DNA from: Diospyros lotus
Taxonomy: Eukaryota; Streptophyta; Magnoliopsida; Ericales; Ebenaceae
Length of the DNA stretch: 64,000 nt
NCBI RefSeq assembly: GCF_014633365.1
Contig: NC_068349.1
Location: forward strand, 13,256,753 to 13,320,752
Reading direction: 5' to 3'
Shown here: piece after piece, positions 1-64,000 of the stretch
Position numbering within the stretch: position 1 is the stretch's first letter
Layout of the letters: each line of letters starts with the position of its first letter
Made by a program: the position numbers and the translations under genes
Notes under the pieces: generated by a model
Seen by the model: only the letters and a program-made list of their open reading frames with translations
Told to the model about the DNA's origin: nothing
The model's database searches: none

Positions 1-1130
1 ATCATGATTCATGACGCATGAAAGGTAATAATATTATAAAAATTTTATCCAAACTTAAATTTATTATTAACGTAACGTAACGTTCCATCATCATGCTCAA
101 TTTGGTCCTATCAATATCATTTCAAATTTAAAATTCTAAATCTATTATTTAAATATAATTTTGTTGAAAAATATTTAAATTTGAGTCTAATACTATTTTG
201 TGACATGGAGCTGAAAGCTAAGATTTAAATTGAATTGTGTGTTTAGTATTATTTTCAATTTCTCAACTCAATTTCATTATTTTACTAAATTTTGGTAAGG
301 TTGAGGCCCATTTTATCATTTTAGGAGAACTCATACATATAATTTTAATTTTCTCTATTTTCCTATAAAATTAATTTGAAACCAAATTTCTTCTGTGATT
401 ATAAAGTATACACAAATTTATTAAAATGTATTTTTTAATAATATATTTTCCATAATTATTTTTTTTTTTGGGGGGGGGGGAAATACCCAACTCAATTTGA
501 TCATAATTTATTAAATATACTTTTTGTGATTTTTTCAATAATTTATTAAAATATTATTTTTAAGATTTTTAAATGACTAATCTTTTTAATCATTTAACAT
601 ATTAGTTCAACTCAATTTGATCAAATTATACAAAGATTTGTTAAAACATACTTTATATATAATAATAAATTATATATACAATTAGTTTATTTTTATGTCA
701 TTTTTAATTACTTAATATACTAATTCAACTCAACTTTAATCTTCTACAACACTTCTATATAATCAAATTCACATCATTTCACCTCAATCCTCTCACCTCC
801 CCTCCCCTCGAGACCAAATGGGGCCTAAATGTCATTTACATGGGTGCAACTTTGTCATACTTTTCCATACCTCTATGAAGTGTACTGACTAATTTAATTC
901 TTTTTTAATAAAAATCTAACTTTAAGATGTGTCTCTACAAATGATTTAAGCAAATTTCTATAAAATTAACAATAAATTTAATGAAAAGTGGATATTACAC
1001 CAATATGATAGTTTAACTTAATAATAGCAGTCATTAGAATTAACCTATTTTTATAATTCAAGTATTAAACTTGCATAAATTTTTACTTATATGGATTTTT
1101 TATTATTTAATGATAAAATTTTATTATTCT
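1..1130. other. AT-rich intergenic sequence
   Basis: No coding region is visible. The stretch is AT-rich with a short G homopolymer near 471-480 and scattered poly-T runs. Several near-repeated phrases around 'caactcaatttgatca' (about 489 and 609) suggest old duplicated repeat DNA, but no element boundaries can be drawn. Confidence 0.6.
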
Positions 1131-1736
1131 AATTTTTTTTTTTTATAAGGTTAACATTAAGATAAAAGTTAAAGGGCAAAGAAGCAAAAAAGCAACAAGC
1201 CTAGGAAGGAGGGCCATGATCCCCCTACAAACGTAGGCCATGTGAAGCAATAATATGGAATTAGGTGATCAACCTACAAACTAACATGAAATAGAGTCAA
1301 ATAGCAAAATCAATGAGGCTCGGGGAAGTCCAGGAGACAAAGAGCATGGTTAACAGGCTTCTCAAGAAACCACCCAGAGCAATGCCAACAGGGTTTGCCC
1401 AACCGAAAAGACGACCATGATGAGTTTCTTTAGGTTAAAAAAAAATAACCAAAAGAACCCAAACCAAAAATTGAAAGGAAAAAAAAAAAAAGAAGAGGGC
1501 TACCCACTAAAGGTAGATACACAAGTAAACATAACAAAGCACTACCTATACACTAAGAAAAAAAAACAAAAAGCTTGAAGTCTGGGCCAACCATCTATCA
1601 TTCAAGCTCAAGCCATAACATAAAAGCTAACCCATCTTTGACATTAATGACATCAAACTAGAGATCAACATTGTGTTGAGCTTGAAATCACCTATTAAAA
1701 AATGCAATAATAAAAAAAAAAAAGGAGGCTACATCT
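1131..1736 (-). mobile_element. possible 3' end of a LINE (minus strand)
   Basis: A run of about 13 T at 1132-1144 is followed by less AT-biased sequence up to the edge of the gypsy LTR at 1737. Read on the minus strand, this would be a non-coding 3' region ending in a poly-A tail, as in plant LINEs. No reverse transcriptase or endonuclease reading frame remains and I cannot identify a target duplication, so this is a weak structural call. A degraded unclassified repeat is equally possible. Confidence 0.28.
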
Positions 1737-4380
1737 TATGACCTTGAAATTCACCAAGCCAACCGTGTCAACCTTAGCTCACAATCACTTGTCTGATAAT
1801 GGTTTAGTTAGCCTTCTTTTGGACTTATTCTGACCTTGAGATCTTCTTGTCGCTAGAATCACCACCACCTAAGAACTGAAGAAAGTAAAGAAAGAAGGCA
1901 AAAAAGCTTAAGAGAAAATTTTGAGACTCTATTTTGAACATATGGAATGGCATGAATACAAATGAGGCGAACACACCTATTTACAGCTCCTAGTTATGTG
2001 TATTACTCCTCATGTTCTTTATCTATAACTCCTACAATGTACATCTTCTTATTCTTCTTTAACAATCGAGATAGGATAAAATCTCTCAAAATCTCATCTC
2101 AAGGCTTCCATGTAGTAAATCCAATTGCATCTCACCCCTTGTCACACTTTTAGGGAAATGGTCCTTTTACGTCTCACCATTGGCACCTTTTTGATAAGTC
2201 TTCTCTCATCTCCCCATGTGACAGCTCTAAGGATAAGTACTCTTCCTTATCTTGGCCATGTTGTAGCCCTTCAAATAGGTCCTCTCTTCTATTGACGTGG
2301 AGATTGATCTTCTCGTGCTATGTAGGTTTACCTAATCACTTTTGTGTGATTCATATATTGCACCTAGTCAACATGTCTAGTCACACCCCTATGCTCAATC
2401 ATCTATATCTAGTCACCATGCCTTGTCACACCTTTATGATTGGTTAGCTACATCTACTCAACACACCTAATCACATGACCCCATCATTTCTCTGCCATTA
2501 ACCCTTACCTACCATGCACTTGTGTGGCATCTTCACGTCACCAACACCTCTTTAGAGTATTTCTCCCTAGTAAGCATGTCATGCCGCTCCTTGCACTATC
2601 TTTGACTCATGCCATTGAATCATGTTGAGCCAACTTGCTCATATTAATTAAGTTTTGATGATTAACAAAAATATTTTTATGATATAAATATATTTTTTTC
2701 TCATATAAAAAAATAAATTTATTTTGAATTAAAAGTAGGTACAAAGAGTAAATTTATTTTGAATTAAAGATGGATTGTCTTTAAACATGTTTCCTTATTT
2801 TGATTATTTATGTCTCAAAAGTTTATGTTTGAATTTTCATTCATTGATAAATGGTTTTATTACTTATGCAAAAAGTATATTTATTTTGAATTAAAGAAAA
2901 ATTACTTTTAGACATGTTTTCTCTTTCTCATAGAAAAAATAAATTTATTTTGAATTAAAAAGAATTGGTTTTAGACATATTTTCTCTTACTCATGCAAAA
3001 AGTAAATTTATTTTGAATTAAAGGAAATTGCTTTTAAACATGTTTTCTTGTTTTAATCATTTATGTCTTAAAAGCTTATATTTGAATTTTCAAATCTTGA
3101 TTTCTCATATAAAAAGTAAATTTATTTTGAATTAAATGTGAGACATGTTTTCTTATTATTTGAGAAAGTTTAAACATTTTTTGAATTCCAAACTTCATAT
3201 TAACCCTTTCTTTAGTGGCTAAAATGCTTACAAATACCCTCAAACTCATTTTTTGAGTATTCATTGCACATATTGCATATCCAAAACTCCTAAAAGCTCT
3301 CAAATTAATTTCTAACCATTCCAAGACTTTCAAAGATTCATTGTTCATCTATCGAAGAGCCACAAGCCAAGAGAAAAAAAGTTTTTCAAGTCTTTTACGA
3401 CAAATACAAACTTCTCCATTTGAGATTACAAATTTATTTATTTATTTAAATATTATTACCTTATATAATTTGTTCTTAGTTACCTATTTGTGTCCAAGTG
3501 TGGATAAATTATTTGTAAAATTTTAAATTATTATTGAGAATTGTATAGGTTTCCTAGATTCGTTAAAATCTAAGTGAATCTAGTTTCCAATGTAAGCTAG
3601 GGAGAAAACCTTGGTGGAGTGGTTACCTAGAACCCATTGTAATCTAGGTGTGTATCTAGTTTTCAAGGTGAGCTAGTGTGAAAATTTTGGTGAAATTATT
3701 TTATGGAACCCCAAGGGTGGTTAAACATTTGAGAGAGTGGACTAAATGTATGTGAAGATACCGAACCACTATAAATTGTCTTGTGCCTCATTGAATTTAT
3801 TTTTGTTATATTTTGTAACTTACATTTATTATTAATCTCAAATATAATTTATTATATTTATCAAATATATATTTTTTAATAAAATCATTAATCAAGAATA
3901 TTTATTAAAATTGAGAAAAATTTTAATCACTCAATTCACCCCCCCTCTTGAGTGGTCATACCCTAAGGGACCAACAAATCCCAACCTCATGTTAGCCCGA
4001 TTATCCTTGCCACATTGTTCATGCCATTTGGGCTATCATTACGATCTCTTGGTTTGAGTCTTCCATCCAACATAACCTAGTCCTACCACTTAGCCTAGGT
4101 GGTCCAATGTGGCATGACTTCTTATCCACTACTACTCTTTATCAAACTCCACATGTGACCCAATTGTGCTGCCTAACTTGCCCCCATTAGGCTATAAAGC
4201 CCAATGTGGCTCTAATGTTGCCCATTTTGCCATCTTCAACAAGGTTAGCCCCACTCTGTAGCTTAGTTTTCTTAATCTTGGTCTTACTCGACCATGGGCC
4301 TTGTCCTATATCGACTTGCTCGTCATCTTCTCAACAATATCAAACACATGAGGCAATAAATGAATTAGTGAGGTAAAACA
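1737..4380 (-). repeat. 3' LTR of the gypsy element, split by a solo LTR
   Basis: It aligns by eye with 5904-7213 along its length: both start with a near-identical TGACCTT...CACCAAGCCAA segment and end with ATCAAACACATGAGG. Without the insertion at 2623-3976 and one 5-bp duplication, the copy is about 1.28 kb, matching the 1.31 kb partner. A purine tract (CTCTTCCCC on plus, 4381-4389) lies next to it, as expected for a polypurine tract. Confidence 0.8.
2623..3976 (+). mobile_element. solo LTR inserted in the gypsy 3' LTR (family A, copy 1)
   Basis: The sequence starts TGTTGAGCCAACTTGC and ends GGGACCAACA. It is flanked by AATCA (2618-2622) and AATCC (3977-3981), a 5-bp duplication with one change. 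The sister LTR at 5904-7213 shows the empty site. It shares both ends and many internal phrases (for example the TTTGTGTCCAAGTGTGGATAA segment) with 7505-8569 and 8621-9806. It contains short tandem units of an AGTAAATTTATTTTGAATTAAA type between about 2700 and 3140, which explain its greater length (1,354 bp). No internal domain or second LTR is present. Confidence 0.82.
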
Positions 4381-4925
4381 CTCTTCCCCTATCAACTCTA
4401 GAAATCTTCATTACCATCGTCAGCACCGCTTTGGGCCCAACCTTACGACTCCCCTCCTTCTTGATCCTACTCACTATTTAGCTTTAACACCTAGATCCAC
4501 TTCATGTAATGAGGGTTACACTGCCACAATCTTGTGCTTCTCTTGCACATCTTTAGTTGCAAGATATGAAGTTTCTCCTTTGACCCAACCCCCTAAGTCA
4601 CCAATCTTTCTTAACTTTGAGGAAATGGTGTCTCTCATCATATCTTCTACTAATTATAGTGCTAAAGCATTCTGCATCTCCATGTGCTTGGCCTTTACAA
4701 GAATTAGGCATGTACTACCTTTCTCCAAATGTAGAAGCAATTCAATTAAGGTATTAGGATAAGGTTTACCTTGCATAACATATCCATACCTGATATCATC
4801 TTAACTTATCCCATTATATGCATTGTGAAGTCCATTGTTCATTTCCACAAGCTTATCTTCATGGTGACACTTATTGCCATACCCACCAAGGTTTTAGTAG
4901 CTTCATTTAATGCCTTCATCATCTC

Positions 4926-5660
4926 TCATCTCGAGGTGACTCTCATCCCTAAGCGTTGCGTCTCTTCTAGAATGACAAAGTTGTGGCTCACCCCTATATC
5001 TACCATTACTTGGCTAGATCTCCCATTGATGTTAGTTGGAAGAAACATCAGTTCTCTAGAAGTTTTCTTCACCTTTAGGGTTTTGAGAAAGGTTATCACA
5101 CCCCACCACACAAGTCCCTCTAACTCATCTATGTGAACCTTAGACCTCTTCTTGAACTCTTTCTCCATGGCTAGAAACTTCCCAACTTGGGATGATCTTT
5201 GACCAAATGTGGTCCTTGAGAAACATAGTACCCCTTATGAGGAACAAATGACGACTTCTTTTCTTCATAGTCTTCCTGACCATTTTACTGCCTTCCTATT
5301 CATTTTACTCTTGTGAGAAACCTTCCATCTGATTTCCCTACATTTGGATGAGCAGGCCTTTAAAGCCTATCTAGACTTCTCTTAGGAAGTCCTCTAAAAA
5401 TTTATTAAGACTTGGCTACTTGAATGGACTCATTCATAGTCTTCACCTTTTGCCTTTGGAGTTCCACTTCACCCAACTTTAAAGTTCATCATCAGTTAAG
5501 CTAGGAATCTATAAAGCTGCAAGGGTATACAATGTGATGCAATCCCTAATAGACAACTTGTGCTCCAAGCACTTCAATCTCACCCTTTCCTCATACACCA
5601 TGTTGTCAGGATAAAACTATTTCATGAGTTTAGAGTTGAACTCTTCCCATGTATTGATCT
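4926..5660 (-). pseudogene. decayed gag-protease of the gypsy element
   Basis: On the minus strand about 5660-5390 encodes a degenerate retrotransposon gag segment (WEEFNSKL, LKCLEHKLSIRD, SLTDDEL) with several stops. About 5225-5168 looks like a damaged zinc-knuckle linker. An open stretch at 5168-4926 carries the aspartic protease core. The motif reads MVDIGVSHNF where intact gypsy proteases have a DTGA-like site, so the catalytic Thr is replaced by Ile (ACA to ATA, a C-to-T change at 4995-4997). Gag would form the particle and protease would cleave the polyprotein. Neither can be made from this copy. The overlapping plus-strand frame at 4771-5136 is only a shadow. Confidence 0.65.
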
Positions 5661-5888
5661 GGCACTTCCATTGTTAATGTTAGCATGTTTCTTACACTAT
5701 CATGACACTAGTGTACTAATAAGAAAGTAGTAGTATCAATTTAAGTGACTAACCTTATGTCGATCCAACATCCTCCTTGTGAGCCTTGCTTGAATTGCTC
5801 ATCTTTTCCCACCTTGGGACTAAACTAGTCAATTTCTTTTTGAGTCTCCATTAACATGTTTTCCTCCTAGGTGTTTGTCATGGAATTC

Positions 5889-5900
5889 GCTATGATACCA
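5889..5900 (-). other. primer-binding site (initiator tRNA-Met type)
   Basis: The minus strand reads TGGTATCATAGC, one base from the usual plant TGGTATCAGAGC, three bases inside the 5' LTR edge. This fixes the element as minus-strand. Confidence 0.7.
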
Positions 5901-5903
5901 AGT

Positions 5904-7213
5904 TGTGACCTTAGAATACACCAAGCCAATCGTGTTAGTCTTAGCTCACAATCACCTGTCTGGTGATGGCTAAGTTAGCCTTCTTCTAGACCAATTCCCA
6001 TCTCGAGATCTTCTCATAACTAGAATCATTATCACTTGAGAACTTACGAGAATAAAGAAAGAACAAAAGAAATCTTAAGATAAAGCTTTAAGACGCTATT
6101 TTGATTATATGGATGGAATGAATACAAATGAGGAGAACACACATATTTATAGTTCTCAACTATGTGTATGAAATATTAAAACCCCTTTCTTGATCCCTAT
6201 TTACAACTCCTACAATGTATATCTTTTTATACTTCTCCAATAACTTGGATAGGATAGAATCTCTCGAAATCTCATCTCCAAGGCTTTCATGCAGTGGATC
6301 CAATTGCATCCCGCCATATGTCACACTGTCAAGTTCCATGTGGCATCTTTTTGATAAGTCTTCTCTCCTCTAACCATGTGGCAACTCTAAGAATAAGAAC
6401 TATTCCTTATCTTGACCATATGGCAGTCCTCCAAATTAGTCTTTCATTGTGTTGAATATGGAGATTGATCTTCTTATGCTATGTAGTTTTACCAAATCAC
6501 CTTCATGTGATTTGCCTGTAGCACCAAGTTTGCATGTACAATCACTTCTCTGTGTTCTATTAGTTGCATCCAATCACCATGCATTATCACACCTTCTTGA
6601 TTGGTTAGTTGCATCTACTCAAACACCTAGTCATATGACCTTATCGTGTCCTTATCACATATCCCTATTTGCTATGTGCCTATGCAGCATTTTCATGTTG
6701 CTTACATCTTCTTAAAGTATTTATCCCTAATAAGCACACCATGCTACTCCTTGTGCCATCTTTATCGCATGCCACAAAATCCTATCCTCTTGTTAACTCG
6801 ACTGCCTTTACCTGTATCACCTATACCATTTGGGTTATCACCGCATTCCCTTAGTTTGAATCTTGCATCTATCCTAGCTTAGTCCTACCACCTAGCCTAG
6901 TGTGGTCTAATGTGGCCCAACTCCTCATCCACTCTATTCTTTATCTCTATCTACTTATAAGGCCTAACCTAATCCAACTTACTCCATCTGTGCCCCAATT
7001 GTGCCATTTGACTTGCCTTTATTCACTTATAAAGCCCATCATGATGTTGCCCATTGTGCCCATCTTCAGCAAGGCTAACCCAACTTTGTAGCTTGGTTCA
7101 CCTCATCTTAGTCATATATCTGACTCATGGGCTTTTTCCATATCAATTTGCTCTTTAGCTCCTCAGTCCTATCAAACACATGAGGAAGTAAATAAATTAC
7201 CAAGGGTGGAACA
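5904..7213 (-). repeat. 5' LTR of the gypsy element
   Basis: This 1,310-bp uninterrupted LTR is next to the primer-binding site at 5889-5900. It serves as the empty-site reference for the solo LTR in the partner copy: here the sequence reads 'aaatcctatcctcttgttaa' without interruption near 6775. A minus-strand TATA-like box lies near 6148. The copies differ at many positions, so the element is old. Confidence 0.8.
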
Positions 7214-7504
7214 CAAGCCCTCTATCCATTTCCTCAAGTCCCATGGCTAAATTTGCCAATGGATGCCCATAAGAAAGATCAAAAGGCAATGCTTCAAGTT
7301 GCATGTGGATCCTTCAATCAAATGTCAAGATCAAACAAAGAGTTCTACTTAGAATTATTTAGATGAAAATTGATTTTGTTAGAATCATTTTAATTGATTT
7401 GAAAATAATTTTATATTTTATTTATGTTTTTTCTTTAAGACAAAACTTGTAAATATTTGCTTCTTTTTCCACAACTAAATAATGAGAACATCACAAGTTT
7501 AAAT

Positions 7505-8569
7505 TGTTGAGCCAATTTGTTCTATTTAATTTTCAATTAAATTTTGGTAATTAATAAAAATAATATTTTGTATCTAATTATTTTTTATTAATTTATAAAA
7601 TATTTTGGCATAATATATGTATTATTAAAATTAGTATTTTCCATTAAAATTATTTTTCAAGTAAGTAAAAATTCAAACAAAAATTAATTTTTTTTTACTG
7701 TTGTTACAGTACTCTACAGTGCGCTACAGTTTGCTTTAGTACGCTATAATGCGCTACAATAATTCGACCGTTGTAAACAGTAAATTCGATCATTGTAAAT
7801 AGTAAATTTGACCGTTTTGAATAATATTTTTCAGAATTCCTATAAATACCTCCAAACTCATTTTTGAGATATCTAAGTGCTTTCATTGCATATTCAAAGC
7901 ACCTGAAAGCTCTCAAAGACTCTCAAGCAAAACATCCAATTAATCCGAGATGCTCGAAACATTATTGCACATCTACCGAAGAGCTACAAGGTAAGAGGAG
8001 AAAAGTTCTTCAAATCTTATACGACAAATTCGAACTTCTCCATTTGAGGTTATAAATTTATTTATTTTATTTATATTTCATTTGCCTTATATAATTTGTT
8101 CTTAATTCCTTATTTATTTGTGTCCAAGTGTGGATAATTATTTATAAACTTTTAAACTATCGTTATGGATTGTATAGGTTTCCTAGAATCATTAAAATCT
8201 ATGTGAATCTAATTTTCAAAATAAGTTAGAGTGGAAACTTTAGTGTAGTGAATCTAGTTTTCAAAGTGAGATAGTGTGAAAATATTAGTGAGATTGGTTT
8301 ATTGGAATCCCAAGGGTAGTTAGATCTTAAGAGAATGGACTAGGTATGTGTGGAGACATCGAACTACTTAAAATTACCAACTGTCTCATTTTATTTATTA
8401 TTGCTATATTTTGTGGGTTATATTTATTATCAATCTCAAATATCATTTATTATATTTATCAAATATATATATTCTAATAAAATCATTAATCAAAAATATT
8501 TATTAAAATTAAAAAAAAATAATCATTCAATTCACCCTTCTTGAGTGGTCATACCTTAAGGGACCAACA
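7505..8569 (+). mobile_element. solo LTR (family A, copy 2)
   Basis: This 1,065-bp sequence begins TGTTGAGCCAATTTG and ends GGGACCAACA, flanked on both sides by a perfect 5-bp duplication TAAAT (7500-7504 and 8570-8574). A TATA box CCTATAAATACC near 7849 on the plus strand sets the orientation. A small tandem series of 'acagt.cgctac' units lies at about 7705-7760. Confidence 0.85.
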
Positions 8570-8620
8570 TAAATTACACAGACAATTTGTATAGTTTAAA
8601 AAGCATTTTTTAAACCAAAT

Positions 8621-9806
8621 TGTTGAGCCAACTTGCTTTATTTAACTTTTAATTAAGTTTTGATGATTAACAAAAAGGGTATTTCTAATAATACACAAAT
8701 TATAGCGTTTTGATAATTAACAAAAATAGTATTTTCAACAATATACAAATTTTAGTCTCTAATTATTTTTGATTAATTTGTAAAATATTTTGACATAGTA
8801 TGTGCATTCTCAAAAGTGGTATTTTTCATTAAAATTATTTTTCAAGATTCATATAAAAATATTTTTTCAAAATCTAGACTGAAAGTCGACTCTTGGTATG
8901 CCAAAATTCAACTTCTGATGCCCCAACAGTCATATTTTTTACCATTACAAAAATTGCCAAAGCAGTGCTTGAGAAAGTCGACTTTCACCCTTGAAAGTCA
9001 AGTCTTGTTCAAATAACTCTCAGCCTAATGATCAAATTTTTAATCGTTGCAACAGTGCTCCAACAACGCCTATAATTACATGGGGCTCGTTTTGAAGATA
9101 ATCAATTGTATATTTTGCACATACAAAACATCCCACAAGCTCTCAAACACTCTCAAGCAAATTTTCAAACAATCGAATACCCTTCAAAACTTCATTGTAC
9201 ATCCATCGAAAAGTCACAAGGTAAGTAGAGAAAAACGCTTCAAGTCTACTACGAATCTCTCCATAAAAAATTGAGGTTACTAATTTATTTATTTAAATAT
9301 TATTGCCTTGTATATTTGTTCTTAATTATTCATTCATTTGTGTTTAAGTGTAGATAAATATTTGTATTTACATAAACTTTTATTGTGAATTGTATTTGTT
9401 GCTTAGAACTATTGAAATCTAATTCATATCTAGTTTTCAATGTAAGTTAGGGAGAAAACTTTAGTATTGGTGATTGCCTAGAACGCATTGAAATCTATGA
9501 GTATATCTAGTTTTCAATGTGATATAAAGAGAAAATGTTGGTAAAATTAGTTTAGTGAAACTCCAAAGATGGTTAGAACTTGGTAGAATAGAATAGGTGT
9601 GTATGAAAATACTAAACTACTATAAATTGCTTATTGTCTCATTCTATTTATTTTTGTTATATCTTGTGGTTTACATTCATTATTAAATTCAAAATCACAT
9701 ATACATATCTACACAAACTTAATTTGTATAAAATTATATAACAAAATTTTTAATTGCTAAAATTTTAACCATTCAATTCACCCGACCATTCCGTAAGAGA
9801 CCACCA
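8621..9806 (+). mobile_element. solo LTR (family A, copy 3)
   Basis: This 1,186-bp sequence begins TGTTGAGCCAACTTGC and ends GAGACCACCA, flanked by CAAAT (8616-8620) and CAAAC (9807-9811). It sits only 47 bp beyond copy 2. Its middle part (8870-9060) carries repeats of AAAGTCGACT type not seen in copies 1 and 2, so it is a distinct subfamily. Confidence 0.78.
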
Positions 9807-10352
9807 CAAACAACAATAAGATATTTGCCTTCTCCCAAAGCACAAACCAACTCGTCATGTACATAAAACCACCCAATCTATTAAACTTGCAATCCTCTTC
9901 CAAGTTTAGTATAAAATTAGCACATTGTATGTTTGAAAATAATTTTATATCTCTATAATTTAAAATTGACATATTTTTTATTTAACTGTGAAAAAGAAAC
10001 AATTATTTACAAGTTCTATTGTAAGAAGAAGTAAAAATAGAATTTACAATTATTTTTAAATCAATTAAAATTATTCAAACAAAAGCAATTTTCATATAAA
10101 TAATTCTTAGGATGGTAAAAATATTTAGCTATAAATAATCTAACTTTTCATACAATTAAAAATTTGTGCTAGTTTAATACTTGAACTATTAAAAATGGGT
10201 TAATTTCATACCCTTTTTGATGAACTATTAGTTTAACTAACCATGGATATTAAGTTAGAACAACTTTGAGATTTTAAGTATTGAACTGATCCAAAACAAT
10301 ATGGGTATTAAACTAATCATTGACATATAATACATAAACAAATTGATCATTT
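9807..10352. other. AT-rich spacer
   Basis: No gene is visible. The segment between 10150 and 10330 has paired phrases ('ttaatacttgaactatta', 'gtattgaactgatcc', 'gtattaaactaatc') that hint at a degraded MITE, but its ends are not clear. Confidence 0.5.
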
Positions 10353-11807
10353 TGATTACTGAACATTAAGTAAGTTTTTCAATTCTAAATATGTATCTGA
10401 AAAACTAAAAATTCTTTGAAGCTTTTGAAGAATTGAAACAATCAAAATAAATGTAGTTTTTTTTTTTTTTTAATATCTTGAGAAGTTTTCCAAACAAAAA
10501 CTTGTAACTTTTGAACAATCTCATAAAATTTAGTTGACCAAAATTTTATTGTGATCGACCAAAGATGTCCAATAATTGCCTTTCAAAGAAGGTAATTGAT
10601 TTGGTTGATCACGGTGAAAGTTTGGTCGATCAAATTGTTACAGAATGCAAAATAAGATTTTTCAGTTATGTCCAATCAATTAAAGATATAGATATAGTCA
10701 GTCAAAGATGGGCAATGTGTCCTCTACTTTTTAATTCACCAGTTTAGTTGATCAATGCTACATAGATATAGTCAAACAAAGTTAGGCAATATATTTTTAA
10801 AGTTTTGGAATTTTAGTCTAGTCAACCAAAATCTTCTAGTATAATTTAGGACAATTTTTTAAAATCAACCAAATTTTAAATTTGATCGACTAAAGTCATC
10901 TAGAATAGAACATGACTCTTTTGAGAAAGTAGCTTAGTCGACCAGAGCTTCATTTTGCTCAACCAAAAATTGTCAAAATTAAAAATTAATTTTAGAAAGT
11001 GTGATACTAACCATGTTTCTTAAGCACATTTTTCACTTTATCTTACATATACTTAATAGTTATATATTATTATTGTGCATAAAAAAAATAAAAAAAATAA
11101 TTCCCCATTTGACTTAGAAGACAAATCTAAAAATCATCCTCAGGCATTAATGCCTTTCATTGAATTAGTCATTAACAGTTTGTGTTACTATTTTGCCTCC
11201 AGATTTTTCTCTCCTTTGTTGCAAGATAAAAATTGCTAGCTCTAAAAAATTATTCTCTATCTACTTCGATAGAAATCATTAGTTGTTGCTAACTTGCTTA
11301 TCTATTTTTCAAACAAATTCAACTCAACTATTCAAAAATCCCATCTAAAAGTCTGTTGAGATTTTATAGACTACAAACTTGAACTTTCTTCTTTGTTGTT
11401 TGACATTAATTGTGCTTGACTTGCCCATTGTTGACTTATTCTTAAATAAGTTAAGATTAACTTGCAAGACCTTTTTTTCTTTACGAAGTTGAAAGTTACA
11501 AACTTTTCACAAATTCAAACGTTCTCATCTCTTGGTGTCTTTAATGGCTAGAAGGTAAAGGCTAGAAGGTAAAGACAAGAGTTATAAAAGAGTCTCACCT
11601 ATTAACATTGAAATCATTTGTTCAAAATGTTCTTTACCATTGTTGTTTCTTCCTTCATCTCTTATTATTGTAAGGATTGTAAGTCATTTAGTATATTTAA
11701 CTCATTTAAGTGTGAGAGTAATTTTGTGAGTGAGTGCTCTAAGGGATTTGTAACAAGGTTGTAGCTCATGAACAAAGGTTAGAATCATTATTATTGATTC
11801 ATGGTGA

Positions 11808-12846
11808 CAGGAGTGGAGTCAGGATTTTGGTCTAGTGGGGGCGAAGTTAAATATAAAAAATATAATTTTAAAAATAAGATAATAGTGATAATATTAAAAT
11901 AATTTTTTTTTACAATTATTTTTTATGGCTTTTTATACTTAGAAATTGCAATTGTTCAAAAAAATTACATTAATTATTTGAATATTTAGACTCGTTATAA
12001 TCACGAAAGGTTAGTTTTTATCGTAGAAGAAGTCGAACATAATAAATTGATGCATTTAGATGAAATTGATAATCACACAATATTTGTCCTAATTGTCTGA
12101 AGAAAACTATCTCAATATTTTGCTCTTGATTTATTAAGTTTTCACAGTTATTTTGAATTTAATTGTGTGCACTATTAGCATCTCTAACATAAACTTAAAG
12201 TCTATCTTTTTTTTTTTTTTAAATGACTGAACCACTCTTTCATGAAAGAATTACTATTTCCTTATTTTACATTATTTGTTTTAAAAAGATAACACTATAA
12301 GTAAAATGCGACATCTTTACTTATATTATATTCCAACTAATTACCAAATTCATTGAACCAAATTGGAATGAATCGTCTTGATTTTGAGGTTGACACAGAC
12401 TTCTTTACAAGTAGACTCTTCTAATTTGATCTTAAAAATTAATATTGTAATTCATTATTGTAGTTCTTAACTCGGGATTCGTAGGAAGTTGTGTAACATC
12501 AATTTGCTCAATACTTACTTTGTTAATTTGCTCATTTTCTTCAATATAAATTTCCTCTATGCTTGCTTTCTTTGCTTCATAATTTTCTTCAATATTTAGT
12601 TTTATTTGCATCATCATTGTAAAAAAATAAAATTATGAACAAATTGTAAAAAATACTGTGATAGTTACTACTGGCCATTATATACTTGCTTTCTTCAATA
12701 CTTATTTTTTTAAATTTCTAGTAGTAAATATAATATATATTTTTTATTTTTAATAATAAATCATTATAAAAAATATTTTTTTAAAAAAAAAAATTAGCCC
12801 AGTGGGGGCAACTGCCAGCACTGGGCCTCAGGTGGCTCCGTCCCTA
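11808..12846 (-). mobile_element. hAT-type DNA transposon, non-autonomous
   Basis: A perfect 8-bp duplication CATGGTGA flanks this 1,039-bp element (11800-11807 and 12847-12854), the hallmark size of hAT. The termini are CAGGAGTGGAGTC and, on the other strand, TAGGGACGGAGCC, resembling the CAGGGGCGGAGCC ends of plant hAT elements. A short transposase-like reading frame lies on the minus strand at 12432-12617. The middle is too decayed and short for a full transposase. Confidence 0.82.
12432..12617 (-). pseudogene. fragment of ZMYM1-like hAT transposase
   Basis: This 61-codon minus-strand frame contains 'IDVTQLPTNPELRTTI'. It resembles the N-terminal segment of plant 'TTF-type zinc finger / hAT dimerisation domain' proteins, where an 'I(D/N)..LP.DPGLR..I' phrase precedes the TTF-type finger. 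Upstream is an acidic, repeated IEENE-rich stretch, also usual for those proteins. Catalytic and dimerisation regions are not recognisable, so this is a remnant. The match is from memory of the family and is moderate. Confidence 0.5.
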
Positions 12847-13092
12847 CATGGTGACACTTTTAAGTTTTAGATTGAAGAGAGCTGATATAGACTCTTAAAG
12901 TCGAACTTTTATATATTTGTACTTGATTTTGGATTATATTCTTACAAATCAATCTATATTCATCAGCAAAACATATTTTAAACCAAACTCATTTAATCAA
13001 ATGTTTGGTAGAAAAATTCTTAAATTTTTATAAAACTCAATTCATCTCCCTTCTTAGTTATTTTTTGGCCAACACTTTTAACTTTAATATTA

Positions 13093-15019
13093 GGGTAAAT
13101 TTCACAGGCCACCCCTCAAGTTTAGTGAAATTACAAACCATCCTTGAGTTTTCAAAAATGGTATAGACCTTCCCTAAAGTTAATTAAGTATAAAAATTAA
13201 TTATTTTACCCTTGAATTTAAACAATTTCTTCTCTATCTCTCTCTCATTTATCTTTTTCTCTCTTCTTTAGTGGTTTTTCAATGATCATATCATCTTATT
13301 CCTTTATCATTTCCATCAGTCGAAATGACCCTTGAAGTTTGGTTGATAATAGATCGATCTCTCTCTCTCTCTCTCTTTCTCCACTGGTTTGTGTTTCCAA
13401 AGATTAATTTATCGAAAAATCAAATCTAGAAACCCATTTCAATTTCTATAAAATTTGATTTATTCATTGTTTTTTTCTCTAGAACCATCGCCATTGCTAC
13501 CTATCACAATGCTAGTTAGAAAGAAAAAATAAATGGGAAAAAAATGATGGCCAACATGCAAGAACTCAAAAGAGTCCATGGAGAAAGATGCAACGCAACA
13601 GGGCCGGCCCTGAGATTATAGAGGCCCTAAGCTAAATTTTTTATGGGGCCCTCTCTGATTATATTTAAAAATAAAATTAATATAAATAAAAAAATTATTA
13701 TATAAAATTCACAATATTTTACTTTAAATTTACTTTTTTAGTAGTTTTAGATGAAAAATCAATAATTAAACTATTATTATTAATTTATTCTAACATATAT
13801 TTTTCAATAGACATAATCGTCAATCCATTAGTGTAAATTCACTAATAAGAGAGAGATCACAAATATTGAAATATAAATACAAAATTAATTGGTAATTTAA
13901 GAGCTAATAAAAAAAAATCAAAAGATATAACTGATAAATCACACAACGAGATGATGAGAACGAAAATGGAATCACTAAAGAGAATGCATAATTATGAAAT
14001 CAATTGGATTGAAGACCTATACTTGTGCAAATTGATGACAGATGCAATGATAATGGATGGATAAAAAATTGAGAAGGAGTGGAACTGAGGAAGACGATGG
14101 AGTTGTGACCACTCCTAGATGCATGAAAATAGTTGTGATACAATCATATAAGAAAGAGATTGAGATTAATTAAAAATGCATGGAATAGTTGTGAAGGGAT
14201 GGGTGCTACTACCAGACGCAATGGAATTGATTATTAATAAAGGAATGTGAGAAATTTAGATTAATTAAAAATTATATTGATACTCATGGGATTAATTATT
14301 GATAAAAGAAATGTGAGATATTGAGATTAATTAAAATTTTATATTGGTTTAAAATAGGCATAGGCCCCGACGTCTCTTTTATTTTTAAATTTATTATTTT
14401 TAATTAATTTTATTTTGTTAATTAACTTAAAATTTGAAAATTAAAATGGGCATAGACTGCCTATGCCCAGGGCCGACCTTGAGCGCAACAAACTCATGTG
14501 AGACATGGTTCTTCTTTTTCTTTTTTTTTTCTCTTCTATCTCTTTGTCTTGAAATAAAATTTTGAATTTTCTAAGTAGAAACATATATCTAGGTGGGTTT
14601 TTTCCTTTTAAAGGAGATAGGGAAACCCATAAATAGGTTTCAAACTTTTCTGGGTTTATCTTTCAAAATTGAAACGTAGATTTGAATTTTTTTTTTAATT
14701 TATAGGTTCATTAGGTTTTGGTCGTTCAAAGAAAAAACCTAGATCTAGTTTTTTAGTTCAAAAGTTTAAATTGGGGTTTTTCTTTACCCGATAATAGCCA
14801 TCACTTGTAATTTTTTTTTTATTTATTTTTCTAAAATTACAATAGAGAAATAAGAGATATTTTGAGAATTTAGAAAAAAGTTAATGGTGCTTAATTAGAG
14901 GGAGAGTGACATGGATGTAACCATGAAATTAAATGCAAGTCTGTGCCATGCATTTTTTAAAATACGCAAGTGATTTGTGCAATTTTACTAAATTAAAGGA
15001 TAGTATGTGAAATTTATTC
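13093..15019. mobile_element. Mutator-like element with long terminal inverted repeats
   Basis: The left end (GGGTAAATTTCACAGGCC...) pairs with the reverse complement of the right end (GAATAAATTTCACATAC...) over roughly 70 bp. Flanks TTAATATTA (13084-13092) and TAAATATTA (15020-15028) form a 9-bp duplication with one change, the Mutator size. No transposase frame is visible, so it is non-autonomous. A hAT element sits inside (13599-14481). CT-rich tracts near 13225-13260 and 13360-13380 belong to its interior. Confidence 0.65.
13599..14481. mobile_element. hAT-like MITE nested in the Mutator-like element
   Basis: The ends are CAGGGCCGGCCCTGAG and, on the opposite strand, CAAGGTCGGCCCTGGG, typical GGGCCGGCCC termini of plant hAT MITEs. 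Flanking copies of 'a(a/g)cgcaa' give an approximate 7-8-bp duplication. The interior is AT-rich with no transposase frame. A small palindrome (GGCATAG ... CTATGCC) lies near the right end at about 14447-14467. Confidence 0.65.
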
Positions 15020-15346
15020 TAAATATTACAACACACTTTAAATAGGTTTATTTAATAATTATCCTAACAATAATATACGGTTACACAAGCACTGTATACG
15101 CTCAATTTATAATTATTATTATTATTATTTTTTTTTTTGATAGCGCGTTGAAGGATGATGTATCCTAAAATGGTACACTTGTCTGCAAGCAAATAAGGTG
15201 AGTCAATTTTTTATTTTTATTTTTTTCTTTTGGTCACTGTGACACGTATGGGTTAGTTAAGAGGAGTCATTGTTACATGGACTGTTATTTATTTGAAGGA
15301 AGCTGTGACTCAGCAACGGCAAGGAACATCATCCTAATAATTTTAT
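15020..15346. other. spacer
   Basis: No gene or clear element is seen. It holds a T tract (15130-15139) and ordinary AT-rich sequence. Confidence 0.5.
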
Positions 15347-15776
15347 GGGCAAATAGTACCAACCCAAAAAAAAAGGTTAAATCTTTTCATAAATTTATCC
15401 AAATATTTTAATTTTGATAATTATATCATAATTAAATATAATTTTATTCAACAGCTAAAATTAATTTGAGAAGCGTGTGTTATTGCTAACATGATAAGTC
15501 ACTTATCATAAAAAAAAATATAAGTGAGATCCATATGTACACATATGAGTGAGACCCATATGAATAATTTTATTTTTATATATATATATATATGTAAATT
15601 TCACTCATATATTTTTTTTTATTAACAAGAGTCGTGCCACATCAGTAATTAATTTCAAGTGTTAGATAAAATTGCACTCAATTGAGTCAAGTGGGATATA
15701 TTTACTAAAATTAAAAAATTTGGATAAATTTGTAAATTTGCAAAAAAAAAATAAATTTTGTTTTTGCCATTTGCCC
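15347..15776. mobile_element. Mutator-like MITE with perfect 9-bp duplication
   Basis: This 430-bp sequence starts GGGCAAATAGTACC and ends CATTTGCCC. TAATTTTAT occurs on both sides (15338-15346 and 15777-15785). Its arms are imperfect inverted repeats of well over 100 bp (for example 'aaatttatccaaatatttt' near 15390 against its complement near 15720). It has no coding capacity. Confidence 0.8.
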
Positions 15777-15785
15777 TAATTTTAT

Positions 15786-18700
15786 TTCTCAATCCTTAAT
15801 CCCTTGTGCTTGCTTCCTTGCCGCTACATCAAAATTCATTGATTATTACATCTTGGTTATAAAAATGTTCACAGGACCTGTCAACAGCATGGCTCAACTG
15901 TATTTGGGAATAAATGTTCAAAAAGAAAAGGGGTTGCCCCCTTTAACTTTTCTTTCTTTAAAAAACAATTTCAAAGCGACCAATAAAATAATGTGTTGGT
16001 TTTGAACTCTATGGGTATTAGTACATTTATTATCTAAAATATTTAAGAGAATTCTATTAAAAAATATTTAAGACAAGATCTTTAATTTTAATCCTTATAT
16101 CTCTGAATCTTACGACAAACCACCAAATAACTTAAAAATACTAAATTTTAAGACTCTAAAACTTTAAAGTTTATTATTCAATATAATAATTAAGTTATAA
16201 CATATATAATAATAATATTATTATTATTATTGTGTAGCTATAATATAAAGTCATCAAAACTTGGTAACCAAGTAAATTATAAATCACACACTTATAAGTT
16301 GTAAGTAACTTTTAAGAAATTAAACCTTATCCATCCCATGAAGTATAGGTGGCAGCATCAGCCTTTATAGCACCTAGCAAATGTTCTTGACGAAGGGTGC
16401 AAAAGGTTGATTAATGCTTGAGCGTGATCATTATAATGGAGCGTTCTCTCTCTGTTTGATGGAAAGCAATATATATGTACTTGAATTTATAGCTTTGACA
16501 TGAAGAAATATGGAGTAGAGAGAAAAAGAAGAGATTAAACAAGTAATTAGGGGAAGAAATGTACAACATCTAGTCATAACTAACCTGTGACCTTTTAGCT
16601 GTTCATTCAATTCGCCATTGACATGCAAATGGACTTTCCCCCACCTTGACCTAACTCATCTTCTAATTAATTTGTTTCCCCCCCTCCCTCTCTGAAGGCA
16701 CATAAACATTGACCACCACAATACAACATATAAGTTATAGTTTTATTAACTCAACTTTATATATATATATATATAAAGTTAATATGTTATTCGACACGAG
16801 CTAATAAAGAAATGGTGTGTGAGTCTCACCACTCCTATAAAGTCTACATCTTTTCTCTCAAATTGTTTACGTCGAATAATTATTATATTACTTGATGTAA
16901 ATAATATAACAATTATATATATATAGACATATATTTTATTTAATTTTCAATACCGAAGGGAACACCATTATGTTTGCTTTGGTTTATCAATATATTTTGG
17001 CAAACTACTTTTTGGATAGAAATAAAAATATTTTATATTTATCAAAATTTAATTATTTAGACAAGGAATTAAACGTATAGATACACATAAAGTATTATTA
17101 GTTCTTTGGATTACGCAGAATATTCTGATCCCCAAATGACAAGTAAACAAGCTATTTTAACGCATACATTTTGTATATAAATGCAAAATTAATATTAATT
17201 TATATGATCCATTTTATATTTTCAATCTCTTTTTTAAAGTAGACGCCACGCCAAGCCACAAGCCAAGCCAAGCCACGAGCCAAGCCAAACATTGAAAAAT
17301 AAGAGAAAATATTCATACCAAACACCCCCCCCCCCCTCTTTAAAATATATATATATATATATATGCTCTTAAAAGAGGACAGGAATATGCCTCAGTTTTT
17401 GTTAAGATTTTTTACTTTATTTTATTATTATTTAATTAAGGTTCATGGACCCATATACAAAGATTGGAATAAAAATTAATGCGCGTGTCCCTTGCAAGCA
17501 ATTTAAGTTATCGGGACCGATGATCTTATCCTTTTTACTCTTAAAAAAATATTAAATATTTTCTATCATAAATAAACATAAAAATAAAAGAGTTATCATC
17601 TAACACATATAATAATAATAATTTAATAAAAGTCACCCCAACCAATCATTCAATTCAAACTTATCAACTAGCAGTACTATTGTTATGATAATATATATAT
17701 AGCACTAGCAATACTACTGTTGTCATGTGGGCTGTGGGCTAGATTGGATTAGACTAGACTAGACCAGATTCAATAGAGCCATTTGGAAATTGAAAAACTC
17801 TTGTGTTTGGCATTGTTAATGTAGCTTCTGCCTTCTTCTGGGTACAATCATAAATCATAATTAATATATATGATATGATGGTGAAATTAATAAATTAAGT
17901 TTGGGTCAATGTCTAGCTATAGATGGTTTCTGTTTTTCTTTTGAGTCAAAGGCTGGATGGTGAAATTCTTCGTTACAGATTAAGGACGTATATATGTCAT
18001 ATTATGGTCAAACTAATTTCCCCTCTCACTCAATGGTCCGACAGTTAAGTTTTAATCGCTTGCTGTAAGGTAAGAGAAGAGTGGAGTGAGCTGTTACGTG
18101 AATCTTTATTGGGTTTTATGATGATACCATTAGAATCTAATCACGTGGTCAAGATCAAGTCTAAAATGCAGATTAGATCGCTAATTAAAAACAAAATCCT
18201 GAATTACACTTTAATGACCCAAATAAAAAAAAGAAAGTTACCCCAAATTTGATAGGATCATCATCCCACGTTACAACTGAGATTTTTTATTCAATTTTAT
18301 TATTATTTATTTACTTATAGGATTTTAATTTATGGAACTTACTATTTTATTACACTTTTCTTCTTCTTCTTTTTTTAACCCAAAGCACGGATTTTAGTTC
18401 CATCAAATTTATCATGTTTTTTAATTTAGTGTTTTGGGTTGAGTTTTCCTAATCAAAATAAATTTTTATGGTATTTTATTTCCTCGTAATTGAGGTAATT
18501 AAATGAGTGATGTTAAACATGTGGACGGATTGTTTCAAACACAAGCCCTCCCAAGAACCTATCAAAGCCCATATGTCGGCCCATTGGGGAATATTCTTCT
18601 GATGCCAGCCCAGTTTAGTGGCCCAAAACTTTACTGGAACAAATAAACACCTTTGGGCCATGAAGTTAGGAAAACAAATCCAAAATGAAAACCCAACCAA

Positions 18701-21700
18701 AAAAATAAATAAATAAAATTGAAAACCGGAAAGACCAAAATAAAATTAATGCTATGAGGAGTTAACGCTTTTCTCGTTTTTTTTGGTAACTCAAACTTAT
18801 AACATGAACAACTAAATTTAACATTATGAGAAATAGCTGGTCAAGTTTTATATTAATTATTTCAATAAATATAGAGAATTTGCAAAGGATTAATTGCATC
18901 TGAAAATCAAGCATATATATATCACTGGTGACGACACATACAAGGTGACATCTTTCATATGTAAACAATGAAAAAGACAATATGGTTTACCATTTTCTTG
19001 GTTAGATATTCTCTGGAAACAGCTGAAGATGCCCTTTTTGACCTCTTGAAGTCTAAACTGATAAACTACGCACCCACTTGAAGATTCCATTAATTTAACC
19101 AAAGGAAAGTCCAAAAAGGAGGACAAATACATGCATCTTAATTAGATGTCAATTACAAGAGGAAAGCTATTATAAGCACCAATAATTAACACTAACGATT
19201 TTTTTGTTTTTAAATCTGTTGTGTTCTTTGGTCAATCCATGGCGGCTTCATGATTATCTATGAATTAGTGCTCAAATAATCAATTCAAAAAAAAATAATA
19301 CAAATTGTCGCCTTGATTAGCGACAAATGATGTAATTGTTTGGTCAACGGGAAAAACAACGTTGCCCAATGGGAATTAAATTTGGAGTTTGTTCTTCTCT
19401 CTTGTTCCGAAATCCAAACTTGGTATATATGCAAAGAGTTGACATGAAGTTGTTTTGCATAGTGATCATTCGGCCAAAGCAGCCAGCCAGCCAGCCAATG
19501 ATTCTGCTGCCGGCATGCACACAACAAAAACCATTGGAATTAACGTGAAAATTAAGTTCCATTCGATCATCAAACTCTCTGACACTGTTTTCTTCCAAAC
19601 ACTTGCTGTCGTTATCTTTCCATGATATCATTTTCTTAATTTCCTCACATTCTTGTAATATCCTAACTCGATTCCATTTCTTTGTTCTCTTGGACGTGTA
19701 AAAGGAAAACAGTTATCTCGTTGTGCTTTTGATCTATATGGGGATGATGGGGATGGGGATGGGGATGGGAATTGGGTCGTCTCTCAGAATCTTAGTTCCC
19801 ATTTGCTCAAGCAAAGGGACTGGGAAAAACCTCTTTCTGCATAGTAATTATCCGGCCAATTAAGTGGTTGTTGGTGTGGTTTACAACAAATGACATTGTA
19901 ATTGTCGATAAGTTAAGGTTAATTCATCGTATTGTTACATTATTTCCATCTCCATTTTATTTTTCTATATATATATATATGTGTGTGCGCGTGCGCGCAT
20001 GCTTTGTTGTTCGTCACATTTTTTAATTCTTTTTGTAACAATAGATTACCATCACTACGATATAATTTGTTTCGTCTCTTCTATATTCCATGCAGATAGA
20101 AAGCTTTTTTTCTTTTTTTTTTTAACCATGTAACTATCACTAAATAACTGTATAATTGTATATATATATATATCATCCATGCATGCTTGGAACATGTATA
20201 TACATCTATTAATGAAGCTAGCAGGCCACTCCACAACTTATATAATATAGATATAATTGTTTTTTAACCTTTGATATATGTAATGTGTATTTCTTTCTTC
20301 TTCTTTTTTTTCAAAAATATATCGATTCGGCTATTCTTTAACTGGGTGGGTTCGGACTAAATCAAGCACTTTTAAAAATATCATTATTCTAAGAAGAGTA
20401 TATGAAACTTGAGAGGCATAAAGAGCATGTGTGCATCAAAGCCCAAGTTAGATATTTCTCTTCAGGGTGAGCTTAAGGGCAGCATCACCCAACAATGCAG
20501 AAGCGATAGGGCTTTGTAAACTTGTTAACTAAATTGAGTATATTAAGCTAGCTATCTAAATGTTTCGAGGAAATCTGATGCCATTTAACAAAATGGTGAC
20601 TGTTCTGTTCATCAAATGGGAAGTTAAAAAGAAAAAAGAAAATTTAGATTAATTGATATTCCTACAACCCATATTAATTGTTTAGATCCTTATTAGTTGA
20701 CTGCTGCGATGCTTCAATCTCCAAACACAGAAAAATTAAGTGAAAGACATCAAATGGTAGCAAACAAAGTAGTCGAAAAAGCTGCAAAGAAGCTCCTTGT
20801 CTTTCTCCCAACAGCCCATTCAAATTGCACCAACTAGTGAAGAAGAAAGAATATAAGTGTCAGTGTACACATTACAAAGCTAGCTACGTGACAGGATTAA
20901 CAGCCATTAATTAACTTAATTTGTCTTATATGCAAGTGTTTAATTTTTAAGGGCTCTCTGGCTGCCAATGGCTTATTTGGTGTCTTCTTCTGGTAGGTAG
21001 CTAGGGGAATATTGAGTATTGAGACCTGAGAGAGTTTCCTGGAACCTAATCATTGTCTTACGTACTTAAGTGAATCTTTCCATGACAATAGTACAACATG
21101 AAAGCCATTCATTATCACAATCTAAGTACGTAGCACCAAGTTTTTTTTTTTTTTTCTCTCTAATCGTGTGAAGGAAAACGGTTATTTTAAACGAATTGAT
21201 AGTCAATTAACTATCATTGACAACTCCTTTGGACCCTCTAAATTTGTCTCCACATATATAGGAATCAAAATGCCAATGCACCACCATCGCTTCTTAATTT
21301 ATTGGCACTTAAGCTACAATCAGTTACATATATAGCATTACATATATATCCACTATTAACTTGGACATAAATGAATTAATTGAAATGATCAAACAGTGGG
21401 TACCAATTTGAAATCATCTAATCAATCCAGATCGACTTCAACTTAGTTTTGATAGGCTAATTATTAACGAGCATATAACATATCGAATCTCACATTGAGA
21501 GTCGTACTGATGATAGATTTGAGTAAATTAAATTAAAGCTTGATTTATTATTAATTACTTGATCATTTTATAAACTTTATGGATGAATTCTTATGGTTGT
21601 CTGATATGATTCCAAGTCCATCTAGCAAGCTTTTAAGCAGCGTGAAAAGTTCTTCTTTACAGTTGAGAGTCTTCTTTTCCTATAGAAATAATTTCTTAGA

Positions 21701-22526
21701 GAGAATGGAAGAATCAAAAGTACATTCTTTATTCTATAAATTGCTTTCTTTATCTGCTAATGTTAATATAGTATTCCTCTTAAACTGGATATATATATAT
21801 ATATATAATATAATGGAAAACAAACTTTAGAATAGGAATCTGGAAAATCAAGGAGAGAGAATATATAATTTTAGCTCTGCAGCCCTCCACGTACACATCT
21901 ACGAGGATTGGGGCCTAATTAAGGATCAAAAGCTTTGTGATACTTTAAATAGAAAATTAATTTTTTTGGGTACAATTAATGTCTTTTAATTAAAATAATA
22001 ATTGTTCCAATTGCACCAAGTTTAATATTATATGTGTGTGTGTTGACTCTTTATCTTTGAAATTGAAGTTTAATATTACAACCACGTCATTCTACATCTA
22101 TATATTAATATCATGCATATTATTTTAATGGTATTTTTATACAAAACTTTAAAGATATATACAATGGCTTTAGGCATAATAAGGATTAGAAGAACAAACC
22201 AACTTGGTGGGAAATGAAGTTTTGGTAGCCATGCATGCCTTTTGTAACTTGGATTTGAGTGAAATGGAATATATATGTAAAGTAGTTTATAATTAGGAAT
22301 CAATCTACAAGTTTGAAGAGTATATACATTATATATTAGAGGAGTAATTAAGGGCAGCAAACCCAGTTGACTCATGGAGATTCATGAGCAATAATATAAT
22401 AGTGTCTTTGAATATATGCCGCCAGCTTGGTAGCTGATGCAGTGTACAAATTGAGACCACAGACAGTCACCACATTAGTTTTTGTTTTTTATAAAGTAGA
22501 AAATCATACTTTCATATAATTATTAA
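15786..22526. other. long AT-rich intergenic region
   Basis: About 6.7 kb with no convincing exon on either strand; all open frames are short and lack codon structure or family resemblance. It holds (TA)n tracts (for example 16761-16777, 17346-17365, 19968-19980), an AAGCC-type minisatellite (about 17245-17290), a C homopolymer (about 17323-17336), a GGGGAT run (about 19738-19770) and a pair of duplicated phrases at 19.3-19.9 kb. Confidence 0.6.
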
Positions 22527-22806
22527 TTAGCGACAAAAATTGATAAATATCTCTAAATATAGCATTATGTGTCTCTAAATCATTCAATACGTGATAATAA
22601 TAATAATAAACCATAACTTAACGTAAATTAAACAAACAAGGGTAGATGTATCTGTCTAATTTGCCATATCTGTGCTATATATGTGCCATATTTGCTTACA
22701 TCTCTCATCGTACGTTTAGCTTTTTATTATTATTATAGAGACATATATTACATAATTTTGAGACATATAATAAATATTTCAAGACATTTATTAATTTTAT
22801 CTCTAA
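22527..22806. mobile_element. MITE-like inverted repeat
   Basis: TTAGCGACAAAAATTGATAA at the left pairs imperfectly with the reverse complement of the right end (TTAGAGATAAAATTAATAAA); the similarity continues for about 50 bp. Flanks carry 'taa' on both sides, a possible 3-bp duplication. There is no coding capacity and the superfamily is uncertain. Confidence 0.45.
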
Positions 22807-24730
22807 TAATTATATTTATTTACTTTTAAAGGACAAATTTTCTTTTGTGGTGATTCATTCATATCTCTTATAATAAAAATATTAATCTCATCATTAATTA
22901 CAGCCATTTTGGTATAGAAATTATATTATGTAAGAATATATGCTTCACTGCAGATGCTACTTGCAGCTTGGTGATGCAAAAAGGTGCATGGATGTTGTGA
23001 TTGACGTTACAAACTTGGCTGCCATATATATATATATATGGGTTATTTATTTACTAAGTATTTAAAATATAGCTCATGTCTCTATTCTTAATTAAATATG
23101 ATTCTTTTAAAATTTATGTCAATTTTAAATGATTAATTAGGGCTTATTTTAGTAAATATTCAAATAAATTTTATCTTTATAATTTAAAATTTTAAACTTT
23201 TTATAATTATTTTAATTTTTAATAAGTAAATTAGATCCATTTATTGGTACATTGTCATTCTTATTCAGGATTGAATCCTGTTTGGGTTTCAATTAAAGAT
23301 TAAAGAGAAGGAGATAGATGGAGGAACCCTATTATTGCTGCTCCCGTTGTGAGAAAATGAGAAAGAGAAAGAGGCTAAATATATATTTTAGTCCTTATAT
23401 TTATATATGTTTATTTAAATATTTAAATTTTTTGTTATTTCAAAAACACATAAACTATATATAATTTTGACTAAATTGTACAACTAAATTTTTTATTATT
23501 TTAATTACACCCTTGAATTCGATATTCTCAATAAATTTGTTAGAATATGTAATTGACTCGAAATTATATAGTTCAATGATATAATTAATTACAACAACAA
23601 CAAAATTTAGGGAGTGCAATTAACTCAAAATTATAAGTTTAAGTGTGTATTTAAAATAACAAAAAAATTGAATATCTAAAAAAAAAACATACTATGAAGA
23701 TTAAAATATATATTTTGTGCAAAAAAAGAAGTTATCGTTCAAAAAGAGAATGGTTGATAGAAAATAATGAGGTTATTATTAAATATCTCAACCTTTACGA
23801 ATTCTTTCTTATTTTCAAAACTTTCATTCATTTGTTTTTCAATTTTTGTTATTTATATTTTCTAAATACACTAGAGATTGTTCTTCTAAACAACACTTAA
23901 AAAGATTTAACTCTAATTGCCTTGTCTTTCCAAACTAACCTCTTTTACTTGGTTTAATTGTAGGGTTTTTGTATGTATACTCATTTTCACAAATTAAACT
24001 CAATTTAATGCATAATTCATATTAAAAAGTCTAAAATTTGATTTGTTTTGAAATGCCGAATTTAGCTATATTAAAAAAAAAAAAAACTATTCACGTGTCA
24101 CAACCATAAATCTTTAAAATTAAATTTTAAATCACTATAATTCCAATATGAACGTAAAGGTTATCTATTTTCTCCAAGCTAAAATGATATGTCTTCAACA
24201 AAAACTTACCTCATATAATAGGTTTAGCATGCTCAAGACAATTTAATATTACCAAAATAAAACTTATATATGGTCCTAATATATCACATAAAATATACAT
24301 AGCATCCATAAAACATACATACCAAAAAATATATATGAAACTTTCTAACAAAGCTTCGAAAACTTCATTTTCCTTAGAATCAATTACCTCACTTGGAATA
24401 TTTGAATATTATAAGAGATAAATCCAAGTCATAAAATAAACCTTTTAACTGAGGAATTCCCAAAAGCATTTATATAAAATTTATGCATGAAAAAGAATGT
24501 AAATTTCTACCCTATAATGTCACTTGTAACTGTGTCGACATGTCTCTAAAAGTTTTCTCAATTGGTGCCTTAAGTGCCTCTTGGAAGGTTCCTAACTTAT
24601 TATCTTGAGCCTATGCAACATAGAACAAAATAACATGAACATACATAATTATAGATGCAAATGAAAAACTAAATAAAGTACATTTTTAAATGGATTTTCA
24701 TGCAACACACACGTAAAAAAAAAAAAAAAA
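22807..24730. other. AT-rich intergenic region with a MITE
   Basis: No gene is visible. The MITE at 23405-23692 is listed separately. The rest is anonymous AT-rich sequence ending in an A tract (24715-24730) next to the solo LTR duplication. Confidence 0.55.
23405..23692. mobile_element. MITE-like element with long imperfect inverted arms
   Basis: The arm around 23415-23460 ('aaattttttgttatttcaaa') pairs with the reverse complement of about 23640-23690 ('caatttttttgttatttt'). The similarity extends inward to the 'taaattttttatt' and 'aattacaccc' phrases, giving arms of about 120 bp. No target duplication could be fixed. Confidence 0.45.
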
Positions 24731-24735
24731 ACTAT

Positions 24736-25533
24736 TGTTATAGTCATAATATAACAATTGAAACTTATTTGTTTTGAGGAAACTCAACATAAAGTTAGTA
24801 GGGTTAGGCGAAAGAGCAAAGTCTGCTTGGAGAAGGTCATTCGACAAGATCTTGTGGAAATGTGGCTCTGGAAGGATCTTCGGGGCTTTTGTAGTTACAG
24901 AAGGGTCTTCCAAAGGAATTATGAAGGGGTCTTTCCCGATGGGGTCTTCGGGAAAGCTTTTGGTCTTCCAATCTTTTGATCTGCAAGGTAGAAGACAGTT
25001 AAAAAGCACATGGAGATCTCTCCTGTGTAAACCCTTTAATACCTAAATCATATATAGTCATGGTGTAGAAGAGGTTATGCAGATGTAGTACAATGCAGAT
25101 GGTGCCTTTGGAAAAATACGAACTCTTTAAAGGAGGTGTGCACAGAAAGTTAGAAAAAAGGTCTTCAAATCTAGGGGAAAGGCCAGGGGGTATTTATATC
25201 CCTCGAAGGATTAGGACACGTGGCACACATCCACGACAGTACGTGACATGACTCTTCAAATAAAGGTGTTCAACCGTTACTAGGTTAAGCTTCGGGAAGA
25301 CCTTGGGCCAAGGCTTCAAGAAAGCTACCCTCGAAGGGTCTTGAAAAGGCTACCTAAGCCTTGGGGGAACTATTTCTCGAAGGGTATTCGAAAAGGTACT
25401 TGGATTTTCAGGAAATAAGGCCCCCAAAGACCCTTCTGAAAAAAAGATACTCTCATAGGCTCGAGCTAGCTTTTTCGAAAAAACTCTCCCAAATGCCCCT
25501 CGAAGGATACCTCAGAGAGAGTATATTACAACA
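24736..25533 (-). mobile_element. solo LTR, minus orientation (family C)
   Basis: This 798-bp sequence starts TGTTATAGTC and ends ATTACAACA, flanked by a perfect 5-bp duplication ACTAT (24731-24735 and 25534-25538). On the minus strand it has a TATA box GGGATATAAATACCCC near 25190-25205, so U3 lies to the right. The U3 part is full of short 'CTTCGA' / 'CCTTCGAGGG' words. Open frames here (24698-25046) are not genes. Confidence 0.82.
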
Positions 25534-25538
25534 ACTAT

Positions 25539-28500
25539 GAAGTAGAGTTATATATGTGCGTGTAAATGAGAAAGATCTATCTTTTTGCTAAATAGGATGT
25601 ATTGAACTTATAATTTTTTTATATTTATGAATATGAATATTAAAGGTATATGTGGATTTAACTATAATTTTTCCTAAAATTTTAAGGATGATGATAGTCA
25701 CGTATGAAAGTGTTGGTTAGACACCAAATGTCAAGAAGACATAAATATACTTAAATTTAGGGAAAAGTCACCAAATAACACTACTATATTTTTAAAATTA
25801 ATACAAACATCTCATATTATTAACAAATCACATGAAACGATTATTTCCCATTCATCTACTTTCTTTCTTCTCACCTTTTCCTTATTTTCTCTTTCATCTC
25901 ATTTTTTTTTTCTAGTGCATCAATGATTTGATAAAAATTGAAGTTTTGGTAGTTGTTGAATTGGAATAGGGTTGTGAAGAACTAATCGGGATTATATACA
26001 ACCCTATTGTTATTCCTTTCTATCTATGTGTGTGGCGCATACATATACTACGTCACAAGTTTAGTTTTTCAACGATTGCATGAAACTTAAGTTTCTCAAT
26101 TCCTTTACTATAAAAATTGTAACTCTGATCTTATTTCTCCAAAATGTAGTGTTAAGTCGAAAGTTCATAGAAGAGAATCACAACAGAAACACTCGAGGAT
26201 GTTTTGAAAAAGGCTATTATATTAACCTTCAAAGTATTCCACCTTTCTCGAATCCCTTTACAAACCAAATATTCGTCTATTTATAAGACGACAATCACGA
26301 AAAGAATGTGTAGCTAATGTTGTGTCACACGCTACTTGTCTAATATATATGCAAGGATTTTTTCAACTTGCTAAAAGCATTTCAATACCTTATAATTTTC
26401 TAGAATATATTTTAAAGACCTTTTGAATTTTCTAGTAGTATCTTAAATATTCTAAGTATCTCTAAAAAATTTCACATTCTTTTAGGTCTTAATAGTTTCA
26501 AGATGTGATCTTTATTATAAGTAGTGGAAATAGACACTATTTTATCCTTTTTAAATACTATTGTATTGATATTAAAATCAAAGAAGAATTATACTATTTC
26601 AAAAAATGACAACATGACTACACTTGAAATTTATCTCCAAATTTAATTATTATTATTATTATTATGTTTTGATTGAATAGCTATAATTAATAAATATGGA
26701 ATGTTTTGAGAGTGTAATTTTGTTCACCCCTTTAACGGGGTGATGATCACCTTTACTATTTTTATGAAGATGATAAATAACGAAACGATAATTAAAAATG
26801 ATCTCTTGTTCGATTATTTATCACTTTAAAAAAAATAGTGAATGTGATCATCACTCCGCCCGCTAAAAGAGGTGAACAAAATGGCTCTCGTGTTTTGATT
26901 TTGAAAAGGAGGAGAAGGGGAAATAAATAAATGCAGTTGTACTTGTTCGGTTGGAGTTCATATCCACTTTTGCAGTACTGCAGCTGCTAAATTGAATTGT
27001 ACGTCCACGTGCACAGAGGGCAGGCTGTCCTCTGTCCAGCCCCCACCCAGCTCAGCTCAGCTCTGCCTCTTACCTTTCCCTTGTCCGCCGCACTCCCGTG
27101 CACGTCAGTCACGCTTCCCGCAATCACACCTCCCCCCGTACGCTGCTGCCCCATTCCTCCACCGCCACCAAACCAAATCACGCACGCCCCTCAGTAATGG
27201 CATTAGTACCACTCCTCTCTCGAACCAAATTAAACATAATGATAGCAAAAAGATTGTGTTATTTTGTTCAAATTTGTTGAATTGAATAGATAAAAAAGTT
27301 TGTTATATTAATTAATGCACGTTTAAAAAAAGAAGTAGAATTGATTTTATGCCTATTTCCTCATTTGGGCTTACAATTTGGAGCCAAAAACAGAATTCTA
27401 GCATAAAATGATGGTGATTTTTAGCTAATATAAATTTATTACTTAAAAAAAAAAAATTTATTGAGAAAGCCTTTTATGAACTGGGTCCAGTCGGGTTGGG
27501 TCGGGTAGCTAGACTCTTGCAGTTGCAGTGGGAATGAATTGAATGTCGGAAATCGCGGCGTTGTCTTTGAAGAGAAGGGAGAGAAACAGGGAGGGGACAA
27601 GAGAAAGACAAGTAGCCGTGCCTCCTCTTTCTTTATTTGACCGCTTTTCCATTTTTTTTATATTAAAATGCTAATATATATATATATATATAATAATAGA
27701 GTATCGGACGCTGGCTGGCTCCATTGGCTTTGCGGTTGCGGCAGGCTTTTTTTAACTTGTCGCCGGTTTATTAGCGGAATTGTTTTAACCATTATTTATT
27801 TATTTAAGCTACAGCACAAATTGCGGGACGTGAAATCCGAGAAGCCTGACCCCCCAGCAAGCAGATTTACAAAGCTAGACTAGATAGAGGTTACAGGGGA
27901 ATTAACCAAACCCAGCACATTTCTAATGATTGATTGATTGATTGAGGAGTAATGGAGCTTCAATTCAAAGTTCGGTGCGGTCTAGGATTTTCATAAAAAT
28001 TTGCATTTCCTTGAATAGAATAATTATTATTGTGAAAGCCCACCAAAATACTAGCCACCCACACTTATAGGTTATAGCCCCCCTTCATTCCGTGGCTATG
28101 AAAGGAGTGTGATTTTTATTTTCTTAATTATGAAATCCGATAAAGATATGCGCAAACTGTTACTGATAAAGATTATGGTTTTGTTTACCTAAATTAGGTT
28201 TCAGAAAAACAAACACACACAACATGCTTAAATTAGGTGCCGCTATTTCCTTCATTTTTTCTAACCCCCCAATATCCAGGCCATGTTTGAAAAAACTAAA
28301 ATTATATACACATTAAAAAAAACACACACACAGCCCTGGAGTATGCAAAGAGAAAATTGGTAGACCGATTTCTGAAAATTATTTCAAAAAATTTTATGCT
28401 GAACTTATTTTAAAAATAGGAAAAAAATTGTGCTGCTTTAGACTACGAAAACAAAGCAAACATGCTTTGAAGATCTCTAACTGCCATCCAACTTGAACAA

Positions 28501-29504
28501 TTTTTAGGTTGTATAATAATAATGTCATAATAATAAAAATAATAATATTTAATGGGAAACAAGGCAAGTAGATTTAATATTTAATTAATACTGTCGTCCA
28601 CCAACTAAACAAATTTGGTCATGGGAGCAAGTATATAACCAGTTGGTGCGCCCGTACACACTTGTTGCTCGCCTGGGTCCCATTCATGCCAATGGCAGTG
28701 GCCATGTGAATGCACCACCAATTGTCAATCCTCCGCGGCGGCTCATAAATCCCCCCCACCACAAAGACTTCAGCGAAGTTTGGTAAAATTCAATGAAAAC
28801 TAAATTTTTTAACACCGACTTCCAGAACAGGATGCCTCCAGAGAAACTAATTTAAAACGCAAGGGCGGTTTCCGGTTTGAATGGATTTGGAATATTTTTA
28901 GTATAACTCGATCCTCGTCCTGTCCACGCATTTCATAACAAAATAATATTTCTAATAAATAAATCTTTCTTAACCAGAGGAGCCATCAAATGAATATATT
29001 TTCTAATTTCTATCACAGCTACTTTTCTCACGAATACTACTACTATTCATTGTAGAAAAAATCAGGTCAACCATAAGCAATGCTCGAAGAAAGGTCTTTA
29101 TGTACAAATGTTGTGCTATATGTAAAAACCAATTTCTTTTCTCTACCTACTGCTCTTCTGCCTGCCAACCATCAACCGAATAACCCATATACCCATTACC
29201 CCACAATCCACCGCCACGAGGTCCACCGCCACCACATTTTCCCACCTTTTTCCCTCCAGTCTCAAATTTCTTCCTCACAAAGCAATTTTGAAATGGTGGC
29301 AATGGCCCCGCGGCATCACCATCTTGTATGTGTATGTGTCTACCTATTCAACCAACCAAACCTCAACTACAACAAACATCACCAAACCCCTGCTCTAATT
29401 AACTTTCTTATGTACACAAGCCCAGCTCTAAAGCGAAATATATGCCACAAGGGTCGAGTATTCGCCCACCCAACCAATTGTGTTGTCTATGGAGGGTTTT
29501 GCTT
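25539..29504. other. intergenic region downstream of ACR8
   Basis: No complete gene is seen. Besides the MITE at 26717-26882 there is a GC-richer block (about 26990-27200) with proline-rich open frames on several strands, which I read as low-complexity sequence, not exons. (TA)n occurs near 27673-27692. The last few hundred bases before 29505 must contain the ACR8 3' UTR on the minus strand; its end cannot be fixed. Confidence 0.55.
26717..26882. mobile_element. short MITE with terminal inverted repeats
   Basis: ATTTTGTTCACCCCTTTAAC at the left pairs with the reverse complement of the right end (ATTTTGTTCACCTCTTTTAG). The pairing resumes as TGATGATCACC / TGATGATCACA. The whole is 166 bp and could fold as a hairpin. 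No certain target duplication. Confidence 0.65.
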
Positions 29505-32032
29505 TCAAGAATAAGATCTGATCAACCCCAAATTGTAGAGATTCCTCCTCACTAGACTCCCAAGCGATAACAACATGGCCCCGCCGGACCCAACTGTGGG
29601 TTCATCCCTCTCGGCCTTTTGATGAGAGATCGGTGGCAATTCCTTCACTTTCAAGTCACTCATTCCGATTGCCTCTCGTACTGATTCGATGATCTTTGGA
29701 TCTGCAGGGTTCCCCTTTGCATCCGTCACGTAAAAGACGTTTAGAGCTGTATCCATTTGTGTGGAAATTTCTGCCCTTGTCACGTTAAGACCATTCTCAC
29801 GGAAGGTTCGGGTTACATCTGCCAACAGCCCCCTCCTATCTGCAGTGCAAAGCTCTAACCTTACTCCCTGCGATTAAAAAATAATCCTGGCTAGTGAGAC
29901 GACTAAACCTTCAAATTCAAAGGGAAAAATGAAATGCATAAATACACTTGTTGGTGAAGTTGAACCAAAAAGCAATACCTCCGATGCTCTCCTTCGGATA
30001 GCAGCCTGTAGGCATAGAATCACCCGTTCCTTTTCAGGTTCCGAACTAATAGGGGTACCATCCGCATGCCTAATGAAGAACTCCTGAAACCGCGAAATAG
30101 ACCAATGTTAATCTTACTGATAGATTTGAGCGGAATACAAAAATTGAAAACATATGGGGGAAAATGTTATCATACCAAATATGCTAGCTCCCCTTCTGTG
30201 TCAATGGTGGCATGAAAGACCACATATTCCATATCCGTCAACGTGCACACAACATCAAACAGAAGCTTTGCTCGGTCCTTGCACTGAATGTTCAAGACAG
30301 AATAGCCCCGCTCCAAACAGTTTTGAACCGTGACAAGAGGACAATCAGAACTAGTCCTTATAATAGGCTTGCGCTCATAATCACGATCTGCAAACATCAT
30401 CTGATGTAGTCTTCTCTCAGTGTGTGTAACAGCCATAGAAACAGATGTCTTGGCACTTCGAATATCGTTGTCCCCTTTAAGGACATTTCTCAACCGCCCT
30501 TCAATTTTGTCGATCTTCTGGGAGTCTTCAATTGGAGAACCTGAATCGCAGTCCTTAACGTGAATGAGGGAAGCAATTCTTCCATTATGTGTCCACACTT
30601 TAGCTTCAACCACATTGCATTCCAGATCAGCTAGTACCGCAAAAACCTCTGATAATAGGCCAAGCCGATCTGTACCAGTTAGCTCAAGAGCTGTCAAGCC
30701 ATCGAAGCTTTTTGATCTCGTATGATGGATTGTACCTAATGACTGCACAGAGACAGTTCACCCAAGTCAATGTTAGATCAGAACAACAACTAAAATCATT
30801 TTAACTTCCCTCGATAAGTAAAGAACAATAAAATTTTAGAACAGTACAAGTACTTACTTGTTCAATGTAGCTTATAACACTCTTGTCCGTCAATTTGTTT
30901 CCGCTAAGATCAGTCACGTGAAAAACTGTAAATGCAAATTAAACCAACGGTAGTGAGTTTCAATAAATGTTACATTCATTGAATGAAAATAAATGGATAA
31001 CGGGAGCCTACGAGACGGGCACACTTCAGCAGAAAACATGAAAAACAAAGGGAATCGAAAAGTTTCATTGTACTCACCGTCCATGAACCACCTTCCATCA
31101 GAAGATATATAAGCCTTCTTAATAGTAAGGTTAAGATCTGTGAGAACTTGAACCGCTTCGAGAAGAATTCCGTGTTTTCTAGCACTATCAATCTAAAAAA
31201 GTCCCAAAAGAAACAAATAAAGAGGTTTAATAAATTTGTTTTTCAAGTTTTGTCATTATTGACTTGTTCTTTCGGTAGGGGTTCCGCGAAGCTTACCATG
31301 ACACGAGTAGCGTTGGAACAGCCAGCATTGTCGATCATTACCCTGCCAGAACAAGTGACGGAGACAAGTCAAGAGGAATTTCTTTTTCCCCAAATGCGAA
31401 GTTTGAACTCTAGGATGAGAACGTAAAATTGTCGTTAATGGCCCAAGATAGAGAGATATCAGTGGTCTTTAAAAGTGAACTACAGTGCGTTGAAAATTCT
31501 AAAAAGCAATACACCGAAATTGAGGAATGAGTCGAAGAAACTTCAAAACTACGAAATCAGAGCAAAAAATATAATTTAATCTACTCAAAAAATAGGCAAA
31601 ACTGAGTTACTGTGAATGTTAAAATGGAAATATTAATTCACAATTAGTCTAAAGGGAGATACGCATACCGAATCGAAAATTTTTGTGAAATAAGTGTTTC
31701 AGATATCAAAAAGAAATTAATACAGAGTTTCGAAAACTTTGCATAAAAAGTATTTTTCTTAAAAACAAAACTGCAACAGAATAGTTCAAGGGAGCAGCGC
31801 ACGGAGTCGATCGAAACAACCAGTCCTCGCCAAAATTTCGAGGGAAAAAATTGCAGAAACGGTTTCATTTGCCAAACCAAAAGCAATATTCAGAAAAATC
31901 AAAAGCAAGAACTAAAACCGAGAGAGATGCGTGTGGTAGGGGCTTGAGAAACAGAAAGAGAGAAACTAACCTCGGCGTGGTCATCCGTATAACAAGCTTC
32001 TCATATTCATCCAAATAGGCAGGCCACTCCAT
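29505..32032 (-). CDS. ACR8: ACT domain-containing protein ACR8-like (seven coding exons)
   Basis: The product belongs to the plant ACR family: cytosolic or nuclear proteins built of four ACT repeats, thought to sense amino acids or small ligands, with no catalytic domain and no settled biochemical role. Coding exons on the minus strand are 32032-31971, 31342-31297, 31192-31078, 30925-30858, 30742-30176, 30083-29979 and 29867-29505. All six introns (92-628 bp) are GT-AG and phases join without a stop. The protein is 441 residues, by recollection the same length as Arabidopsis ACR8. The start is the ATG of [13 protein letters not shown], matching the ACR8 N-terminus. ACT repeats lie near residues 35-95, 114-190, 240-320 and 323-395; [33 protein letters not shown] and the C-terminal LIRSYS are family signatures. 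Closest remembered homologue is ACR8, over ACR4/5/6. Arabidopsis ACR8 is reported as ABA-inducible. No damage is seen. Confidence 0.95.
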
Positions 32033-32226
32033 CTGCGTTTTCGTCCTCTACTTTCTCGAAAAACAAACGAACAGAACACAACACCAACCAGATCAACCTC
32101 CAAATAACTCACGAATACGCCAGAGCAAGCCAGGCAAATGCCAGTTAACGACTTAGGCAGTCTCGATGCTCAAAGTCTCCACGCCTTCGACCAAATCGCC
32201 GTACCCACACACTTCTAAAACCCTCG

Positions 32227-32260
<34 letters not shown>

Positions 32261-32400
32261 AAACCGTGGTCTCCCTTCTCAGTCTCTCCCTCTCTCTAGA
32301 TTCGCTTTGGGATCTCGCCTCTAGATAGCGCAAAGCACGCCTCGTTCTTACCCTCCTCTTATCCATCGCTCTTGGGTCATATTTTCGAATTTTCTAAATT
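32033..32400 (-). promoter_or_regulatory. ACR8 5' leader and proximal promoter region
   Basis: The minus strand immediately upstream of the ATG ends ...AAAACGCAG, which could be plain leader or an intron acceptor in the 5' UTR. Further upstream lie purine-rich GAGAGA sequence (32229-32307) and an AT-rich switch beyond about 32385 (TATTTTAATAAG near 32402-32415 on the minus strand). The transcription start cannot be fixed. The pyrimidine-rich plus strand and the 73-codon minus frame here (32145-32366) are leader sequence, not a gene. Confidence 0.5.
32229..32259 (-). repeat. (GA)n microsatellite in the ACR8 leader
   Basis: About 15 uninterrupted CT units on plus, so GA in the gene sense, 200-230 bp before the ATG. 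GA-rich leaders are bound by plant BBR/BPC (GAGA-binding) factors; use here is inference. Confidence 0.75.
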
Positions 32401-33529
32401 AATTAATACTTATTAAAATATCCGTATTTCCGAAACCACGCCTATACGCAAAGGCCGGGCTGGTCACATGGCGTGACTAATGCTGCCCAGACGACCCCCC
32501 GCGCTGACCTAAATCCCTCCCTCTCCGTGTTTTGGACCACGCTATTGAAGTGAGGTTTTAAATAATAAATGAATGTTGCACACAATCGGTTGCACCGTTA
32601 ATTCTACGGCCTACACCCACCCATTTTTTCAAAATCGGAAATTCGGCCGCTCGCTTAATTTTAGAATTATATATTTTAGTGAATCATTCAAATTTAATTT
32701 GTATTATTATATTGATAGTTGAATTTGCTTTAGACCCATAATTAAAATAAATAAAAACCTCTGTATGATGACATTTTGATTAAAAAATACATTAAGTCAA
32801 ATGAAAAATAATTCTCTCCTCTTAAGTAACGTTTGTTTCTTAGAATGAATAAAATAAAATTATATTAAAATAACTTATATGTAAAATTTAAGATAACTTA
32901 TTTAAACAGAAGAAAGAGATAAATTTATCTAAAGTGAATTTTTTATCAACTACAAACGCCTGCCTTGATCCAACAGAGTTTTGAAGTATATGATAAATAA
33001 ATGAATAGATAGAGAATATATTTAAAATTAGATGATTACAAGTAAAGCAAACCTTAATTCTGAAGTGATGATCTTGCCACGATTATCCTATTGAGATACT
33101 AAAAGTTTGAGGTTATCTATCATCTTTTAATTATTTTAATGTAGAATATATATAATCTAAAAAGGTGATGGCTTACTGGTAATTAAGATATATACCATTT
33201 CTTAACTCAAATCTATTTATTTCTTTACAATTTTTCATGTTTGTTTTCCCACTGATGCTTAGAAGCTATTGTGCATGACTACCATCTTGAGATACCGATC
33301 GAGTGTGTCCCGAAAGAGGCTCGAGACAGCGCTTTGGTTATTCTATAGACAAGCTCAATTATCAACTTCATCACCGCCAAGATGTAATAATGCTTAAAGA
33401 ACCAGTTACTGTTAGCTCATCAACAATCATTAAGGTCAGTGGTTCAATATTCATCTCAGTCTAGTTTCAACTTATTTCTTAATTTGATTTTATTTATTTA
33501 TTTATATTGATTCTTCAATAAAAAGTTTA

Positions 33530-33560
<31 letters not shown>

Positions 33561-33870
33561 AATAATATTATGATAAAAACACAATATTATTATTCCATAA
33601 AAACCAATATTTCATTTTTATGATAAAATTCATTTAAATAAATGCAATTTTCTCGTCCAAAACATCCAATAGGTGGACTGGATGCCCAGCTGGAATCCCA
33701 CGTAGACAAACCAAATATACTTTGCGTGCGTTGGACTCAAGGATGGAGGGGGAGCGAAGGCAACCTTAGGTAGATGTAAACTGTAGGATAATGCTTTAAT
33801 TAAATCAACCGAAGGCAAGGCATCCACGTAGCACATGCCCTGTTGATTTACTTCCTTTAATTTGTCTATC
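32401..33870. other. intergenic region upstream of ACR8
   Basis: No gene is visible. It includes a small AT-rich inverted pair (CGTTTGTTTCTTAG near 32828 with CTACAAACGCC near 32950), a possible tRNA-derived SINE trace near 33386-33490 and an AAT microsatellite at 33538-33567. Confidence 0.5.
33538..33567. repeat. (AAT)n microsatellite
   Basis: About ten AAT/ATA units in a row, preceded by an interrupted unit. Confidence 0.8.
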
Positions 33871-33879
33871 CCTGCTTAT

Positions 33880-35215
33880 TCCCCAAGCTTAGATCCGCCG
33901 ACCAGACATAAAGTCTACACGTGACGGCAGCGCTCCCGTAGGCTTTTCCATTGTCATTTTCCTTTTGGGTTCGGCAGAATATTATTATTATGTTATTAAG
34001 GTTCGATTTTGATTCATTATTATTGGTGTAAAAGGAATATAGACTGGATTATTAATTAATACAAAAGTTTTTATTTTGTGATGGTGAAAAAATTATTATT
34101 TAAGTTAAAGATGGAATAGATAAACAGTATTAATGCGATGCGAGAACTTTGAGTAAATCAGAAGATTCCATCATATTACTGAGGCAGTGACGTGTCGGCA
34201 TATTCCTTTCGGTACGCAATGAATCTCGAGGGGGGGGGGGGGGAATGTCATTTCGCATGGATCCTGAGCGCCACGGGGGGCGGTTTAATTGGCCAGAGCA
34301 CTCAACTCCACGAGCACGACCGCAATGGAGCAGTGGAAGCGCCCTTTCGGATTTCTGTTTTTCCGTTAAGAAAACAGCGGCTGCGGGTTCATCCGGAGGC
34401 GACACGTGGCCCGTGGGCCCTCGATCACATGCAGGTCTATCGGAAAAGGGGTTCGTTTGTTGGTCAATGTCTGAGTCTGGCGCCCACTGACTGCGACGTG
34501 GCTCCGTGGATGCAGTCCAAAAAGCCTGACCCTAGATAATCACAAAAATCGACGGCAACTCTGCATGATATCTCCGCCAGATCACGCCACGTGGGGGAAA
34601 CAAGGCAGGCTAGCGGCGTGAGTAGCACTGGCTGAAAACCGTTAAAGCCGACAGTTGGGCGTGGCGATTTGACCTTCGATTGCTCAACGTTTGAATGTTT
34701 GGCGGGAACGAGACGGTGAGATCTTTCCCGCCAAATCGGACGGTGGGGGCCATGTCACGGTAGCCAACGTGACAGCGATGGTAGTGGGAACCACGCGATG
34801 GCTTTTCGACGGAGCGAAAGGTCGTATTGCAGGAAAGAGAGGGGTGGGGGTCCATGACGTGGAATGACAGCTCAGACTCGGTCGCCTGACGCTCTCTTTT
34901 TCTTGCTTTTGTTTCTTATTTTTTGTTTTTTTTTCAAATTTAAATTTAGCGTCTTCTTCTAATCTCGTATTTCGGGTCTCGTGTTTTCGAGAGACCCACC
35001 ATCGTCGTCGGGGCGGTCGCTGCTGAACGTGAATCCAAGCTTCGGCTCCAAATTCTAGGAGGAGGACGGAAACGACACCGTTTCCGAACCCGGTAACGGC
35101 GCAGCGAGTATCGGGTGGATCCGCGCCAAAGATCTTTCCATGCGACGCTCGAGGAAATTCTTTTTCTATGTTGACCGACCATTGGCCAAGGCGTGCTGCA
35201 TCTTTTGTTTTAGGC
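33880..35215. other. GC-rich block with clustered G-box/ABRE cores
   Basis: This 1.3-kb stretch is much richer in GC than its surroundings. CACGTG occurs at 33918-33923, 34403-34408 and 34588-34593; ACGTGG also occurs near 34496-34501 and TGACGTGG near 34855-34862. GACCGACC near 35172 resembles a DRE core, and GTGGGCCC at 34413-34420 resembles a TGGGCC element. A G homopolymer lies at about 34230-34244. Open frames (34130-35182) overlap on both strands without codon structure or family resemblance. It may be a distal regulatory region of ACR8, the promoter of a lost gene, or a remnant; I cannot decide. Confidence 0.45.
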
Positions 35216-35876
35216 TGAAGAATATTATTATATTATTTTGTATATATATATAAAAGTTTCTAGAAAAATATTTTATTATTTATTTATCATTATAAATATG
35301 ACGGACGCAAATAGAATTATGACTTGGTTAAACATGGATGGAGTTTGATGACAATAGATAGATGATATTCCAATGTGCATCAGCCGATTTTGACCGGAGA
35401 GTAAGGCATTGGGTCCCACCACCGGGATTGACGCATACCGTGAGATCAGAAGAATCAGACGGCAGTTGTTTGTGGTTGAGGAGGAGCCACATGGTCAATT
35501 ATGAAGAGGCTAAAATAATAATAAGGAAGTTTCCTCTCTACCATTCCATTCCATTCCATTACATTACGTGTACAATTACACCGATGAGGATGAGCCACTT
35601 ACTAACTCACTCACTCACTCAAGGAAACCCCTTTTCAACGCCAAACGTTCAATCTTTTTGTATTTGCTTTTCCGTTTGTTATTGGTTGCTCGCATGTATC
35701 GCACTAGATGGATGCAAGAACTCTCATGAAAGAGTAGGCCACTGATAATTTCTTTTTTATTTTTCTGTTTCTAATTCATGATGTAAGTATATTTAATTAT
35801 GGAGATTTTGCAATATTTTACAAGTCACACTTGCAAATTAAATATACAAAATCCACCATGTTTTGATGAAATCAGT

Positions 35877-35877
35877 A

Positions 35878-35921
<44 letters not shown>
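35877..35921. repeat. (AAT)n microsatellite
   Basis: About fifteen uninterrupted AAT units. Confidence 0.85.
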
Positions 35922-35923
<2 letters not shown>

Positions 35924-36377
35924 GAATATGGTTTTTGAAATTTACAAAGCCGCCTCTAGAGATGAAATGACTTTAGAGAGATCAAATTATTGTCATTTGA
36001 GATTTGAGATCAAATCATTTAGATATGTCATTATTATTGAAAGCATTTGGATTAGAATTCAAATTTAAATTCATCCTTATATTTAAATTCAGAAAATAAC
36101 AAAAAAATTGAAGTAACAGCTACATAATTATAATTTAAATTTCTATATTCAGATATAATTTTAATCAATTCTTATCCGAAAGTGAAGTGGTTTTGATAAA
36201 ATAATGGAAAATGTCGGTAAAGGGTGAATGTGCCATCCAGCTGGGGAACCGTTGGCATGGTGGTTGACGGAAAAACACTGCCCACCAACCCAACAATTTT
36301 ACTGTACTGCACTTCCAAAGTAACCTCTTCTTTGATAGAATTGTAGTTCAAAGCAAACTTGAGGTGAATGGAATATT

Positions 36378-36379
36378 AT

Positions 36380-36415
<36 letters not shown>
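36378..36415. repeat. compound (AC)n(AT)n microsatellite
   Basis: About eleven AC units run directly into about eight AT units. Confidence 0.85.
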
Positions 36416-38664
36416 CTTTTAAAATTTTTATGAAATAAATAATATCAGAATAATCAGCAATATTTTTATAATTATAAACCACCATATTAGCACGAATTTT
36501 TTTTTTTTTTAAAAAAAAACTTATATATTTGATGATTATATTAGATCTCACCTCAATAATATATATACATATATAGACCTACAAATAATGCTATGTGAAC
36601 ATCGAAAGAATTGCTTCCCCACTACCTATATATATCACACGTTCAAAACAGCCTACCACGTACGAGTGAAGCCCGCATTAATCTAACAACAACTCTAATA
36701 TCATAAAAAATGGCGCCCATAGTACAATTAATACGGTCACAAGAATATTATCTTTATATATATTGCTAGCCGGACGTTTAATTTCATTTAGCTTTTATAT
36801 ATCTCACGAATTAATCATTAGGAACATATATAAAAGATCGTCGGTGACGACTATTGGGGTGTAAGTAGTTTTATTTACATCCAATTCAATACATTTTGTG
36901 TTTTTTCAGTACTAATGGCAATCATGATGAGATTGGTAATTAATAATTTAGTAGCGACGAATTTGAGTAGGATGGATGAATACTTTTGCAACATTAACCA
37001 GAGAGATTTGCTACAAATGCGGGTATTGTTGTGGTTGTTTCATTCTGTCTGGAGACGAATTTGGTGGGTGGGGGGGGGGGACTGGACTGGACTGGACTGC
37101 CATAGTCGACATTGAAAAGGATACAGAAATAGGTGGAACAGTATTGCAGCAAGTTAATGTTGGAACCACCACCCAAATATATATGTATATACTACTACTA
37201 CTACGTACGTAGGTAGGTAGCAGATCGATCCATACATACTAATGATCCACTCTCTCGATCTCATCAAGCTAGACGTCTGAACGAATCTGGCTGGCGCATT
37301 CAACTCTCAAAAAGCAGCAACTGAAGCCATGCATCATTAATTCACATCCCATGATCATATCATTCAATATTGTATCAATCTGTTACCTCTCTGAAATCAC
37401 TTTCATGTACAAGTCCCAGCACCCCCACCCCACCCCACCCCACCCCCGAGACCCCCCTTCAATTCAATATATCATCATTTTAATATATATATATATACTC
37501 TTAAATATCCGCTACCTATATATAATAAGATATATATTATATATATAATCACATTTTTAGTAATCAGAATCCCAACATTTATATATGATTTATGGCAGTA
37601 TTTAATTATTTCTTAGTGCATGTGATTTATGAATTTTAATAAATGGGAAGCTTCATTCTCACAAATCACTGTAATAATAATAATAATAATAATCTATATA
37701 ATAGAAACCTAGTAGTCTCTGTCCTATAATTTATTTTGACCACGTGCGAAAAAGATCGTTCGTTCTCCACAACCACAGGCAACAGCTACTTGGCCCCCAA
37801 GCATTTTATTTAATTATTTATTTATTTTAGGTTAGAATGCACTGCAAGCTACCCAATGTGGTCGTAGTCTTCAAGGATCATGAGCGTTTATCTCGTTAGA
37901 TTGGTCCACCTCCTAAATTATGGCTTTCTTTGATAAATAAATGTAAAAATTTGAAAGGTAACATCCATACAACCAAAATTAATTAATTAATACAAAAATG
38001 ATATAATACTAATAAAGTTTTCTTTATTATACAAAAAGACATAATGCGAAGAGTGGGTGGTCCAATTGACGGACAATTTGTAAATTGGAAAGTAGGTTAG
38101 GTGTAACAAACTACTTAGCTGCAATATGCTTTAAGACAATCTTGAGTAGGGAAGATCTAACAATCGGATTGTCACAGCTCCTACCATCCACCCACCTAAT
38201 TAGCTCCTTTTATGGTCATTATAATAACACGTGCCCTATTCACAATCAATTAATACCACTTTAATTAATTGCTTTAATTAGTCCCTCTCTTAATTATAAT
38301 TAAGCGCTAATTAATTTCGTACATCTCAAGTTATATAATTTGAGGCCTTGTACTCTTTTTGCACACATCTATATATGTAACCTAAAATATTGCGCAATTA
38401 TGAGATATTTTGATGGTGCTTTACTTCTTAATCAGTAATAATCATTAATAATATCATTTTGTTGATAAGTATAATTTTCTGTACAGAAATTAGGATTTGT
38501 TCTCTAAGTTGATGATTTGGATTTGGACACGAGCCACAGCCCACAAGGGCTATTAGTGGTGACCATTCTGGGTTTGGTAGCTTCCACAACTAACTTTTCT
38601 GAGTTAATTTTATCATGATTTTAAAATGCAGTAATAGTATGGTGGAAACCAGACATTTTTTAAT

Positions 38665-39299
38665 AGGCTTAATACACATGTTACCTCTCAACAATCAAGA
38701 AATAGACTTAATTTATTGTGATATCTCAATAATTAAAAAATATATATTTAATTATTAATGTGTAAAACGTCAAGATTTAATATCTCAATTATTAAAAATC
38801 GTTACTTTTGGCCGTTACCGTGACAAAATGTTAACGCGTGTATGAATGTATCAATTTTTATGAATGAATAACATGTTAGCGAGACATATCATATTAGACT
38901 TATTACATAATTATGATATTTATTCCCTCAATAATTAAAAGTAGACATTTAATCCCTCAACAATTAAAAAAAAATAATATTTAGTTCTTGATATGAAAAA
39001 AATACCGAATCGATCACTTATAAGTTAGAACAATAATTTTTAATAGTTGAGATACGAAATCTCGACGTTTCGCATATTAGGAACCAATCATCATTTTTTT
39101 TAAGGAGAGCAACAAACCTGTCAACCTGTTCAAATATTGTCAATTGATCATTCATGTGACGTGTCACTTGCAAAAACAAGTATTTTTATACAAGTGATAA
39201 CGTTTTTAATAATTGAAATACGAATTTTTGGTATTTTGTATATTAAGGACTAAAAAATAGATTTTTTAATTATTAAGGGGATACAATATGTATTAAACA
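38665..39299. mobile_element. Mutator-like MITE
   Basis: The left end AGGCTTAATACACATGTTACC pairs with the reverse complement of the right end TGTTTAATACATATTGTATCC. The pairing continues through 'caattaaaaaat' phrases, and inner copies of 'cgtcaagattt' / 'cgacgttt' are also mirrored. Flanks TTTTTTAAT (38656-38664) and TTTTTTAGT (39300-39308) give a 9-bp duplication with one change. No coding capacity. Confidence 0.65.
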
Positions 39300-39308
39300 T
39301 TTTTTAGT

Positions 39309-39900
39309 ATTGTCACACAAGCAGGTGAAGGATCCATTGGGTTCTAATTAAATTAATAGTAATATTATTTGTAAATTTAAAAAATTAAAAGTACATATAT
39401 AAAGAATCACTGGCATTTATTTCACAAAATTGTTAACTAATTTTTAAAAATTAAAAAATTTTATAGTATGTAAAAGTGCTATAATTTTCAGGAATTAAAA
39501 ACATTTTTTGTACGTAGCACAATTGTTTTGTAAGTTTTAAAAATTAATTAATAATTTTGTAAGGAGATGTTCGTTCATATATAGTTTCTTGAATATACAA
39601 TGGAAAGTAAAAGCTGTGTGCATAAATAGTAGATTAAATTGAATATACTCATTTAAAAGCAATGCAAAGGATATTATTATTGCAAACCCACAGCCACAGC
39701 TGGACACAAACACACTGAACTTCGTAAAAATTGATGCCTTACTACAGTAGTCTCATCCCATGCATCCAATCCAAGATAATTGAGGACATCCACGCCCATC
39801 ATGTTCAAGAGTGCGTGTATATTCATTAAGAATTTTCCGAGGCGCTTTGATTAATTATTTGGCTCCTTACTTCTCTCTCATATTGTACTCTTGTATTATA
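39309..39900. other. AT-rich spacer
   Basis: No gene or bounded repeat is seen; several 'aatttttaaaaattaa' phrases recur. Confidence 0.5.
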
Positions 39901-39933
39901 AGGGTGTTTTGGCTTACCCGTTTCATCATTTAT

Positions 39934-40621
39934 TAGGAGCGTCAAAAAATATTCGAAAATTGATGAATCAGACCAAACCAAACAGAATCGTGCCTTTTGA
40001 ATTGATTTTACGGTTCAACAATTAGGTTCTGGTTCTAAAAAATTAAGAATCGATATATTTGATTTGGTTACTGATTTTTCTTTTTAAGTTTCGTAATTTG
40101 AACTGAAACAGAACCGATATAATACTTATATATATATATTATAATTTTTTAGATATATATACATACGTATAAATATATTATTACTTGCAATTTTAATATG
40201 CTAGTTTTTGTTTATTTATTTTTTATTGTTGGTTATTGTTATTCATGAAATTTTTTATTTCTAGATTTTTATGCGCTATTGCTATACTAAATGGTCGATA
40301 TAATCTCATTTGATGAGGCAGTCTATGAATTATTTTGTTTTACTTTTACTTCAAGATTTGAAGTATTAATGAAGTTATGGGTTTATTTTAATTAACAAAT
40401 TTGTTTATAATTACATATTTTGCGAAAATGTTTAGAAGCTAAATGTTAATTGGATAGAACCGAAACCAAACCGAAATTGGTTCGATGTTACGGATTGGTC
40501 ATAGTTTGGTTTTATATATGTAATGGTTCGGTTACGGTTCTTATTTTTTTAGAACCGTTAAAAATGGTTCGGTTATTGAATTCTTATAAAACCAGACCAA
40601 TCTGAACCATTGATATCTCTA
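39934..40621. mobile_element. hAT-like MITE with perfect 8-bp duplication
   Basis: Ends TAGGAGCGTCAA and, on the other strand, TAGAGATATCAA; flanked on both sides by TCATTTAT (39926-39933 and 40622-40629). The interior is rich in GGTTCGGTT / AACCGAACC words near both ends, a well-known type of plant MITE. It is 688 bp and non-coding. Confidence 0.8.
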
Positions 40622-40967
40622 TCATTTATAACTTACTTTTATAATTTATAAATTATATAATTTATTTTATTACATATTTGTTAAGAAATTAAAAAATTAG
40701 AAGCTACCGAACTTATAAGTTATTTTAATATCTTATTCAATAAGTTCATCTCCAATTTTTTCAAATAAATTCTTGATAGCTTATTTCATCGACAAAGCAA
40801 ATTACAAATTTACCACCAATTATTTTAGATATTTACAACTCTATCCCTTCTCTTTCATCCCTTTGCCTTATTTGTCGTCGCCTTTCTCTAGTTTCTTCAT
40901 CACCATCCTTGCCTCCATGGCAGTCGCTAGCCGTTGCCTCTAGCCCTATTCCTTTCCTCATCAATAG

Positions 40968-41208
40968 TTAATGGCGGATCTAAAAATCTATGTAGAGGGA
41001 GGTTAATTTTTTTTTTTTGAATTATAAAATTATACATCACAAATTTTGGGGTGAGTTAAATTTTTTTTGACTGAATTATTAGTAAAATTTATTATTTTTT
41101 ACATTAAAAATAAATTTTTTATATTAAAAATTAATATTAAAAAATTATTTTTAGTTGTGAGCTACCCTGGGCTTTAGCCGAGGCAGCTCATGTATGAATC
41201 CGCCCCTT
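40968..41208. mobile_element. short hAT-like MITE
   Basis: The 241-bp element has ends TTAATGGCGGATCTA and, on the other strand, AAGGGGCGGATTCA. It is flanked by ATCAATAG (40960-40967) and ATCAACAG (41209-41216), an 8-bp duplication with one change. It splits a pyrimidine-rich stretch repeating 'gcctctag...cc' phrases. Confidence 0.7.
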
Positions 41209-41702
41209 ATCAACAGCCATTGCCTCTAGTCTCCATCACTACCTTCTCCATATTCGTCACCATTGTCCATTGCCAGTGCCTCCATTGTTTGCGTCCTCCC
41301 CCATCTTTGTATATATATATATATATATATAACATATATATTTTGTATTAATATATTTTTTAATAATTATGTATAATTTATCAACATATAATTATAAGTA
41401 TTTTATCAGTTAGATATCAATTTATATTTTATTTTTATTATAAATTAATATTTTTATAAATTTTATTTATATTATTCAATAATATGTTTATTTTTATTTT
41501 TTTATTTTTTTATTAAGTTTTGGTAGTTTATCAATTTTTTTTAAACTTAATATATAATTATATAACTGATAATTTAAAAAATATTTATTCAAACACATTA
41601 TAAGCTTAAACGCTATCTAATTTTTAAATTTTACACAACTTATAAATATAAAGACTTATAAACCCTAAAGAAAAAAAAAAAAAAAGAAAAGCCAAACAGC
41701 CT

Positions 41703-42941
41703 CTATATTTCTGACTTGCTCACCTATATAGCTATATGTAACTTACTTAGTTGTAAAGAACATTATGATGTCAATTAATTTGATACAAATTCTAAAAAAA
41801 TCGAGTTATGGCCTCCCCACGATAGCTTTTATATATTTTTCTCAAAATTTAAAGAGTAAAATATAATTATCTTCCAATATTATGAGAGAGCACCCTGAAA
41901 ATGTAAAATTACCCCTTTACCCTCAAGGATGATGAACCTCCGCTGGACAAATAATAATACAGAAGAAGAATAGATATACCAGCCTATTTTCAGCCCACCA
42001 AATATGCCACTCTGGGCTTATAAATCCAAGCAGGGCCGCAATACGGCCCAAGTTTCTTGGACCGATCCAATACCATTTTGGATAAAAGCCTCTTTTAAAT
42101 CTCTTAATTAGGTCAGCGAGAAAGCCTGGGCAGTTAGATTTTTCAGTTTTTATTTCACTTATTTTTTGTATTACAAGAAATCAAATAAATTCGCTATAAT
42201 CGGTTAAATATTTCATTGTTAGTATTTGATTGTTTTTAATTTTTGGTACCATAACTAATAAATTTTGATTTTTTGTTAAAACTCAATCTCTCTTTTGATT
42301 TTTATGAAAATCTATGAATGAAAATTAACATATTACTATAAATTTCAATATCACTCGATTGCCGGGGTTTATGTTAATTTTAATATTAAGTAATTTTTAA
42401 ATTTATATTAATATATATTATATTACATTAGTTTTATTTAACAGAATTTGATTAAAAATTAAGAGACTAAATTAAAAAAAATTTAAAATTTAGTAAGTGT
42501 AAAGATGAAAATTAGAATACAATAAGTAATTTATCATGAAATATAAAATATAAAAATTAATAATGTAATTTAGCTCAAATTTATCTTACATGCAAAATGA
42601 CTTGTTCCCCTTTTGTCTTACGTACAAATGGAAAATTTGAAAGAATAGAAAGTGCGTTGCCCCCACAAGGCCCATTAAACTTAAGAAGGAGGCCGACAAC
42701 CCACTTGGAGGAGACGTAGGAAATCCGACCAAAGCAGGCACTTCCGTCTTCCCAAGCACCCACCCCTTGGTAGTGGGCTTTTGGTGATGTAGAAGGGGGT
42801 GTTTGAGGGACCCACCCTCCTTGTGTTCTTCATGTGGGGGGAAGATTCCAGGGATTTTGATACAACAAATTATTGATACAATATTGGAACAACAAAGAGC
42901 AGAGAATATAATACAACTAATGTAAGTAAAAAAGTAAATCA
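41703..42941. other. intergenic region
   Basis: AT-rich to about 42580, then a GC-richer, low-repeat block (42590-42860) in which the minus strand is open in two frames (42581-42763 and 42586-42942) without recognisable family signatures. I call no gene. Confidence 0.45.
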
Positions 42942-42949
42942 TTTGATTA

Positions 42950-43938
42950 CGGGAAATTCTATCCCCAGCCCATCTTATTATTCTTCACTGTCTACATTTA
43001 ACATTTTTCAGTTATCTTGTATCAAAAATCCTTTATTACCTTTTCCATAGCCACTTTTCCTTCACTCCTCAGCCATTTCTCCACAGCACACACTAAATAT
43101 TAAAAATAAATTAATAAAAAAAATAAATAAATAATAGGTGCCGGCCCAACCACCATCACTGCCGCCATGGAAGCAGCTACTGGTGGTGCCCCCAATGGCC
43201 CAAGGCAATTGGTGGGGGGTCACTCTTTGAGGGTGACAGTGGGTGGTCGAGGGTTTGATTGTGGGCCGTCGGGGACAAGAGGGACCCCGAACTAGCCGTC
43301 AGGGGTTTCTCGAACCCCCCATCATCACTGGGCAGTGGGTTGGCCTCTACCCACGGTCGACCCATCGCCTAGTAACCTCTAACCCCTCATCGTCGTCGAT
43401 TGAATTTGTTAAAATTTCATCATTTTTCGGCCATTTCTCCGTAGCCTACACTAAATATTAAAAAAATTATTTTAAAAAATAAATAAAAGGTGCTAGCCCC
43501 ACCACCATCGCGCTCCTCGTGGAGGTAGCCACTGGTGGTGCCCTCAATCGGCTCATCGGGGTGACAGTGAGCGGTCGGGGGTTGCAAGTTAGGGGTTTTG
43601 CAACCCCCGACTAGTAGTGGTTAGGGGTTCCTCGAACCCTCGATGAGCGACGATCGGGGGTTCCTCGAACCACCCCATAGTCGTTAGATGGTGGGTCAGC
43701 CTTTACCCACGGTAAATTCATCGCCCAATAACCTTCAACCCCTACCGTCGTCAATTGAATTTGTTAAAATTTCATAGATGAGTGTTAGGGGAACATGTAG
43801 AAGAAGATGGGGGACAAATTTAGGATATGGAGGCTGGAATGAGTAATTAATAGTGGTTGCAGATAGTAAAAATATAAATTAAGTTGGTGTGTGGGCTCTG
43901 AAGGGTAATATATAATAAGGTTGAGAATAGAATTCCCC
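42950..43938. mobile_element. TIR element carrying a GC-rich tandem duplication
   Basis: CGGGAAATTCTATCCCCAGCC at the left pairs with the reverse complement of the right end, GGGGAATTCTATTCTCAACC. TTTGATTA lies on both sides (42942-42949 and 43939-43946), an 8-bp duplication. The interior has two head-to-tail GC-rich units (about 43073-43430 and 43431-43780). There is no transposase frame; hAT- or Mutator-type MITE. Confidence 0.7.
43073..43780. repeat. two tandem units of about 355 bp
   Basis: Each unit starts near 'ccatttctcc..agc..acactaaatatt', continues through 'accaccatc', 'actggtggtgcc', 'ggggtt.ctcgaac' and ends with 'ctacccacgg' then 'gtcgtc.attgaatttgtta'. The second unit contains an extra inner repeat of the TCGGGGGTT / CTCGAACC part. 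Confidence 0.7.
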
Positions 43939-43946
43939 TTTGATTA

Positions 43947-44993
43947 AAACATGGGACAAGTCATTGCACGCTGCGTCATTTCTCGGACCGCTGCTTACAG
44001 TCATTTTTTTGCATTCAATTCTTTCCTTTTGTAGTTCCTTTGAACCAAATTCTCACCAAACCAAACTCATGACTCAACCTACCAAATTGCCAAATTCCCC
44101 CCCCCCCCCCCCCCAAAAAAAAAAAAAAAAAAAAAAAACAAAAACAGTTGGTTATAGTTTGGATAAACAAAAATTTAAATGTAACAAAAATGTTCTAAAT
44201 GATTTGGTTTGATTTTGAGTTTGGATAAACTGTCAAATTAACCGGGTGCAAGAACTAAGTTTTTATAATTTAATTTTTTTTATTTATTTAGTTACAAAAC
44301 TATGAATTTTAATTGATTATTAAGTAAAATAACAAATTCATAATTTTTTATTTAATAATTTTAATTTTTTTTGAAATAATCAAAATATCATCAATTTTTA
44401 ACTTCCCACTCATCTAAAAATAAAAAATATTATTGTTGTTAATATGTTTCATACATTTGTCTTTTTAAGTATTGCTAATTGTTACAGTTAAAACTGCATA
44501 AATAACTAAGTTATAGTTTATATAGTTTTAAATGTTTGATAGTTTGGTTATGTCTAACAGACAAAGCAAACTATTAATAAGGTTTTGGCTTGAATATTTG
44601 AAATTGATCATCGCACACCTTTTGCGATGATTGTCTTTGCACGACTCTCAGCAGTATTCGTGCTTTCGATTATATCAAGAGAGATAAATCGTAGGTTGGA
44701 CTTTTGGTTCTTATGCAGGGTGATAATCGAACTTATAACCTATCGAATTGACACCGACATATTATTCATTCGATCGCTCGACCTATGCAGTCAGGGCAAC
44801 CATCACACACCCCTTTTCATAGATGAGAACCATTTAGCTCATTTTTTCGCACAAATAGGGCAATCTTTGTCTAGCTGAAATTTGTAGAGGTAGTCCTTCA
44901 TGTCTCAAGCTATCTTTGTTATTTTGAATGATTTACGATGAATAAGGTTACTTTTGAAACACAAAATATTAAATCATGTTTAATTATGAAATT
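43947..44993. other. AT-rich spacer with a C/A homopolymer junction
   Basis: No gene is seen. A run of about 18 C (44097-44114) directly abuts about 24 A (44115-44138). The remainder is anonymous up to the AAAGT duplication of the large nest. Confidence 0.55.
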
Positions 44994-44998
44994 AAAGT

Positions 44999-45773
44999 TG
45001 TTATTGTTCGTACACAAGAATAAATTTATTTGTTGGAAAATTCTTCTTCAAGCGCATAGGACATTTCCCATATTTAAGTAAGATTCTTAGTCAGAATTGT
45101 AAAGATCTTGAATAGATAGAAGCATCTTACTTGGGTAGCATTTATTAAAATGAATAAGATAAGGTTGGAATACTTACGGATTAATATATGGAATGCTAAA
45201 GATAAGATTGTGAAACATTACAAGATTTTTATTAAACTGTTTGTTAATTTTTTTGGAATGCATTGGAGGATATATGCGTCATTATTTTTTATCTGTAAGA
45301 TCCAATATATGTTTGTCTTGGAGGGCGGAGAGGGGGAGAGATAAGCATATCTAAAAAATATCAGATAAAAAGTCACGTGACTTCTTTTTCAAGGGTCGCC
45401 AGATAAGTTTAACAAATATATTAAAAATGATAAAAGTCTAAAATATGCTATAAAAATTCTTGATTTTTTGGGATTGGAACGAATCCTATTCATTTTAATT
45501 CCTTACACAATTTTGGAAGAAGATCTTGGAGGTATCATTGTAATGGGAATGCCTCCCAAGAGCCCTTCAAGAGACATTTTGAGCTATCTTACAGCTTTTT
45601 GGTCCTTTCTCATGAGTTTGCTGAGAGAGTCTCTCGGGGACCTTTTAGCTGAGAAGGCCTCCCAGGCTGCTTTTATATGGCCTTTTTATTTCTTCATTCC
45701 TTACGCTTAATTCTTAACTATCGGGCTTAAACTTTGTGGGCTCCGTAGATGACCTAGGCCTTTGTGCACATCA
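44999..45773 (-). repeat. 3' LTR of the Tat-like element
   Basis: It aligns with 62995-63536 at both ends (ACACAA.AATAAATTT at the left; CTTTGTGCACATCA at the right) and through 'gagtttgctgagagagtctc'. It is longer because about 235 bp of unmatched sequence lies between about 45150 and 45445. Confidence 0.75.
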
Positions 45774-46103
45774 ATTGTTCTTTAGGGCCTTTCTATAAAA
45801 ATGGACCTCAATTATTTTCTTTTTTCCACCAGAGTGAATTCTTAAAGTTTTTTCAAGTCTTTCTAAAATTTTCCTTGTAAGTCTCTCATAAACTTTTAGT
45901 TTTTCGTAGACTTACTCATTCTTCCACAGAGTTGCCTAATTTTTTTCAAAGTCTCTCAATTTTTGTATTGGTGAGTTCCTTTATTTGAGCGATGGCAAGA
46001 ATGAAACAGAATTGAAGGCCTGCCACTCTTTAAGAGACAAAGCTAATTCTAGGTAATAGGTCTCATTTTTTAATTGCAAATCTCACAAGGGTCCTGTGTT
46101 GTA

Positions 46104-46268
46104 TCCCTTCCCAAATGATTATAAGATAGTGCTTCTTGGGGATGGGTGAATATATGCATTGCCTATGTTAACGAGGGCTTCATAGAAGTCCTTGAGGCTT
46201 TGTTAGTAGTCGGTCTCCAATTCTCTCTTTCTGAATATGGGATGAACTTTTTGAGGGAAAGCTGTCTA
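46104..46268 (+). pseudogene. antisense ORF of the Tat-like element, left part
   Basis: On plus, opposite to the element, the frame reads VNEGFIEVLEALLVVGLQFSL up to the copia insertion. When the copia element and one ATTCC copy are removed, the frame runs straight into LHPNGW... at 61113. The 'LHPNGW' phrase and spacing resemble plant 'putative plant transposon / mobile domain' proteins found in Tat-lineage antisense ORFs. Function unknown; upstream the frame is broken by stops. Confidence 0.5.
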
Positions 46269-46273
46269 ATTCC

Positions 46274-46478
46274 TATCGAGAAAATAAAATTGTATTAGCT
46301 ATATTTAATAATCAGTATTTAGTAGTCTATATTGGTATGTGTAATTTACTATTTATTATGTGGTGAATATCCAAGAGTCACTTTTGTAGTCCTATAAATA
46401 TTATTCAGAATGAAATTGCAATCGTCAGAGAGTTCTAGAAATTTACAAAACTTCCTCCTCTGTTTCTTCTCTCCAATA
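46274..46478 (+). repeat. copia 5' LTR
   Basis: 205 bp, starting TATCGAG (TGTTGAG in the 3' copy) and ending CTCCAATA. TATA box CCTATAAATATT near 46391. The first bases have two transitions relative to the 3' LTR. Confidence 0.9.
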
Positions 46479-46481
46479 GTG

Positions 46482-46493
46482 TGGTATCAGAGC
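46482..46493 (+). other. copia primer-binding site
   Basis: TGGTATCAGAGC, complementary to the 3' end of initiator tRNA-Met, three bases after the 5' LTR. Confidence 0.9.
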
Positions 46494-46509
46494 TACTTCA
46501 AGTTGATTC

Positions 46510-47452
46510 ATGATGAACGGGATGTTTCCCTTCCAATTTCCAAAACTCACCAAGGAGAATTATGACAACTGGTGCATCAGAATGAAAGCTTTGCTGGGAT
46601 CGCAAGATGTGTGGGAGATTGTAGAAAAGAGATGTGACCAGCCGGAGAATGAGAGAGTAATGACGGCTGCCCAAAGAGATGCTTTACAGAAGGAAAAAAA
46701 GAAAGACCAGCAAGCACTTACTCTTATCCATATGTGCTTGGATGAGAGTATGTTTGAAAAAATCTCTATTGCAACAAGTGCAAAGGATGCATGGGAGGTT
46801 CTCCAAAATTCATTTAAAGGGAAAGACAAAGTAATTAAAGTGCGTCTGCAAACTATGAGAGGTGAATATGAAAATCTCAAGATGAAGGACTCTGAATCTA
46901 TTGAAGAGTATTTTAATAGAGTTTTGACAATTGTTAATCAATTAAAAAGATATGGAGAGGCGATGACAGACGTTCGTGTGATTGAAAAAATTCTTCGTTC
47001 CTTGATTCCAAAATTTGATTATGTTGTAACTTCCATTGAAGAGTCAAAGGATTTGGGGTCAATGACAATAGATGAACTCTTGGGTTCATTACAAGCCCAT
47101 GAAGAATGATTAAAGAAAAGAGAATAGCCTATTGCCCATGTATTACAGGAAAAACTGAATTTGAATGAAAAGGAACATATGCAGCAACAATCTGTTGGAG
47201 GACGAGGTAGAGGCCGAGGAAGAGTAAGAGGTAGAGGTCGAGGTTGGACTCGTGGAAGAGGTAGAGGAGGCAGAACTTTTCCTAACATTGAAGAACTAGA
47301 TTTTCAGTAACAAAAGTCAAGAGAACCAGATTTTCAGCAACAAAAGTCAAGAGGACGTGGCAGAGGTGGCTGGTTTCAAGGTGGTCGTGGTCGGAAATCT
47401 AATGTACAATGTTACAATTGTCAAGGATTTGGACATTTTGCTGCAGATTGTA
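46510..47452 (+). pseudogene. copia gag (three in-frame stops)
   Basis: The gag (nucleocapsid) domain reads from [16 protein letters not shown] through a 199-codon open stretch to 47109. The same frame continues past TGA (47107), TAG (47125) and TAA (47308), through an RG-rich basic linker (47194-47400) with a small internal duplication, to a perfect CCHC zinc knuckle CYNCQGFGHFAADC (47410-47451). The knuckle binds element RNA. Stops in CGA- or CAA-like positions are explicable by C-to-T change. It joins protease in the same frame, as usual for a single copia polyprotein. Confidence 0.88.
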
Positions 47453-47454
47453 GA

Positions 47455-47754
47455 TTGAATTCAAGCAGAAATGAACGGGCAAATTTTGTTGAGGCCAAAG
47501 AATATGAAGATTCCGCTTTGTTGCTGACTTGCAATGGAGATGACGAAAGGAATCATGATTTTTGGTATCTTGACTCAGGAGCTAGTAATCACATGACTGG
47601 TAATAAAGATTTGTTTTGTAGTCTTGATGAGTTTATTAAAAGTAGTATTTCTTTTGGTGATAAAACTAAAGTTCCAGTCATGGGCAGAGGAGATATTCTT
47701 ATTAGACTAAAGAATGGAGATCACCAATTTATTTCTCATGCTTATATTTTCTAG
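47455..47754 (+). pseudogene. copia aspartic protease
   Basis: Continues in the gag frame. WYLDSGASNHMTG holds the catalytic DSG (Asp at 47572-47574). The frame ends at TAG 47752-47754, and integrase resumes in another frame just after, so a small indel lies near 47755. Without the frameshift this would cleave the polyprotein. Confidence 0.85.
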
Positions 47755-47759
47755 CCTTA

Positions 47760-48907
47760 AAAACAAATATTTTGAGTATTGGGCAGCTTTTGGAAAAAGG
47801 GTATGAGATAGAGATGAGTAAGAGTGGGCTGGCTATGAGAGCTGGAAAAGGGAGAATGATAGCAAAAGTTCCATTATTGAAAAACAAAATGTTTAAACTG
47901 AAAATCAACAGTGATAGTCCCAAGTGTTTAAAGGCTACTACAAATGATTCGTCATGGCTGTGGCATCTTAGGATGGGTCACTTAAATTTTGGAGGACTGG
48001 AGCTGCTGTTCAGAAAAAAGTGGGTGCATGGTTTGCATTTCATTAGTCATCCCAATCAAATTTGTGAAGGCTGTATGTATGGTAAGCAGACCAGGAAGAG
48101 TTTTCCGAAAGAGTTTTTCTTTTGAGCCTTACAGCCACTTGGATTGGTGTATGCTGATTTATGTGGTCCTCTCAAACCAAATTCCTACGGGGAGAACATG
48201 TATTTTTTGTTGTTTATTGATGATTATACTCGCAAAACTTGGGTTTACTTCTTGAAAGAAAAATCTGATGCATTCGAAGTTTTCAAGAAATTCAAAGCTC
48301 AAGTTGAAAATGAAAGTGGTTGTTCTATTAAAGTCATACGAACTGATCGAGAAGGGGAGTTCACATCAAGCAAGTTTAATCAATTTTGTGAAGATCTTAG
48401 TGTACGACATTTGTTGACTGTTCCAAGGTCACCCCAACAAAACGGTGTTGTAGAGCGAAAAATAGAACCATTCTTAACATGGCTCGCAGTATGCTTAAGA
48501 GCAAGAGGATGCCAAAGGAGTTTTGGGCTGAAGCAGTGGTGTGTGCAGTTTATTTGAATAATCGAAGTCCAACAAAGAAATTGATGCAAATGACTCCACA
48601 AGAAGCATGGAGTGGAAAGAAACAAGATATTTCTCATTTGAGAGTGTTTGGTAGTATTGGTTATGTTCATGTTCCTGATGAAACAAGAAGTAAATTGGAT
48701 GATAAAAGTAAGAAACTTGTATTTATTGGTTATGCAAAAAATTCGAAGGGTTATAAGCTTTATAATCCTCAGAATGGAAAAACTGTCATTAGCAGAGATG
48801 TGGAGTTTGATGAAGATGGCTCTTGGGAGTGGAATGTTCCTCAAGATGAAAATTATAATTTTCTTCCTTTATTTGATGATTTTTTGGCTACAGATCAGCC
48901 TCAAAAT
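47760..48907 (+). pseudogene. copia integrase (stop and frameshift)
   Basis: An N-terminal zinc-binding part (LWHLRMGHLN ... CEGCMYGK) is followed by the catalytic core with the D-D-E residues in YADLCGP (48156), RTDREGEF (48345) and NGVVERK (48453). The second motif has Glu where most relatives have Gly. A TGA at 48123 interrupts in frame. A one-base shift near 48462 moves the rest ([16 protein letters not shown]...) to another frame, which runs to 48907, where the solo LTR begins. Integrase would join the cDNA to host DNA; here it is dead. Confidence 0.88.
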
Positions 48908-50682
48908 TGATAGAGTTGTAACCTGGGAGCCAATCATAAGAGTTGTGAGTTGGCTGCATTTCTAATTAATCTTGGACATATTTTGATTAATATATGTATT
49001 TCTCTTATAATACATGGCAATATGTTCATCTTTATATTTTACTATTTAGATGAGTCCTAAAGAGTATAGCAATGTCAATCGAGTTATGATGAGATCATAC
49101 TAATGAGATCGAATGACTAATGCTTCATTCTTTAACTATTCCTGGTCATAGGACTATAGAGTGGGGCCTCTATAGTACCGTTAAGACCAGTACACACTAT
49201 GCATGCTCGTAAGGAGGGTAGTTGATCTCATTGACTACTTGTGTGGTGACACTAATGCAAGTATGTAGGTGCTCATTAGTGAATGAGTTCACTGAATGAC
49301 CTAACTTGAGAACACTCAAATGGTAATTCTTACTAAATGTCAATTGGGAGTTCTATGTGGCGACAAGTGCTAGTAATCTCTTTTCCTGAGGTATCACAAT
49401 TATCTTGTATGAGGAGTGTCATGTTTTGATGCTACTGTATGGGGTCTAGTAAGATGGGTCCCTAATAAGGTGGTTATTAAATATGATCCGAATCATACGA
49501 AGGTAGGTGAGTACGCAAGATGGAATCTATCGACCTTAGTAAGATTTAAAAGATATATGCCCTATGTGAATGATGAAGTCACAACTTGAGGAGTCGTTGG
49601 CAAACGTAGAGAGTTGAGAATTAATAAGAGTTATTAATTCGACTATATGAGTTGTGGACTTAACATTCGTACACATAGTGTTGGTTATTAGAAGTTTGAC
49701 ATTTTACCATACTTCTAGACTATACCGGGGCATTATGATAGAGGGATCGAATAGCACTGAAACTTGTCACGGAAAGGTTCATTAGAAGTGTCATTTGCAT
49801 TTCATTATGATATGAGGGCGCCATGATACGTTGCTAGACGTCAATCTTGGTCTAAGGACAAGATAATAATTTTACTCATATGATGAAATAAATTAAGGAT
49901 CATAATGAAAGAGTTTTATTAGGAGTAGGATTTTATAAATTGCCCTTTGTCATTTTCATAGTGAACCTATTAGGTCACACACAAACAAAGAGGAGTTTCA
50001 TGAAAATTTTAGTGGGACCGAAAAATGTTTTTGGGGCCCATAAGAATTCGTGGATTTTTGGGGTGAGCTAGCACTCGCGGAAAAGTCAATGAGATGTCGA
50101 CAAAATGAGCAAAAAGTAAAACAAGGTAAGAAACCCACAATTGGGTTTGGGCCTTGGTCCAACATGTTTATAACATGTTTGGGTTTTCTTTAAATCCTTA
50201 GTTTGACTAGGTTTTGGGTTGGGCCTTGGCCCAACATGTTTATAATATGTTGGACCAACTATAAATACCTAGTTTGACTAGGGTTTGTTAATGGCTCTCC
50301 ATTTTGCCTCATAACCCCTTTGGCTTTCTAGAGAGAGAAAGTTGGTTTTTGAGAAAAACCAACCATATCTCTAAGTGTTGGATTAGATCTTGCATGGTTG
50401 ATGCAAGGAGATCAAAGGGGCGTGCTCATAGACATCGATTGAAGCATCTCTTTGGTGTGGATCACTTATAGAGGGTGGGTAACACCTCGTGGCACAAAGA
50501 TTCATCCATTCTTCATCGGACAATCAAAAGGTTTGATTTTTCATTATATATTTATATTCTTGAAGTGATTATATATTTACAAACTAGATCCGTTCATTTT
50601 GGGTTTCAAGATTAACCAAAGAGTTTGGTTGATCCAAATAATTTTTAAATTTTCGCTGCGTTTGGATCCAAGAAACCCAACA
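48908..50682 (+). mobile_element. solo LTR inserted between copia integrase and RT (family D)
   Basis: The 1,775-bp sequence starts TGATAGAGTTGTAACC and ends AAGAAACCCAACA, flanked by AAAAT (48903-48907) and AAGAT (50683-50687), a 5-bp duplication with one G/A change. A TATA box (CTATAAATACC near 50259) and a U5-like end give plus orientation. No internal domain remains, so it arose by recombination between two LTRs of a larger element. It contains tandem 'ttggtccaacatgtttata' phrases at about 50150-50250. Confidence 0.82.
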
Positions 50683-50781
50683 AAGATCAAGTTGTTGCTG
50701 CTGTTACACCACAAACTTCTCTTCGTATAGCTCAAACAGATCCAACAAATTTGTCTTCTCAAAGCTCCTCTCATAACTTTT

Positions 50782-51600
50782 GAGGAAAGATGGAGATTGG
50801 CTATGGCCGAAGAGGTGAAATCCATTGAAAGGAATAAAACTTGGTAGTTGGCAACACTTCTGGAGGGAAAACAACCTATAGCAGTAAAGTAGGTTTACAA
50901 AATAAAGAAGAATGCTAAAAGAGAAGTGGAGAAATACAAAGCTCGGCTTGTTACGAAGGGTCTCACTCAAAGGGCTAGAATTGATTATGATGAAGTCTTT
51001 GCTCCAGTGGCTCGCTTGGAAACTATTCGGCTAATTATTTCATTAGCAGCTCAACCAAATTGGAAGATTTTTCAGATGGATGTAAAATCAGCCTTCTTGA
51101 ATGGAACTTTAGAAGAAGAGGTTTATGTGGAGAAACCATTGGGTTATGTTGTTGAAGGACAAGAAGACAAGGTGTTGAAATTAAAGAAAGCTTTATATGG
51201 CCTTAAACAAGTCCCAAGGGCCTGGTACGCCTGTATTGATGAATATTTCCAGAAAAATGATTTTTCAAGGTGCCCTTATGAACATGCTTTGTATGCGAAG
51301 GAGAATAAGGATGGAGAAATTATGTATGTTTGCTTATATGTTGATGATTTGATCTTCACTGTGAGTAATCTGAGGATGTTTGAAGAATTCAAGGAAATGA
51401 TGATTGAAAAATTTGAGATGACTGATTTGGGACTAATGTCTTATTATCTTGGAATTGAGGTGAAGCAAAGAGAAGAAGGGATTTTTCTTTCCCAAAAGAC
51501 TTATGCAGAAGCAATCTTGAAAGAATTCAAGATGGATAGAATCAATTTAGTTGCTACACCTGTGGAATGTGGAGTTAAGTATTCTAAGTTTGACAGTACT
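50782..51600 (+). pseudogene. copia reverse transcriptase
   Basis: From RWRLAMAEEVKSIERNKTW the frame runs through two TAG stops (50845 and 50890, each where Trp is expected, so TGG to TAG) into a long open stretch. Motifs: YKARLV.KG, DYDEVFAPVARLETIR, MDVKSAFLNG, LYGLKQ.PRAW and the catalytic YVDD box at 51337-51348. It copies element RNA into DNA in an intact element. The RT core from 50926 is uninterrupted, so this part decayed least. Confidence 0.92.
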
Positions 51601-51974
51601 AAAAAGGTAAACCCAACTCTATTTAGAAGATTGGTTGGAAGGCTGCGTTTTTTAACCTGTACAAGGCTAGATATTTTGTATGGAGTTGGTGTTATTAGTC
51701 GTTATATGGAAGCTCCAACTTTGACTCACATGAAGGCAGCCAAAAGGATTCTTCGATATGTTATAGGGACATTGGATTATGGTTTATTTTATACTACTAC
51801 AAATGATTGCAGATTGTGTGGGTTTAGTGACAGTGATTAGGGAGGAGACATTGATGATCGAAAAAGTACTAGTGGTTTTGTTTTCTTCATAGGCACTGCT
51901 GCATTTGCTTGGAGTTCAAAGAAACAGTCAATTGTTACTCTTTCAACCTGTGAAGCTGAATATGTTACAGCAGT
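51601..51974 (+). pseudogene. copia RNase H, 5' part
   Basis: Same frame as RT. The RVVGRL-type connection is followed by MKAAKRILRYVIGTLDYG, a TAG at 51838-51840 (again at an expected Trp), then DDRKSTSGFVFF, AWSSKKQ and STCEAEYV up to the insertion of the 8.6-kb element at 51975. Confidence 0.88.
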
Positions 51975-53917
51975 TGATTAGTGGTTAATTTTGTAAAATT
52001 TTGTTATAATTATAACCCCCGTTTTGATTTTAAATTGGTTTAATTGAATAGTTATGTATAATATATATAATATAATATATTATAATAAACATGTAAATAT
52101 AATATATTTTATAACATAATACATATACTCAATGGAGTGCATGCATGGAGCATCTATATAATATATCATATAAATATATACATAATATATAATTTAATAA
52201 CACTCAATTGCTTGCTTGTAGGGATGAAGAAGGTGGGCTTGAAGATTCAAATTGAATTGAAGAATGAAGAATTCAAACCCAACCCATGAAGAATTAAAAC
52301 CCAACACATGCCCATTAAATTAAAGGCCCAAGGCCCAACACATGTTTAAGACCCAACTTGAGCAAGCTCATGAAAGACATCATTTGGAGAAGGCCCAAGC
52401 ATTTTTTTTAATCCTAATGAAGACCAAAAACTCAATTGTAGAAATTTATTTTTTTATTTTTAAATATTTGTTTTATGAGTGCTTTATTAGGTGTGTTTTT
52501 TTTAGCTAAAATCCATTTAACTTTATGAGTGCTTTATTAGGTGTGTATTATAGCTAAAATCCATTTAACTTTATGAGTGCTTTATTAGGTGTGTATTATA
52601 GCTAAAATCCATTTAACTTTAGATGTATATTATAGCTAAAATCCATTTAACTTTAGGTGTGTATTATAGCTAAAATTCATTTAACTTTATGTGTGTGAGT
52701 GCCCATTAGATATAATTATGTCTAGTTAAATAATTAAAATTGTGTGGTTTGCATTGCATCTTGTGGGGTATAAATAGTTCACTTGATTGCATTTGTAAAG
52801 GTGATTATTATTCTTAAATCAAAGTTTAGTTGTTTTCTTAGAATTTTCTCTTTGAAAATTGTTTTCGTTCTCTCTTATTTTCTCTATTGTTTTCTCTTGT
52901 GATCTTACTTTATTTCTTTCTTTTATTGAATTCTTATGTCATTTATTGTTATTTTATTATCTACCGCCTAAATGGCCAGTTAATTTATGCCTTTAAATTT
53001 CTGCAATTTTAATTCATGTCATTTTATTATCCACCGCCTACATGGTCGGTTAATTTCTACTATTTTAATTTTTGTCATTTAAATTCTTTTATTTAAATTA
53101 TGTCCTTTAAATTCTGTCAATTAATTTCTAAATGGAGATGAGTAACTAAATCCAATCATGGGTTAAGGCAAGGACAGTGTCCAACACCAATGATTCTCAA
53201 AGAAAGCTGCGCTTTAAATGAGTGACATTAATTTAAATTTCAGTATGGATGTGTAGTAATTATTGAGAAATAACTAGGTTTGGATTGGAGCGTAAGCCTA
53301 ACCTAGACCTTTCATGCCATGTATGGGAGTTACTAGAACTGAAAACGCTATCATACCCAAACTCGAATGATTAATTTAGTTATTTTGTGTATTAATTGTA
53401 ATTGAATTTATGGTAATTGCTTAAATTAGAATCCTGCATATCATGTATGGGGATTGCTTAAACTAGAATTATCATAATCTCTAATTGCATTTAATAAGAA
53501 ACACTCATATATGAAATTAAATTAATGTTACTAATCTTTTCTGCTAAAATTTGAGAATCAACGGGTTGGTGCTGAAATTATCTTAACTCAAGTGTTATCC
53601 AATTTCATATTTTCACATTTAACGTTTATTTTAACTTCTACTTTGCTTTATTTCCTAGTATTTGTTATTTAAAAAATCATAAAAAAAATCTTATTACCAA
53701 TTCATCCAAATGCGTGTACATGTGCATGACATTCTTTTTCTTTTGCCATAAATAAATCTCTCAGTGGACGACCTGGACTTATCCAGAAAATATAAATTTA
53801 AATTTGAACTACAACTGCATTCGTACACTGACGAGTATAAACCTCTCACCTAAATAAAAAAAATTAAAGTTGATTATGTTTTTATTGTGTTTTAATTGCA
53901 GGGTGAGAGTGCAGCTA
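51975..53917 (+). repeat. 5' LTR of the LOG-carrying element
   Basis: 1,943 bp, TGATTAGTGG...GCAGCTA. TATA box GGTATAAATAG near 52768. Contains a tandem array of five units at 52472-52686, one more than the partner LTR. Confidence 0.88.
52472..52686 (+). repeat. tandem repeat inside the 5' LTR
   Basis: Three ~48-bp units (tttatgagtgctttattagg...tttaac) are followed by two shortened ~34-bp units. The matching array in the 3' LTR (59184-59348) has four units. Confidence 0.8.
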
Positions 53918-53922
53918 AATTT

Positions 53923-53940
53923 TGGCGCCGTTGTCGGGGA
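53923..53940 (+). other. primer-binding site, tRNA-Asp type
   Basis: TGGCGCCGTTGTCGGGGA begins five bases after the 5' LTR. It differs at one position from the TGGCGCCGTTGCCGGGGA site known in Athila-like elements. Confidence 0.8.
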
Positions 53941-54137
53941 GATTGAGGCAAAAACAAAAAGAAAAAAAATTATAAATTAAAAAAATAAAAAATAAATAAA
54001 AAATAATAAAAAAATATATTTAGATAACTATTAGTTACTAAACAGTGCAAGAGACTAGGGTCAGGTATGATTATTGAAACATTAATTGATTCATTAGCAT
54101 CATTATCTGTCATTGAATTGTCATTTTCATATTCTTT

Positions 54138-54633
54138 ATGTCTCATTATTTTAGCATTTCTGTGTCTTCTAATGCATTTGGCCATCGTAAGCCCAGTGAG
54201 GGGAGGTTTTCTTTTAACCAGAGTCAGAGGGCGAATTCTTATCTGTCGGGCTACGACCCGGATCTTTACACTGATTACCCCAGTTCCTATGACCATTGGA
54301 ATTATCCTTGGAACGATGACTCTTTGTTCCAATCTCATTAACCTTTCTCTCCAGTATCTCACCAATTCGAGTTAGAACAAGGGGTTACATCTGATACTTA
54401 TCAACCTCAGGATAAAAATTTTTTAGAGGACACCCTTCAGGAGTTTATGCAAGGTCAAATGAGTTTTAATGCACAAGTGGCCGAATTTCAAGAACAAACT
54501 ACTAGGGCCATATGTGACATTTTAGAACAGTTGATTGATCTTACACAGATCTCGAGCGTGAGTGAGCCCGACGAGTTTCAAACCAACCCAATCAAAATTC
54601 CGAAGGGGGGAAATCGTCATTTAATGCGCCCAT
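54138..54633 (+). pseudogene. gag-like remnant of the LOG-carrying element
   Basis: One frame, broken by a TAA at 54339-54341, encodes a Tyr/Asp/Trp-rich segment (YDPDLYTDYPSSYDHWNYPW). It continues with a glutamine-rich, coiled-coil-like stretch (LEDTLQEFMQ ... EFQEQTTRAICDILEQL) to 54633. Such a low-complexity then heptad-like arrangement occurs after the gag core in some Ty3/gypsy elements, but I see no gag core or zinc knuckle, so this is a guess from composition. Confidence 0.4.
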
Positions 54634-54643
54634 AGGTCAAGAG

Positions 54644-54991
54644 TTGGTCCAATTTACATCAATCCCTAGGAATGATGAGCCAATTGAGAGACTTGATGAA
54701 CCTAGAATGGTACAAGCAATCATAGAAGAAAAATTGGACCAAAATGATGTGAGAAAAGAAGAAGTCTGGGAGGAAGAAGAGGATAAAATTCGAGAGCCAA
54801 AATGTGAAGAAGTCATAGGTCTATCCACATTTAAACCTAAATTTTTATCTTTTAGGCTAGTCTATATTATTGGGGATCAAATTAAATCAGACATGTGTGA
54901 GGTGTTTATACGAATTAATATGCCATACTCTGATGTAATAAAACCAACACCTCGGATGATATATTTTCAAAATATGTATGTGCATTCATGA
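54644..54991 (+). CDS. unrecognised 115-codon ORF in the LOG-carrying element
   Basis: Begins MVQFTSIPRND and has a strongly acidic central part (KEEVWEEEEDKIREPK) followed by a more hydrophobic, neutral C-terminal part. I do not recognise the family. It follows the gag-like remnant by about ten bases in another frame and could be its frameshifted continuation. It may be a conserved part of this retroelement family and not a host gene. Expression is unlikely. Confidence 0.3.
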   Translation: MVQFTSIPRNDEPIERLDEPRMVQAIIEEKLDQNDVRKEEVWEEEEDKIREPKCEEVIGLSTFKPKFLSFRLVYIIGDQIKSDMCEVFIRINMPYSDVIKPTPRMIYFQNMYVHS

Positions 54992-55612
54992 GAAAAATCA
55001 ATTTACATAATTTTGAAAATAACTTTAAAAGTGGTGTAATGAATGAGAGTTATTATACGATTAGGTTGGCAACCACTCATTTGATCCTTAACTAGAAGAA
55101 AAGAAAAGAAAAATCTAAAAAAATAAAATTAAAATATATAATAAAATAAAAATTTGTTTTTTTAAATAAATAAATATATATATATATATATACAAAAAAA
55201 AAAGATAGAGAAAAAAGGGAGACAGAATTGACTCTAGTGGTAGCCATTTTTCTTGGGCAGTGCAATCACACTACCTTATAAAGAAAGAGGCATATTGCCA
55301 AATGTTGAAAAATGAGACGCTAAATGACGCCAAGACTGACGGTGCAATTATGGCATGCCTCGAGCTGAGTGTAAAAAATTGATACCCATTGCTCTATAAG
55401 AGACTCTATATTTGTATGAGGTAAGCCACACTTCTTAAGCTCAGTCTTCTCTCATTTGTGTTATTCTACAATCAGGTACTCTCATCCATTTTGCAAGGTT
55501 CATAATTCCTTACTTTCTTATTATTATAGTTGTCTTTTTTTTTTTTAAAAAAAAAATGAATCTTCAGCTCTCAAAAATTTGTAAGTATTATCCATCTCTC
55601 CTGTAGAATGAT
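54992..55612. other. non-coding interior of the LOG-carrying element
   Basis: A-rich and (TA)n sequence (55170-55190), then unlabelled sequence and a T/A homopolymer junction (55538-55557) just before the next coding-like fragment. No domain. Confidence 0.5.
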
Positions 55613-56149
55613 TTGAAAAAAATTGATGCCGCTAGGTGTGAAAGACTTAGGCTGTTGATGCGTAATAACATCCCTGAAGATATTCGTTGGCTGATCGAAA
55701 CAAAAGTTCGATTAGCTGGCAAAATTTCACCTAGTTTTAAGCACTTTCCAGGCTTAACGAAGAGTAGTTTTGCGAAGAAACGAAGATCGAAAAGAGTGAA
55801 TGGTTGTTACAAATGTGTTTGATGGACCTGTAACACATGATGCAAATCTGTGGGGTTTACGTCCATAAATCGAGAAGATAAAATTAGTTTCACAAAGGGT
55901 GGATTGAGTAAGGAGTCTTTGGATGATATCCGATTGACTCTTGAGACGCATCCATGTGGAATAGTGCAAAAAGAACTTCTTGCTTTATGGACCCAGTTCA
56001 TAAGTGACGACCAATACTATAGTCTTGGGAATCTGACTAAAAACGACCCTGTTTGCCAATCTATAAGAAAATTGGATGGGAAGCCTATCCCTACTTCATA
56101 GAAAGTGTTTAAGCCGTTTCTGGACGTAAAACTAGAGAAAGATGTGAGC
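55613..56149 (+). pseudogene. unidentified coding-like fragment, broken
   Basis: A 69-codon basic frame (DAARCERLRLLMRNN ... AKKRRSKRVNG) ends in a stop at 55820. In another frame an 83-codon stretch (SINREDKISFTKGGL, LDDIRLTLETHPCG, LWTQFISDDQYYSLG) runs to 56101, and sequence after that stop still reads as FKPFLDVKLEKDV. Two frames with similar coding texture suggest one older gene with a frameshift. After 56141, 'gtgagccac...ttgtatag' to about 56220 looks like a short intron. I do not recognise the protein. It may be a second captured host fragment or an element-specific ORF. Confidence 0.4.
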
Positions 56150-56270
56150 CACAATCACAACTATTTGTATATACGCATGATTTTTGTTTGTATATTTATT
56201 TCTTGTTGAATTTTTGTATAGCTACTTTTGATCGCCAAACCTCTTTCCAGGGTATACAAAAGGAACAAAC

Positions 56271-56930
56271 ATGGAAGGCCAGTTAGTTCGTCGAATCAAT
56301 ACCATATGTGTAGTTTGTGGCTCTTAACTTGGGAGCGATATTTGTTACGCACTTGCAACAAGCAAACTTGGACAAAAATTGGGAGAGCAAAAAATTAATT
56401 TGGTATATGGAGGGGGAAGTCGTGGATTGAATGGTTGTGTTTCATAAGCTGCACATCTTGAAAAATCATGTGTGGTAGGTGTAATGCCAATCTCTTTGGC
56501 TGAACCACATATTTTCGGGATTACACGTGGTCAACTTATAGAAACGACTTCTATGTCTGAGTGCATGACTTGTAAGATTTATCAATCAGACGCCTTCATT
56601 GGTTTACCAGGAGGTTTTGGAACATTTGAAGAAATCTTTTGTATAATCTCCTGAGCTAAGAGTAATCTCCATACCAAACCCATTGGACTTTTAAATGTTA
56701 ACCATTTTTTCGATGGGTTGCTCTCTTTTCTTGATCAGGCTGTGGACTAAAAGTTCATTTCTCTTTTAGCAAGAAAGATTCTCATTTCAGCATCCACCAT
56801 TGAGGAGCTGCTAGAGAAATTACACACTTATGTTCCACAGCATGATCCTCTTGAGTCTCGGATAGACTGGTCTAAGGCAATCAGTAACAAGCGCAAAAGG
56901 GGTCCGATTAATTTAGATTTATCACTATAA
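56271..56930 (+). pseudogene. LOG-family cytokinin riboside 5'-monophosphate phosphoribohydrolase retro-pseudogene
   Basis: LOG enzymes release active cytokinin base from its riboside monophosphate in the cytosol. One frame of 220 codons covers a full LOG-like protein without introns, although plant LOG genes have several. Signatures: a Rossmann start (ICVVCGS), KINLVYGGGSRGLNG, VGVMP, SDAFIGLPGGFGTFEEIF (PGGxGTxxE at 56607-56633), [20 protein letters not shown] and a basic, LDLSL-ending tail typical of a divergent LOG-like clade. Four in-frame stops occur (56325, 56445, 56652, 56748) and no frameshift. The active-site Arg expected in the M.(Q/E)RK motif is Cys. Stops at expected Gln and Trp and the Cys fit C-to-T/G-to-A decay. 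It cannot make an enzyme; a transcript is possible. Confidence 0.88.
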
Positions 56931-57029
56931 TGAGTGCTATTTGTTGAGATGGCTGAGTAAGAAGTACTTTTTATACTCTTGAGACACATCTATTATTGTA
57001 CAACTACAGGATATTTCTTGGTTGTGTTC

Positions 57030-57060
57030 CTAAAAAAAAAAAAAATAATTAAAAAAAAAC
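57030..57060 (+). other. A-rich tract 100 bp after the LOG-like pseudogene
   Basis: Two A runs (about 13 and 9) separated by 'taatt' follow the stop codon at the distance of a short 3' UTR. Taken with the missing introns it could be the remnant poly-A tail of a reverse-transcribed LOG mRNA. A similar phrase, 'gatggctgagtaag.a.tactttttatactcttga', occurs before (56948-56983) and after (57095-57129) the tract, which may mark a duplication. Confidence 0.5.
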
Positions 57061-57129
57061 TGTGGAATATTGTTAGGTAAGTTTATGATAAGATGGCTGA
57101 GTAAGGAATACTTTTTGTACTCTTGAAAT

Positions 57130-58723
57130 GTATTTTGTTTATCTTATGACTTGCATGAAAATTTTATTTTGGTGTGAAAATATAAATATATATATATATG
57201 GTATGCTAATTTATTTATTTGAGTTTTAACAGTTCACAGTAAATCTATGGACTTATGGAGTTACAGGTATTCCTAACAACCTTAGTTTATTACTGTAATT
57301 CCGATTGGGGAGTGTAACGTCTAGTTATGAATTATCTGGTTCATGTTTAACTATGAGTTTGCTATTGCTTGCTTGTAGTCTTGTGGGAATTGATTATCTT
57401 TATCTGCTATTATTTAAAAAAAAAAATGTGTGTTTTAAATTACGCTATCCCTAAAGTTTTGGAGTTATGCATTAATAGTCGGTTAAGTTTGCAATACGAA
57501 ACATGACTGTATTTGATTTCTTATTTGAAAACGAATATGCATTAGAACAAGTAATTTGCATTCATCGGATATTCAAAATTTAAAAATTGGTTATTAGTCA
57601 TAAAGTCAAAGGTAACAGTAATTAGCTGATTAGTACACTGTATGATCCTTCAGCAGAAGTGGAGACTATTACCCAAGTGAGTGTTTGAGCCTAATAACTA
57701 TTAATTCTGAGTGAAATAACACTTACTCTAAATATGCTTTATTGTTTATCTTATTTTTTCAATAGTTTCAAAACATCAATTCGCTTTGAATGTCTAGTAT
57801 GATAACAGATGAATTTGACTAGTTTCAAACTTCGAATTAGATCGTTTTGTAGAAGCATGATAAGGGGATCAATTTATTTCATTTTGTGCCTATTAACCTT
57901 TTTCTTTCTTTAAATTAACCTCTCTTGCTAGCCCATTTGAGCCATTTGTAGTACAATTTCTTTCATTACCCTCGTTTAACCCATAATCATATGAATTTTG
58001 TCCAACCTGGTGTGTTTTTGAGGATTAGTCTATCTAGCTATTTTCATATTTAAAAAAAAAAAGAAAGAAAAAAAAAATGAAAAAATGGGAAATTCTCTTA
58101 GTTATTCAGTACAATTGTTTCAAAATAAATGCTAAAAAAAAATTGCCAACACACCATTTGCATACTCTACCTTTTCTTTGACAACTCGTATTAACCTCAT
58201 AGCCCCATTACAACCCGGTCTGGTTTCTCTTGATGCTATAAATCATGTGATCTCAGAATTCGAGTTTAGACGTAGGGAATTGAGTTTAAATTCGGAAGTT
58301 ACTCATCTAGAGCATTATTCCAGTCATGAAGCTATGTCATTTTCCCTGTTCTTTCATGAAAATACGTTCTTTGTATTTGGGATGACACTGATTTTTGAAC
58401 TTGTTCTGCATTTACTCTTATAACAGTGCACCCCCTTGTGTGTACACCTGAGGAATCCTTTTTATTGGAGGAAAAATCCATAGTAAGGTTTGAAGTTAAA
58501 ACTTCGAAGGAGTAAGTCTGTTTGTTGGTTATCCTAATTGTCATTCCTGAGATTGTATGACCTTTAACCAAAAATTTGATTTAGAATGCTAAATTATTTT
58601 TTCGATTTTATGCATTTCGGTTTTGAATTTGAAATTTTTACATTCATACAGTTATTGCGAATAAAGCTTGGTAGGTGTATAGTCTGATTGCTAAGGGACT
58701 AGTAATGTTTAAGTTGGGAGGTA
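57130..58723. other. non-coding interior and polypurine end of the LOG-carrying element
   Basis: About 1.6 kb without a recognised domain; an 81-codon frame at 58178-58423 has no family resemblance. It ends in 'ctaagggactagtaatgtttaagttgggaggta', the purine-rich end preceding the 3' LTR. Confidence 0.5.
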
Positions 58724-60574
58724 TGATTAGTGGTTAATTTTGTAAAATTTTATTATAATTATAACCACCGTTTTGATTTTAAATTGGTTTAATTGAATAA
58801 TTATGTGTAATATATATATATAATATATTATAACATAATACATATACTGAATGGAGTGCATGCATGGAGCATCTATATAATATATCATATAAATATATAC
58901 ATAATATATAATTTAATAACACTCAATTGCTTGCTTGTAGGCATGAAGAAGGTGGGCTTGGAGACTCAAATTGGATTGAAGAATGAAGAATTCAAACCCA
59001 ACCCATAAAGAATTAAAACCCAACACATGCCCATTAAATTGAAGGCCCAAGGCCCAACACATGTTTAAGGCTCAATTTGAGCAAGCTCATGGAAGACATC
59101 ATTTGGAGAAGGCCCAAGCATTTTTTTTAATGAAGACCAAAAACCCAATTGTAGAAATTTATTTTTTATTTTTAAATATTTGTCTTATGAGTTCTTTATT
59201 AGGTGTGTTTTTTTAGCCAAAATTTGTTTAACTATTAGGTATGTATTATAGTTAAAATCCATTTAACTTTATGAGTGTTTTATTAGGTGTGTATTATAGC
59301 TAAAATCCATTTAACTTTAGGTGTGTATTATAACTAAAATCAATTTAACTTTATGTGTGTGAGTGCCCATTAGATATAATTATGTCTAGTTGAATAATTG
59401 AAATTGTGTGGTTTATATTGCATCTTGTGGACTATAAATAGCTCATTTGATTGCATTTGTAAGGGTGATTATTATTCTTGAATCAAAACTTAGTTGTTTT
59501 CTTAGAATTATCTCTTTGAGAATTGTTTTTGTTCTCTCTTATTTTTTCTATCGTTTTCTCTTGTGATCTTACTTTTTTTCTTTCTTCTCTTGAATTCTTA
59601 TGTCATTTATTGTTACTTTATTATCCATCGCCTAAATGGCCGGTTAATTTCTGTCTTTAAATTTCTGTAATTTTAATTCCTGTCATTTTATTATCCACCG
59701 CCTACATGGCCGGTTAATATCTGCTATTTTAATTCTTGTCATTTAAATTATGTTATTTAAATTATGCCATTTAAATTCCTGTCAATTAACTTTTAAATGA
59801 AGATGAGTAGTTAAATCCAATCTTGGGTTAAGGCAAGGATAGTGTCCAACGCCAATGATTCCTAAAGAAAGCCGAGCTTTAAATGAGTGACATTAATTTA
59901 AATTTCAGTATGGGTGTGTAGTAATTATTGAGAAATCACTAGGTTTGGATTGTAGCGTAAGTCTAAGTTAGAGCTTTCATGCCATGTATGGGTGTTACTA
60001 GAACTAGAAACGCTATCATACCCAAACCCAAATGATTAATTTAGTTGTTTTGTGTATTAATTGTAATTGGATTTATGGTAGTTGCTTAAATTAGAATCCC
60101 GCATATCATGTATGGGGATTGTTTAAACTAAAACTATCATAATCTCTAATTGCATTTAATAACAAACCCTCATATCTGAAATTAAATTAATGTTGCTAAT
60201 TTTTTCTGCTAAAATTTGAAAATCAACGGGTTGGTACTAAAATTGTCTTAACTGAAGTGCTATTCAATTTCATATTTTCACCTTTAACGTTTATTTCAAC
60301 TTCTGCTTTACTTTATTTCCTAGTATTTGTTATCTAAAAAAACTATAATTTTTTTTTTTGTTACCAATTCATCCAAATGTGTGTGCGTGTGTGTGACATT
60401 CTTTTTCTTTTGCCATAAATAAATCTCTCAGTAGACGACCTGAACTCATTCAGAAAATATAAATTTAAATTTGAACTACAACTGTACTCGTACACTAACG
60501 AGTATAAACCTCTCACCTAAATAAAAAAAATAAAAGTTTTATTGTGTTTTTATTGTAGGGTGAAAGTGTAGCTA
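58724..60574 (+). repeat. 3' LTR of the LOG-carrying element
   Basis: 1,851 bp, TGATTAGTGG...GTAGCTA, collinear with the 5' LTR. Tandem units occur four times at 59184-59348. A further length difference is a missing 'ataataaacatgtaaatata' type stretch near 58825. Confidence 0.88.
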
Positions 60575-60579
60575 GTAGT

Positions 60580-60882
60580 TTTTTGCACTTGTCATGCTGT
60601 TTGGTTGAGGAGGCTACTAAAAATTCTGAAATTTGAGCAAGACAAAGCTACTGATATTTTTGTTGATAACAAATCAGCTATTGCTTTGGAAAAGAATCCA
60701 ATTTTTCATGACAGAAGCAAGCATATAGACACCAAATACCATTTCATCAGTGCATTGGGAAAAAGGAGATTCAGCTCAAGCATGTAACATCTAAAGACCA
60801 AGTTGCTGACATATTTACTAAAGCTCTAAAGTTTGAAGATTTCTGCAGGTTGAGAGCTGTTCTTGGAGTTGTTAAAGGTTAA
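60580..60882 (+). pseudogene. copia RNase H, 3' part
   Basis: It resumes exactly after the target duplication: CTCHAVWLRRLLKILKF, DIFVDNKSAIALEKNP, FHDRSKHIDTKYHFI. After a one-base shift near 60750 it continues QLKHVTSKDQVADIFTKAL and ends at TAA 60880-60882, just before the polypurine tract. This matches the normal C-terminus of copia polyproteins. Confidence 0.88.
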
Positions 60883-60902
60883 ATTGCAAGTTTAAGAGGG
60901 GG

Positions 60903-61107
60903 TGTTGAGAAAATAAACTTGTATTAGCTATATTTAATAATCAGTATTTAGTAGTCTATATTAGTATGTGTAATTTACTATTTATTATGTGGTGAATATC
61001 CAAGAGTCACTTTTGTAGTCCTATAAATATTATTTAGAATGAAATTGCAATCGTCAGAGAGTTCTGGAAATTTACAGAACTTTCTCCTCTGTTTCTTCTC
61101 TCCAATA
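60903..61107 (+). repeat. copia 3' LTR
   Basis: 205 bp, starting TGTTGAGAAAAT and ending CTCCAATA, directly after the polypurine tract AAGAGGGGG (60894-60902). Confidence 0.9.
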
Positions 61108-61112
61108 ATTCC

Positions 61113-61560
61113 AACCCATCTTCATCCCAATGGATGGGCCCAACTGGTGGTTTTCTCAATCTTATGCCACTAGAGGGTAGTGATGCACATTGCAGAACTT
61201 TCTAGTTATTTTTGTTGGGTGTGGAGAATTGACTAATGCATGAGTTTTTTTTTTACTCTTTAACACTTGTCGAGAGTTGGCAGGCTTTTTACTAACCTTC
61301 CCAATAAGGTCGATGACTTTGAAGCTGGGTGGTTTATGGTGAAACCCTTAGTAGGTTGTAATGCCTCTTTCCAGTGGTGCTAGGATGAAGAGAGAAAGAT
61401 TCATGTAGTTTTGCTTCCTCCTCTTAAGGATGTTCACTTTCTTTTCCATGAGGCCACTGAGCTGCTAGTCCCACGAGATCTTCCCAATCTTTATGATTTG
61501 TTGACTCGTGGGAGTATTTCCACCACTAGATAGGGACTACTTGTCTTTTCCAGAGAGGTC
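61113..61560 (+). pseudogene. antisense ORF of the Tat-like element, right part
   Basis: It continues from the left part: LHPNGWAQLVVFSILC, then after a frame change RVGRLFTNLPNKVDDFEAGW and a stretch to LLTRGSISTT, then a stop. Its upstream half has stops, so it is a pseudogene. The continuity across the insertion is strong evidence that copia jumped into this ORF. Confidence 0.5.
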
Positions 61561-62049
61561 GATTAGTTAGAACATTAATGGGGTGAGCTCGAAAATAAGG
61601 TCTCAACTTTTGGTTGCCATAATTAGTGCCAACACTATTCTTTCAGTAATAAGGATATCAGGTTTCTGCCTTTTGTAGTACTTTGCTAATTAACATAATA
61701 CTTAGGTTGATCAACATGGCCATCGTCTTTTCTAAGCAATACTGTGTTAACTATTATGTCATTCACTCCCAAGTATAGGAATAATGTGGCTCTCTAGTTT
61801 TTGGCTTAGTTAATAGTATATGACTTCCTTTAAATACTAGAAAGTTCTATAACGATTAATAGTATTTGATTTTGTTCCTTGAAGTAGTGCTGCGACTACC
61901 ATGCCTACTTGCAAGTATTGGATTTCTATGATTGCATTTGTGAATCGGTCCACGTATTGCCTAAAATTTTCCTTTTTTCCTTTTCAAATGCTAAGAAAAT
62001 ATACGGCATCTTTCTTTCGCTGACTACTAAATACAAAGACTTATGAACT
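61561..62049. other. decayed internal region of the Tat-like element
   Basis: No domain is recognisable; the sequence lies between the antisense ORF and gag, where pol would have been. A deletion here would explain the short element. Confidence 0.4.
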
Positions 62050-62295
62050 CCCTTCCCAATTACTCAACAGATGAAATGGAGCCTTTGACCAAATTATTGA
62101 ACCAAGTTTAAGCAAGATTTGTCAGAATTAAAGAGAAAGCCCAACACATAATAACATCCTCCCATCCTTGCAATAACATTATTGACTCATAGTTCTAATA
62201 TGGTTATGAGGATCCCCTTTGCTTGAGTATGCAGCGAGTTGAGGCATCTTGAATTTGGAAGGGAGGGACTTTTCCATGATCTTAGGAGTGAGGGG
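62050..62295 (-). pseudogene. gag remnant of the Tat-like element
   Basis: The minus strand reads KIMEKSLPSKFKMPQL then AAYSSKGDPHNHI, then degenerates through several stops. 'LP.KFKMPQL..Y...GDP..H' is the hallmark start of the gag domain in plant Ty3/gypsy elements. No zinc knuckle or pol follows. Confidence 0.65.
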
Positions 62296-62994
62296 GATCT
62301 TTCTCTTATGCTAGCATTAGCTTTTTTTGCTCCAATATTTTCTCGATTATATTCTTCATATCAACTACCTCTTGTGCATTGAAAGTAGTCTGGTTTTTGG
62401 TCTCCAATTATTTTCTAGGCTAAGTTTTTGGAAGGACATCAATTCTCCCACATTTGTGCTTTTCACAACTTCATAGTGTTTGTCCCTTCATGGCTATACA
62501 TTCCTAGCTTCGCTTGTGTTAGCCCTTGCTTGTTGAACTAGGTCCCTCTCTTGATATTGCATTGGGTTTGGTAAGGTTTCTTTGACACCCCTCTCTCGGT
62601 AGACCTATGGGAGGTGTGGATTTTTTAGTTGGGTGCCTCGATGACCTTCTCTTAGAGTCTCCCGCTAGGGCTCATATGCTGGGTCATTCTTCCCATTTTT
62701 TGCATAATTCCACGGAGTTGATAATAATGAGGTGTGAGGCATAATATTCTGCAAGAAAATTGTCATTTCTTGTTATGTTGCTTTTGGAGGGCTTCACACT
62801 AACTTAGAGGGATAGTTTTTGAAGCAATCCTAAAGGCCCCCGAGAACCCTTATCGGAGGGTCTCTTGTTGTCTTAAAAGGTCTGAAAGATTGTTAATGCT
62901 GCGCCCTTTGCTTTGCCTATTACTCATTGCTTGTGATATTGTGTGCACCATTTTGAAAGTTAGTATGTTTGGCTTTTTGATTGATGACGCCAAT
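62296..62994 (-). other. 5' untranslated and gag-leader region of the Tat-like element
   Basis: Between the primer site and the gag core, the minus strand has no long open frame. Short CCTCTCTCGGTAGACC-type phrases are seen but no domain. Confidence 0.4.
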
Positions 62995-63536
62995 TACTAT
63001 CACTCATACACAACAATAAATTTGTTTGTTAGAGAATTCATTTTCAAGCTCCAAGAATTCTACAAAATTGAGAATGATCATAGGTGTGTGCAAACATTTA
63101 GATGTTTAAGTCAGATTCTTAGTTGAAATCGCAACTCTTGAATAGGTAGAAGTATCTTACCCGAGAGAATGTTCTCCTTTATTTATAGCTTAAGGAATAG
63201 GAGGTGATAAGAATTCTTGATTTATCGGGATTGACATGAATCCTATTAATCTTAGTCTGTTACACAATTTTTAAAAAAATCTTTAAGACATATTTGTATG
63301 TCTCTATCATGAGAACGTCCTACGAGAGGCTCTTTGGGAGACTTTTCGGGCTCTCCCAAAGCTTCTTGCTTCTCCCTCACGGGAGTTTGCTGAGAGAGTC
63401 TCCCAGAGACTTTTTTGCTGAGAAGATTTCTTGGGCCCTTCAATGCAGCTTTCTCATTTCTTTGTATCTTTCATGGTTAATTCTTAAGTTCCGGGCTTAA
63501 CTTTTGTGAGCTTCGCTTAAGCCTTTATGCACATCA
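62995..63536 (-). repeat. 5' LTR of the Tat-like element
   Basis: This 542-bp partner of 44999-45773 carries the minus-strand TATA-like box. Directly inside its edge the minus strand reads TTGGCGTCATC (about 62984-62994), which may be a decayed TGGCGCC-type primer-binding site. Confidence 0.75.
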
Positions 63537-63541
63537 AAAGT

Positions 63542-64000
63542 TAAAAGATTAAAAAATACTTTTCCAAAACTAAAGGGGTACTAAATAATTAAGAATGCCC
63601 AAAAATTTGAGCCAACTAACTCTGAACAAGTTTGGTTGAGTTCTGACTTCTGAAATCAGAAGGATCATTCCAAGCATCTATCCATCGACTTGCTTATGAA
63701 ATGTTAAAAGGCAAATTAATTATAGTTTTAGTGGGTTGCAGAAAATATTTGCTCTTTAGATTGTTTGGTTTTCTCTTGATAAGTGGTGAAATTTTATAAA
63801 TATAACCTTGTTAATTACATAAATAAATATTAGACTTGTTGTCAAATGTTTGGATAAATTTATATCAATACACCTATAAATGTTCTAAAGATATAACCTT
63901 TCGTTTTTGTATTAAATAGTTCATTTTTCTTTTCTGTTTTGACTGTATATTGATTAAATTCATTAAGTACACAAATAAAGAAATAAATAATTTTGATCCT
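63542..64000. other. AT-rich flank after the nest
   Basis: No gene or bounded repeat is visible in the final 459 bp. Confidence 0.5.

Follow-up and report, generated by a model that had tools for sequence, protein, structure and literature searches.

Why would a retrotransposon carry a gene for a cytokinin-activating enzyme? The question arises from a 64,000-nucleotide stretch of the Diospyros lotus genome (here called the window; NCBI RefSeq assembly GCF_014633365.1, contig NC_068349.1, positions 13,256,753 to 13,320,752, forward strand). In it, a sequence-only reading had recognized a full-length, intron-less LOG gene inside an LTR element and had proposed that the element captured it from a host hormone gene. 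The placement is as described. Specifically, the segment at 56271–56930 (+) matches the LOG family (PF03641, E = 1.8e-26, translated with X at stops), lacks introns, and lies in the sense orientation between two direct repeats. Its completeness did not survive inspection: in-frame stops occupy codons 19, 59, 128, and 160, and the ORF list contains no frame of 80 or more amino acids overlapping the segment. Relative to intact copies, three Gln codons and one Trp codon have become stops through C-to-T or G-to-A changes, and there is no frameshift; we infer that this pattern is the one expected of a methylated element. The stop at codon 128 is common to several copies, as TGA in the window and in copy L027, and as TAG in L009, L018, and L020. 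With two forms present, the Trp codon may just as well have decayed repeatedly by G-to-A change, and the common stop was not taken to prove amplification of a dead LOG. Translation of the window segment also reads a basic KRKR stretch (56889–56900, +), of a type conserved in relatives, ahead of a C-terminal LDLSL (56913–56927, +), an EAR-type LxLxL ending.

The carrier, at 51975–60574, has the features of an LTR retrotransposon: paired LTRs identified by self-comparison (5′ LTR, 51975–53917, +; 3′ LTR, 58724–60574, +), a primer binding site (TGGCGCCGTTGTCGGGGA, 53923–53940, +), and a 5-bp target duplication that, by eye, contains one difference (gcagt, 51970–51974; gtagt, 60575–60579). The primer binding site, which we take to be of the tRNA-Asp type, is shared in place and nearly in letters by copies L012, L016, and L025. 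Downstream lies a decayed ORF1 (54067–55100, +, limits approximate) that by eye resembles the 347-codon ORF1 of copy L041. The ORF1 kept in the window element and in other copies without pol looks gag-derived; that of L012 aligns with the gag region of the gag-pol element L045 at 64.8% over 480 bp. The window element has no pol. It does have a second accessory gene, overlooked in the sequence-only reading: a decayed gene for a carlavirus-type nucleic-acid-binding protein (NABP) at 55556–56101 (+), interrupted by three in-frame stops. Directly after the LOG segment comes a 41-nt repeat (56942–56982 and 57086–57126, 88% alike), and an A-rich tract lies at 57032–57059 (+). Short tandem repeats in the LTRs (52487–52696 and 59233–59360) differ in number between the two.

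The LTR pair has a K2P distance of 0.082, which marks the insertion as old. Its host site is the RNaseH region of a Ty1/copia element (46510–51974 and 60575 onward, +; gag, 46510–47109; RT ORF, 50926–51840, RVT_2 match 1.6e-75) whose reading resumes after 60575, the nesting being judged by eye. Elsewhere in the window, a 192-aa ORF with ACT domains (30170–30748, −; ACT 8.9e-15, ACR9-like 4.3e-9) probably represents one exon of an ACR-type gene of the host. No tRNA genes were found in the window.

Family placement comes from copies that retain pol. L045, the region upstream of L023, contains gag (PF03732, 3.6e-20) and aspartyl protease (1.3e-7), and the combined L045/L023 order is gag, protease, RT, RNaseH, integrase, NABP, LOG, 3′ LTR. 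The RT–RNaseH–integrase order is that of Ty3/gypsy elements. We take the family to be Athila-like, a label based on recall and domain order; the domain search of L023 reported no second RNaseH domain. In these gag-pol elements the accessory genes occupy the sense strand between pol and the 3′ LTR, and L022 has the same pol–NABP–LOG order as L023. No 5′ LTR was found in the 6.5 kb upstream of L023. Both pol-bearing elements, L022 and L023, carry a 1-nt deletion in LOG, and L023 also has a stop in NABP; none of the elements seen was thus both autonomous and fully intact. The element in the window, which belongs to this Athila-like Ty3/gypsy family, is old, non-autonomous, and decayed, and both of its accessory genes are broken.

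The window copy is one of many. The sequence-only reading had suggested that, if other family members carry the segment, the element may have spread LOG-derived transcripts. Across the 630 Mb and 43 contigs of the host genome, a 27-base LOG tag (at most two mismatches) occurs 825 times (426 + 399; reversed control, 0) and an NABP tag 798 times (419 + 379; control, 0). The refutation named in the sequence-only reading, absence of the segment from the other family members, thus did not materialize. On contig C1, an exact NABP tag lies 550–700 bp from 35 of the 44 exact LOG tags listed. A LOG DNA query returned 895 first-look candidates, and all 40 places scored, the window included, match with E ≤ 3.3e-283. 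With Arabidopsis LOG3 as the query, the best 150 of 1030 candidates were scored; each is one unbroken stretch of 46–49% identity, 141 without an internal stop and 9 with one, an intact share that is biased upward because the scored places are the best-scoring ones.

Closer views of individual copies reveal both decay and recent movement. Among 20 stretches of 9.9 kb around the copies closest to the window (L009–L028), seven have an unbroken 219-codon LOG frame, and in the remaining 13 it is interrupted by stops or a 1-nt deletion. Self-comparison finds an LTR pair in 15 of the 20, in L020 only in pieces, and finds none within the 9.9-kb stretches of L009, L010, L022, L023, and L027. Eleven pairs were dated. 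The four youngest have 0 (L011), 0 (L025), 1 (L016), and 5 (L026) LTR differences in 1747–1822 sites, and their LOG and NABP frames are all open. L024 has 11 differences in 1790 sites, yet stops in both genes. Ten more short stretches, taken from LOG3 matches, supply eight full-length open LOG frames; of the remaining two, LOG in L034 stops at codon 200 and LOG in L036 is broken early. The element family has thus been recently active. Two individual loci have features of their own. In L010, with LOG on the + strand, downstream ORFs at about 5582–8203 resemble by eye an inserted hAT-type DNA transposon, and at G000:C12:24636212-24643574 two open LOG copies lie 6.8 kb apart on the same strand, perhaps as tandem or nested elements.

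Where did the LOG gene come from? Host LOG loci were sought with a DNA pattern, because element copies filled all 150 scored places of the protein query. The pattern for the canonical motif MHQRKAEM identifies eight loci, and the three fetched (L042–L044) are split by introns, while the element copies are unsplit, which bears out a retro-type origin. The sequence-only reading also pointed to the A-rich tract as a trace of the captured message. The tract is indeed present after LOG, but it stands at the same place in the eight other copies printed (interrupted in one, L027) and is thus element sequence rather than a captured poly-A tail. Copy number and the placement of this tract together rule out a processed pseudogene that landed in one element. 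LOG ancestry, an intron-less origin, and spread with the family therefore stand from the proposed retro-transduplication; recent capture of a local host LOG is not supported. In the LOG tree, whose canonical rows come from other plants rather than from the host's eight loci and lie outside the clade, the closest neighbors are LOGs of the element type from other species. The suggested pairing of element transcripts with host LOG mRNA likewise lacks support, since exact matches to three of the eight host loci reach 16 nt at most, short of the 21 nt of a small RNA.

The second gene connects the element to plant RNA viruses. In L012, NABP is an open frame of 181 aa ahead of LOG, with matches to Viral_NABP (4.9e-9; 36.9 bits against a cut-off of 23) and Carla_C4 (7.3e-5; 23.1 bits against 20.9). 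It has 493 relatives; among the 120 matches listed, identity is 59–91% and the plants named include Populus, Orobanche, Xanthoceras, Acer, and Rhamnella. A basic KKRRAK stretch and four Cys residues are nearly invariant in 60 NABP rows; the structure model is poor (pLDDT 64.8). In the accessible text of PMC12172455, viral relatives of this protein are silencing suppressors with a nuclear signal and a zinc finger, and one of them acts as a transcription factor. The element protein shares with the cysteine-rich NABPs of carlaviruses, allexiviruses, and mandariviruses, as that text presents them, a basic stretch followed by a Cys zinc finger (PMC12172455). It differs in being encoded by a retrotransposon and in being longer at its C-terminal side, and its suppressor role is a predicted one. 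Scans of viral contigs yielded no relative of NABP or of LOG. In three Orobanche species, at least 20 gene models carry NABP-type and LOG domains together, showing that the two genes also occur together outside Diospyros. Matches to LOG and NABP on contigs of equal length (8723 and 4511 bases) suggest a shared contig in other plants as well; equal short contigs, several of which are expected by chance, were left uncounted.

The element-type LOG proteins form a lineage of their own. In a 72-row tree computed without the tail columns, 56 element-type rows form one clade (99/95), and 10 canonical plant LOGs (99/95) and five Xanthoceras-type rows (100/94) stand apart. Relatives of element LOG and NABP exist in several eudicot families; the best database protein match of L012 LOG, 97% identical, is from Diospyros lotus itself. 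These proteins have the fold and the PGGxGTxxE motif that define a LOG. The fold model is confident (pLDDT 88.7) and superimposes on Arabidopsis LOG3 with TM scores of 0.76 by query and 0.95 by target; tail residues 206–218 fall below pLDDT 50. Residues were counted in 101 database rows, with canonical, Xanthoceras-type, and four duplicated-domain models excluded. Catalytic Arg99 and Glu122 are each present in 98 of these rows, and the PGGxGT loop is kept. The prenyl pocket is where the element proteins depart from the family. Lys100 and Glu125, which the available portion of PMC4979012 assigns to the proposed prenyl pocket of CgLOG, are retained in 2 and 1 of the 101 rows, respectively; all 11 canonical and all six Xanthoceras-type rows keep both. 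Lys100 is replaced by Leu, Ile, or Met in 97 of 101, and Glu125 mostly by His or Gln. With two precursor-pocket residues replaced in nearly all element-type rows, the reading as a cytokinin gene as such is not supported.

A second departure lies at the C terminus. Among 120 database matches, 86 end in LxLxL and five in a near form; nine are canonical, none of them with LxLxL, and the other 20 comprise fragments, altered ends, and Xanthoceras-type proteins. Four or five Lys/Arg residues occupy positions −16 to −6 before LxLxL in 76 of the 86. LxLxL is a short motif, and it is the EAR consensus in the accessible text of PMC6283911 and PMC9956375; by that consensus, the tail is of EAR type and a candidate TOPLESS-binding motif. 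The Orobanche set is instructive. Of its 30 rows, 22 are readable at the Arg site, and 20 of these have Asn or Ser instead; the LxLxL ending persists in 15 of those 20. There, the tail appears to outlive catalysis. Two Orobanche gracilis proteins (P0258 and P0259) represent a second NABP–LOG type in this genus, which keeps the catalytic Arg and has a degenerate tail (AFLSL), opposite to the prevailing Orobanche pattern. In Xanthoceras sorbifolium, six proteins (P0033, P0057, P0071, P0075, P0076, and P0081) combine a canonical pocket with a basic KKRRLA or KKRKLA end and no LxLxL, and this group has up to 39 members per 90% cluster. It may represent the element LOG at an early stage or, alternatively, a separate amplified family.

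Selection has left its mark on both genes. Comparison of open copies across subfamilies gives dN/dS values of 0.29–0.33 for LOG (five pairs) and 0.20–0.21 for NABP (three pairs); choosing open copies removes stops and leaves amino-acid changes. Translated in the two alternative frames, these LOG pairs yield 0.67–1.54. In 500 neutral simulations, scaled to the one pair L012–L029 (observed 0.33) and with stops forbidden, dN/dS has a mean of 0.80, a 95% range of 0.45–1.45, and a minimum of 0.32. The 25 most distant LOG pairs give 0.26–0.36; near-identical pairs lack such a surplus of silent changes, which is to be expected of changes that follow insertion. As measured by codon substitution, these values show purifying selection on both LOG and NABP.

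How the two genes might be expressed is hinted at by three motifs, aligned in a chosen subset of copies. A TATA-like CTATAA box, a putative internal promoter, lies about 160 nt upstream of NABP (55394–55402, +; 11 of 11 copies). It is followed by a putative splice-donor-like site, ATCAG/GTACTC (55471–55481, +; 10 of 11), and by a putative acceptor-like site, CTCTTTCCAG/G (56241–56251, +; 9 of 9; TTTYCAG/G in general form), 20 nt upstream of the LOG start. The arrangement would fit an internal promoter together with splicing that skips NABP to yield a LOG mRNA. Because the neighboring bases are conserved too, the motifs are only a lead.

What could the element gain from such a pair? RNA silencing and chromatin repression keep plant retrotransposons in check, and few of these elements are known to encode proteins against either. 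We propose that the putative internal promoter would produce a short RNA whose unspliced form encodes NABP and whose spliced form encodes LOG. NABP could blunt RNA silencing, as its viral relatives do, and the LOG-fold protein could enter the nucleus and use its C-terminal LxLxL tail to engage corepressors of the TOPLESS type. Members that keep the catalytic Arg and Glu may still be active on a changed nucleotide substrate. The notion is that, together, the two proteins would help the element escape or redirect host silencing. Thus, NABP and LOG may constitute a two-gene counter-defense module of an Athila-like Ty3/gypsy lineage, consisting of a virus-type nucleic-acid-binding protein and a LOG-fold corepressor ligand. 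We assign this reading a probability of about 50%; its mechanism rests on conservation and motif evidence. More tentatively, the pair may represent a eudicot-wide retrotransposon kit, a silencing-suppressor-type protein with a TOPLESS-hijacking, LOG-derived nuclear protein in which an enzyme fold, its catalysis gone and its tail retained in the Orobanche branch, is becoming a scaffold; this wider version is a possibility that we would not yet favor.

Other explanations must be weighed against the same data. If the LOG copy had been captured once and carried along without function, broken copies would be unsurprising, and the window copy and several older ones are broken; amplification of passengers is, moreover, possible for non-autonomous elements. 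Such a passenger would not be expected to have a dN/dS near 0.3 when the neutral mean is 0.80, to keep its active-site loop and tail in relatives from several plant families, or to accompany NABP in a nearly one-to-one ratio, and we consider it very unlikely. Selection on the LOG frame is equally what an active cytokinin enzyme would experience. In that scenario, raised cytokinin would yield dividing or meristematic cells and, with them, more chances for germ-line transposition. Most rows retain the PGGxGT loop along with catalytic Arg and Glu, and the fold model matches Arabidopsis LOG3, both of which are in its favor. The pocket speaks against it, with Lys100 replaced in 99 of 101 rows and Glu125 in 100 of 101, as does the Orobanche branch, which has lost the Arg and kept the tail, and we regard the scenario as distinctly unlikely.

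The altered pocket admits another enzymatic interpretation: the LOG fold could act on a different nucleotide, such as one that signals immunity or stress in the host, with the tail serving only to set a nuclear location. A catalytic pair that is kept beside a pocket that is changed consistently (with Lys100 giving way to Leu, Ile, or Met in nearly all rows) is what such an enzyme would present. Loss of the Arg with retention of the tail in Orobanche is difficult to accommodate, and we judge this interpretation unlikely.

Several known systems resemble parts of the counter-defense module. A YgdH/LOG domain occurs in LTR retrotransposons of Citrus and Populus trichocarpa (PMC9289625, citing Steinbauerova 2011). 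There, as here, a LOG-type domain is fixed in plant gypsy-type elements, and these elements probably belong to the same lineage as the window family. The accessible text of that account names no virus-type partner, EAR-type tail, pocket change, or selection on the LOG frame (PMC9289625). The elements described in the available part of PMC7264820 are similar in the position and strand of their extra gene, in its occurrence in many family members, and in a possible spliced message; their product is a transmembrane env-like protein, whereas here it is a LOG fold with a viral-type NABP. Orchid gypsy elements with an AlkB-type demethylase ORF, as excerpted from PMC9289625, likewise keep a captured enzyme domain. 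Theirs is a different enzyme with a narrow host range, in contrast to the second accessory gene and the several eudicot families found here. Finally, HaRxL21 and Jsi1 are pathogen effectors that bind TOPLESS through EAR motifs, according to the accessible text of PMC7446885 and PMC8126959. The likeness lies in the EAR motif and the host corepressor; here, by contrast, binding is predicted, and the motif sits on a LOG-fold scaffold encoded by a mobile element.

In the open-licence PMC literature, PMC9289625 was the sole match for a retrotransposon with YgdH, and no paper was found on retrotransposons with Carla_C4 or a carlavirus nucleic acid binding protein. Among the matches listed from that literature, titles and abstract openings likewise yielded no report of an EAR/TOPLESS retrotransposon or of a LOG/EAR transposable element. 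Within this literature, then, we found no earlier report of the virus-type partner, the EAR tail, or the altered pocket.

The attraction of the system is that a single lineage holds two genes side by side, both with the signature of selection, one related to viral silencing suppressors and the other encoding a LOG fold with a motif of the corepressor-binding type. Should the proposed functions prove true, the pair would parallel, in plants, the accessory genes of viruses, would connect plant RNA viruses with retrotransposons through a gene, and would exemplify a hormone enzyme turned regulatory decoy. The results also bear on annotation: in Diospyros and Populus, proteins of this kind carry the label of LOGL10 cytokinin enzymes.
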